Origin: Euzebyales bacterium
GTDB lineage: Bacteria > Actinomycetota > Nitriliruptoria > Euzebyales > JAHELV01
Assembly: GCA_036374135.1 (NCBI GenBank)
Contig: DASUUK010000063.1
Coordinates: 1 to 38,133 of the forward strand
DNA length: 38,133 nucleotides
Direction of reading: 5' to 3'
Made by a program: the position numbers and the translations under genes
Part shown: one piece after another, positions 1 through 38,133 of the stretch
Layout of the letters: every line of letters starts with the position of its first letter
Position numbering within the stretch: position 1 is the stretch's first letter
Notes under the pieces: model-generated
Database searches by the model: none
What the model saw: only the letters and a program-made list of their open reading frames with translations
Told to the model about the DNA's origin: nothing

Positions 1-271
1 CGACCGCTACGTCGTGTGGCGGCTCAAGCGTCTGCTGATCAGGCGATATGGCCGCAACCTGCACGCCGGGCGGGCCGATGCGTGGACGCGCGAGTGGTTC
101 GAAGCCCACGGCCTGTTCCGCCTGCGTGGCACCGTGAAGTATCCGACTCCGAAGGCGGCGTAACCATGCCAAGAAGGCCATCGGTAAGCCGTATGCGGGC
201 AAACCGCACGTACGGATTGAAAGGGGGAAGGGGAAACACGACCGCACCGCGGTACGTGCGCCCCTGACTAC
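1..271 (+). mobile_element. Group II intron, 3' portion
   Basis: The window opens inside a group II intron. After the maturase stop codon there is a domain V-like hairpin at about 186-218 carrying the AGC catalytic triad (AAGCCGTATGCGG paired with CCGCACGTACGG). The usual G-U pair next to the triad reads G-A here. It is followed by a domain VI-like hairpin at about 229-265 (AGGGG/CCCCT, CACG/CGTG, ACCGC/GCGGT) and a terminal CTAC near 271. The 5' end of the intron lies outside the window, and the exact 3' splice site is inferred from the typical AY ending. Confidence 0.85.
2..163 (+). CDS. ltrA: Group II intron reverse transcriptase/maturase, C-terminal fragment
   Basis: These are the last 53 codons of an intron-encoded reverse transcriptase/maturase that runs in from upstream of the window. 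The visible tail ends with the family hallmark WFEAHGLFRLRGTVKYP, typical of the C-terminus of bacterial group II intron proteins. The protein assists splicing and retrohoming of the surrounding intron. The frame is open from base 2 to a TAA at 161-163. The reading frame starting at base 16 that runs through the RNA domains is a different, non-coding frame. Only the C-terminus is visible, so activity cannot be judged. Confidence 0.85.
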   Translation, partial: DRYVVWRLKRLLIRRYGRNLHAGRADAWTREWFEAHGLFRLRGTVKYPTPKAA

Positions 272-273
272 CA

Positions 274-1035
274 ATGCACGAGCTGACGTGGGAACCAGCC
301 GGCGAGCACCTGGTCGTCGCGCGCATGGACGGGATCGCCGTCCTCCGCATCGATCGGCCCGACAAGCTCAACGCGTTGACCCCGACGATGCTGCCGGCGC
401 TCGCGTCGGCGATCCGAGACCACTCGGCGACGACGCGCGGCCTCGTGCTGACCGGGACGGGCCGGGCGTTCTCAGCCGGGGACGATCTCGACGCCACCGC
501 CGACCTGGACGCGACCGCCTTCGACGAGCTCATCGAGGGCTTCCAGGGGCTGACCCGTGCGGTCCTCGACACCGAGGTGCCCGTCGTCGCCGCGATCAAC
601 GGCCTCGCCGTCGGAGGAGCGGCTGAGCTCACTGTGGCGTGTGATGCGCGGATCGCCGCCCCCGACGCCTTCCTGCTGTTCCCGGAGAACGGCCTCGGTC
701 TCACCATCTCCAACGGATCGACGCATCTGCTTCGCGAGATCGTGGGCGCGCGGGCGCTGCCGCTGATCCTCGACGGCGGCCGGATCGACGCCGACGATGC
801 GCTGGCACTGGGCCTGTTCACCGAACTGGCGGACGATCCCGTGGGTGCCGCGGTCGAACGCATCGGCCGCTGGGTCGCAGAGGGCACCGCGACCCGGTGG
901 CACCTGCGGATGCTGCGTCCCGACCGCGCGGCCGTCGAGGCGGCCCTGCAGCGTGAGAGCGAGATCGCGCGTGAGGCATTCGCGGCTGGCGTCGTGACCG
1001 CGGGCGCCGCGGGATTCCGCGACCGGGCCCGATGA
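274..1035 (+). CDS. Enoyl-CoA hydratase/isomerase (crotonase) family protein
   Basis: A crotonase-superfamily enzyme of 253 residues, close to the family length. It probably hydrates or isomerises an enoyl-CoA in fatty-acid or related acyl-CoA breakdown. The oxyanion-hole segments are recognisable: GRAFSAGDDL near residue 67 and INGLAVGGAAELTVACD near residue 109, the latter containing the acidic residue used by hydratases. It overlaps the next gene, an acyl-CoA synthetase, by ATGA, so the two are probably translated together. The start is uncertain. ATG 274 lies only about 3 nt after the intron end and has no ribosome-binding site of its own. ATG 325 begins right at the conserved domain (MDGIAVLRIDRP). 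The gene may extend upstream into the 5' exon. Confidence 0.85.
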   Translation: MHELTWEPAGEHLVVARMDGIAVLRIDRPDKLNALTPTMLPALASAIRDHSATTRGLVLTGTGRAFSAGDDLDATADLDATAFDELIEGFQGLTRAVLDTEVPVVAAINGLAVGGAAELTVACDARIAAPDAFLLFPENGLGLTISNGSTHLLREIVGARALPLILDGGRIDADDALALGLFTELADDPVGAAVERIGRWVAEGTATRWHLRMLRPDRAAVEAALQRESEIAREAFAAGVVTAGAAGFRDRAR

Positions 1036-2588
1036 GCGCCCAGTCACGCCTGCGCCGGCGCAGTGACCTCGACTGGACGCTCGGTGCGCTGATCGACCGG
1101 CGCGCCGCTGAGCACGGTGACCGGATCGCGTTGCGCGCAGGTGACGGGACGGCCTTGTCCTACGCCGAGCTCGCTGAGCGTGTCGCCGGCGTCCGCACGC
1201 TGTTGGCCGAGCGCGGCCTGGGCGTCGGTGATCGCGTGGGACTCATGCTGGGGAACACGCTGCGTTACCCGGTCGCCTGGCTGGGTGTCGTGTCGGCGGG
1301 GATGGTCGCGGTGCCGGTCAACAAGCGCTCCGGTCCCGTCGATGCCCGGCACCAGTTCGACGACGGCCGCGTGAGCCTGGTGTTGGCCGACGACGGCACG
1401 CGCGACGGCGCGGCCGCGGCGGCCGCCGGCAGCGACCGGGACATCACCATCGAGCGGGTCACCGGTGAGGGGTGGCCCCACCGACCGGCGTCGCCGGCGG
1501 CGTCCATCCCTCCCGCGGCGCTGGCCAACATCCAGTACACCTCGGGCACCACCGGCCTGCCGAAGGGCTGCGCGCTCAGTCACCGCTACTGGCAGTACAT
1601 GGGACAGGCCGCGGTCGACCTGCTGGAACTGACCGGCGCCAGCGTCCTGCTGACGGCCCAGCCCTTCTCCTACATCGACCCGCTGTGGAACACCGCCGCC
1701 GCGCTGCGCGCGGGCGCTGAGCTCGTCGTGCTCGACGGCTTCCACCCGTCGACGTTCATGCGTGATGTCGCCCGCTTCGGCGTCACCGTCTTCTACTGCC
1801 TGGCCACGATGCCGGTCCTGCTGCTCCGACAGCCCGAGGCGCCGCACGATCGGGACCATCGGCTCGAGCGCGTGTCGTGCTCGGCGATCCCCCCGCAGGT
1901 ACACGCCGAGCTGGAACGCCGGTGGGGCGTGCCGTGGTCGGAGGTCTACGGCATGACCGAGACCGGGCTGAACATCGCGGTGCTTGACGAGGATCACGAC
2001 GCGCTGGTCGGGTCCGGCAGCCTCGGGACGGTCCTGGCCCACTGTGAGGCCCGCGTCGTCGACCCCGACGGCAGCGACGTCCGCGAGGGAGAGGTAGGTG
2101 AGCTCCTGCTCCGCGGACTCGGGATGATGGACGGCTACGTCGACGATCCCGCCGCGACCACCGCGTTCTTCGCCGATGGCTGGGCGCACACCGGCGACCT
2201 CGTCGTCCGCGACGCGGAGGGGCGGCTGATGTTGCGCGGACGCCGTCGCGACATGATCCGGCGCGCCGGTGAGAACGTCGCGGCCGCCCAGGTCGAGGCG
2301 GCGCTGGTCACCCACCCGCTGGTGCTCGAGTGTGCAGTCGTCGCCGAGCCCGACGACGTCGTCGGCGAGGAGCTGCGGGCGCTGGTCGTCGCGACGACCG
2401 ACGGTGACGGGCCACCTGCCGCATCGGACCTGCACGCGTACCTCACCGAACGGCTCGCGTCGTTCAAGGTGCCGCGGTTCTGGGAGTTCCGCGACGCGCT
2501 GCCGCACACGCCGTCCGAACGTGTGGCCAAGCACGAGCTCGGCCCGCCCGACGGCGCGCTGATCGACCTGTCACCGCGGGCGTCGTAG
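1032..2588 (+). CDS. AMP-dependent acyl-CoA synthetase/ligase
   Basis: A class I adenylate-forming enzyme of 518 residues that activates a carboxylic acid to an acyl-CoA through an acyl-AMP. The nucleotide-binding loop YTSGTTGLPKG is at about residues 169-179, the core motif YGMTETG at about 306-312, and the hinge/A8 region (HTGDLVVRDAEGR, then RGRRRDMIRRAGENV) follows. The A10 region reads TPSERVAKHEL: the residue usually occupied by the adenylation lysine (GK) is Arg497, with Lys500 beyond it. Similar PSE(K/R) tails occur in crotonobetaine/carnitine-CoA ligase-like proteins, so this may be a subfamily trait. It overlaps the enoyl-CoA hydratase by 4 nt, consistent with one acyl-CoA pathway. 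The substrate is unknown. Confidence 0.9.
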   Translation: MSAQSRLRRRSDLDWTLGALIDRRAAEHGDRIALRAGDGTALSYAELAERVAGVRTLLAERGLGVGDRVGLMLGNTLRYPVAWLGVVSAGMVAVPVNKRSGPVDARHQFDDGRVSLVLADDGTRDGAAAAAAGSDRDITIERVTGEGWPHRPASPAASIPPAALANIQYTSGTTGLPKGCALSHRYWQYMGQAAVDLLELTGASVLLTAQPFSYIDPLWNTAAALRAGAELVVLDGFHPSTFMRDVARFGVTVFYCLATMPVLLLRQPEAPHDRDHRLERVSCSAIPPQVHAELERRWGVPWSEVYGMTETGLNIAVLDEDHDALVGSGSLGTVLAHCEARVVDPDGSDVREGEVGELLLRGLGMMDGYVDDPAATTAFFADGWAHTGDLVVRDAEGRLMLRGRRRDMIRRAGENVAAAQVEAALVTHPLVLECAVVAEPDDVVGEELRALVVATTDGDGPPAASDLHAYLTERLASFKVPRFWEFRDALPHTPSERVAKHELGPPDGALIDLSPRAS

Positions 2589-2722
2589 CCGCCGTGCCGC
2601 CGCAGGCGGCGAGCAGCATGACGCGTGCCGCTGCGGCGTTGCCCGCACCACCGCGCTGCCGAACGTGGGCGGCGTGCGCGACGCAGCGCGGCCCGCGCCC
2701 CGTCCGACCCGGCGCGCCGTGG

Positions 2723-4096
2723 TCAGCCGCCCTCGACGAACACGCGACGGCGGACTCCCTCGAGGTCGGCGATCTGGTCGTCGAGGTCGTCGGGTGTCCG
2801 GTGGAACCGCACGAACGTCGACAGCATCGAGGCGGCGTAGCTGGGCTCGGCAGTGAACTCGAGCAGCTCGACGACCTGGTCGGCGTCGTCGACGTGGGCC
2901 TGCAGGCGCGCGTGCACGTCGTCGTAGGGCAGGTCGACGCGGGCGTCGACCGCCACGCGGCCGAGCGCGTCGAACTGCGCGCGCAGGGTGTCCGGCGAGC
3001 TGAGGTGCGCCGCGAGGTCGTTCGCGAGTTGAGGGTCCTGCGCGTCGGCGACGACCGCGACGCCCTGGACGAGCGCGATCTCCGCGGGCGACACGTCGGG
3101 ATCGAGCTGGGGGAAGGCGAAGAAGTCGAGCGTGTCCGCGACGTCGTCGTCGACGAACTCGTAGAACCACTCGCCGATGTTCCACATTGCCGCGTCGCCG
3201 GATGCCAGGTCGCCGACCGCCTCGCGGAAGTCGTTGCTCATCGCGTCGTCGACGAAGCAGCCGCGGTCGATCATCTGGCGCCAATGGTCGAACACGGGAA
3301 CCAGCCGCGGGTCGTTCCACGAGTGGCGCCCGCGCAGCAACTCCTCGTGGAACGCGGCGCCGTTCAGCCGCAGGTTCAGGATCGTGAAGTAGCGCGCGGC
3401 CGGCGGTGACCAGGTACCGGCCGACGTGAAGGCCGCACGGCCGTCCTCGCGCAGGCGGTCGCAGACGGCGAGCAGGTCCTCCCAGGTCGTCGGCGGCTCC
3501 AGACCCAGATCGGCGAACACGTCGGTCCGATAGAAGATCGGGTTGGGCTGCATGGTCGTCGGCGCCCAGTACCGCCGACCGTCGACCGTCGCCAGGTCGG
3601 TGACCGCGGCGGGCAGCGCGTCGTCCCATTCGCGCTCGGTCCACAGGTCGTCGAGGGGCGCTAGCAGTCCCTGCTCGGCGCATGCGGTCAGGCTGCCACC
3701 AACGAAGGCGCTGACGACGTCGGCCGGCGGATCGCCCGTCACCCGCTCGGTGAGGTCCCCCGGCACCGGCGCGCCGTAGAAGTTGCCGCTGACGACGCCG
3801 AGCGACACGCCGGCCTCGCCGGCGAAGCGCTCCGCTGTCGAGCGCAGCCACTCGCCGTGATCGGCGCCACCCGCGTAGGGGCCGTACCGCAGATCGGCAT
3901 CGTCGGGCCACAGCAGCGTGCCGTCGACGTCCGGGCACACGATCGGGGCGGGTTCGAGCAGTGCGCCTGCACCGGCAGGCGTCGAGGACGCGCCCGTCGA
4001 CGCCTGCCCCGCCGCGCCGTCGTCGGACTCGGCTGCCCCGGAGCCACAGGCCGCCAGCGCGACGGCGGTGATGGTCAGGAGCAGGCGGATGCGCAT
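2723..4096 (-). CDS. ABC-type extracellular solute-binding lipoprotein (orphan)
   Basis: A 457-residue lipoprotein that resembles family 1 (sugar-type) solute-binding proteins. The start ATG at 4096 gives a short signal peptide with a lipobox ending ALAAC (Cys17), followed by a Ser/Thr/Ala-rich linker. An in-frame ATG at 4141 exists but would put a non-signal segment first. Body motifs such as WAPTTMQPNPIFYRTDVF and TTWEDLLAVCDRL match the family. It would bind a sugar or related solute outside the membrane and deliver it to an ABC permease. No permease or ATPase genes lie next to it, so it is orphan here. It is divergent from a MarR regulator, with 85 nt between the start codons. It converges with the acyl-CoA synthetase. 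Confidence 0.85.
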   Translation of the reverse strand: MRIRLLLTITAVALAACGSGAAESDDGAAGQASTGASSTPAGAGALLEPAPIVCPDVDGTLLWPDDADLRYGPYAGGADHGEWLRSTAERFAGEAGVSLGVVSGNFYGAPVPGDLTERVTGDPPADVVSAFVGGSLTACAEQGLLAPLDDLWTEREWDDALPAAVTDLATVDGRRYWAPTTMQPNPIFYRTDVFADLGLEPPTTWEDLLAVCDRLREDGRAAFTSAGTWSPPAARYFTILNLRLNGAAFHEELLRGRHSWNDPRLVPVFDHWRQMIDRGCFVDDAMSNDFREAVGDLASGDAAMWNIGEWFYEFVDDDVADTLDFFAFPQLDPDVSPAEIALVQGVAVVADAQDPQLANDLAAHLSSPDTLRAQFDALGRVAVDARVDLPYDDVHARLQAHVDDADQVVELLEFTAEPSYAASMLSTFVRFHRTPDDLDDQIADLEGVRRRVFVEGG

Positions 4097-4181
4097 GCTT
4101 GGTCCTACGTATACGAAGTAGTTACTATGCATGAGCACCATACGACGACACGGCGGCGAACTGCAACCGGGAGGATCCGCG
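4097..4181. promoter_or_regulatory. Divergent promoter/operator region between solute-binding protein and MarR gene
   Basis: This 85-nt spacer serves both divergent genes. It contains a small perfect palindrome TAGT-T-ACTA at 4119-4127 and a TACGTATAC segment at 4106-4114, both AT-rich in an otherwise GC-rich region. They are plausible MarR-operator half-sites overlapping the promoters. The ribosome-binding site GGGAGG sits 8-9 nt before ATG 4182. The operator role is inferred from position and symmetry only. Confidence 0.45.
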
Positions 4182-4724
4182 ATGACGGTCCTGTTCGACG
4201 TCTTCGTGCTGGGCCGCAGCGTCGGCCGCGTCGTCGACTACGCCCTCGCCGACACCGACCTCAACGCGTTCGACTACGCGATGACGTCGATGCTCGACGG
4301 CCACGGCCCGATCAGCCCGGCGCGCATCAGCGAGCTGACGGGCATGCCCGCCACGACGGTGTCGGGGGTGCTGCGTCGGCTGACGGGCCGCGGGTTCGTC
4401 GCGCGTCGGCCCAACCCCGACGACGGCCGGTCGCACCTGATCGTGCTCACCGACCACGGCCGGCGGGAGACCGAACGGGCGCGCACCGCGTTCGGTCGCG
4501 TGGTGACGGCGATCGAGGACCAGCTCGGCGAGCGCCTGCACGCGGTCCGGGCGCGGCTGCAGGACCTCGACGATGCCGTCCGCGCGGTCGCCGGCGTGCC
4601 GCTGCGCCCGTACCGGGTCACGCCGGTCGACATCGATGTGGAGCAGCGCCTCACCGTCGACCAGCTCACCGAGGTGCACCAGTTCTGCGTGTGGATCCAG
4701 GCGCGCGACGCCGTGCGTGCGTGA
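4182..4724 (+). CDS. MarR-family transcriptional regulator
   Basis: A 180-residue winged helix-turn-helix regulator. The recognition region GMPATTVSGVLRRLTGRGFV is followed by the classic MarR wing RPNPDDGRSHLIVLTDHGR, whose DxR signature is intact. Such proteins bind palindromic operators as dimers and are often released by small aromatic or lipophilic ligands. The start ATG 4182 is chosen because GGGAGG precedes it at good spacing. The in-frame ATG at 4131 has no such site. It is divergent from the solute-binding lipoprotein and only about 30 nt upstream of a dioxygenase-like gene on the same strand, so both neighbours are candidate targets. Confidence 0.9.
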   Translation: MTVLFDVFVLGRSVGRVVDYALADTDLNAFDYAMTSMLDGHGPISPARISELTGMPATTVSGVLRRLTGRGFVARRPNPDDGRSHLIVLTDHGRRETERARTAFGRVVTAIEDQLGERLHAVRARLQDLDDAVRAVAGVPLRPYRVTPVDIDVEQRLTVDQLTEVHQFCVWIQARDAVRA

Positions 4725-4753
4725 GGCTTCGCGGCGCGTGTCATGCTGTGGCC

Positions 4754-5563
4754 ATGGCGAGCGTCGACGACGCCCTGGTGCAGCGGTTCCGCCGTGACGG
4801 CGCCGTCTGTGTACGGGGCGTGTTCGACGACGACCAGATCGCCGTCATCCGCAGCGTGGTCGAGGCGATGCTCGCCGATCCGGGACCGAACGGTCAGGTC
4901 GCCAGCCGACCCGGCGAACCCGAGTTCTTCGAGGACTTCTGCAACTGGCAGCGGCATCCGCAGCTGCTCGAGGTCACCGAGGCCGCCGGCCTGCCGGCGC
5001 TGTGTGGTGTGCTCATGGGCTCGCCCGAGGTCCGCCTCTACCACGACCACGTGCTGGTCAAGCAGCCCGGCGCGCAGCAGCGCACGCCCTGGCACCAGGA
5101 CCAGCCCTTCTACAACGTCGAGGGCCGCCAGAACATCAGCGCGTGGATCCCGGTCGACCCCGTCGCGCGGCACACGACGCTCGAGTTCGTGGCGGGGTCA
5201 CACGACGGCTCGTGGTACCTGCCGACGACGTTCCTGGACCAGCAAGCGAAGTGGTTCCCCGAGGGCAGCCTGCGCCCGGTGCCGCCGATCGACGCCGAGC
5301 GGGAGCGCCACCGCATCGTGGGCTGGGACCTGGAGCCCGGGGACGTCGTGCTGTTCCACATGCTCACCCTGCACGCGGCCGCCGGCAACAGCATGACCCA
5401 CCCGCGGCGGGCGCTGTCGCTGCGCTTCCTGGGCGCCGACATGACGCACGCGCCGCGGCCGTGGAAGACCTCACCGCCGTTCCCGGGCCTCGCCGACGAC
5501 CTGGCGGCTGGCGCCCCGATGGATCACCCGCTGTTCCCCGTGCTGTGGGAGGGGCGGGTGTAG
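4754..5563 (+). CDS. Phytanoyl-CoA dioxygenase (PhyH) family protein
   Basis: A 269-residue Fe(II)/2-oxoglutarate-dependent oxygenase of the PhyH family. The iron-binding facial triad is visible: WHQDQP supplies His114 and Asp116, and LTLHAAAGN supplies His207. Arg218/219 in HPRRALSLRF would bind the 2-oxoglutarate carboxylate. The family hydroxylates acyl-CoAs or small metabolites; the substrate here is not evident. The start ATG 4754 is preceded by CATGCT rather than a clear ribosome-binding site, so the mRNA may be leaderless. The last 40 nt overlap tail-to-tail with the next gene on the opposite strand. Confidence 0.88.
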   Translation: MASVDDALVQRFRRDGAVCVRGVFDDDQIAVIRSVVEAMLADPGPNGQVASRPGEPEFFEDFCNWQRHPQLLEVTEAAGLPALCGVLMGSPEVRLYHDHVLVKQPGAQQRTPWHQDQPFYNVEGRQNISAWIPVDPVARHTTLEFVAGSHDGSWYLPTTFLDQQAKWFPEGSLRPVPPIDAERERHRIVGWDLEPGDVVLFHMLTLHAAAGNSMTHPRRALSLRFLGADMTHAPRPWKTSPPFPGLADDLAAGAPMDHPLFPVLWEGRV

Positions 5564-6237
5564 CCGGTCACGTACGGCGGCGGGGCGACCCCGGGCGGTG
5601 TGTGGGCGTCTGCGTCCGGCGTGCCGACGTGGCTGGTGATGGGCAGCACGCCTGCCCACGTGCCCGCGTCGAGGTCCTGTTCGTCGTCGTTGGGACCGCC
5701 GGTGCGCAGCTTGACCGACGCCTCCGTCAGGTCCAGGGCGACGATCGCCGTGGCGGCCGCCTCCCGTCGGTTCGGGTGGCGGGCGTCGGCCCAACGCCCG
5801 GGCACCAGGTGCTCGGTGATCACTTCGAAGGCGTGCATGCGTTCGGCCGGGTCGGTCACGGCCCGCGCCGTGCCGAAGATGACGGCCGAACGGTAGTTCA
5901 TCGAGTGGTGCATGACCGATCGCGCGAGCACCAACCCGTCGAGCAGCGTCACCGTGACGCAGACCGGAGCGCCGGTGGCAAGGTGACGCATCATGCGGCT
6001 GCCAGTCGACCCGTGCAGGTACACCAGGTCGCCGTCGCGACCGTACGCGGTCGGGATCACCACGGGCGTGTCGTCGTCGACGAAGCCCACGTGGCAGATC
6101 AGCGCCTCGTCGAGCACCGCGCGCAGGAGCGCCGGGTCCGTCGCTGCGCGGTCGGGCGCGCGCCGCACACGGGTGCGCTCGGTGGGGGAGAGGGTGTCGA
6201 CCATGGAAGCCATTCTGTTGTCGACCATGGAAGCCAT
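5524..6237 (-). CDS. Pyridoxamine 5'-phosphate oxidase-fold (flavin-binding) protein
   Basis: A 237-residue protein of the PNPOx-like split-barrel family (NimA/FMN-binding type). Recognisable segments are ALICHVGFVDDDTPVVIPTAYGRDGDLVYLHGSTGSRMMR and the later NYRSAVIFGTA. The family binds FMN or F420; some members act on B6 vitamers, others reduce nitroimidazoles. It faces a MocR/PdxR-like regulator across a compact promoter, which favours a link to vitamin B6 metabolism. ATG 6237 is chosen because a TACTAT box lies just upstream on this strand. ATGs at 6228, 6213 and 6204 are also possible because a 24-nt duplication repeats the MASMVD start region. The 3' end overlaps the dioxygenase gene by 40 nt. 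Confidence 0.82.
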   Translation of the reverse strand: MASMVDNRMASMVDTLSPTERTRVRRAPDRAATDPALLRAVLDEALICHVGFVDDDTPVVIPTAYGRDGDLVYLHGSTGSRMMRHLATGAPVCVTVTLLDGLVLARSVMHHSMNYRSAVIFGTARAVTDPAERMHAFEVITEHLVPGRWADARHPNRREAAATAIVALDLTEASVKLRTGGPNDDEQDLDAGTWAGVLPITSHVGTPDADAHTPPGVAPPPYVTGYTRPSHSTGNSG

Positions 6238-6241
6238 TCTG
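6196..6241. repeat. 22-bp direct repeat, two copies, in divergent promoter
   Basis: Two identical 22-bp copies lie at 6196-6217 and 6220-6241 (begin GTCGACCATGG, end CCATTCTG), with a 24-nt period. They cover the start region of the PNPOx-fold gene and lie just upstream of the regulator's -10 box. Because of them the PNPOx protein begins MASMVD twice. MocR-type regulators are known to bind direct repeats, so these could be operator half-sites; a recent tandem duplication is the alternative. Confidence 0.8.
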
Positions 6242-6256
6242 GTATAGTACAGAGAA
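6218..6256. promoter_or_regulatory. Overlapping divergent -10 elements for MocR regulator and PNPOx gene
   Basis: On the plus strand TATAGT at 6243-6248 lies 8 nt before ATG 6257, the spacing of a leaderless transcript. TTGTCG at 6218-6223 could act as a weak -35. On the minus strand the overlapping sequence reads TACTAT, 6 nt before ATG 6237. The two -10 boxes share bases, so polymerase could occupy only one orientation at a time. Confidence 0.55.
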
Positions 6257-7573
6257 ATGACTGTGCGATCACAGTATAGGATCACCGGCTCGACCCGCAG
6301 CGGCATCGTGGCGTCGGTCGAGACGGGTGTCGAGGATGGTGCGCTGCGTCCGGGGGACGACCTGCCTCCGGTCCGGGCGCTGGCGTCCCAGCTGGCCGTC
6401 AGTCCGGCGACCGTCGCGGCCGCCTACCGTGATCTACGCGCGCGCGGCGTGACCTTCAACCGGCCGCGGCGGGGCGTGCAGATCGCCCACCGCCCACCAC
6501 TGGTCGCGCCGCCGGCGACCGACGTTCCCGACGGCGTGGTCGATCTTGCGCAGGGCAACCCCGATCCGGCGCTGCTGCCACCGCTGCCTGCACTCGTCAG
6601 GCGCGGACGCCCCAGGCTGTACGGCGACCCGTCCGCCGTCCCCGCACTGCTGGACGCCGTCGGGGACGAGCTCGAGGCGGATGACGTGGCGACGGGGCAC
6701 GTCGCCGTGACCAGCGGCGCGCTCGACGGCATCGACCGCATCCTCGACGTCCATCTCCGTCCCGGCGACCGCATCGCGGTCGAGGACCCGTGCTGGACCG
6801 GGACCCGCGACCTGATACGCGTCCGCGGCCTCGACGCCGTGGGTGTGGCCGTGGACGACCGCGGGATGTCGCCCGATCGCCTGGCTGCGGCCCTGCGCGA
6901 GGGCGTTGCCGCAGTGCTCGTGACCCCTCGCGCGCACAACCCACGCGGGGCGGCGTTCGACGCCGACCGGGCGGCGGAGCTGCGCACGGTGCTCGCCGCG
7001 CACCCCGTCGTGTTGGTGATCGAGGATGACCACGCCGGCATCGTCGCCGGTGCGGCATACCACACGCTCACGGGTGGTCGTGACCGGTGGGCGGTCGTGC
7101 GGTCGATGGCGAAGTCGCTGGGCCCCGATCTGCGGCTGGCGGTGCTGGCCGGTGACCGCCACACGGTCGCACGGGTCGAAGGCCGCCAGCGTCTGGGGCC
7201 CGGCTGGGTCAGCACCATCCTGCAGCGCTTGGCCGCGCACCTGCTGACCGACCCGAACGTTGCGGACCTGTTGGACCGCGCCGCCGCGACCTACACACGC
7301 CGCCGAGACGCGCTCGTCGCCGCGCTGGGCGCGGTCGGCCTGGACGCCAGCGGTCGATCCGGTCTCAACGTGTGGGTCCCGGTGCCCGAGGAGGGCGCGG
7401 TCGTCGCCGGGATGCAGCGCGCCGGCTGGGCGGTGCGGGCGGGCGAACCGTTCCGACTGTCGGCCGATCCGGCCATACGCATCACCGCGGCCTCACTCGA
7501 TCCCGCTGACGCGGGGCGTGTGGCGGCGGACCTGGCGACCCTGCTCGCGCCGTCGGCCACCCGTCCCGCCTGA
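6257..7573 (+). CDS. MocR/PdxR-type regulator (GntR wHTH + class I aminotransferase fold)
   Basis: A 438-residue fusion regulator. Residues about 1-75 form a GntR winged helix-turn-helix (GALRPGDDLPPVRALASQ, then SPATVAAAYRDL). The remainder is an aminotransferase-like domain that binds PLP. The probable Schiff-base lysine is Lys286 in SMAKSLGPDLRL, and VIEDDHAG supplies the Asp that contacts the pyridine nitrogen. Such regulators sense PLP or amino compounds and control B6 salvage or neighbouring genes. The divergent PNPOx-fold gene is the obvious target, and the 22-bp direct repeats between them the obvious binding site. ATG 6257 follows a TATAGT box by 8 nt, suggesting a leaderless mRNA. 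Confidence 0.88.
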   Translation: MTVRSQYRITGSTRSGIVASVETGVEDGALRPGDDLPPVRALASQLAVSPATVAAAYRDLRARGVTFNRPRRGVQIAHRPPLVAPPATDVPDGVVDLAQGNPDPALLPPLPALVRRGRPRLYGDPSAVPALLDAVGDELEADDVATGHVAVTSGALDGIDRILDVHLRPGDRIAVEDPCWTGTRDLIRVRGLDAVGVAVDDRGMSPDRLAAALREGVAAVLVTPRAHNPRGAAFDADRAAELRTVLAAHPVVLVIEDDHAGIVAGAAYHTLTGGRDRWAVVRSMAKSLGPDLRLAVLAGDRHTVARVEGRQRLGPGWVSTILQRLAAHLLTDPNVADLLDRAAATYTRRRDALVAALGAVGLDASGRSGLNVWVPVPEEGAVVAGMQRAGWAVRAGEPFRLSADPAIRITAASLDPADAGRVAADLATLLAPSATRPA

Positions 7574-7585
7574 GCCTGCACGAAT

Positions 7586-7774
7586 CACGCGGTGGTTGCC
7601 CTTTCACCCCGTTTTCCGGTCAAACGACACCCGCCCCGCCGAGCGACACCCACCCCCGGCGAGTGACACCCGCCCCGCCGAGTGACACCCGCCCCGCCGA
7701 GTGACACCGGCCCCGGCGAGTGACACCGGCCCCGGCGAGTGACACCCGCCCCGTGAGGTCGCAACCACCGCGTG
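7586..7774. repeat. Seven-copy 19-bp tandem array within a perfect 14-bp inverted repeat
   Basis: Seven near-identical units of 18-20 bp (typical unit TGACACCCGCCCCGCCGAG) run from 7625 to 7757. Variants differ mainly at CCGCCCCGCC versus CGGCCCCGGC. The array is bounded by a perfect inverted repeat: CACGCGGTGGTTGC at 7586-7599 and its reverse complement GCAACCACCGCGTG at 7761-7774. The unit length is not a multiple of three and no gene crosses the array. There are no spacers, so it is not CRISPR. The function is unknown; it occupies most of the gap between the regulator and the next lipoprotein gene. Confidence 0.9.
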
Positions 7775-7855
7775 GACTCCCCCGTGCACGACCGTCACTA
7801 CATGGCCGCCATCCCGCTGTTACCGTTGACGTCCGCTACCGGGAGGGTGGCCCAC

Positions 7856-8509
7856 GTGCGCAGGTCGTTGGTCGCGGTGGTCGCGCTCGGCACCGTCGTC
7901 GCCGCCTGCGCGGGCGCGGATGACGCCGAACAGCTCGTCGTGTCCGCCCCGACCCGTGCGGTGGCCGATGCCGGCGGCGACGCGTCGTTCGGCTCGTCCA
8001 CGGCGCCCGCGGGGCGGCCGCAGCCGAGTCTGACGCGGGCGATCGACTGGCGGATCACGGCAGGCTCGCTCGGCACGCAGGCGGTGCGTGGCGGCGTGGG
8101 GGTCTCCCTCGAGCGGCTGTCGCTGATCCTGCCCGAGCGGTGGTGTCCGGACGATGCGCCGGCGGACATGCCGGCGTGCGCCGAGATGACCCGCGACATC
8201 GCCACCGTGGTGGCGGTCGACGCGATCTTCGACAACACGACCGGCCTGCGGCGGGAGATCCGGCCCGAGGACGTCGTGCTCGACATCGGCGGCCGGCGCT
8301 GGACGGCGGTGGCGTTGGCGAGCACCTCCGGTCCAGCGGTGGTCGACGACCTCACCGTCGCTGGTCGACTCGTCTGGCTCGTCGATCTGACGGTCGACGA
8401 CATCCGCGATCATGGCACCGTCGAGCTGCTCGTCCCGGCACCGCTGCCCGAAGGTGGTGGTGGCGGCGGCGCCAACCGCGGCGCGCTTCGTGTCGTCGTG
8501 GTCATCTGA
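7856..8509 (+). CDS. Predicted lipoprotein of unknown function
   Basis: A 217-residue exported protein. GTG 7856 is chosen because GGGAGGG lies 8-9 nt upstream and the product then starts with a compact signal peptide ending VVAAC (lipobox Cys18). The mature part contains two further Cys (near ERWCPDDAPADMPACAEM) that could form a disulfide. Its beta-strand-rich pattern (VVAVDAIFDNTTG...EDVVLDIGGRRW) recalls DUF4352-type immunoglobulin-like sandwiches, although I cannot confirm that family. The C-terminus has a run of glycines before a final hydrophobic strand. The gene follows the tandem-repeat array and has no obvious operon partner. Confidence 0.75.
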   Translation: MRRSLVAVVALGTVVAACAGADDAEQLVVSAPTRAVADAGGDASFGSSTAPAGRPQPSLTRAIDWRITAGSLGTQAVRGGVGVSLERLSLILPERWCPDDAPADMPACAEMTRDIATVVAVDAIFDNTTGLRREIRPEDVVLDIGGRRWTAVALASTSGPAVVDDLTVAGRLVWLVDLTVDDIRDHGTVELLVPAPLPEGGGGGGANRGALRVVVVI

Positions 8510-8597
8510 TAGCGCTCAGTCAGCCACCGGGCCCACCGCAGCCGTGACCAGTGGCCCGCCCGCATGGTCGTCGATCACCGTCGCCGCACGCATCAGC

Positions 8598-8773
8598 TCA
8601 CGGGTGCAGCACTGTCGCCGCGGGTCGTCGCAGCTGGCAGCCGAAGCGATCTCCCGGGACGCCCGCCGTCGCCGCGCCGGGCGCCGTGACCACCAGCAGC
8701 ATCGTCAGTGCTGCCAGTACCGCCAGCACGCCCGTCGGGACGCACGCGTGGGTACGGCTGTTGTCAGTCGCAT
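8598..8773 (-). pseudogene. Possible small exported protein with a frame break
   Basis: On the minus strand a strong ribosome-binding site (GAGGAG, 7 nt upstream) precedes ATG 8773. That frame gives a basic N-terminus (MRLTTAVPTRASRRA) but stops at 8705. The frame one base away continues with a clear hydrophobic segment (VLAVLAALTMLLVVTAPG) and ends at 8598. Joined, they would make a roughly 58-residue secreted peptide with a normal signal sequence. A single-base indel near 8725-8735 is the simplest explanation. No family is recognised, and the call could be wrong if neither frame is translated. The rest of 8510-8966 shows no other gene I can support. Confidence 0.3.
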
Positions 8774-8966
8774 CGTGAGCTCCTCGACGCCGGGCCGGAG
8801 GTGCGCCTGATGTCGCGGGCACGGTGGAATGTCGGCCTTTGCGGCCTTTGCGGTCGCGTGCGGGTTCGACGATGCGGGCGCAGGGCGTGCGGCACGCCGT
8901 GGAGCGCGGCAGCACTGGCCGGGCGGCGACACCCGACCGGTGGATCAGCCCGCGGCGCCGCCAGGA

Positions 8967-9392
8967 TCAGCCGAAGCTGATCGGCTCGTCGCTGATGTCG
9001 ACCGTGAACTCCGGCGGTCCGTCCTCGGGATACCACCAGTACAGGACGGCGGCCCACCACGGCGCGTCGTCGGGGACCGTGAACTCGACGGTGTGTTCGG
9101 TGCCGGAGTCGGACGTCGCGGTCAGCGTGTGGTCACCCGGATCGATGTAGACCGTGAACGGGACCACATGGTGCTGGTCCCTGACGGGGAAGCGTTCGTC
9201 GACGACGACCTCGCCGTCGACCGTGACCGTGACGCCGACCTCGGGCTCGGCGTAGCTCTGGTTGCTGACGTAGAGGGTCAACGGCGGTGGATCGGACCGC
9301 CGGCCGACGGGGGTCTCGACCGGCGCGGCGCCGCTGTCCGAACAGGCGACGACCATCACCGCCACGATCGTCAACGCCGCCATCCGTCGCAT
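8967..9392 (-). CDS. Predicted lipoprotein of unknown function
   Basis: A 141-residue exported protein with a signal peptide ending VVAC (lipobox Cys17) when started at ATG 9392. A GTG at 9419 in the same frame would add nine residues before the signal and is less likely. The mature domain has the pattern of a small beta-sandwich (LTLYVSNQSYAEPEVGVTVTVDGE, later GDHTLTATSDSG), reminiscent of proteins that present a short Ig-like fold outside the membrane. It lies 50 nt downstream of the Gfo/Idh/MocA gene on the same strand and could be co-transcribed. No specific function can be assigned. Confidence 0.75.
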   Translation of the reverse strand: MRRMAALTIVAVMVVACSDSGAAPVETPVGRRSDPPPLTLYVSNQSYAEPEVGVTVTVDGEVVVDERFPVRDQHHVVPFTVYIDPGDHTLTATSDSGTEHTVEFTVPDDAPWWAAVLYWWYPEDGPPEFTVDISDEPISFG

Positions 9393-9442
9393 CGTCGTGC
9401 CGACCTGTCGCTGCCGCACCAGTATGGCGCCCCGGCGGTCGG

Positions 9443-10456
9443 TCAGATGGGTACCGCGCCCTCGTCGAAGTGGACGCCCAGGGCGTGCAGGGCCTGCTCG
9501 AGGACCGACATCACGGCGACCGTGTCGTCCAGCGGCATGGTCGGGCTCTCAGTCACCCCCGCGCGCAGGCAGCGGTGGACCTCGTCGAGCTCGTGGGAGT
9601 AGCCGTTCCCGGTCGCTGGAGCATCCACCGTCTCGGCGTCGATGTCGTCCTGTCCCCGCACGCGGTGCACGACGATGCGGTCGGGGTGATGGAACGGGGC
9701 CGGCACCTCGATCCACCCGTCGGCGCCGAACACGGCGGCCGTGCCGGTCAGCGGACCGGACAGCGAGCACTGGCCGATGCCGGCACGGCCGTCCGACGTG
9801 TGCCACGTGACCGTGGCGTCGGCGTCGACGCCGTTGGGTGCGGTGCGTCCTGCCACGTGCAGCTCCGCGGGCGTGCCACCCAGCACCGACTGGATGAACG
9901 ACACCGGGTACACGCCCAGGTCGAGCAGCGCGCCGCCCCCCTGCGCGGCATCCCACAGCCGGTCGTCCGGGTCGAACCGTGTGCGCCGGCCGAAGTCGGC
10001 CCGCACGCTGTGGACCTCGCCGATCGCCCCGTCGGCCAGCAGGTCGCGCAGCCTCACGACGGCCGGCTGGAACCGGGTCCACATGGCCTCCATGCAGAAC
10101 ACCCCGGCGTCGCGGACGGCGCCGATGACCCTGCTCGTGCCGGCCAGCGTGCACGCGAACGCCTTCTCGACCAGCAGGTGCTTGCCCTCGGCCGCGGCAG
10201 CCAGAGCGAGTGCGTGGTGCTGACGGTGCGGCGTGGCGATGTAGACCACGTCGACGTCGGGGTCGGCCAGCAGCTCGCCATACGACCCGTGGGCCACGGC
10301 GGCGCCGTGCTCGTCCGCGAACGCGCGGGCGCGGTCGATGGACCGCGAGCCGACCGCGTGCAGCCGCCCGCCCTCGTTCACGGCCAGATCCTCGGCGACC
10401 CTGGCGGCGATGCGCCCGGGACCGACGATGCCCCAGAGGATCGTGTCGTTGCTCAT
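9443..10456 (-). CDS. Gfo/Idh/MocA family NAD(P)-dependent oxidoreductase
   Basis: A 337-residue dehydrogenase. The N-terminal Rossmann domain begins WGIVGPGRIAARV (dinucleotide loop) and continues DVDVVYIATPHRQHH. The motif normally EKP reads LLVEKAFACT, with the catalytic Lys retained, a variation common in dihydrodiol dehydrogenase/xylose dehydrogenase-like members. The C-terminal domain carries GGGALLDLGVYPVSF, which contains the Asp and Tyr region of the active site. It probably oxidises or reduces a sugar or cyclic polyol. The start ATG 10456 follows AGGA at weak spacing. It may form a transcription unit with the lipoprotein gene downstream. Confidence 0.88.
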   Translation of the reverse strand: MSNDTILWGIVGPGRIAARVAEDLAVNEGGRLHAVGSRSIDRARAFADEHGAAVAHGSYGELLADPDVDVVYIATPHRQHHALALAAAAEGKHLLVEKAFACTLAGTSRVIGAVRDAGVFCMEAMWTRFQPAVVRLRDLLADGAIGEVHSVRADFGRRTRFDPDDRLWDAAQGGGALLDLGVYPVSFIQSVLGGTPAELHVAGRTAPNGVDADATVTWHTSDGRAGIGQCSLSGPLTGTAAVFGADGWIEVPAPFHHPDRIVVHRVRGQDDIDAETVDAPATGNGYSHELDEVHRCLRAGVTESPTMPLDDTVAVMSVLEQALHALGVHFDEGAVPI

Positions 10457-10656
10457 CCCACGTCCCGTCCTGCGGCGCCTGCCGTCCGGACGGGTGCGGA
10501 TGGCGCCGCTGCCATCGTGTCGACGTCCGGTCGGCGAGCATAGCCCCGGCGAGTGCGGAGGTGGACGGACCCTCGTACGGCGACCGATGTCACGTGTTCA
10601 TCGCCCGATCACGTGGTCGTGGTGACACCGCGGCCGACAGCGGGTACGACGACACC

Positions 10657-11814
10657 ATGGCCTACCGGTTGCAACGTGACGAGTCATTGCCCGTCGGCGT
10701 CCGCCGCATCGCCCGCGAGCTCGTGGACGAGGCGCTGGACCTGCTCGACGACCCGGGGGAGGAGATCGAGGAGTCGGTCCACCAGGTCCGCAAGAACTGC
10801 AAGATGCTGCGCGGGCTCATCCGCCTGGTGCGCCCCGGCATGGGCGACGTCTACACGGAGGCGAACGTCACGTTCCGTGATGCCGCGCGTGAGCTGGCCT
10901 CGATCCGCGACGCGCACGCGCTGCTCGCGACGTTTGATGATCTCGTCGCGGCCGTAGGCGACCGCCGTCCCGACAGCACTGACGCGTTGCGGCATGTGCG
11001 GGCCGAGCTCGCGGCCCGTGCCGACGCGGCGTCCGCGGCGGTGAGGACGACGACCGGCACCACTGGGAGCGGGGCGGTGGACAGTGACGGGACAGCCGTC
11101 GACGACCGGATCCTGCGTGCCCGCGACCTGCTCGCGGCCGGACGCCACGGCATCGATGAATGGCCGTTGACCGACGACGTCGACGTCATCCGCGACGGGA
11201 TCGCCAAGACCTACCGGCGGGGACGAGACCGCCTGCGCGACAGCATGTTCACCCCGACCGACGAGCTGCTCCACCAGTGGCGCAAGCGGGTCAAGTACAC
11301 CTGGTACCACGTTCGGCTGCTGCGCGACGCGGCGCCGAGCGTGCTCCGGCCCCTGACCGGGCGACTGCACGACCTGTCCGACGCCCTCGGCGACGACCAC
11401 GACCTCGCCGTGCTGCTCGAGCAGATGCGCGCGGACGTGGACGCCTTCGGAGGCGACGAGGTGCTGCGCGAGACCACAGCGGTCGTCGATGTCGTGCGCG
11501 AGGATCTGCAGCAACGCGCGTGGCGCCTCGGGTCGCGGCTGTACGTCGAGCCTCCGGCGACGTTCTCCGAGCGCCTCGCCGGCTACTGGCGCGCATGGCT
11601 GGAGCACGGCGACGAGTTGCCGACCGGCGAGATCTCCGACCTCGCGCCGCCCGACGACGATCTGGACGAGCAGTCGGCGCGTCAGCTCTACGCGATCGCG
11701 CGGGACCTGGACATCGCGATGCGGTCGACGATGGACCGTGATGAGCTGATCGCCGCGATCCGCACGTCGGGATGGACCGGGGACCGCTCGGTGCAGGCGT
11801 CCGCCGGGCCGTGA
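10657..11814 (+). CDS. CHAD domain protein with Rho-N-like C-terminal domain
   Basis: A 385-residue protein dominated by a CHAD domain (conserved histidine alpha-helical domain). Each half has the histidine/basic signature: VHQVRKNCKMLRGLIRLV near residue 41 and HQWRKRVKYTWYHVRLLRD in the second half. LHDLSDALGDDHDLAVLL is also typical. CHAD domains bind polyphosphate and localise to polyphosphate granules. No CYTH triphosphatase domain is attached. The last 46 residues are unusual: residues about 340-369 (QLYAIARDLDIAMRSTMDRD followed by ELIAAIR) fit the helix pattern of the Rho termination factor N-terminal/SAP-like fold, which binds nucleic acid. ATG 10657 lacks a clear ribosome-binding site and may be leaderless. 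Confidence 0.87.
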   Translation: MAYRLQRDESLPVGVRRIARELVDEALDLLDDPGEEIEESVHQVRKNCKMLRGLIRLVRPGMGDVYTEANVTFRDAARELASIRDAHALLATFDDLVAAVGDRRPDSTDALRHVRAELAARADAASAAVRTTTGTTGSGAVDSDGTAVDDRILRARDLLAAGRHGIDEWPLTDDVDVIRDGIAKTYRRGRDRLRDSMFTPTDELLHQWRKRVKYTWYHVRLLRDAAPSVLRPLTGRLHDLSDALGDDHDLAVLLEQMRADVDAFGGDEVLRETTAVVDVVREDLQQRAWRLGSRLYVEPPATFSERLAGYWRAWLEHGDELPTGEISDLAPPDDDLDEQSARQLYAIARDLDIAMRSTMDRDELIAAIRTSGWTGDRSVQASAGP

Positions 11815-11846
11815 ACGTGGAACTGGCGTGTGCCACCGCCGACACC

Positions 11847-11871
11847 TGTCGCGGGGCCTGACCCCGCGACA
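11847..11871. terminator. Perfect 10-bp hairpin between convergent genes
   Basis: TGTCGCGGGG (11847-11856) and CCCCGCGACA (11862-11871) pair perfectly around a 5-nt loop. It lies between the CHAD gene and the convergent acyltransferase gene, so it may end transcription from both sides. There is no following T-run, which is common for actinobacterial hairpin terminators. Confidence 0.6.
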
Positions 11872-11933
11872 CGTAGGCGACCGCGGTGGTCCGACCCGCG
11901 GATGGCGCGCATGCCGACGTCGTCCCTCGGCGG

Positions 11934-13274
11934 TCACGGGCGCTGCGCCGCGGCCACGTCGACCTGTTCGCAGACCCGGCGACGGGTGGTCAGCACGCGG
12001 TCGAGCAGCCCGCGCGTGTTGCGCAGGCCCATCCACCCCGTCCACGCGCGGGCGAGCGCGATCACCCGTTCGAGGCCACCCACCGCCACAGCGCCAGCGA
12101 CCGGGCACGCCAGGAAGACCGCCAGCGTCGGCCACAACCCGGTCACCGGTGCCGCGATCGCGACGAGCAGCCAGGCGAGCGGGTACACGAACAGGGCGGT
12201 CAGGACGCGCACCGTGCCCTTGGTCACCGGAACCGCTGGTCGGCGCCCCGCCACGGCGGTCAGGACGGTCGGTACCAGGTTGACGGCCACGCCCGCCACC
12301 ACGACCACGCCGAGCAGCACGAGGTAAGCCGTGAGCCCCAACGCACGCCGCAGCAGGAACGCGGCATCGACGCGTGGCACCAGCAGGTCGTCACGTAGCC
12401 GTAGCAGATCCAGTTGCACCTGGTACGTGCCGAGCGCGTCCATCACGTCCCGCCGTGCCGACGCGGGCGCATCGGCGATCGCCTGCGCGAGCGACTCGCG
12501 GCGGGCGAGCGACACGATCTGATCGGGCGACGTCAGATCGGTGCGCAGTCGCACGTCGGCCGCCCGGTTGAGCATGGCGCGCTCGAGCACGTCGTCGTAC
12601 CGGGGGGTGGTCTCGCTCAGGCGACGGCGGATCTGCTCGGTCAGCGCGCGCACGGTCGGGTGCTCGTCCACGTCGTGGACGCCATCCGCATCGTCGCGCG
12701 CGGCCAGCCAGCGGTCGATGTCGATCGGGTCGCCCACGCGGGCCAGCACCCGGGAGCGCAGCGCCAGCTTGTCGTCGAACGTCAGGCCGATCGGCACGAT
12801 CGTGACGCCGTCGACACCGGCGTCGTACGCGCCGAGCGCGATGCGGGCGGCTCCGGTGCGGACACGCTGCAGTTCGAGCCGGTCGTGGGTCGTGCCCTCG
12901 GGGAAGATGGCCAGCATCCCGCGCTGGCGGAGCAGGTCGTGCGCGCGGCCGAACAACGCGGCATTGTCCACAGGCCCGCCGGGATGGTCGCCGGGGCGCC
13001 TGACCGGCACGAGTCCGGCCAGCGCCAGCAGCGGTCGTACCAGCACCGAGTGCCACAGCGTGGCCTTGGCCACGAAGCGTGGCACGCCGCGGCAGATGAC
13101 CGCCAGCAGCACGGCGTCGACCAGGCCGTTGAAGTGGTTGGCGACGATCACACGGGGGCGGTCGTCGGGGATCCGCGACCTGCCGATCACGTCGACCGTG
13201 CGGAACAGGCCGTGGCTGACCAGCCACGCGACACCGTCGAGCGCCATGTCGACCAGTGGACGGCCCGCTGCCAC
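11934..13274 (-). CDS. 1-acyl-sn-glycerol-3-phosphate acyltransferase-like membrane protein (PlsC superfamily)
   Basis: About 446 residues from GTG 13274. The N-terminal half is a PlsC-type acyltransferase: VIVANHFNGLVD gives His47 and Asp53 separated by five residues (HX5D rather than the usual HX4D), and IFPEGTTHD at about 123-131 is the substrate-phosphate motif. The HX5D spacing is seen in the Gpt2/Sct1-like group of glycerophosphate acyltransferases. The C-terminal third contains two pairs of hydrophobic segments. It probably acylates a lysophospholipid or related lipid at the membrane. A TTG at 13280 overlapping the upstream TGA is an alternative start; ATG 13247 is less likely. It is the last gene of a four-gene operon and is tightly coupled to the CREST hydrolase. 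Confidence 0.85.
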   Translation of the reverse strand: MAAGRPLVDMALDGVAWLVSHGLFRTVDVIGRSRIPDDRPRVIVANHFNGLVDAVLLAVICRGVPRFVAKATLWHSVLVRPLLALAGLVPVRRPGDHPGGPVDNAALFGRAHDLLRQRGMLAIFPEGTTHDRLELQRVRTGAARIALGAYDAGVDGVTIVPIGLTFDDKLALRSRVLARVGDPIDIDRWLAARDDADGVHDVDEHPTVRALTEQIRRRLSETTPRYDDVLERAMLNRAADVRLRTDLTSPDQIVSLARRESLAQAIADAPASARRDVMDALGTYQVQLDLLRLRDDLLVPRVDAAFLLRRALGLTAYLVLLGVVVVAGVAVNLVPTVLTAVAGRRPAVPVTKGTVRVLTALFVYPLAWLLVAIAAPVTGLWPTLAVFLACPVAGAVAVGGLERVIALARAWTGWMGLRNTRGLLDRVLTTRRRVCEQVDVAAAQRP

Positions 13275-13276
13275 CG

Positions 13277-13915
13277 TCAACGCTTCTTCAGCGCCGCGTG
13301 CGCCCATGCGGCAATGGCCGCGCCGGACAGGTTGTGCCACAGTCCGTGCGGCTGGATCCAACTGTCGGGACGGCACGTCGGCGCTCCTGTGCGCCCCGCG
13401 GCGTACGCCACGAGCGCCGCGGTCATGAGCGCCTCGGCGACGCGGTGCGACCTGGCGGTGTCGCCGCGCGCCACCCGCCGGGCGGAGATCTCCGCGACCG
13501 TTGCCGCCCCCGCCAGCAACGCCGACACGGCGCGGATGCTGGTAGGTCGCGTGGCCAGCAGCGCGCTGATGCCGGCGATGGCGACCGCGTACACCGCGGT
13601 CGCAACGCGTGCCAGGTCCGGTCGCACCTCTGAGACGTCCTCCAGGCAGATCACGCCCAGCATCGCAGCGATGGTGGCGTCGTGGGCCCATCCGCCGAGG
13701 CGCCCGCCCGGCCCGTGGTAGGCGACGCTGCCGACGCCGGCGCCGGCCACCGTGCCGCCGACCAGCCACGCATGGCGGTGGTGGCGGTTGTGGCGGGCGA
13801 TCCACGCACCCGTCGCCGCCAGCAACGCCGCGCTGATCGTGTTCGCCGGCTGGGCGATCGGACCGGGTCGGATGCGCTCGCAGTCGGCCGCGCCGAGCGG
13901 CGGGTCAGTGGCCAC
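13277..13915 (-). CDS. CREST-superfamily (ceramidase/Per1-like) integral membrane hydrolase
   Basis: A 212-residue multi-pass membrane protein. The conserved polar residues of the CREST superfamily of membrane metallohydrolases are visible: GPIAQPANTIS near residue 18, a Ser63/His67 pair in GSVAYHGPG, His78-Asp79 in WAHD, and SWIQPHGLWHNLSG with His190 and His194 near the C-terminus. Relatives include alkaline ceramidases and PAQR receptors, so it probably hydrolyses an amide or ester bond in a lipid. GTG 13915 has GGGGAG 7 nt upstream and lies 4 nt after the preceding stop. The downstream acyltransferase overlaps or abuts its stop codon, suggesting a linked lipid-remodelling step. Confidence 0.75.
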   Translation of the reverse strand: MATDPPLGAADCERIRPGPIAQPANTISAALLAATGAWIARHNRHHRHAWLVGGTVAGAGVGSVAYHGPGGRLGGWAHDATIAAMLGVICLEDVSEVRPDLARVATAVYAVAIAGISALLATRPTSIRAVSALLAGAATVAEISARRVARGDTARSHRVAEALMTAALVAYAAGRTGAPTCRPDSWIQPHGLWHNLSGAAIAAWAHAALKKR

Positions 13916-13919
13916 GCGG

Positions 13920-14531
13920 CTACTCCCCGGAGCGGAGGGTGTGACGGTCGATCGACGCCGCTGCGGCCTCGCCGGTGGCGGGGGCCGTCGCCAGATCGAT
14001 CGACAGGCCGTGGTCCAGCACGAGCGTGCCCAACGCGCCCGGCGCCGGCTCGACCGCGCGGAGCAGCGCTGCCAGCGCCGCGTCGACCGCAAGCGCACCG
14101 CCGTCAGCCGTGAGGGGCTGGGCGCTGAACGGCCCGACGGGTCGATGCAGTTCCACGGCCCACTCGTCCTCTTCCGCCGCCGCGTCGCCCACGACGAGCG
14201 TCACGGCATCCCGCCGTGCGGCATCGTCGAGGCCGTCCGGCCACGACACGGTCGTCGACGCCTCGTACAGGGCCTGCTGCACGCGGTCGAGCACCGACGA
14301 CACCACGACGGCCGGCACCGCCGACGAGCCCGCGGCGGTCCGCACACGGACGGTGAGCGTGGACCGTTCGGTCCGGGCGATCCTGCTCAGGATGTGGTCG
14401 CGGCGCTGCTGCAGCGTCCGGTGCATCCACCGCAGCCCGGGCCGCTCCTCGACCTGCGGACCCGTGAAGGGCTCGAGCGCCTCGTCGATGTGGGCGATGG
14501 CCTCGTACAGCTCTGCCGCGGGAGTGTTCAT
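13920..14531 (-). CDS. Hypothetical protein coupled to DUF6932-like gene
   Basis: A 203-residue soluble protein with no family I recognise. The N-terminus is predicted helical (MNTPAAELYEAIAHIDEALEPF), followed by RWMHRTLQQRRDHILSRI and then a beta-rich region (RSTLTVRVRTAAG, AVPAVVVSSVLDRVQQALYEA). The C-terminal half is alanine-rich. Its ATG at 14531 overlaps the stop of the upstream DUF6932-like gene by ATGA, so the two are translationally coupled and probably function together. The downstream CREST gene starts 4 nt after its stop. The tight linkage makes a structural or regulatory partner of the nucleotidyltransferase-like protein the most economical guess. Confidence 0.7.
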   Translation of the reverse strand: MNTPAAELYEAIAHIDEALEPFTGPQVEERPGLRWMHRTLQQRRDHILSRIARTERSTLTVRVRTAAGSSAVPAVVVSSVLDRVQQALYEASTTVSWPDGLDDAARRDAVTLVVGDAAAEEDEWAVELHRPVGPFSAQPLTADGGALAVDAALAALLRAVEPAPGALGTLVLDHGLSIDLATAPATGEAAAASIDRHTLRSGE

Positions 14532-15007
14532 GCCTGCACCACGACGAACCCGCGCGTGTTGCCGTCGCGGTCGGTTCCGAAGTGGGCCTCCCACATGGTC
14601 GCGACGGCGCGCGCGGGCACCTGGCCGGCATCACCGTCGGGGTAGCGGACCACCGGGTAGTTGTCGCACCGCCACAGTTCCTCGGTCACGTGACCAGCCA
14701 CCATGGACCGCATCACCTGACGCCGGTGCCGCGGCATCTCGTCGAACGCCGCGCCGTCGATGACGGTGATGAGATCGAGGTCGTTGGGCTGGGCTTTGTC
14801 GGTGACGAAGCTCCCGGCCAGCCAATGGGCCTCGAACGCCCCGAGCTCGCGCAGCGCGTCGCGCAGCTCGGTCCACCAGTCGAAGATCGCCCGCCGTGTG
14901 TGTGAGCCGACGAACGGGTCGACGAAGGTGGCACGGACCTCATCCACCGTGGCGTCGTGGCGGCCCGGGGGCAGGTTGCCGTTCGCGTCGATGTCGGGCA
15001 GTCCCAT
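14528..15007 (-). CDS. DUF6932-like nucleotidyltransferase-fold protein
   Basis: A 159-residue protein. The segment HWLAGSFVTDKAQPNDLDLI (residues about 61-80) matches the minimal nucleotidyltransferase motif: Gly65-Ser66 followed by Asp76-x-Asp78. The opening GNLPPGRHDATVDEVRATFV and the ending WEAHFGTDRDGNTRGFVVV match what I know of DUF6932 proteins, which often sit in accessory regions and lack a defined function. The start ATG 15007 is preceded by GGAG at 7 nt. It is the first gene of the four-gene minus-strand operon and overlaps the next gene by 4 nt. Possible activities include AMP transfer to a partner protein, but nothing here proves catalysis. Confidence 0.75.
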   Translation of the reverse strand: MGLPDIDANGNLPPGRHDATVDEVRATFVDPFVGSHTRRAIFDWWTELRDALRELGAFEAHWLAGSFVTDKAQPNDLDLITVIDGAAFDEMPRHRRQVMRSMVAGHVTEELWRCDNYPVVRYPDGDAGQVPARAVATMWEAHFGTDRDGNTRGFVVVQA

Positions 15008-15126
15008 GCGTTGCTCCGGTCCGGGGTCGATGCTCTGGCAAGGGCCCACGGCAGATGTTGAGCGATGGGCACCCGCAGCACCCGGACCGGCGACGTCAGC
15101 GCCGGTCCGGGCGTTGCCGCTCGTTT

Positions 15127-15345
15127 CTACAGCCCGACGGTGCCGCCGGCCAGCTTGTTCACCAGGTCGGCCGGGGTCGATGCCGAGACGCTCCAACATG
15201 TCGCGGTGCTACGGGTCGACCGTCCCGATCGTGTCGGGCAGCTGGTGGCGCGCCTTTTCGGCCCGTCGGGGTCGCCCGGCTCACCACGAGCGCGCATCAG
15301 GTCCACGACCTGGTGCCGTCGAACCGCATCGTGGTGCTCCTCGCC
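15127..15345 (-). pseudogene. Decayed remnant of an unidentified gene
   Basis: Downstream of the DUF3618 gene, the minus strand encodes pieces of one protein scattered over two frames. HHDAVRRHQVVDLMRARG is read in one frame. EKARHQLPDTIGTVDP, a TAG, then HRDMLERLGIDP is read in the next. ADLVNKLAGGTVGL and a stop return to the first frame. One missing base near 15260, one extra C near 15175 and one nonsense codon would rejoin it. A GAGGAG site before an ATG at the left of the remnant fits an original start. The protein family is not recognised. Confidence 0.45.
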
Positions 15346-15365
15346 GTGTTGCCGACCTGGCGACC

Positions 15366-16100
15366 TCAGCTCTCGTGCCGCGCTCGTCGACCGGCCTGCT
15401 GCGCGTCCTCGCGGACGCGCTCGCCCTCGCGACGCGCGTCGTCCCGGACGTCGTGCGCCGCGTCCTGCGCCGATCCCTTCAGGTCCTGCGCGGCCTCCTG
15501 CGCGGACGACCGGACATCGTCGCCGACCTGCTGTGCGCGATCGGTCAGGCGCTGTCTGGTTCCCTCGATGTCGAGGTGGCGGTCGGCCTCGCCGACCACG
15601 CGGCGTTCCGCCTCGGACTCGGGCAGCGCGCCGCCGATCAACGCGCCGACGCCGAAGGCGATCATGCCCGCGGTCAGGGGGTTGCCGCGGGTCCGCCGCT
15701 TCGTGGCGTCCGGTGCGTCGCTGATCGCCGCCTTGGCCTGCCGGGCGCGCCCCGAGACGTCGACATCGGGGGTGCGGTCGGCCCACGAGCTCGACGGGTC
15801 CGTGGACCATGAGCTGTCGTCGGACCCCATGATCGACGACTTCAGGCGGTTCCACCGCTGACGCGCGCGACCGCTGCGGCGCTCGTAGACGCGCGAGGGG
15901 TTCACGCGGTCGTTGATGGCCTCGATCGTGCCCTCCATGTCGCGGCGGGTGTGGGCGATGTCCCGGCGGATGGCCTCCGGGTCGTCGCGGCGCTCCGCCA
16001 GGTGCTCACGACGCGCGGCGGCCTCGCGGGCGCGCAGGTCGTCGGCGTCGGCGGCGTCGGCGGGGGGTGGTGGGGTCATCGGGGTTGGTTCCTGGCCCAT
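15366..16100 (-). CDS. DUF3618 domain protein with amphipathic repeats
   Basis: A 244-residue protein. The DUF3618 signature is at about residues 44-70 (AIRRDIAHTRRDMEGTIEAI then NDRVNPSR). A hydrophobic segment follows (AGMIAFGVGALIGGALP). The C-terminal 60 residues are charged helical repeats (QQVGDDVRSSAQEAAQDLKG, AQDAAHDVRDDA), like LEA or YtxH proteins. Such proteins accompany holin-X proteins in actinobacterial envelope-stress clusters. ATG 16100 has a near-perfect AAGGAGG and overlaps the upstream holin-X gene by 25 nt. ATG 16079 is a weaker alternative. Confidence 0.85.
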   Translation of the reverse strand: MGQEPTPMTPPPPADAADADDLRAREAAARREHLAERRDDPEAIRRDIAHTRRDMEGTIEAINDRVNPSRVYERRSGRARQRWNRLKSSIMGSDDSSWSTDPSSSWADRTPDVDVSGRARQAKAAISDAPDATKRRTRGNPLTAGMIAFGVGALIGGALPESEAERRVVGEADRHLDIEGTRQRLTDRAQQVGDDVRSSAQEAAQDLKGSAQDAAHDVRDDARREGERVREDAQQAGRRARHES

Positions 16101-16597
16101 CGGGCGTCCTCCTTGAGTGATTCGGTGGTGTGTGGCAGTGACGGGTCGACGTCCTCGGCAGTGCTGCGACCCTGCATCGCGAGCACGCCTGCGACGACGG
16201 CGTAGACGAGGCCGACGATCAGGAAGCCGAGCGCGGGGTTCAATGCGCCGATGTCTCCGAGCGCCCAGGCGACGGCGAACGACAACAGCAGCAGAGCGAA
16301 CAAGCCCGCCAGCGCTGCGCCGCCGATGAGGCCGCCCGCCCGGCCGGCGGTGCGGATCTCCTGCTTCAGCTCGGTCTTGGCCAGCTCGATCTCCTGACGG
16401 AACAGCGTCGACGACTGGTCGGTCAGCCGCGAGATCAGCTCCGGCAGGCCGGCGTCCGGCTCGCGCGGCGCGTACGGATCGCTCGTCTTGACGTGCCCTG
16501 TGTGCGACCCCTCGACCGGCGTGCGCGGTCGTTCGTCCGGGTACTCCGGCACCGCGCGTGCCGGCTCGGACGGTTCGCGGGGAACGGGACCACTCAT
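16076..16597 (-). CDS. Putative actinobacterial holin-X (phage holin superfamily III) family protein
   Basis: A 173-residue membrane protein. A charged N-terminal tail leads into ELISRLTDQSSTLFRQEIEL followed by AKTELKQEI, the characteristic start of this family, then two hydrophobic helices (GGAALAGLFALLLLSFAVAW and LGFLIVGLVYAVVAGVLAM). Despite the name, these are chromosomal membrane proteins found with DUF3618 and YihY-type genes, not lysis genes. The ATG at 16597 overlaps the upstream stop by ATGA, and its 3' end overlaps the DUF3618 gene by 25 nt. The three genes are clearly one operon. Confidence 0.85.
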   Translation of the reverse strand: MSGPVPREPSEPARAVPEYPDERPRTPVEGSHTGHVKTSDPYAPREPDAGLPELISRLTDQSSTLFRQEIELAKTELKQEIRTAGRAGGLIGGAALAGLFALLLLSFAVAWALGDIGALNPALGFLIVGLVYAVVAGVLAMQGRSTAEDVDPSLPHTTESLKEDARWARNQPR

Positions 16598-17523
16598 CGC
16601 GACCGGCCCTGCTCGACGTCGATCGGCCGGTGCGCCGGGTCCTGGTGGGCTGGCGCCTGCTCGTCGCGTGGGTGTTCGCCGGGCGTCCGCTCGGCCCGCC
16701 GCCGGTCGGTGTCGGACGGTCCGTCGTCCACTCCGGTCACGACCGCGCTGTCGTCGGTGGCGTAGCCGATGATCACATCGTCGGACGCGGCGCGCTCGTC
16801 GGTCGGCCGCGGTTCGACGGACGGGTGGGTGACCGGGTCGGGAGTGTCGGTGGCGTCATGCGCTCCGGTGTCCGCGAGCCCTCCGACCGGCGTCCACGCG
16901 GCGTCATCCCGGCCGGTCACGTGACGATCCTTGTGCTCCGACGCCGCCCGCAGGCGTTCCCCGTCGGCGTCGTCCCTGTCTGGCATCGCAGGCGCAGCCT
17001 CGCCCGACCGCCGCGCCCCGGTCTCGTCGCCGAGCTCCTGCGCCGCGTTGCGTCCGAACCGGCCCACGACGACACCGGCGGCGAGCGCGCCGGCGAGGAA
17101 CATGCCCGGGCGGCGCCGCCCGAACGAGCGCAGGTCATCGAGCAGCCCGTCGAGACCGCGGTCCTGGACGGTGTGTGCCCAGCGGTTGACCGCGTCCGCG
17201 GCCTGGTCGACGTAGTCACCGAGCACGCCCGCGTCGTCGACGCGTCCCTGGGCGAGGGCGCGCAGTTGGTCGCCGGCGGTGCTCAGCGCCGCGCCCGCCC
17301 GCTGTGTCTCCTCCTGCGCGTGGCCGCGCAGCTGGCGCTGTGCATTCCGCGCGACGCCGCGCGCGTGCTCGCGGGCGTCACGCTTGAGGCGTTGCCCGTG
17401 CTGTGCCGCGGTGTCGCCGACGGTGGCCGCCGCATCGCGGGCGCTGCCCTTGAGGTGCTCACCCTCCCGGCGGGCGACGTCGTTGGCGTACCCGCCCGAC
17501 GATGTCGATCGTTGGTCGCTCAT
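16594..17523 (-). CDS. Helical-repeat membrane-associated protein, unknown function
   Basis: A 309-residue protein. The N-terminal 100 residues are amphipathic, coiled-coil-like helices rich in Ala, Arg and acidic residues (EHLKGSARDAAATVGDTAAQ). They are followed by LDGLLDDLRSFGRRRPGMFLAGALAAGVVVGRF (split by a short turn), a typical membrane-anchoring segment seen with holin-X/DUF3618 partners. The C-terminal 140 residues are acidic, proline/aspartate-rich and probably disordered. ATG 17523 has AAGGAG at good spacing. It overlaps the holin-X gene by 4 nt. It probably acts at the inner face of the membrane in the envelope-stress operon. Confidence 0.75.
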   Translation of the reverse strand: MSDQRSTSSGGYANDVARREGEHLKGSARDAAATVGDTAAQHGQRLKRDAREHARGVARNAQRQLRGHAQEETQRAGAALSTAGDQLRALAQGRVDDAGVLGDYVDQAADAVNRWAHTVQDRGLDGLLDDLRSFGRRRPGMFLAGALAAGVVVGRFGRNAAQELGDETGARRSGEAAPAMPDRDDADGERLRAASEHKDRHVTGRDDAAWTPVGGLADTGAHDATDTPDPVTHPSVEPRPTDERAASDDVIIGYATDDSAVVTGVDDGPSDTDRRRAERTPGEHPRDEQAPAHQDPAHRPIDVEQGRSR

Positions 17524-17781
17524 CAGTTGCTCCTTCGTGCTGTCTCGGTTAGTCCGGCACGATGTGCGTCGTCCCGGGGCCGCCGGCGGGCTGCCGGCCT
17601 TCCCGGTCCGGACCTGTCGGGCCGACCGGGGTCGTGTGGGGAGCGGCGTCGCGCCGTCGGCGCGACATGCTCCGGTGGCCAGTCCGCCCGTCGTCGGGCG
17701 GACGCTCCGGGGACAGGGGAGCGGGTTGCGACGGATCGTCCCGGTGCGGGGGCCACCACCAGCACCGGTGCGACGTCAGGA

Positions 17782-18108
17782 TCAGTCCGGGCGGTCGTGC
17801 CAGGCGTCCGGCGCCGGCACGTCGGTCAGTTGCTCGAACAGCCGCTCGTAGCGGTGGAGCGCTTCGCGCAGCTGCTCCGTCGTCGCGTCGTCCGGATCCG
17901 GTCCGTCGTCGCCCGCGGCAACACGACGTCGATCCAGCGACAACCGGATCTGATCGATGACGTCGGTGATCAGCTCGTCCGCCGCGCGCACCGCCGCCCT
18001 CGGGTCGTCGACGAAGCGCTCGACGATGTGTCTCCACCGCTCGCGGAGCCCTGCCCGGTCGTCGTCGGCCAGCAGGGTGGATGATCCGTCGGTCGATGTC
18101 GAGGTCAT
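17782..18108 (-). CDS. Conserved small helical protein, unknown function
   Basis: A 108-residue, probably all-helical protein. RERWRHIVERFVDDPRAAVR followed by AADELITDVIDQIRL resembles the middle of the upstream gene's product (RWRELQRTFTRQP, then EADEVTTHLL), so the two appear to be related and may interact. The family is known in actinobacteria without a defined role. It overlaps the upstream gene by ATGA. The following 258 nt to the next gene (17524-17781) contain only low-quality open frames that I do not support. Confidence 0.72.
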   Translation of the reverse strand: MTSTSTDGSSTLLADDDRAGLRERWRHIVERFVDDPRAAVRAADELITDVIDQIRLSLDRRRVAAGDDGPDPDDATTEQLREALHRYERLFEQLTDVPAPDAWHDRPD

Positions 18109-18662
18109 GACACCTCCTCCTCGTCGTCAATCACGGACGCCTCGGCGACACGTTCGAACACCTTGCGGTAGCGCAGCAGCGCGACGCGGATCTCCTCGGT
18201 TCCGGCTCTGCCGCCGCGCACGTCGTGCGTCACGGCGCGCGCCTCGCGGTAGTCGTCGACGACGTCCGCGTGGGCCACCGACAGGTCAGCCGCCTGCTGC
18301 GCGAAGCTGTCCGTCGGGTAGCCGACGTCGGCCAGCAGGTGCGTGGTCACCTCGTCAGCTTCGAGCAGGCCGGTTGCCGGCTGCCTCGTGAACGTCCGCT
18401 GCAGCTCTCGCCAGCGGGCGACGTACCGCTCACGTTCGTCGTCGTCCAGGCTGCGCAGCTGGTAGCTCTCGTGTCGCTCCAGACGACGCTCGAGCTCGTC
18501 GTGCGCCGCATCCTTCGAGTCACGGCGCTTGACCGTCCGCTCGTACTCGGGCCCGAACCGCTTCCGCAACCGCCGGCGGTCACGGCCACGAGCGAAGCCC
18601 ACCACGAGCGCCACGATCACCAGCGCGATTACGGCCAATGCGATCCACATCCACAGCTCCAT
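18105..18662 (-). CDS. Conserved membrane-anchored protein, unknown function
   Basis: A 185-residue protein with one N-terminal membrane helix (MELWMWIALAVIALVIVALV) followed by a basic stop-transfer patch (GRDRRRLRKRFG). The cytosolic domain has the conserved actinobacterial pattern FGPEYERTV, RYVARWRELQRTF, YPTDSFAQQAADLSVAHADV and a C-terminal helix. ATG 18662 has AAGGAG upstream and lies 5 nt after the YihY gene stop. It overlaps the smaller paralogue downstream by 4 nt. The function is not known; the cluster suggests envelope maintenance or stress tolerance. Confidence 0.78.
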   Translation of the reverse strand: MELWMWIALAVIALVIVALVVGFARGRDRRRLRKRFGPEYERTVKRRDSKDAAHDELERRLERHESYQLRSLDDDERERYVARWRELQRTFTRQPATGLLEADEVTTHLLADVGYPTDSFAQQAADLSVAHADVVDDYREARAVTHDVRGGRAGTEEIRVALLRYRKVFERVAEASVIDDEEEVS

Positions 18663-18667
18663 GACGT

Positions 18668-19648
18668 CTACTCCTTCTGCGCGGCCGGCTCGCCGAGTCG
18701 GTCGGCTTTGCGGGCGCCACGCTCGCCCATCGCCGCCGGCTGACCGGTCGTGGTGTCCCGGGCGGTCTGGTGTTCGAGCTCCGAGTTGATCTCGGCGCCC
18801 AGCAGGATCACGAACATCGTCAGCAGCAGCCAGAGGTTGAGCACGATCACCCCCGCCAACGCGCCGTAGGTCTCGTTGTAGGAACCGAAGTTGTCGACGA
18901 AGAAGAAGAACCCGACCGAGCCGATGGTCCACAGCACCGTCGCGATGACCGCGCCCCAGCTGACCCACCGGAGCTTCGGGTCCTCACGGTGTGGAGCGAC
19001 CTTGTAGAGCACGGCGAGCGCACCCATCATCAGCGCGGCGAGCAGCACGAAGCTCGCGATCTGACCGGCGATCGCCGCGACCGGGCCGGGTGCGACCTGC
19101 TCGAGCAGGACGGGCACGACGCCCATCAGGCTGACGGCCAGGACGACGAAGACGATCGCTCCAAGGGTGAGCAGCAGTGCCAGTCCGCGCCGCCGCGGGA
19201 ACGAGCGCTGCTCCTCGTCGTAGGCGATGTTGATGCCCTTGATGAGTCCGTCGACCCCACCCGATGCGCTCCACAGCACACCGCCCAACGCGAGCAGGGC
19301 GCCGACGCCCAGGCCGTCCATCCCGGTGGCCGACCGGATCGGGTCCGAAATGACGCCTGCGACGTCCTCTGACATCGACGCCGTCGCGCGGGCGATCTGG
19401 TCCTGGATCGTCGCGTCGGACGCGACCAGTCCGTAGATCATGATCAGCGCGATGAGTGCGGGGATCAGAGCCACCCAGGCGTAGAACGCGCAACCGGCGG
19501 CGACGACGGGCACATGGTCGGCCTTGACCTCGGCCATCACCCGTTTGGCGACGTCCATGAAGCCGCGGGACCCGATCTGGCCGGGGCGGTCTGCGCGTCG
19601 GCCACGCTCGTCGTGCTCGTGGGGCCGTGATGCGTGCGAGGTGTCCAT
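18668..19648 (-). CDS. YihY/virulence factor BrkB family membrane protein
   Basis: A 326-residue polytopic protein with six predicted membrane segments. The family signatures are ADHVPVVAAGCAFYAWVALIPA, the GVLWSASGGVDGLIKGINIAYD region, and NETYGALAGVIVLNLWLLLT followed by LLGAEINSELE. It was once annotated as ribonuclease BN, but the family is now regarded as an inner-membrane protein of uncertain transport or envelope role. ATG 19648 follows GGAG. It is the first gene of the minus-strand envelope-stress cluster and is divergent from the GAF-ANTAR gene. Confidence 0.88.
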   Translation of the reverse strand: MDTSHASRPHEHDERGRRADRPGQIGSRGFMDVAKRVMAEVKADHVPVVAAGCAFYAWVALIPALIALIMIYGLVASDATIQDQIARATASMSEDVAGVISDPIRSATGMDGLGVGALLALGGVLWSASGGVDGLIKGINIAYDEEQRSFPRRRGLALLLTLGAIVFVVLAVSLMGVVPVLLEQVAPGPVAAIAGQIASFVLLAALMMGALAVLYKVAPHREDPKLRWVSWGAVIATVLWTIGSVGFFFFVDNFGSYNETYGALAGVIVLNLWLLLTMFVILLGAEINSELEHQTARDTTTGQPAAMGERGARKADRLGEPAAQKE

Positions 19649-19798
19649 CGGCGCTCCAAACCGTGCGGAAGGGACGGATGGGCGCCGAGGTCTGGGGGGC
19701 CCGGGATGCGACCGCGGGTTCTGGGGCCTGCGATCGTCAGGGTGGGGAGTACCCACGGTCGTGCTGCACATGCACCCGTGGAAGACATGTCGCCGAAT

Positions 19799-19812
19799 GG
19801 TGCGGACGCACC
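19799..19812. promoter_or_regulatory. Short perfect palindrome in the YihY / GAF-ANTAR divergent region
   Basis: GGTGCG-GA-CGCACC is a perfect 6-bp inverted repeat in the 232-nt spacer between the divergent YihY and GAF-ANTAR genes. A TACAGT at 19854-19859 is a plausible -10 for the GAF-ANTAR gene. The operator role of the palindrome is a guess from position. Confidence 0.3.
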
Positions 19813-19880
19813 TCGGCCGCGCCGCCGGAATGCCGTCCGGTCGGTGTGCTCGGTACAGTACGGGTCAGGCGGGAGGGCGC

Positions 19881-20672
19881 ATGGGTCAGGCAGGGGAGAA
19901 CGGAGGCACAGCACACATGGCCCAGCAGGTGATGAGCGACGCGTCGCCCACGCAGGGCGTCGATCACCGCGGATTCTGGAAGGTGCTCGAGCGGTTCGCC
20001 GGCACCCTGGTCGACAAGTACGACCTCGATGACGTCCTCGAGCAGCTCGGGGCCGACATCACGGCGGTGCTCGACGTCGCGGGCGCCGGCGTCATGTTGG
20101 CCGACGCGGCCGGAGCACTGCGGTTCTGCTCGACCAACAACGAGGTCCTGCACAAGCTCGAGGCGCTGCAGGTCGACCTCGATGAGGGACCGTGCCTGCT
20201 CGCCTACCGGACGAGTGAGATCGTGCTGGCCGACGACCTGCGCTCGGATCCGCGGTTCCCCAACTTCGGACCGCGGGCACTCGAGGCGGGGATGGCGGCG
20301 GTCTACAGCTTCCCGATGCGTCTTGACCAGCAGGTCATCGGGGCGCTCAACCTGTACAACGACGAGCCCGGTCCCTTCTCGGACGACCAGATCGAGGTCG
20401 GTGGCGTCTTCGCCGATGTCGGGACGACCTACCTCCTCAACGCCCGGGACATCGCACAGCAGGACCTGCTGACCCGTCAGTTGCAGGAGGCGCTCAACAG
20501 CCGCGTGCTGATCGAGCAGGCCAAGGGCTACGTGTCCGCGCTCGCGGGCGTCGAGCCGACCGACGCGTTCGAGCTGATCCGCGGCTACGCGCGCCGCCAC
20601 CAGGTGCGCGTGCGCATGATCGCGCGATCGCTGCTGCACGGCGACCTGGCGCTCGACGAACTGACGCGCTGA
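19881..20672 (+). CDS. GAF and ANTAR domain-containing antitermination regulator
   Basis: A 263-residue regulator. A GAF sensor domain (residues about 40-190, including GAGVMLADAAGALRFCSTNN and GVFADVGTTYLLNARD) precedes a C-terminal ANTAR RNA-binding domain (LNSRVLIEQAKGYVSALAG, then RRHQVRVRMIARSLL). ANTAR proteins bind paired RNA hairpins in leaders and prevent transcription termination, often in response to a stimulus sensed by GAF. ATG 19881 has GGGAGG 4 nt upstream; ATG 19917 has GGAGG 10 nt upstream and is an equal alternative. The gene is divergent from the YihY cluster and convergent with the Ser/Thr kinase. Confidence 0.88.
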   Translation: MGQAGENGGTAHMAQQVMSDASPTQGVDHRGFWKVLERFAGTLVDKYDLDDVLEQLGADITAVLDVAGAGVMLADAAGALRFCSTNNEVLHKLEALQVDLDEGPCLLAYRTSEIVLADDLRSDPRFPNFGPRALEAGMAAVYSFPMRLDQQVIGALNLYNDEPGPFSDDQIEVGGVFADVGTTYLLNARDIAQQDLLTRQLQEALNSRVLIEQAKGYVSALAGVEPTDAFELIRGYARRHQVRVRMIARSLLHGDLALDELTR

Positions 20673-20695
20673 CCGCGACCGGGAGCGGCGTCGGC

Positions 20696-22651
20696 TCAGC
20701 GGTCGGAGCGCTGCACGACATCGCTCCACCAGGCGTACAGCTGATCTGCCGCGTCAGGGTCGTCGAGACGGGCACTGCCCATCAACGGCGCGTCCGGCAC
20801 GGTCCAGGAAAGACCCGCGGTGCTGCTGTCGACAGCGCACACGACGCGGCCCGATCCGGCACTGCCGGCATAGGCGTGGGTCGCCCGCCGGTCGACGCGG
20901 CAGTCTCCGTCACCAGCCGAGCGGGCCAGTGCGTCGAACGCGTCATCGCGTTCGGTCGTCGAGCCGAAGCGACGGAACACGACCCGGGTCGGTGTCTGTG
21001 CGTCCTCCGCACATGAGATCGCCACCTGCTCACCGGCGAGCGGATCCCGGGTCGGTGGCCGGCAGGCCTGCGCGTCGTACACACCCAGGGCATCGAGCAG
21101 TTCGCGCTGGTCGGCATCCAGTGCGGCCCCGTCGGCCGTGTCGGCCCCACGGGACGCGGAACCACCCGGGTCGAGGTCGCCGCCCCGCACCATCGCCCAG
21201 ATGAGACCGAGCACCAGCAGCATGCCGACGACCACGACGACGACCGCGTGCCCACCGAGCCCGTCACTGCGGCCGGTGTCACCGACGTCGCGATCCGTGG
21301 GCCGCCGGCGGGCGGCGGTGCCGGCCGGCTGCGGTGCTCCAGCGCGCCCGGGTGGGCGTGCGCCCTCGTCAGCGCCGGATGCACGTGCGCCCGCGTCCGT
21401 GGGCGGCGCGTCGGCCCGGTCCGCTGACCCGTCCGCGGGGCGGTCCACGCCGTCCGCACGGTCGCCGAGGTCGGCGCGGTCGCCGAGGTCTGCACGGTCG
21501 CCGAGTTCTGCACGGTCGCCGAGTTCTGCACGGTCGCCGACGACCGCCGTGGATGCGGCCGCCTCACCGGTCGACGGGACCGTGGTCGGCGGGAGCTCAT
21601 CCGAGGACGTGCCGGTCGTCGTGTGGTCCTGTGGTCGCACGACCTGGGTGCGCACCTCTGCGCGCTCGAACCGCCGGGTCCGCCCCTCGCGGGATTCGGG
21701 CGGTCCACCTGGCTGCCCGGCCGGCGGCACCGCCCCGGCGGCGGGAGGTCGCCTGGCGGCGGATGGCTGCGCGGCCGCTGTCGGTGATCTCGCCAGCACG
21801 TCCTCCGCGGCTGCGGTGAGTGCGGCGCACCGCCGGTACCGCCGCGCGGAGTCCTTGGCCATCGCCGTGGCGATCACCCCATCCCAGGCGGAGGACAGGT
21901 CCGCGCGCACCTCGGACACCCTGGGCGGGGCCTCGTTGAGGTGGGCGTTGACCATGGCCGCCAGATCGCCCTCGAACGGCTTGCGTCCCGTGACGCACTC
22001 GAACAGCACACACCCCAGCGCGTACACGTCGGTGCGACCGTCGATCCGTGCGCCCGTGCGCATCTGCTCGGGCGCCGCATAGGCCAGCGTCGCCGGCGCC
22101 AGTCCCTGGGTCACGGGGTTGTCGGTCGTCTGATCGATCGGTCGGCTGATGCCGAAGTCGGCGAGGTAGACGGTGTCGGTGTCGGCCAGGCACAGGATGT
22201 TGCCGGGCTTGATGTCGCGGTGCACCAGCCCTCTGGCGTGGGCGTGGTCGAGCGCCGACCCGATCTGGCGGATGACCGAAACCGCGCGCCGCTGGGCCAG
22301 CGCGCCGTCCTCGAGCTCGTACCGCAGATCGCGTCCGGCCACGAACCGCATGACCAGGTACAGCAGACCGTCCCGGTCGCCGCCGTCGTAGACCGTCACG
22401 ATGTTGGGGTGATCGAGGCTCGCCGCGATGTTCGTCTCACGCCGGAAGCGTCGCTGCTCGGTCGGCGTGAAGTCCTCTGACGGGCGCAGCATCTTGATCG
22501 CGACGTCCCGTTCGAGCAGGCGGTCCCAGGCGCGGTAGACACGACCGAACCCACCGCGGCCCAGCACGGTCGTGATCTCGTACCGGTCGGTCCAGATGTC
22601 GCCCGGCTGCGGCAACCCAGCCACGTCCTGGAGGCTCCCGATCGTCGTCAT
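20696..22651 (-). CDS. Membrane Ser/Thr protein kinase (PknB-like) with extracellular Cys domain
   Basis: A 651-residue receptor-like kinase. The kinase domain (about 24-290) has the glycine loop GRGGFGRVY, catalytic Lys53, the HRDIKPGN loop (Asp146) and DFG at 165-167. A long Pro/Ala/Asp-rich linker includes five tandem GDRA(E/D)(L/G) hexapeptides. One membrane helix (VVVVVVGMLLVLGLIWAMV) precedes an extracellular domain of about 130 residues with four Cys and no PASTA repeat. It would phosphorylate cytosolic targets in response to an outside signal. ATG 22651 starts just before the kinase domain, after a GGGG-rich site; an earlier GTG-type start is not needed. It faces the GAF-ANTAR regulator tail-to-tail. 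Confidence 0.9.
   Translation of the reverse strand: MTTIGSLQDVAGLPQPGDIWTDRYEITTVLGRGGFGRVYRAWDRLLERDVAIKMLRPSEDFTPTEQRRFRRETNIAASLDHPNIVTVYDGGDRDGLLYLVMRFVAGRDLRYELEDGALAQRRAVSVIRQIGSALDHAHARGLVHRDIKPGNILCLADTDTVYLADFGISRPIDQTTDNPVTQGLAPATLAYAAPEQMRTGARIDGRTDVYALGCVLFECVTGRKPFEGDLAAMVNAHLNEAPPRVSEVRADLSSAWDGVIATAMAKDSARRYRRCAALTAAAEDVLARSPTAAAQPSAARRPPAAGAVPPAGQPGGPPESREGRTRRFERAEVRTQVVRPQDHTTTGTSSDELPPTTVPSTGEAAASTAVVGDRAELGDRAELGDRADLGDRADLGDRADGVDRPADGSADRADAPPTDAGARASGADEGARPPGRAGAPQPAGTAARRRPTDRDVGDTGRSDGLGGHAVVVVVVGMLLVLGLIWAMVRGGDLDPGGSASRGADTADGAALDADQRELLDALGVYDAQACRPPTRDPLAGEQVAISCAEDAQTPTRVVFRRFGSTTERDDAFDALARSAGDGDCRVDRRATHAYAGSAGSGRVVCAVDSSTAGLSWTVPDAPLMGSARLDDPDAADQLYAWWSDVVQRSDR
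21456..21541. repeat. 18-bp in-frame tandem repeat in kinase linker
   Basis: Four full and one partial 18-bp units (type GCACGGTCGCCGAGTTCT) encode the GDRAEL/GDRADL hexapeptides on the minus strand. Copies three and four are identical, so the array is recent and probably length-variable. It lies in the disordered linker between the kinase domain and the membrane helix. Confidence 0.85.
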
Positions 22652-22817
22652 TGCCCCGCCGACGCCCGCACGGTGGAGTCGCGTGAGCGCGCCCAGCCTC
22701 CGGACGTCCCGGTGGCCGGCATGCGCCAGAGATGGTAGTCCACCTCGCGTGTCGCCGAGGGCACGGGGCGGCACACGATCCTATCCGGTCGGCCGCGACG
22801 TTCGTTCCGGGGCGGTG

Positions 22818-23486
22818 CTACCCGCCGGTCTCGGCCCGGAGCTTGCGGACGGCCTCCATGTAGCGGTCCATCTGCGCGACATACCGCTTCGAGTCCTCAG
22901 CGGCTGCCGGGTGGCGCAGACCCATGGCCTTGGCCGCGAACTTCGCGCCGCGGGCGTACGGCAGCAGCGCCCTCACCGGCATCGCATCATCGCCGGGTTG
23001 GGGGTCGACGTGGTCGAGCGTCGGCTGCCCGGTGGGTGGCAGCCCGAGCCCACTGACATGCGCGAGCAGTTCGTCCTCGGTGATGCGGTCCGCGAAGTCG
23101 CGTCCCACCTGGCGGATCCGCTCGGTGCCCTCGGGATCGAACACGAACACCCCTGGCCTGCCGATGTCGCCCCGACTCGAGCCCGGGTTCCACGCGTCCA
23201 GCGGCCGCAGCATCTGCGTGCCGTCGGGATCCGACAGCATCGCGAACGGCAGCCGGAGCTTGGTGATCATCGCGGCGTTGCGTGCGGGAGCGTCGACGCT
23301 CACACCGGCGATGCGCGCGCCGGCTGCCAGGAACTCGTCATAGCGCTGTGCCAAGCTGACCAGCTGGCAGTTGCAGTACGGTCACCAGTCGCCGCGCAAC
23401 GTGACCAGCACCATCCCCGCGTCGTCGACGTGGTCGGCGAGTGTCCACTCGCTGTCGTTCTGGTCGCGGACGGTGGCGTTGATCAT
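22818..23486 (-). CDS. Peroxiredoxin-like (AhpC/TSA family) selenoprotein, UGA at codon 35
   Basis: A 222-residue thioredoxin-fold protein if the in-frame UGA at 23384-23382 is read as selenocysteine. Before it: MINATVRDQNDSEWTLADHV then DDAGMVLVTLRGDW. After it: PYCNCQLVSLAQRYDEFLAA. Family members have RGDWCPYC at this place, so UGA replaces exactly the peroxidatic/redox Cys and leaves a UxxC motif with Cys38. The downstream part (AGVSVDAPARNAAMITKLRL, FAMLSDPDGTQMLRPL) is normal AhpC/TSA sequence and in the same frame. A SECIS-like hairpin follows the UGA. The start ATG 23486 has GGGGGA upstream. A truncated start after the UGA would lose the active site. It probably reduces peroxides or disulfides in the cytosol. 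It is divergent from the AI-2E-type transporter gene. Confidence 0.88.
23349..23369 (-). promoter_or_regulatory. Candidate bacterial SECIS element
   Basis: Beginning 12 nt after the UGA, the minus-strand mRNA forms an 8-bp stem: UGCC-AGCU pairs with AGCU-GGCA around a GGUC tetraloop, with one bulged U (23353) in the 3' arm. The loop lies 20 nt after the UGA. A GGUC apical loop and a bulged U are the features that SelB recognises in the E. coli fdhF element, although there the bulge is in the 5' arm. The element lies inside the coding region, as bacterial SECIS elements do. Confidence 0.75.
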
Positions 23487-23539
23487 CTGGGGTTCCCCCG
23501 GTTGGCGTGGCATCCCGGGTCTACCCACCCCCCACGGGC

Positions 23540-23554
23540 TACCATGCGATCACG
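23540..23554 (+). promoter_or_regulatory. Leaderless-type -10 element of the AI-2E-family gene
   Basis: TACCAT at 23540-23545 lies 9 nt before ATG 23555, where transcription would begin at or near the start codon. The 68-nt spacer to the divergent selenoprotein gene leaves no room for a long leader. Confidence 0.5.
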
Positions 23555-24919
23555 ATGAGCGCGCCCGCAGGCCCGGTGCAACGAGCGGCCTATCGCGTCT
23601 GGCTCGCGGTGGGGGTCGTCGTCCTGGTCTGGGTGCTGTGGCGCATGCTCGCCCGCCCACTGACCGTGGTGATCCCACCGCTGCTGCTGGCCACCGTGAT
23701 CGTCTACCTGCTCTCGCCCGTCGTCGCGAGCTTCGAGCGGAGGGGCCTGCCGCGCTGGGTGAGCACCCTGCTGTCGTACCTGGCGGCGGTGCTGTTGCTG
23801 TCGGTGCTCGGTGCCGTCCTCGCGCCGTTGCTGACCCAGCAGCTCGAGACGTTCGTCGAACGCCTCCCCGATCTGCTCGCCGCGCTGGGTGACGACCTGG
23901 ACCGTCGGCTCGCACCGCTCGGCGTCGATGTCCCGATCGGTGACGCGGTCGACGGCGCAGCACTGCAGGCCAACATCGAGCAGGCGTTGCAGGGCGGCGC
24001 GCTGCCGGCGCTCGGTAGCCTGCTCGGTGGCCTGTCGGGGCTCGCGCTTGGCCTGCTGCAGGTGGTCCTCGTGTTCACCCTCGGCCCGGTCGTGGCGTTC
24101 TACGTCCTGGTCGACCTGCCCCGGCTGCGCCGCTGGACCCGTTCGTTGATGCCACCCGAACACAGGGCGGAGGCGAGCGAGGTCGCGACCAAGCTGCACG
24201 ATGTGGTGGGTGGCTTCATCCGCGGACAGCTGCTGGTGGCATTGTTCGTCGGGGTCGCGGCGTCGATCGGACTCGCGGCGGTCGGTCTGCCGTTCTGGTT
24301 GCTCGTCGGGGTGACGGCTGGACTGACCAACGTGATCCCGCTGCTGGGACCGTTCGTCGCAGGCGTTCTCGGCGTGTCGATCGCGCTCGTGAGCGACGGG
24401 ATCGGCCTGGCCGCGCTGGTGCTGCTGGTGCTGCTCGTGGTGCAGCAGCTCGACAACCAGTTGATCTCACCGTTGGTCATGGGCCGCAACGTGCAGGTCC
24501 ATCCGCTCGTGGTGCTGTTGTCGCTGGTGATCGCCGGCACCGTCTACGGCGTGCTGGGTCTGCTGGTGGCCGTGCCGTCGGTGGCCGCAGGCAGCGTCCT
24601 GGTACGGCACTTCTGGGAGACACGGGTGCCATGGGCGGACACGGCGTCCGTCGACCCGCCGGGGCGGCGCCGAGGAACGTCGTGGAGCAGGCACGCGCCG
24701 CTGCGGCCGCGGACGGGTGCGACGGGTCCGCGCGACCCCGACGGTCGTCACGGGCCGACGCCCACCGACCCACGGGCGCCCGACCCACGGGGCGCCGACG
24801 CGCAGGTGACCGAGCCGAGCGCCGCCGAGGCGAAGGTCGCCGAGGCGCGGGCGGCGGACGCGAGGGGCGCTGAGACGCGGGCGGCCGATGCGAAGGTTGC
24901 CGAGCCAGAGGGCGGTTGA
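23555..24919 (+). CDS. AI-2E family transporter (UPF0118/PerM-like)
   Basis: A 454-residue polytopic membrane protein. It has about eight membrane segments, with the family pattern LLLATVIVYLLSPVVASFER near the N-terminus and FIRGQLLVALFVGVAASIGL, GLTNVIPLLGPFVAGVLGV and QQLDNQLISPLVMGR near residues 220-310. The family exports diverse small molecules; the AI-2 label is historical. The last 85 residues are a soluble, Ala/Arg/Asp-rich tail with repeated AEAKVAEARAADA-like motifs and no family match; they may be disordered. ATG 23555 follows a leaderless-type -10 box. The gene precedes the SAM riboswitch region. Confidence 0.88.
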   Translation: MSAPAGPVQRAAYRVWLAVGVVVLVWVLWRMLARPLTVVIPPLLLATVIVYLLSPVVASFERRGLPRWVSTLLSYLAAVLLLSVLGAVLAPLLTQQLETFVERLPDLLAALGDDLDRRLAPLGVDVPIGDAVDGAALQANIEQALQGGALPALGSLLGGLSGLALGLLQVVLVFTLGPVVAFYVLVDLPRLRRWTRSLMPPEHRAEASEVATKLHDVVGGFIRGQLLVALFVGVAASIGLAAVGLPFWLLVGVTAGLTNVIPLLGPFVAGVLGVSIALVSDGIGLAALVLLVLLVVQQLDNQLISPLVMGRNVQVHPLVVLLSLVIAGTVYGVLGLLVAVPSVAAGSVLVRHFWETRVPWADTASVDPPGRRRGTSWSRHAPLRPRTGATGPRDPDGRHGPTPTDPRAPDPRGADAQVTEPSAAEAKVAEARAADARGAETRAADAKVAEPEGG

Positions 24920-24978
24920 CGCGACGGGGCGCGTGTCGGCGGCGTGGGGCTGTCGCGGCACAGCGCACGACCGATGAG

Positions 24979-24984
24979 TACAGT
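24979..24984 (+). promoter_or_regulatory. Probable -10 box of the riboswitch-thrC transcript
   Basis: TACAGT lies about 45 nt before the SAM aptamer and is a good actinobacterial -10. A perfect 8-bp hairpin (CCGTCGCC/GGCGACGG, 24995-25015) lies between it and the aptamer. Confidence 0.45.
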
Positions 24985-25029
24985 GGCGCGGCCTCCGTCG
25001 CCACGTCGGCGACGGCGGACTCTTGGATA

Positions 25030-25131
25030 GCCATCCAGAGCGGCTGAGGGACCGGCCCGACGACGCCGCCGCAACCGGGTCACGACTGGTGACCGAGGTG
25101 CGAACTCCGGCCCCCTCGGGGGGAAGATGGC
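25030..25131 (+). ncRNA. SAM-I riboswitch (S-box leader) aptamer
   Basis: The region matches the SAM-I consensus. P1 is GCCATC (25030-25035) paired with GATGGC (25126-25131). The conserved core CAGAGCGGCTGAGGGACCGG is followed by CCCGACGACGCCGCCGCAACC, where the GCAACC element is intact. P3 is GGTCAC paired with GTGACC, and the conserved AGGTGC follows, then a CCCCC/GGGGG P4 hairpin and GAAGATGG. It binds S-adenosylmethionine in the nascent mRNA. It sits 58 nt upstream of the threonine synthase start codon. Confidence 0.93.
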
Positions 25132-25142
25132 CGCATACGCTC

Positions 25143-25183
25143 GTCCTCCCTCCGCGCGACCTCAACGCACCCAGTGGAAGGAC
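25143..25183 (+). promoter_or_regulatory. Possible expression platform: Shine-Dalgarno sequestering helix
   Basis: GTCCTCCC at 25143-25150 can pair with GGAAGGAC at 25176-25183, seven of eight bases matching. The second arm includes the thrC ribosome-binding site. There is no T-run, so control of translation initiation is more likely than transcription termination. How aptamer folding would switch this helix is not clear from sequence alone. Confidence 0.5.
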
Positions 25184-25189
25184 GACGCG

Positions 25190-26428
25190 GTGACCTATCT
25201 CTCCGCCCTGCGCTGTCGAGGCTGTGGCAGCGAAGCAGCGATCGCGCCGGCGCATGTCTGCGACCGGTGCTTCGGCCCGTATGAGGCCGTGTACGACTAC
25301 GACGCGCTCGCATCCGACGTCAGCCGTGATGCGATCGCAGCCGGTCCCGACAGCCTGTGGCGCTACCGCCCGCTGCTGCCGGTGCCGACCGATGATCCGA
25401 TCGACCCGGTGTGGCTGGGTGGCGGGTTGACGCCGCTGGTCCGCGCCCCGCGGTTGGGCGCAGCGCTGGGCCTGGACGACCTGTGGCTGAAGAACGACAC
25501 CGTCAATCCGACCTGGTCGTTCAAGGATCGGGTCGTGACCGTGGCGTTGACGGCGGCCAGGGCGTTCGGGTTCACGACGGTGGCGTGTGCGTCGACCGGC
25601 AACCTGGCGAACTCGGTCGCGGCGCACGCGGCGGCGGCCGACCTCGACGCGTACGTGTTCATCCCCCACGACCTCGAGCAGACCAAGGTGCTGGCCAGCG
25701 CCGTCTACGGGCCCAACCTCGTGGCCGTCAAGGGCAACTACGACGACGTCAGCCGGCTGTGCAGCGAGGTGGCCGACGAGTACGAGTGGGCGTTCGTCAA
25801 CGTCAACATGCGGCCGTTCTACGCCGAGGGCTCCAAGACGATCGGGTTCGAGATCGCCGAGCAGTTGGGTTGGGTGTTGCCCGCGCAGGTCATCGCGCCG
25901 ATGGCGTCGGGCTCGATGATGGTCAAGATCGACAAGGCGTTCCGCGAACTGGTCCGCACCGGTCTGGTCGATGACGCGCCGTGGGCGATGTTCGGCGCGC
26001 AGGCGCAGGGATGCTCGCCGATCGCGGCGGCGTTCGCCGCCGGCGAGGACGAGCCCACGCCCGTCAAGCCGGACACGATCGCCAAGTCGCTGGCCATCGG
26101 CAACCCGGCCGACGGGGGCCCGGCCATCTCCGTCGCGCGCCGCACCGACGGTGGCATGGCGGCGGCGGCCGACGATGAGATCGCCGAGGGCATGCGGTTG
26201 CTGGCACGCACCGAGGGCGTCTTCGCCGAGACCGCCGGTGGGGTGACCGTCGCCGCCCTGCGCTCGCTGGCGGCATCGGGTGCGTTGGACCGCTCGGCTC
26301 GCACGGTGGCGGTGATCAGCGGCAACGGCCTCAAGACGGTGGACGCCGTCCCAGCGACGCCGACCGTGACGGTGCGCCCCTCCCTGGACGACTTCGAGGA
26401 GGCAGCGGGCCTGGTCGACGCCGCCTGA
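25190..26428 (+). CDS. thrC: Threonine synthase
   Basis: A 412-residue PLP enzyme that converts O-phosphohomoserine to threonine. The N-terminus has a small zinc-ribbon-like Cys set (LRCRGCG ... HVCDRCFGPYEAVYDYD), typical of this class of threonine synthase. The PLP lysine is Lys112 in NPTWSFKDR, and the phosphate-binding loop is in ACASTGNLANS. The length is normal. GTG 25190 is chosen because GGAAGG lies 7-8 nt upstream; an earlier ATG at 25127 lies inside the riboswitch and is rejected. The SAM riboswitch upstream links its expression to methionine/SAM status, consistent with competition for the homoserine branch, or with a methionine-related activity of this paralogue. Confidence 0.9.
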   Translation: MTYLSALRCRGCGSEAAIAPAHVCDRCFGPYEAVYDYDALASDVSRDAIAAGPDSLWRYRPLLPVPTDDPIDPVWLGGGLTPLVRAPRLGAALGLDDLWLKNDTVNPTWSFKDRVVTVALTAARAFGFTTVACASTGNLANSVAAHAAAADLDAYVFIPHDLEQTKVLASAVYGPNLVAVKGNYDDVSRLCSEVADEYEWAFVNVNMRPFYAEGSKTIGFEIAEQLGWVLPAQVIAPMASGSMMVKIDKAFRELVRTGLVDDAPWAMFGAQAQGCSPIAAAFAAGEDEPTPVKPDTIAKSLAIGNPADGGPAISVARRTDGGMAAAADDEIAEGMRLLARTEGVFAETAGGVTVAALRSLAASGALDRSARTVAVISGNGLKTVDAVPATPTVTVRPSLDDFEEAAGLVDAA

Positions 26429-26451
26429 CACTCCACGACCGGCCGCGGAAG

Positions 26452-27615
26452 CTAGACCGGCGGCACGCCGATCAGCACGAATGCGATGTCGTCGCGGCCG
26501 GCGGGGGAGGCCAGCAGGCGGCGTTCGAGCTCGGTGGCGAAGTCGGGTACCGCGAGCGGGCTGAGCTCACGCAGCATGCGGTGGAGTGCGACGTCGTCGA
26601 TCGGCGCCGCGGGGCGGTCCGTCACGCCATCGGTGTAGACGAACAGGCGGTCGCCCGGCAGCAGGTCCATCCGGTCGCAGTGGATCTCGATGTCGGGGAA
26701 CAGTCCGACGAGCGAGCCCTCCCGGCCGAACGGCCGGACGTCGTCACCGCGCAGGACCAGCGCGTGCGGGTGCCCGCCGAGGGCCAGATCGGCCTGCACT
26801 GTCGCGGCGAGCGTCAACCGCAGCACCGCGGCGGTGCAGTAGCGGTCGTCGCCCTCGGCGAGGATCGCCGAGTTGAGGGCGTAGAGCATCCGCGTGGGAT
26901 CACCATCGAGCAGTGCTGCCGTACGCAGTGTGTAGCGGGCGAGTAGCGCGCGGGACGCGGCCGAGGGACCCTTGCCGCACACGTCGCCGATCTGCAGGCA
27001 CCAGCTGTCCTCGGACATCTGGTACCAGTCGTAGAAGTCCCCACCCACCTCTGACGCGTCGGCCGGCAGGTACCGCGCGGCGACCTCCAGTTGGGGGATC
27101 GGTGGTGGATCGGCGGGGATGATCGCCTGCTGCAGCTTGTGGGTCACCTGCAGCGCATGCCGCTCGCTGTGCTCCACCGCCTGCGCAGCCCGCCGCATCT
27201 CGCGGATCGACCGGTCCATCGCGCCGATGGCGATCGACACACCGGTGCCGACGATCAGGAACTGCACGATCGCGCCGACCGTGCGGACGAACGGCAGACC
27301 CGCCGCGGCGTTGCGCTCCATGACGATGGCCCACAGCGCGAACGCGCCGACGACCGCCGTGAGCATGCCGACGCGCCAGCCGCCCAGCAGGGCGCCGACA
27401 CCGACGAGGATGAGCAGCCAGGCGCTGGGCAGGATGATGACCGCGTCGTCGACCAGCGCCAGCACCGCGGCGATCACGACGATCATGCCGGTCACGATCA
27501 GCACCGACCGCAGAGGACGCCCGCCGAAGCGCTCGTCGCGCCAGTTCTGGAACCGCACGATCAGAGAGGTGCGCAGCACGGTGCCGATCGAACTCGAAGC
27601 GCGCCTCAAGAGCAC
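26452..27615 (-). CDS. Membrane PP2C-type (SpoIIE/RsbU) phosphatase
   Basis: A 387-residue protein. About 130 N-terminal residues form four or five membrane helices (SVLIVTGMIVVIAAVLALV, AWLLILVGVGALLGGW, GIVGTGVSIAI region). A short linker helix follows and then a SpoIIE-type PP2C domain: ASEVGGDFYDWYQM (about 188-200), IGDVCGKGPSAASRALLARY, GHPHALVL, FVYTDGVTD and GRDDIAFVLIG, with the metal-binding Asp residues in place. Such enzymes dephosphorylate anti-anti-sigma factors and trigger stress responses. No STAS or RsbW gene is adjacent. GTG 27615 is the longest start, and a start at an internal codon before the first helix is possible. TAGGAT at 27646-27651 (minus) is a likely -10. Confidence 0.87.
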   Translation of the reverse strand: MLLRRASSSIGTVLRTSLIVRFQNWRDERFGGRPLRSVLIVTGMIVVIAAVLALVDDAVIILPSAWLLILVGVGALLGGWRVGMLTAVVGAFALWAIVMERNAAAGLPFVRTVGAIVQFLIVGTGVSIAIGAMDRSIREMRRAAQAVEHSERHALQVTHKLQQAIIPADPPPIPQLEVAARYLPADASEVGGDFYDWYQMSEDSWCLQIGDVCGKGPSAASRALLARYTLRTAALLDGDPTRMLYALNSAILAEGDDRYCTAAVLRLTLAATVQADLALGGHPHALVLRGDDVRPFGREGSLVGLFPDIEIHCDRMDLLPGDRLFVYTDGVTDRPAAPIDDVALHRMLRELSPLAVPDFATELERRLLASPAGRDDIAFVLIGVPPV

Positions 27616-27902
27616 ATCGTTGCCTGGTTCGTCGGCGGTCAGGTGATCCTAGCCGCCGGCAATGCTTCAGGAACAGCCCGAATCGCAGACTTGTGGACCA
27701 TTGGATGAGATCCCGGCTACCGGAGCTCGAACACGGCGTTGGCCGACGTGACCTGCCCCCTTGCGCCGCAGCACGCACCGCGAAGAAAGGCGCGGAAGAG
27801 GTCCCGCAGCCACGGCGTCACGTCGGTCACCATTCACCGTCGCTCAGGCCGACACCCGTCGTCGCAGAGCCCAGGTCCGAGCGCGGCGTGGGCCACATCG
27901 CA
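27616..27902. other. Intergenic region, 287 bp
   Basis: Apart from a likely -10 for the phosphatase gene (TAGGAT on the minus strand, 27646-27651) I see no gene, RNA structure or repeat that I can support here. The part at about 27640-27710 is noticeably less GC-rich than the flanks. Confidence 0.5.
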
Positions 27903-28637
27903 TCATCCCGCGTCGACGACGGAGAACACATCGTTTGCGATCTCGACCTGCCGGGGTCTGGCGCACCTGGCACCGCCGTAGCCGAGCGTTCGCGCCGCCG
28001 TGATCGCGGTCCGGTAGGCACCGTCCTCCGTCGCGTCGACCCGGACGACCGGCTGCAACCCGGTCGCGTGTGCCGCGACCGCAACCTGTGGACGGACCGC
28101 TGCCGACAGCGCGCCTGTCCGAGGCGTGATGTCCAGCGCCTCGGTGAGTCCCACTTCGTCGAGCACGAGCGTCTCGAGCCGGTCGCTGGCGAGAGTGATC
28201 TCCGACAGCAGTGACAGTCCGGCCGGAGAGGCAACCTCGGCCTCGAGCATGATCGTGTGCCCCAGGTCGATCCGCTCCTCGATCATGCGCAGCAGCAGCT
28301 CGACGAACTGGACGTCGACCGGACCGCCGACGTCGGGAACCGCGATGCGGTCAACGAAGTCCCCGATGCGTTCCACCACGTCGATGACGTCGCGGTACGC
28401 CCACATCGTGTCGATCGGGTTGATGCGGACGCTCACCAGGCGGCCGCCGAGGTCACTCGCCGCGAGCGTATCGACGACCGCCTGTCGCGCGATGTCCTTG
28501 CCGGGCGCATCGACGTCAGCGAGGTCGAGCACCACAGCGTCAGCCGGGGACCGCCCGGCATGCTGCAGGTGCGCCTGCACGTCGGCCGACACCACGAGCG
28601 CGGACCGAGCCCACCGCTCATGCGTCTCGCCCGTCAC
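27903..28637 (-). CDS. CitE/HpcH aldolase-like protein with degenerate active site
   Basis: A 244-residue TIM-barrel protein related to citrate lyase beta subunit/malyl-CoA lyase. Family patterns are VVLDLADVDAPGKDIARQAV near residues 35-54, RINPIDTMWAYRDVIDVVE, the DRIAVPDVGGPVDVQFVELL segment, and a C-terminal ARPRQVEIANDVF. Several active-site positions differ: the usual LED (Mg-binding Glu) reads LAD, the usual IHPxQ reads ARPRQ, and the internal GPxD motif is changed. It is also somewhat short. It may be non-catalytic or have another substrate. GTG 28637 has GAGGAG 7 nt upstream, which decides the start. Confidence 0.75.
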   Translation of the reverse strand: MTGETHERWARSALVVSADVQAHLQHAGRSPADAVVLDLADVDAPGKDIARQAVVDTLAASDLGGRLVSVRINPIDTMWAYRDVIDVVERIGDFVDRIAVPDVGGPVDVQFVELLLRMIEERIDLGHTIMLEAEVASPAGLSLLSEITLASDRLETLVLDEVGLTEALDITPRTGALSAAVRPQVAVAAHATGLQPVVRVDATEDGAYRTAITAARTLGYGGARCARPRQVEIANDVFSVVDAG

Positions 28638-28702
28638 ATCAGGCTCCTCACGACCAGTGACGCCCCGCACCGGACGGTGCGGGACGTCGTGGACGGTACA
28701 GG

Positions 28703-28909
28703 TCAGGCGCGCTCCTCGCGGGTCTCGTGCGCCGCGGCCTCCTTGCGCGCCTCGACGGCCTCGCGCTCGGCCTCCTCGGCCTTCTGCTGAGCCTGCGCCT
28801 TGTCCTGCTGCGCCCGACCCTCCTCCTTCAGTTCGTCCTCACCGAGGATGGAGCCGGCGGCTTCCTTCATGCGTCCCGTGCCCTCTTCGACGTTCTCACT
28901 CATGCCCAT
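28703..28909 (-). CDS. CsbD family stress protein
   Basis: A 68-residue charged, helical protein. The N-terminus MSENVEEGTGRMKEAAGSIL followed by GEDELKEEGRAQQDKAQAQQ matches the CsbD family (general stress proteins of unknown mechanism). The rest is a Glu/Ala/Lys/Gln-rich helix. ATG 28909 is preceded by AGGAG at good spacing; ATG 28903 is two codons further in. It is 65 nt upstream of the CitE-like gene on the same strand and may be co-transcribed. Confidence 0.87.
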   Translation of the reverse strand: MGMSENVEEGTGRMKEAAGSILGEDELKEEGRAQQDKAQAQQKAEEAEREAVEARKEAAAHETREERA

Positions 28910-28966
28910 GGTCCTCTCCTGATCGTCCTGCCTGACGGCTACCCGACCGGGGACAGACATATGCGC

Positions 28967-28972
28967 TAGCGT
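28967..28972 (+). promoter_or_regulatory. Leaderless-type -10 of the alpha-hydroxy-acid oxidase gene
   Basis: TAGCGT ends 8 nt before ATG 28981, placing the transcription start at about the initiation codon. No ribosome-binding site is present. Confidence 0.45.
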
Positions 28973-28980
28973 CGCCGGAC

Positions 28981-30006
28981 ATGGACGGCTCTGACTTCGA
29001 GCGGATCGCCCGTGACCGGCTGGACACGGACGTGTTCCGCTTCTTCGCCGGCGGCGCCGACGACGAGGTGACGCTGACGGACAACGAGCGTTCCTGGCAG
29101 CACCTGCGGCTGCGGCCCAGAGTGCTGCGCGGCGTGGGCGCCGTCGACACGACCGCGACGCTCATGGGGTCCGGCGTCGCCGCCCCGATCGGGATCGCGC
29201 CGACGGCCGCGCACGAGCTGGCCCACCCCGATGCCGAGCGCGCGACCGCGGCCGGCGCCGCGGCGGCGCGCGCTGTCTACGTCATCTCCACGATGTCGTC
29301 GCGCACGATGGAGGACGTCGCCGGCGCGGCGCCGACCGCCGTCCGGTGGTTCCAGTTGTACGTGCGGGGAAGCCTCGAGCCGGCGCGCGAGCTGGTGGAA
29401 CGCGCGGTGGCGAGTGGATGCCGGGCGCTTGTGGTGACCGTCGACGTTCCCACACTGGGCCGGCGCCGCCACGAGACACTCCGCCTCGACGAGCGGGTCG
29501 AGCTCGCGCACCTGACACCGCACGGCGACGGCACACCCAGGGTGTACGACCGCCACGTCGCGCTGACGCTCGACGACCTGCGGGAGATCATCTCCTGGTC
29601 GTCGTTGCCCGTGCTGGTCAAGGGCGTGGTCAGGGCCGACGATGCGGTCGCGTGCGTGCGCGCCGGCGTCGCAGGCGTGATCGTCTCGAACCACGGCGGC
29701 CGGCAGCTGGACACGGCGGTGGCGCCGCCGACCGCGCTGGCCGAGGTAGCGGCCGCGGTGGGCGATGCCGCCGAGGTCTACGTCGACGGCGGCATCCGGC
29801 GCGGCACCGATGTGCTCAAGGCGCTCGCGCTGGGCGCGCACGGTGTGTTGGTGGGCCGTCCGGTGTTGTGGGGTCTGGCCGTCGACGGCAGCGCCGGAGT
29901 CCGCGCCGTGCTCGAGGGCCTGCGTGACGAGCTCGCGCGGGCGATGACGCTGTGCGGCGCCGCCACGATCGACGACGTGACCGCCGACCTCGTCGTCGGG
30001 GCGTGA
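28981..30006 (+). CDS. FMN-dependent alpha-hydroxy-acid oxidase/dehydrogenase
   Basis: A 341-residue TIM-barrel flavoenzyme of the glycolate oxidase/lactate 2-monooxygenase family. The catalytic segment SNHGGRQLD contains His238 (base) and Arg241. VYVDGGIRRGTDVLKALALG and GRPVLWGLA form the FMN phosphate site, and APTAAHELAHPDAE is the family's N-terminal pattern. It oxidises an L-2-hydroxy acid such as lactate or glycolate to the keto acid. It is slightly shorter than the classic 360-380 residues because the active-site loop region is compact. It is divergent from the CsbD gene. Confidence 0.9.
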   Translation: MDGSDFERIARDRLDTDVFRFFAGGADDEVTLTDNERSWQHLRLRPRVLRGVGAVDTTATLMGSGVAAPIGIAPTAAHELAHPDAERATAAGAAAARAVYVISTMSSRTMEDVAGAAPTAVRWFQLYVRGSLEPARELVERAVASGCRALVVTVDVPTLGRRRHETLRLDERVELAHLTPHGDGTPRVYDRHVALTLDDLREIISWSSLPVLVKGVVRADDAVACVRAGVAGVIVSNHGGRQLDTAVAPPTALAEVAAAVGDAAEVYVDGGIRRGTDVLKALALGAHGVLVGRPVLWGLAVDGSAGVRAVLEGLRDELARAMTLCGAATIDDVTADLVVGA

Positions 30007-30058
30007 TGTCGCCAGAGAACGACCACCCGATGTGAGCCAATGCTTACGCATCTGGCCC

Positions 30059-30086
30059 TTGACTGCGTCCGGAGCGCGCCTACCGT
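30059..30086 (+). promoter_or_regulatory. Sigma-A-like promoter of the secreted cell-wall protein gene
   Basis: TTGACT (30059-30064) and TACCGT (30081-30086) are separated by 16 nt, an excellent match to housekeeping promoters. Transcription would begin near 30093, giving a leader of about 10 to 22 nt depending on the start codon. Confidence 0.6.
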
Positions 30087-30102
30087 ACGGTGGTGACGTC
30101 GC

Positions 30103-31647
30103 ATGGGAGCAGGAGTGCGGGACCGGACGACATACGGCGGAGCCACCGTGGTGGGTGCCGCCATCATCGCCCTGCTGCTACTCGTCGGGGTGTTGCCGGC
30201 GCGGGCGGCCGAGGAGGCGCAGGTGCCGCCCGTCGACCCGTACGCGTCGTACGAGCCCCAGGGCACCTGTGACCCGACGCCCAAGCCGGGCGTCGTGGCG
30301 TTCGCCAAGCTGCTGCTCGAGGCCTACCCGGTCAGTGGCTGGTCCGGGATCAGCCGTGAGTGCGGCGTGCGGGGGACCAGCGAGCACAAGGAGGGCCGGG
30401 CCTTCGACTGGTCGGTGAGCGTTGCCAACCCCCAGCAGCGTGCGGCCGCCGAGGACGCGTTGGCCAAGCTGCTGGCCACCGACGACGAGGGCAACCGCCA
30501 CGCGCTGTTCCGCCGCTTCGGGCTCATGTACATGATCTGGGACCGCCAGATCTTCAGCGCCAGCCAGGCCGACGCCGGATGGCGGCCCTACGCGTGCAAC
30601 TCCGCAGCGTCCTACGACTCGTGCCACGTCAACCACGTCCACTTCTCGTTCTCGACCGCGGGCGCGCAGATGCTCACGTCATGGTGGCGCATGCGGCCGG
30701 ATCCGCAGGACGCACCCGCGATCGAACGTGTGATGGCCCCGACCCGTGCGACCATGGCCATCAAGTTCAGCCGATCGGCGTTCCCGACGCGTGGATCGGC
30801 CGACAGCGTGTTCCTCGCCGCCACAGACGCGCCTGAGGACGCGATGCTCGCCTCGGTCATGGCGGGCGCCGCGCACGGCTCGGTGCTGCTGACCCGCGGC
30901 GGATCCCAGCTCGAGCGGCGTGTCAACGGCGAGTTGTCGCGCGTGCTCAGCGCGGGCGGTTCGATCACTCTGGTCGGCGATCAGGCGTCGCTGCCGGACG
31001 AGCTCGTGCGCGAGCGCGCCGGCAGCCACGAGATCCGCCGCGTCGCCGGACGCGACGCGTTGACCACCGCACGCGTCGCCGGGCTCGAGATGGAGCGCGC
31101 CGGCCGTTCACGCACGGCCGTCCTCGCGGGCCTGGACGCGCTGGACGAGGCGCTGCCCATGGTGGCGGTCGCCGCCGCCAACGACTGGCCGTTGATCTTC
31201 ACGGCGACCGACGAGCTCAGTGCCGAGGCGCGCGGGTTCCTCCGGGAGACGGACATCGCGCGGGTTCACATCGCCGGCTCGACCGAGGCTGTGTCCGATG
31301 CGGTGCAGCAGCAGGTCGCACAGCTGTCCGGCGTCGCCGTGGAGCGCCATGCGGGCGGGACCCCGAGCCGGGTGTCCGTGGCCGTGGCCGAGCACTTCTT
31401 CGCCATCCCGTCGGCGTACGCGCTGGTGAACCGCGACGAGATCGCGACCGCCTCGGTCGCCGCAGCGTACGCCGGCGAGCGGCGGCACGCGCCGGTGCTG
31501 CTGACCAACGGGCGCGGCGTGGACGGCGAGGTCGTCGACTACATGATCTCGTCGGCATCGCCCGACACCGGAGGGATCCTGGTCGGCGACACGCAGACGG
31601 TCGGCCGGGAGATCGAGCGCCAGCTGCGGCGCGTGCTGGGGAACTAG
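30103..31647 (+). CDS. Secreted peptidase-like protein with cell-wall-binding repeat 2 domains
   Basis: A 514-residue exported protein. A signal peptide (IIALLLLVGVLPARA) is cleaved after ARA. Residues about 50-190 match the ARB_07466-type domain common in actinobacteria: GISRECGVRGTSEHKEGRAF followed by DWSVS, then WDRQIFS, GWRPY and CHVNHVHFSFS, whose His/Asp residues recall LAS-type metallopeptidases (D-alanyl-D-alanine carboxypeptidase fold). Residues about 235-510 look like cell-wall-binding repeat 2 (CWB2) modules, with repeats of the type GSVLLTRGGSQL, GSITLVGD and PLIFTATDELSAEA. It probably trims peptidoglycan or anchors to the wall. ATG 30103 is used; GTG 30115 has a better ribosome-binding site (GGGAGCAGGA). 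Confidence 0.82.
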   Translation: MGAGVRDRTTYGGATVVGAAIIALLLLVGVLPARAAEEAQVPPVDPYASYEPQGTCDPTPKPGVVAFAKLLLEAYPVSGWSGISRECGVRGTSEHKEGRAFDWSVSVANPQQRAAAEDALAKLLATDDEGNRHALFRRFGLMYMIWDRQIFSASQADAGWRPYACNSAASYDSCHVNHVHFSFSTAGAQMLTSWWRMRPDPQDAPAIERVMAPTRATMAIKFSRSAFPTRGSADSVFLAATDAPEDAMLASVMAGAAHGSVLLTRGGSQLERRVNGELSRVLSAGGSITLVGDQASLPDELVRERAGSHEIRRVAGRDALTTARVAGLEMERAGRSRTAVLAGLDALDEALPMVAVAAANDWPLIFTATDELSAEARGFLRETDIARVHIAGSTEAVSDAVQQQVAQLSGVAVERHAGGTPSRVSVAVAEHFFAIPSAYALVNRDEIATASVAAAYAGERRHAPVLLTNGRGVDGEVVDYMISSASPDTGGILVGDTQTVGREIERQLRRVLGN

Positions 31648-31677
31648 GCGCGCGCCGCGCGGGTCGACCTGCCGGCG

Positions 31678-33357
31678 TCAGCCGGTGACCGCGCCGACCT
31701 CGGCGCCGGACACCACCCGCGCGTACTTGGCGAGCACGCCGGTCGTGTAGCGGGGCTCCGGGTGCGTGAGCGTCCGCCGACGCTGCTCGAGCTCGTCGTC
31801 GGCGACCTCGAGGTCGAGGCGGCGCGCGGGCACGTCGAGCACGATCCGGTCGCCGTGCCCGACCAACGCGATGGGCCCACCGTCAACCGCCTCGGGCGCG
31901 ACGTGTCCCACGCACAGCCCGTGGGTTGCACCCGAGAAGCGTCCGTCGGTGATCAGAGCGACGTCGTTGCCGTGGCCCGCGCCCTTGACCGCAGCCGTGA
32001 CCGCGAGCATCTCGCGCATCCCGGGCCCGCCCTTGGGGCCCTCGTAGCGCACGATCAGCACGTCGCCGGACTCCAACCTGCCGTCCAGGACGTAGTCCAT
32101 CGCGGCCTGCTCGCCGTCGAACACGCGCGCCGTACCGGTGAACGTCTCGTCGTCGAGGCCGGCGATCTTGACGATGGCGCCGTCGGGAGCCAGCGACCCG
32201 CGCAGCACGGCGAGGCCGCCGTCCGCGTGGATCGGGTCGTCCAGGTCGCGGATCACGTTGCCGTCCGGCGCCGGCACGTCGGCCAGCGCGTCGAGGTTCT
32301 CGGCGAGGGTCCCGCCGGTGACGGTCAGGCAGTCGCCGTGCAGCAGATCGGCGTCGAGCAGCGCGCGCAGCACGGCCGGCACGCCGCCGGCGCGGTCGAT
32401 CTCGCTCATCGCGAACCGACCGTGCGGGCGCGAGTCCACGATGTGCGGCACGCGCCGACCGATGCGGTCGAAGTCCTCGAGCCCGAGCTCGACCCGCGCC
32501 TCGTGGGCGATCGCGAGCAGGTGCAGTACGGCGTTCGTCGATCCGCCGACGGCCATCACGACGGCGATCGCGTTCTCGAGTGACTCGCGTGTGATGATCT
32601 GCCGCGGTCGGACACCGGCCTCGAGCAGCGACATCACGGCGCGGCCCGAGCGCACGGCGAGGTGCTCACGGCGGGCGTCGACCGCGGGCGGTGACGCGGA
32701 TCCCGGCAGGCTCATGCCCAGCGCCTCGACCGCCGCCGCCATGGTGTTGGCGGTGTACATCCCCGCACACGAGCCCTCGGTGGGGCATGCAGCGGATTCG
32801 ATGCCGTGCAACTCGTCGTCGTCGATCGATCCGGCGGCGTGCGCCCCCACCGCCTCGAACACGTCCTTGATGTCGACGCTGCGGCCCTTGTAGCTGCCGA
32901 GCAGGATCGTGCCGCCGTAGAGGAAGACCGACGGCACGTCCAGCCTGGCCGCGGCCATCACCATGCCGGGCAGGGATTTGTCGCAGCCGGCGAAGGTGAC
33001 CATGCCGTCGAAGCGCTCGGCGTGCATGACCGTCTCGACCGAGTCGGCGATGACCTCCCGCGACACAAGCGACGCGCGCATGCCCTCGTGGCCCATCGCG
33101 ATGCCGTCGGAGATCGCGATCGTGTTGAACTCGAGCGGGAAACCGCCCGCCTCGCGGATGCCCTGCTTGGCCTGCCCCGCCAACCGGCGCAACGGCAGGT
33201 TGCACGGTGTGACCTCGTTCCATGACGTCGCGACGCCGACCTGGAACTTGCCGAAGTCGTCCTCGGTCATGCCGACGGCACGCAGCATGGCGCGCGCAGG
33301 CGCCCGTCGTGGTCCTTCGCTGACGTCGGCCGACCGGCGCGTGCCTGTGGACTCCAT
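31678..33357 (-). CDS. ilvD: Dihydroxy-acid dehydratase
   Basis: A 559-residue enzyme of branched-chain amino-acid (and pantothenate) synthesis that dehydrates 2,3-dihydroxyisovalerate and its homologue. The iron-sulfur cysteines are present: Cys52 in PCNLPL, Cys125 in GCDKSLPGM, and Cys191/Cys197 in [16 protein letters not shown]. The C-terminal signature [19 protein letters not shown] is intact. The length is normal. ATG 33357 has GAGGAG upstream. It is divergent from the USP-like gene and convergent with the cell-wall protein gene. Confidence 0.96.
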
Positions 33358-33387
33358 CGGTGCTCCTCGATCCGAACGGGCGGACGC

Positions 33388-33400
33388 TAGGCTTCGACCC
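33388..33400 (+). promoter_or_regulatory. -10 box of the USP-like gene
   Basis: TAGGCT (33388-33393) lies 7 nt before an in-frame GTG at 33401. Either the message is leaderless from that GTG, or it has a 57-nt leader to the ATG at 33458, where AAAGG could act as a weak ribosome-binding site. Confidence 0.5.
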
Positions 33401-33457
33401 GTGGGACGACATCGCCCCACACGATGGATCCCCGTCTCTCTCCCGCAAAGGCTGCAG

Positions 33458-33961
33458 ATGTCTGACGACCCAACCGCCTGGTATCTCGTGGCGACCGATG
33501 ACGGCAGCGACATGACCTACACCGTGACCCGCGAGGCCGGTGTCGAGCGTGCAGCCAAGGCGGACGCTGGTGTCATCTTGTACGACCGCACCAGCGAGAG
33601 CAAGCTCACGAACCCCTACCCGTCGGGACCGTGGTCCGACGAGGGCGATGCGGTCAGCCCTGACTCCGAGCTCGAGCCGGAGACGCTGCGCGAGATGGGG
33701 CGCGCCTACCTCGCCGACCAGGTCGTCGAGATCCGGGACCGTGGCATGCCAGCGCGCGCCCACCTCGCGGTCAACACCGGCGCGCAGGCGCTGACAGACG
33801 CCGTGCGCCGCTACCGGCCGACGACCATCGTCTTCCCCAGGAAGGCCACCGACGAGGGCGGCATGCTCGCGAAGCTGACCGACGGATCCATCGCCGAGGC
33901 GCTGTCTGACACCAGCGCCGAGGTCGTCCTGATCGACGAGGACGGCAACCAGGTCAGCTGA
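33458..33961 (+). CDS. Universal stress protein-like (UspA-fold) protein
   Basis: A 167-residue protein with the UspA-like alternation [13 protein letters not shown] ... [14 protein letters not shown] ... [20 protein letters not shown] ... [14 protein letters not shown]. It lacks a strict G-2xG-9xG(S/T) ATP loop, so it may not bind ATP. The N-terminal start is uncertain: ATG 33458 begins at the conserved domain, while GTG 33401 would add 19 residues and is favoured if the transcript is leaderless. It is divergent from ilvD. Confidence 0.7.
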
Positions 33962-33978
33962 GCGACGAACACCGCACC

Positions 33979-34000
33979 AGCGGCGGCTGGGGCGGCCGCT
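33979..34000. terminator. Candidate bidirectional hairpin
   Basis: AGCGGC (33979-33984) and GCCGCT (33995-34000) pair around a 10-nt loop between the convergent USP-like and LLM-oxidoreductase genes. It has no T-run and only a modest stem. Confidence 0.35.
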
Positions 34001-34012
34001 ACGATCAGAGCG

Positions 34013-35038
34013 CTAGTCCACGGCGTCGCGCAGCGCCTGCAGGACCTCGGGTTGGTCGGTGCCGAGGATGAGCGTGTCGACGTGCGACGCCTTCCAGGCG
34101 TCAAGGCGGTCGATGATGCGGTCGACCGGACCGACGAGGCAGACGTCGTCGATCAACCCGTCGGGTACGGCGGCGACGGCCTCGTCGCGGTGTCCGTCCA
34201 GGTAGGCGTCCTGGATCGCGTTCGCCTCCTGCTCGTAGCCGTAGCGGACCGCGAGGTCCTTGTAGAAGTTGCGGTCACGCGACCCCATGCCGCCCACATA
34301 GAGCGCCAGTTGGGGGCGCAGGCGGTCGCGGCACGCGGCCACGTCGTCGCCGGCGGCCACCGACACGGTGACGGCGATGTCGCAGTCACCCGACTGACGG
34401 TCACCCGCCGCGTAGCCTTCGCGCAGGTGCTCGTCGAACGCGTCCCCGTACTCGGGCGCGTAGAAGATCGGCATCCATCCGTCGGCGATCTCGGCGGTCA
34501 GCGCCACGTTGCGCGGACCGATCGCGGCGAGGTAGATGGGGATGCGGCCACGCACCGGATGCATGATCGACTTCAACGGCTTGCCGAGCCCGGTCGCGTC
34601 GTCGCCCGTGTAGGGGATCTGGTAGATGTCGCCGTCGAAGGTCAACGGTTCCTCACGCGCAACCGCTCGGCGGACGATCTCGACGTACTCACGTGTCCGC
34701 GTGAGCGGACTGCCGTACGGAACGCCGTGCCAGCCCTCGACGACCTGCGGACCTGACACGCCCAGACCGAGGATGAGCCGTCCACCCGACAGCGCGTCGA
34801 GCGTCATCGCCGTCATCGCGGTGTTGGCGGGTGTGCGGGCCGGCATCTGCAGGATCGCCGACCCCAGCACGATCCGGTCGGTCTGGCCCGCCAGGTACGC
34901 CAGCACCGTCACCGCGTCGGAACCGTAGGCTTCGGCCGCCCACACCGAGTCGATGCCGATGCGGTCCGCATGACGCACCAGGGGCAGGATCTCGCCCATC
35001 CTTGCGCCCGAGTACCCGAGGTTGATTCCCAGCTTCAA
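34013..35038 (-). CDS. LLM class F420-dependent oxidoreductase
   Basis: A 341-residue luciferase-like TIM-barrel enzyme. The sequence LKLGINLGYSGARMGEILPL, ADRIGIDSVWAAEAYGSDAV, LGSAILQMPARTPANTAMTA and ALSGGRLILGLGVSGPQVVE are strongly characteristic of the F420-dependent LLM family. The catalytic role and substrate are not evident. The start TTG 35038 has GGAG seven nt upstream and begins right at the conserved domain. An ATG at 35074 is an alternative that adds MSPREPPGRSRP. It is convergent with the USP-like gene and 73 nt from the carbonic anhydrase on the same strand. Confidence 0.87.
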   Translation of the reverse strand: MKLGINLGYSGARMGEILPLVRHADRIGIDSVWAAEAYGSDAVTVLAYLAGQTDRIVLGSAILQMPARTPANTAMTAMTLDALSGGRLILGLGVSGPQVVEGWHGVPYGSPLTRTREYVEIVRRAVAREEPLTFDGDIYQIPYTGDDATGLGKPLKSIMHPVRGRIPIYLAAIGPRNVALTAEIADGWMPIFYAPEYGDAFDEHLREGYAAGDRQSGDCDIAVTVSVAAGDDVAACRDRLRPQLALYVGGMGSRDRNFYKDLAVRYGYEQEANAIQDAYLDGHRDEAVAAVPDGLIDDVCLVGPVDRIIDRLDAWKASHVDTLILGTDQPEVLQALRDAVD

Positions 35039-35111
35039 CGGTCGGCTCCGTCCCGGCGGTTCGCGAGGTGACATCGTAGACAGCGCGTCCGGTCGCCGGG
35101 CCGCGGCGGCC

Positions 35112-35624
35112 TCAGGCGCCGTCGACCTCGCGCAGGGCGCCCGTGCGCACGTCGTACACGTATCCGGTCACCGTGACCTCGGCGCCCGCCAGCGAGGCGC
35201 GCAGTGTGGCGACATCGTCCCGCACGCTGTCGTCGACGTCGTCGAACGCGCCGATCCACAGGTTTCCCACGTCGACGCCGCGCGCCGCCAGGTCCGCCCG
35301 CATCTGTTCGTCCGTCGTCGCTCCCAGACCGCAGTCGGTGTGGTGGATGACCGCCACCTCGCGCGTGCCCTGCAAAGCGGACGACACGACCAGCGACCGC
35401 ACTGCGTCATCGGACACGCGCCCGCCGGCGTTGCGCATAATGTGCGCGTCGCCGAGCTCGAGGCCGAGCAGTCGCAGGGGATCGACGCGCGCGTCCATGC
35501 ACGTGAGCACGAACAACCCACGCGCGGGCAGCTTTGGTGTGTGGCCGGCGTCGAACGTCTCGCTGTACGAACGGTTCCCGTCGACGAGCGATGTCGTGGC
35601 TTCGGTGTCGTTTGGCTCCGTCAT
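35112..35624 (-). CDS. Beta-class carbonic anhydrase
   Basis: A 170-residue zinc enzyme interconverting CO2 and bicarbonate. Zinc ligands and the catalytic dyad are clear: Cys42, Asp44 and Arg46 in TCMDARVDP, and His95 and Cys98 in IHHTDCG. This is the small clade of beta-carbonic anhydrases (about 165-170 residues), common in actinobacteria. TAAGCT lies 8 nt before ATG 35624 on this strand, again a leaderless-type arrangement. Confidence 0.93.
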   Translation of the reverse strand: MTEPNDTEATTSLVDGNRSYSETFDAGHTPKLPARGLFVLTCMDARVDPLRLLGLELGDAHIMRNAGGRVSDDAVRSLVVSSALQGTREVAVIHHTDCGLGATTDEQMRADLAARGVDVGNLWIGAFDDVDDSVRDDVATLRASLAGAEVTVTGYVYDVRTGALREVDGA

Positions 35625-35993
35625 GGAGCGGCAGCTTACCGGCCCGGCGGCCTGCGCACGTCTCTGCGCGCCATGACGGCGAGCATTCACCGCACCACGA
35701 GGCGCCGAGCCGGCGACTTCCGCCTCGACGACGCCAAGGTCGTCGTGCTCACCGCCGTGTCAGAGGTGCGCGGGGGGCGGAGGTGGGCGGGCCGTATCGG
35801 TGGGTGGGGCGGCGTAGGCTCGGTTGGGTGAGACCCTGGTGGACGAGCCTGCTGACGTCGGATCGCAGGCGCGGTCGAGGCGACGCGCATCGTCGCACGT
35901 GCCGCTGCGGCGCCTGATCGCGGGCGAGCTCGCCTGGGCGCTGCGACAGGTGCTGCACCCGTCAAGCTCGGGGTCGCCCTCGTCGTCACGGCC
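35625..35993. other. Intergenic/unclear 5' region of antiporter gene, with G-rich segment
   Basis: This 369-bp stretch contains no gene I can assign safely. A G-rich run at 35772-35809 has five tracts of three or more G (72-77, 85-87, 89-91, 802-804, 806-809) and could form a G-quadruplex on the plus strand. TAGGCT (35816-35821) lies 6 nt before GTG 35828, again a leaderless-type arrangement, but that frame stops at 35917. The neighbouring frame (TTG 35824) contains a plausible helix (LRRLIAGELAWALRQVLHP) that would join the antiporter frame if one base were missing near 35960. The true start of the antiporter may therefore be in this region. Confidence 0.45.
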
Positions 35994-37774
35994 GTGTTGG
36001 TCGCGGCACTGGGCCCGCTCACGCCGGGGCTGGTGCTGACGCGGGGCTGGCGGCTGACCGTCGCCGTGCTCCTGGGGCTGACGTCCGCCACGCTGGCGCA
36101 CGCGCTGCTCGGACGCGGCGCCGGTCGCGCCGACCCGCTCGCCGAGCGCCGGCTGGCGGTCCGACGGGTGCTCGGTGCGGTGGCGCTGCTGTTGGCCGGC
36201 ACCGTCGTCCTCGCCTACGTGCTGGCGTCGGTCACGGGATCGACCGACCCGGCGGCGTGCGAGGCGCTCGACGCGGGCCTGTCGATCGACGGGCCGCTGC
36301 TGGTCGGAGCCGGGCTGCTGACCGGTGGGGTGCTCGCGGCCGCGCTCGGGGCGCGCCTGCAGGTACCCGGCGCGCTGCTGTTCCTGGCCCTGGGCATGCT
36401 GATCGGCGACGACGGGCTCGACTGGGTCAGCCCCAGCGATCCCGTTGTCGTGCAGAGCCTCGGCGTGCTCGCGCTGGTCGTCATCCTGTTCGAGGGCGGG
36501 TTGACCACCGATCTCCCCCAGCTGCGCCGCGGCGCCGCACCGGGGCTCGCACTGGCGACCGTCGGCGTCGCGCTCACCGCGGGCGTCACCGCCTTGGGCG
36601 CCGTCTGGTTGCTGGGCCTGCCCAGTCGCGTCGCCTGGCTCGTCGGGGCGATCGTCGCCTCGACCGACGCCGCGGCCGTGTTCGAGCTGCTCCGTCGGGC
36701 GCCCTGCCCGAGCGGCTGTCCGCGGTGCTCAAGGTCGAGTCGGGTGCGAACGATCCCGTTGCCGTGCTGCTCACCGTCGGCCTGTTGTCGGCCTGGGGCC
36801 TTCCCGCCAGCACGACCGCGTGGCTCGCCTTCGGTGCGCTGCAGCTGATCGGCGGCGCTGCGCTGGGCTGGGCCGGCGGCTGGCTCGCCGCCGTGACCCT
36901 GCGCCGGGTGGAGCTGGGCGCGGCCGGCCTGTACCCGGTGCTGGCGCTGGCGACCGCCGGGGTGACCTACGGGCTGGCCGTGGCGGTCGGCGCCTCGGGC
37001 TTCCTGGCGGTGTACGTCGCCGGGATCGTCCTGGCCGCCGACGTGCCGCGGCGGCGGTCGGCGCTGCGCACGTTCCACACGGCCCTGGCCAACGGCGCGG
37101 AGGTCGGCCTGTTCCTGCTGCTCGGCCTGCTGGTGTTCCCGTCGCAGCTGCCGGCCGTCGCGCTGACGGCACTCGGGGTGGCGGCGCTGCTGATCCTCGT
37201 GGCGCGCCCATTGGCCTGCGCAGTCACGCTGGCGCCAATGGGCTTCTCGGCCCGCGGCATCGCGGTCGTGGCGTGGCTGGGCATGCGCGGCGCGGTGCCG
37301 ATCGTGCTCGCCACCTTCGCCGCGTCGGCTGGCATCGCCGAAGCGGGGCTCATCTTCGACGTCGTCTTCTTCGTCGTGCTGACGTCGGCACTGGTGCAGG
37401 GCCTGTCGGCCGTCCCGGTGATCAGGGCCCTCGGCATCGCCGCCGAGCGGACCCCGGCCGACGTCATCGCCGACGCGCTGCCGCTGGAGGGCACCGGCCT
37501 CGACGTGGTCGAGGTGCTCGTGCCCGAAGGCTCGCCCCTGCACGGGCGGGGGCTCCGCGAGGTGCCGGCGCCCGACGGCGCGCTCGTCGCGGCGGTCGTC
37601 CGCGACGTTGACGTGGTCGTCCCGCGCGGGGCCACCCGCCTCCGGGCGGGCGACCTGCTGATCGTCACGACCGTCGACCGCGACCAGGGGATCGACGATG
37701 TCGAGCGCTGGGCACAGGCCCATGCGGAGGCGGACGTCGAGGACGGCCGGCTGCGGTCCCGTCACGGCGAGTGA
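35994..37774 (+). pseudogene. CPA-type K+/H+ (NhaP2-like) antiporter with TrkA-C domain, frameshifted
   Basis: One gene read in two frames. The first frame (GTG 35994) runs through membrane helices to VASTDAAAVFELLRRAP at about 36702. The second then continues LPERLSAVLKVESGANDPVAV to the stop at 37774. The conserved CPA motifs STDAAAVF and ESGANDPVAV flank the break, and one missing C in the CCC at 36702-36704 explains it exactly. The protein would have about 12 membrane helices plus a C-terminal TrkA-C/RCK-like domain (LDVVEVLVPEGSPLHGRGLR, then GDLLIVTT). It would exchange K+ or Na+ for H+. It may be a pseudogene or have a sequencing error. A second frame break near 35960 is possible. Confidence 0.8.
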
Positions 37775-37818
37775 CGCCGCCCAGTACGCCGCTGCCGCGT
37801 GCCGGCATCGGGCGTCCG

Positions 37819-37840
37819 CCGCCCGCCGTCCCCCGGGCGG
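37819..37840. terminator. GC-rich hairpin downstream of the antiporter gene
   Basis: CCGCCCG (37819-37825) pairs with CGGGCGG (37834-37840) around an 8-nt loop, 45 nt after the antiporter stop codon. No T-run follows. The rest of 37775-37960 shows nothing else I can support. Confidence 0.45.
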
Positions 37841-37960
37841 AGCTGACGGCGCATGCAGCGGCGTCGCCGTTGCACCCCACGCGTGTCCGGGCACGGTGGC
37901 GTGCATGCTCAGTGGGTGCGGCGCCCGCGACATCGACGCCTCAGTGAGGAGGAGCACGTG

Positions 37961-38133
37961 ATGACCGTCGAGTGGCTGTTGATCCCCTGGCGCACGGTGG
38001 GAGTGGTGCTGGCCTCGACCGTGGGGGTCTTCGTCGCCGTGCTGGTCGCCACGAGGATCACCGGGCTGCGCAGCTTCTCCAAGATGTCCAGCTTCGACTT
38101 CGCGATGACCGTCGCGGTGGGGTCCGTGATGGC
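37961..38133 (+). CDS. DUF421/YetF family membrane protein (N-terminal part)
   Basis: The window ends inside this gene; 57 residues are visible. MTVEWLLIPWRTVGVVLAST begins a membrane helix, and TRITGLRSFSKMSSFDFAMTVAVGSVMA is the conserved DUF421 block (the R-x-G-x-R/K-x-x-x-x-M-x-x-x-D-F pattern). DUF421 proteins are membrane proteins of unknown function related to YetF. ATG 37961 has AGGAGGAG upstream at good spacing. Confidence 0.9.
   Translation, partial: MTVEWLLIPWRTVGVVLASTVGVFVAVLVATRITGLRSFSKMSSFDFAMTVAVGSVM

Follow-up and report, generated by a model that had tools for sequence, protein, structure and literature searches.

A conserved in-frame UGA in a Euzebyales bacterium marks a predicted actinobacterial subfamily of peroxiredoxin-like UxxC selenoproteins

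A 2005 study (PMC1088965) described peroxiredoxin (Prx)-like selenoproteins in which UxxC stands in place of TxxU. A study from 2008 (PMC2398784) distinguished several subfamilies of them, and the table of a 2026 review lists them as "Prx-like thiol:disulfide oxidoreductase" (PF00578, UxxC/UxxU; PMC13188914). The type is defined by Prx homology combined with UxxC replacing TxxU or TxxC (PMC1088965), and both features are found in the predicted product of a gene located in the window, i.e., the 38,133-nucleotide stretch of Euzebyales DNA analyzed here. Like the proteins known from the Sargasso Sea and GOS selenoproteomes, this product combines distant Prx homology with a thioredoxin-like UxxC (PMC1088965, PMC2398784, PMC13188914); it differs in being actinobacterial, in its RGDWUPYC sequence, and in a helical C-terminal extension, the distinction being drawn from published descriptions. 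The published motif of selenocysteine (Sec)-containing Prx is TxxU (PMC1088965), whereas here the putative Sec is positioned three residues earlier. PrxU (NF040737) belongs to the same superfamily and likewise has Sec in a Prx-type protein, but the window protein scores 20.4 bits with this model against a cut-off of 270. The best NCBIfam match is the SelL-related redox protein (NF040769), which matches all 28 members of the family and gives 35.4 bits for the window protein, its cut-off being 120; the protein stays below the cut-off of every NCBIfam model. The literature found on this subfamily in Actinobacteria consists of general selenoproteome papers, and with few subscription papers covered it is weak evidence of absence. 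Since UxxC Prx-like proteins have been published since 2005 and the NCBIfam models remain below cut-off, the genes represent a real, un-modelled actinobacterial subfamily of an already known type, as judged by comparison with published members by description.

The reading frame from ATG to TAG is interrupted once in 222 codons, by a TGA in the context RGDW-U-PYC (Table 1), and the coordinates, frame, and motif given in the preliminary description were exact. The read-through product belongs to the AhpC/TSA superfamily (PF00578, 73 bits versus a gathering cut-off of 26); the Pfam AhpC-TSA domain extends over residues 3 to 121 (E value of 2.7e-20) and crosses the UGA. The mechanical ORF list contains only a 178-amino-acid ORF starting from a TTG (22818-23354), which is the truncation that had been predicted. 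Although this ORF exists mechanically, and the UGA could in principle be a real stop with the shorter protein made from the TTG, this is highly improbable: the 34 codons preceding the UGA encode conserved protein, with D8, W14, L16, and R31 to W34 invariant in the family alignment, the AhpC-TSA match includes residues from this part, and the short form would be devoid of the UxxC motif. Most orthologues possess a possible start codon 32 to 36 codons 5' of the UGA, in agreement with ATG 23486. In all five pairs tested, dN was lower than dS on each side of the UGA, and substitutions among the orthologues flanking it are mostly synonymous on both sides; in L020/L021, the most closely related pair, the 33 codons upstream of the UGA provide few changes when taken by themselves (10, 2, and 8 by codon position).

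Table 1. Positions of the selenoprotein gene, its elements, and neighboring features in the window
Feature	Position	Strand	Remarks
Prx-like UxxC selenoprotein gene (predicted)	22818..23486	-	222 aa, Sec at residue 35, ATG 23486, stop TAG 22820-22818
In-frame UGA (U35)	23382..23384	-	TGA in 23/23 full-length orthologues; TGC in Rubrobacter group
Cys38	23373..23375	-	Second half of UxxC; aligned with peroxidatic Cys of peroxiredoxins
Predicted SECIS hairpin, GCCAGCU-GGUC-AGC(U)UGGC	23350..23368	-	Synonymous freeze, 99.4% standard pairs, MFE helix
Apical loop GGUC	23358-23361	-	Part of predicted SECIS hairpin
C-terminal extension, residues about 151-222	22821..23036	-	Two long helices, 171-191 and 193-220; beyond part aligned to peroxiredoxin structures
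Ser/Thr protein kinase gene	20696-22774	-	Just downstream of selenoprotein gene
Antisense ORF, 328 aa	22572-23558	+	Opposite selenoprotein gene, mirrored in most relatives
SAM riboswitch RF00162	25028-25133	+	74.6 bits, directly upstream of threonine synthase gene
Threonine synthase gene	25127-26428	+	TIGR00260 over cut-off

When 66 genomes of the class were searched, six orthologues beyond the window's own were obtained, each with one TGA. An alignment-based scan of 84,980 species genomes, executed with patterns free of TGA bias (one spells Cys at the site, the other lies downstream), led to 80 loci. Every actinobacterial orthologue of 38 to 70% identity has TGA at the U position; these are 24 other records from Acidimicrobiia, Euzebyaceae, Actinomycetospora, and others (set L020-L026, L052-L068, and L074, with L051 and L069 repeating L022 and L026). 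Among the full-length orthologues, the TGA column is common to 23/23, with no other in-frame stop, which goes far past what chance could produce. The Cys homologues with which a comparison had been proposed were found in Rubrobacteraceae (L070-L073 and L077; 33 to 41% identity): they share the full-length architecture (RGDWCPYCNGQL) but have TGC for TGA at the same position, and they have not kept the hairpin sequence described below. More distant RGDWCPYC proteins have TGC or TGT in all cases. The gene thus shows the combination by which selenoprotein genes are recognized: a UGA in frame at a redox site, and homologues with Sec as well as homologues with Cys. One base change would give Cys, as in the sister group, and the window stems from a draft assembly of 115 contigs, so that a sequencing error (the codon truly being TGC or TGT) or a decaying gene has to be weighed. 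Sequencing error is very unlikely because the identical TGA occurs in more than 20 independent assemblies; furthermore, each of the 23 full-length genes has one TGA and no other stop, and purifying selection is evident on both sides of the UGA. For the window gene, we regard error or decay as having a practically negligible probability. As an explanation for the whole family, it is refuted by the 23 full-length genes interrupted by TGA only.

In the tree, the 23 Sec rows form a group with moderate support (91/90). In the orthologue of a Rubrobacter MAG (L104), 12 nt spanning the site are duplicated in tandem (positions about 612-640), resulting in two in-frame TGAs and the sequence RGDWUPDWUPDCNGQL; either the gene truly encodes two Sec residues or the assembly is faulty here. 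Since this Rubrobacter gene also has TGA, within the duplication, either Sec is the ancestral state, replaced by Cys in most Rubrobacteraceae, or it originated on two occasions. In the same-genus orthologue L026/L069, the TGA is present, and a stretch 3' of the hairpin appears frameshifted before the sequence is in frame again, which is likely a draft assembly error. No relative was encoded on the viral contigs searched.

The preliminary description had made its case dependent on selA, selB, selD, and a tRNA-Sec gene being present, and all four were found in the host genome (draft, 3.98 Mb, 115 contigs, 96% complete). Specifically, SelB (313.9 bits, over cut-off), SelA (449.3 bits), and tRNA-Sec (69 bits versus a gathering score of 47; tRNA-SeC with anticodon TCA according to ARAGORN) are encoded on contig C113, and SelD (348.7 bits) is encoded on contig C74. 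The selD gene itself contains one in-frame TGA at the GxGU motif (FSHGAGUACKLAPGEL), and a formate dehydrogenase (FdhA) frame on C74 contains a UGA in IENQARIUHSSTVPGL, followed 3' by the hairpin GGTCCCC-GGTCT-GGGGACC with the loop GGUCU. We take these positions, GAGUACK in SelD and ENQARIU in FdhA, to be the usual Sec sites of their families. The two genes, located about 12 kb apart on the same contig (selD at about 9158, L018; formate dehydrogenase alpha subunit at about 21598, L136), are two further apparent selenoprotein genes of this genome. With SelA, SelB, SelD, tRNA-Sec, and the UGAs in SelD and FdhA, the host organism possesses the Sec trait. Reading of the UGA as another amino acid, either Cys via a variant tRNA-Sec or Trp via a code change, draws on the Cys found at this position in relatives and on nothing specific; the canonical tRNA-Sec, selA, selB, and selD speak against it, and the code is not reassigned, because TGA is the terminal stop of several orthologues. 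This possibility is therefore very remote.

Across the gene-bearing genomes, selA was over cut-off in six of seven within the class and in 16 of 18 outside it, with one additional partial match. Among the genomes with both selA and the gene is that of a cultured organism, Actinomycetospora cinnamomea DSM 45771 (orthologue L059). Genomes G069 and G074, without selA over cut-off, have SelB over cut-off. An orthologue-bearing MAG (G006) is the sole genome with neither selA nor SelB over cut-off, perhaps due to assembly incompleteness or binning. Since selA is over cut-off in 44 of the 66 class genomes anyway, its co-occurrence with the gene within the class is a matter of consistency and not a strong association.

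A candidate SECIS element is located inside the coding sequence, starting 13 nt 3' of the UGA, with its apical loop 20 nt after the UGA. Counted from the UGA, codons +5 to +12 had a synonymous identity of 0.738, compared to an expected value of 0.388. This best 8-codon window, beginning at +5, has an excess of 0.35, while the other windows have a mean of 0.023 (standard deviation of 0.043; maximum of 0.151). Frozen codons include +5 Gly (0.91 observed, 0.33 expected), +6 Gln (1.00, 0.66), +8 Val (1.00, 0.43), and +9 Ser (1.00, 0.24); in the window gene, codon +5 has changed from Gly to Cys (GGC to TGC), just outside the hairpin. The frozen bases have the family form GCCAGCU-GGUC-AGC(Y)UGGC, with standard pairs in 99.4% of 175 pair cells (25 sequences), compared to at most 48% in a control in which the partner was slid by 1 to 3 columns. 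Changes in the stem are one-sided and still paired (C-G to U-G in four sequences, G-C to G-U in one, and U-A to U-G in one), with one unpaired exception; no two-sided compensatory changes occur in the stem pairs of the 25 sequences. The MFE fold contains the same helix with the bulge placed differently, and we assume that the GGUC loop resembles that of the E. coli fdhF element. Folding energy was tried as support and dropped, the 42-nt hairpin region being no more stable than shuffled sequences (z of 0.70). As folding energy is not significant and double changes are absent, the case for a SECIS element rests on the codon freeze. Hairpin position just 3' of the UGA and a G in the loop agree with the small, guanosine-containing apical loop of bacterial SECIS elements (PMC1088965). 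Codon freeze and known geometry together fit the prediction of a SECIS element.

Taken together, the Sec machinery, the TGA in every orthologue of 38 to 70% identity, the TGC in the sister group, and the synonymous freeze make it very probable (roughly 95%) that UGA codon 35 is decoded as Sec and that the gene encodes a Prx-like, thioredoxin-fold selenoprotein. The earlier proposal of a Sec-encoding gene is thus strengthened by the machinery in the genome, the TGA in all 23 full-length orthologues, and the predicted SECIS element. Decoding by SelB, tRNA-Sec, and a hairpin is the established bacterial pathway; judging from the parts found, SelB and Sec-tRNA would read codon 35 guided by the hairpin 13 nt downstream.

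The predicted structural model of the protein (pLDDT of 94.7, pTM of 0.91) displays a Prx fold. Its residues 1 to 150 match peroxiredoxins, including Bcp4 (Z of 19.4) and AhpE (18.7); the best match has a Z of 19.4 and an rmsd of 1.9 over 149 residues. Matches also include Bcp/PrxQ as well as the oxidoreductase ResA, the closest structures being peroxidases. Within the C-terminal extension, Y177, G180, and R191 are invariant across the family, the Cys group included.

When the protein is aligned to peroxiredoxins of solved structure, U35 is found opposite the Thr/Ser of (T/S)xxC, and C38 opposite the peroxidatic Cys. In place of the catalytic Arg, the family has an invariant residue, Pro111; its counterpart is Arg in the PrxQ-type structures 2cx3 and 2ywn, and the Ala introduced by engineering in 4xih (AhpE R116A). 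Instead of the classical combination of (T/S)xxC and catalytic Arg, the protein has UxxC and Pro111. Because U35 lies on Thr/Ser, Cys38 on the peroxidatic Cys, and Pro in the Arg column, the predicted Sec35 is, by alignment, the residue with which a thioredoxin-type UxxC motif begins, and the classical peroxidase site is not intact. The UxxC redox motif noted previously, with Sec35 and Cys38, is confirmed in the read-through frame; the accompanying statement that the UGA replaces the active-site Cys of AhpC/TSA proteins holds for the CxxC relatives but not for classical AhpC/TSA, in which this position is Thr/Ser and the catalytic Cys follows three residues later. Pro111 may correspond to the cis-Pro of thioredoxin-like proteins.

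Most likely, Sec35 and Cys38 would constitute a thiol/selenol-disulfide redox center. The Sec35 selenolate would attack a disulfide or peroxide substrate, Cys38 would resolve the intermediate as a selenenylsulfide, and a donor of the thioredoxin or mycothiol type may recycle the latter; this cycle would reduce disulfides or, less likely, peroxides. A true peroxidase, with Cys38 peroxidatic and Sec35 resolving or the reverse, is a rival on function and not on Sec decoding. It is in line with the structural matches, the best of which have a Prx fold (AhpE and Bcp/PrxQ among them), and with the alignment of C38 with the peroxidatic Cys, but Sec stands in place of the TxxC Thr/Ser and an invariant Pro in place of the catalytic Arg; the peroxide-activating site known from peroxiredoxins is therefore absent as such. 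We give the peroxidase about one chance in three and consider oxidoreductase activity moderately likely.

The genomic surroundings give no functional clue: in the same-genus genome L021 the orthologue is flanked by genes for an AI-2E-type transporter and a Ser/Thr kinase, part of the kinase gene has a match beside the orthologue in L023, and beyond these two genomes the neighborhood is not conserved. We consider the antisense ORF to be a shadow frame, as expected opposite a GC-rich gene. Because the SAM riboswitch extends over the start of the mechanical ORF of the threonine synthase gene, the true start of this gene is probably later; a SAM riboswitch ahead of threonine synthase suggests that the threonine and methionine branches are coupled.

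Somewhat short of even odds, we put forward that Sec was already present in this undescribed actinobacterial subfamily when Acidimicrobiia, some Actinomycetes, and the class containing Euzebyaceae last shared an ancestor, and that the subfamily combines a UxxC Prx-like domain with a conserved helical C-terminal extension having its own function (e.g., partner docking or oligomerization), Rubrobacteraceae having mostly turned to Cys. The Sec/Cys pairs (Acidimicrobiia versus Rubrobacter) represent a natural comparison of selenium's contribution. For a GC-rich phylum, codon freeze defines the SECIS element predicted here unusually well, and this would make actinobacterial Sec decoding easy to test by reporter. 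In about two dozen actinobacterial genomes, normal annotation would truncate the members of this conserved family, with loss of the active site; since no NCBIfam model covers the window protein at cut-off, a new model of this kind would help to correct the truncated genes.

Follow-up and report, generated by a model that had tools for sequence, protein, structure and literature searches.

The locus described here raises the question of why a SAM-I riboswitch stands in front of a gene whose product is called a threonine synthase. It lies in a 38,133-nucleotide stretch of Euzebyales DNA, which was analysed as a whole and is referred to as the window. An earlier note on this DNA had offered two answers: either SAM tunes the threonine/homoserine branch, or the ThrC paralogue works in methionine/homocysteine synthesis from O-phosphohomoserine. 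An enzyme of the latter kind, MetM, is a Streptomyces homocysteine synthase with homologues in cyanobacteria, credited to Hasebe et al. 2024 in the accessible part of PMC12172450. The locus consists of two main features:

25028..25133, + strand: SAM-I (S-box) riboswitch aptamer (RF00162, plus compensatory changes in relatives)
25190..26428, + strand: metM-like gene with a GTG start, 412 amino acids (threonine synthase by profiles; named from profiles, clade placement and discriminating residues)

In an Rfam covariance search of the window, RF00162 was matched at 25028-25133 (+) with 74.6 bits (gathering score 44.4; E 7e-16). The match spanned model positions 1-108 of 108 without truncation and was the only one at gathering level within the whole window; it was also the only RF00162 match in the organism's own genome (3.98 Mb). 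The core motifs GAGGGA, GCAACC and AGGTGC were read in the aptamer. In 20 aptamers preceding homologous genes, 94.1% of the cells were paired over 22 named pairs; double-sided changes were seen at eight of these pairs, and the compensatory changes fell in P1, P2 and P3. The covariation score was 0.265 compared to 0.114 in shuffles, with none of 500 shuffles as high and slid structures reaching at most 0.115. The complete aptamer with named core motifs that the earlier note had placed at 25030-25131, with a covariance-model search as its check, is thus borne out by a full-length match well above threshold and by covariation; its span was off by 2 nt at either end.

The region between aptamer and gene was inspected for an expression platform. 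The following elements were assigned:

25117..25130, + strand: P4/P1 3' strand, possible 5' arm of an anti-sequestor helix (duplex with 25141-25154; putative role)
25138..25189, + strand: predicted Shine-Dalgarno-sequestering hairpin (minimum free energy versus shuffles)
25141..25154, + strand: anti-Shine-Dalgarno block, TCGTCCTCCCTCCG (from alignment with locus L087; pairs with the Shine-Dalgarno sequence or the aptamer 3' strand)
25176..25182, + strand: Shine-Dalgarno sequence GGAAGGA (read directly; conserved in L087)

The GTG start at 25190 lies 56 nt past the aptamer, behind GGAAGGA. An ATG at 25127, which gives the longest open reading frame, was rejected as start codon because it is located inside P1 of the aptamer and because the Shine-Dalgarno-GTG arrangement at 25190 is conserved. 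When the 59 nt from aptamer end to start codon were folded, the predicted sequestor hairpin covered GGAAGGA with a minimum free energy of -23.1 kcal/mol versus a shuffle mean of -16.5 (20 of 1,000 shuffles as low) and a mean paired probability of 0.88 for the Shine-Dalgarno sequence. The L087 leader folds likewise (-19.8 kcal/mol; 33 of 1,000 shuffles as low), and in both leaders the predicted sequestor exceeds shuffles only modestly, which counts against control at translation. The alternative duplex between the anti-Shine-Dalgarno block and the P4/P1 3' strand (25117-25130 with 25141-25154) was calculated at -20.6 kcal/mol (-22.6 in L087); this helix is incompatible with P1. Both the anti-Shine-Dalgarno and the Shine-Dalgarno block are kept in L087, with CGTCCTCCCTCCG of the former identical in the two sequences, while the intervening spacer varies in length and sequence. 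No site resembling an intrinsic terminator was found in the leader, and transcription termination was therefore dropped as the mode of switching. The predicted layout fits a translational OFF switch. The SAM-I class is known for SAM binding and for switching genes off, and both properties are assumed here by analogy with that class. Under SAM scarcity P1 would not hold and the P4/P1 3' strand would take the anti-Shine-Dalgarno block, leaving GGAAGGA free so that the enzyme is made; with plentiful SAM, P1 would form, the Shine-Dalgarno sequence would be captured by the anti-Shine-Dalgarno block, and synthesis would stop.

L087 (JAHELH010000132.1) encodes a MetM 86% identical to that of the window, behind a SAM-I aptamer of its own. 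Its contig carries the label Rhodobacteraceae, most likely because actinobacterial DNA was mis-binned, or else through a transfer.

A decayed or non-functional riboswitch would be compatible with the free energy of the aptamer alone, which is unremarkable (z-score -1.21; 23 of 200 shuffles folded equally well), and binding cannot be demonstrated by sequence itself. The high covariance score, the intact core, the compensatory stem changes in relatives and the retention of the leader blocks in L087 although the flanks diverge make such a relic highly improbable.

The protein encoded behind the riboswitch has a zinc-ribbon-like N-terminus (Cys9, Cys12, Cys24, Cys27) and an SFKDR motif with a putative PLP lysine, K112, and is a fold-type II PLP protein. 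It was matched by Pfam PALP and by TIGR00260 (thrC; 264.1 bits, cut-off 167.1), as expected from the claim that a ThrC-like gene directly follows the riboswitch, and the solved structures nearest to it in sequence are those of threonine synthases. Acceptance by a curated threonine synthase profile counts against an assignment to MetM. Upstream of the gene an AI-2E family transporter is encoded, and downstream, on the opposite strand, a SpoIIE-type phosphatase, whose gene ends 23 nt beyond the metM stop codon; with these neighbours the gene appears to stand alone.

A second ThrC, 39% identical to the window protein, is encoded on contig C70 of the same genome. There, thrC is flanked by genes for homoserine dehydrogenase and homoserine kinase in a hom-thrC-thrB cluster, and the RF00162 search of the genome detected no SAM-I element at this cluster. 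Hence the other thrC for which the genome was to be checked is present, together with hom and thrB, and is unswitched. A maximum-likelihood tree was calculated for 49 proteins, comprising the window protein, 16 of 41 metM loci of a first set, 16 of 80 of a second set, 13 ThrC proteins and three of a third type. All 33 metM rows, including the window protein and the cyanobacterial rows, fell on one side of a branch with support 100/99, and the 13 ThrC rows were separated at 100/100. The third type (L179, L180, L181) resembles ThrC, shares 36-37% identity with the window protein and lies outside both metM and thrC. Between the metM and ThrC groups, 28 columns were fixed to at least 90% on differing residues, among them positions beside the putative PLP lysine and others within a segment that is NxRPxYAEGSKT in the window protein and SVNPxRIEGQKT in ThrC, where we take it to bind the substrate phosphate.

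The window gene is thus not the organism's main threonine synthase. It might still be a second true threonine synthase through which SAM tunes the threonine/homoserine branch. The score above the TIGR00260 cut-off speaks for this, as do a cyanobacterial member of the clade with threonine synthase activity in vitro (PMC12172450, accessible part) and a SAM-I target of S. lividans that is listed as threonine biosynthesis in the accessible part of PMC8079986. Yet the canonical thrC with its hom and thrB neighbours is present and unswitched, the protein groups away from ThrC with fixed residue differences, and sulfur-carrier genes adjoin metM in relatives (see below). Moreover, turning off ThrC at high SAM would leave more methionine precursor, which would be control in the wrong direction. 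This answer, the first of the two given in the earlier note, is disfavoured by the unswitched canonical copy and the separate clade, and we regard it as unlikely.

The pairing of SAM-I and metM was followed through 296 genomes of the phylum. With a match threshold of E 1e-80 or better, metM was counted in 108 genomes; matches between 1e-60 and 1e-80 in G034, G057, G179, G195 and G267 and a second match in G275 were excluded, which lowered the count from 113 to 108 genomes. In at least 58 of the 108, SAM-I was located 22-260 nt upstream of metM, and in 22 further metM genomes it was found elsewhere or its position was not listed. The 28 metM genomes that had no SAM-I match among the matches listed count against a MetM-type role for the switched gene. 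Direct scans detected SAM-I at 16/20, 16/20 and 10/20 loci of three sets, the second and third of which were hand-picked; positive loci included Frankia, Nonomuraea and Chloroflexota, and none of four scanned cyanobacterial loci carried it. Within the locus collection, L016 and L088 are apparently one contig, and the genomes behind L078, L079 and L082 are those already represented by L017, L031 and L028. The idea that the pairing is an anomaly did not hold up: it is common in Actinomycetota, and the S. lividans case has been in print since 2021 (PMC8079986, accessible part). The SAM-I/metM pairing is real, well supported and mostly known already; added here are its presence in the class Nitriliruptoria, the prediction of an expression platform and a locus that lacks metO.

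If the enzyme makes homocysteine from O-phosphohomoserine, its distribution relative to MetX and MetA is of interest. Strong MetX or MetA matches were found in 139 of the 296 genomes among the matches listed; MetX was called strong at E 1e-70 or better (103 genomes among the matches listed), and weaker hydrolase-like matches were left uncounted. Both metM and MetX/MetA occurred in 26 genomes, metM only in 82, MetX/MetA only in 113 and neither in 75, corresponding to an odds ratio of 0.21 among the matches listed. By comparison, 212 of the 296 genomes matched the organism's own ThrC at 1e-90 or better among the matches listed. The genome survey suggests that metM and MetX/MetA avoid each other. 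Common descent and the draft state of the genomes weaken this signal, and with related genomes the Fisher p-value of the comparison overstates their independence; the 26 genomes possessing both argue against a MetM-type enzyme.

The organism's own genome is a 96.29%-complete draft in 115 contigs, on which all absences reported for it rest. Neither MetX nor MetA was found in this draft. It encodes a protein resembling cystathionine gamma-synthase (580.2, NCBIfam cut-off 513), which may serve reverse transsulfuration or belong to another homocysteine-forming route and to that extent counts against assigning this task to MetM. A genome of the same genus, G086 (97% complete), had been expected to share the locus; among the matches listed it had no metM and no SAM-I; MetA was likewise missing, and MetX was matched only weakly (1.7e-5). 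The genus can therefore live without metM, another observation that does not favour a MetM function.

According to the accessible part of PMC12172450, S. albulus metM has a SAM riboswitch upstream and is accompanied by metO, a sulfur-carrier gene. Profile searches detected a ThiS/CysO-like gene directly downstream of metM at 26 of 29 loci of the first set and 73 of 80 of the second; it was missing at 3/29 and 5/80 loci, and 2/80 were cut by contig ends. Tabulated across genomes, at least 72 of the 108 metM genomes had an adjacent sulfur-carrier gene. At first, the near relatives G172 and G118 were taken as metO-less, which was wrong, as a search for frames ending in GG misses MetO proteins with extra residues. 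One to several residues past the terminal GG were seen in metO frames of L016, L017, L021, L031, L034, L041 and L086; such proteins would need trimming before thiocarboxylation. No metO or other carrier-like frame was found beside metM or anywhere in the window, which again counts against MetM. Given its occasional absence elsewhere, the MetO carrier is the usual neighbour of metM and not a property of the enzyme.

Candidate carriers were found outside the window. The nearest free-standing one in the genome is encoded between Mec-like and CysM-like genes (mec-cysO-cysM) and groups with CysO proteins in a tree (96/85). On contig C4 (L006:106-1713, +), a sulfite/nitrite reductase carries a C-terminal ThiS/CysO-like domain ending in ALAGG and is followed by a PAPS-reductase-like gene; actinobacterial fusions of sulfite reductase and carrier had been pointed out in 2006 (PMC1779556, accessible part). 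A divergent carrier-like small frame ending in GAIAGG is present on contig C69 (L009:1444-1740, -), in a stretch without Pfam match.

Considered together, these results make it probable that the SAM-I riboswitch controls the translation of a MetM-type enzyme converting O-phosphohomoserine and a sulfur donor to homocysteine, where we infer SAM binding, direction of control, substrate and product, and donor. We favour this function because the genome has a second, unswitched thrC with hom and thrB, because the tree sets the protein apart from the ThrC group and neither MetX nor MetA was found, and because relatives carry an adjacent sulfur-carrier gene and the arrangement matches published metM/metO (PMC12172450, accessible part). 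The RF00162 match with its covariation, the avoidance between metM and MetX/MetA, the lack of a terminator and the conserved sequestor point the same way. The second answer of the earlier note, a ThrC paralogue in methionine/homocysteine synthesis, accordingly gains support from the genomic comparison. O-Phosphohomoserine would be supplied by Hom and ThrB, and the switch on metM would amount to feedback control of homocysteine synthesis.

As metO is absent here, a carrier-dependent MetM would have to borrow its carrier. The probable sulfur source is CysO of mec-cysO-cysM, the carrier domain of the sulfite reductase fusion or free sulfide. We tentatively propose, as a possibility rather than an expectation, that this MetM lineage lost MetO and shares CysO (or the fused carrier), the riboswitch gating the flow of sulfur into the homocysteine branch. 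If true, one thiocarboxylated protein would feed cysteine and homocysteine alike, and metO-less loci offer a clean test of carrier interchange between the two syntheses. Beyond this locus, a riboswitch can correct an annotation: the gene that profiles name threonine synthase most likely serves the methionine pathway. Since SAM-I and metM are found paired throughout much of Actinomycetota and in some Chloroflexota, often in genomes without MetX and MetA, organisms of this kind may be miscalled methionine auxotrophs.

Several known systems can be compared with the locus. In S. lividans, RF00162 precedes SLIV_16930-SLIV_16925, resembling the window in that SAM-I stands before a 'threonine' gene; the accessible part of PMC8079986 (2021) lists the pair under threonine biosynthesis and gives no methionine reading there. 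The ThrC of Microcystis aeruginosa is reported as 51.6% identical to S. albulus MetM and has an adjoining MetO-like carrier gene; in vitro it forms threonine from O-phosphohomoserine and also shows deaminase activity (PMC12172450, accessible part). The same portion of that paper indicates that within the cell the enzyme seemed not to perform the whole MetM function, which counts against a MetM function of the window gene. This moonlighting homologue raises the prospect of a bifunctional branch-point enzyme, a threonine synthase and/or deaminase with homocysteine synthesis as a side activity. The Microcystis enzyme is cyanobacterial, however, and unlike the window gene is reported without a SAM riboswitch in the accessible text, in line with the cyanobacterial loci scanned here (0/4); a bifunctional enzyme at our locus is improbable.

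Canonical actinobacterial ThrC shares with the window protein the type II PLP fold and the same proposed substrate (39% identity for the organism's own copy) but differs in its fixed residues, and the own-genome copy is not preceded by SAM-I. A close likeness to the favoured MetM-type enzyme, by description, is metM-metO of S. albulus, in which a ThrC-homologous enzyme is likewise under a SAM riboswitch (PMC12172450, accessible part). In contrast to that pair, the window metM has no adjacent metO, and its nearest free-standing carrier is CysO. The conversion of O-phosphohomoserine to homocysteine that the accessible part of PMC12172450 reports for S. albulus MetM is the one that we infer, by analogy, for the enzyme of the window.
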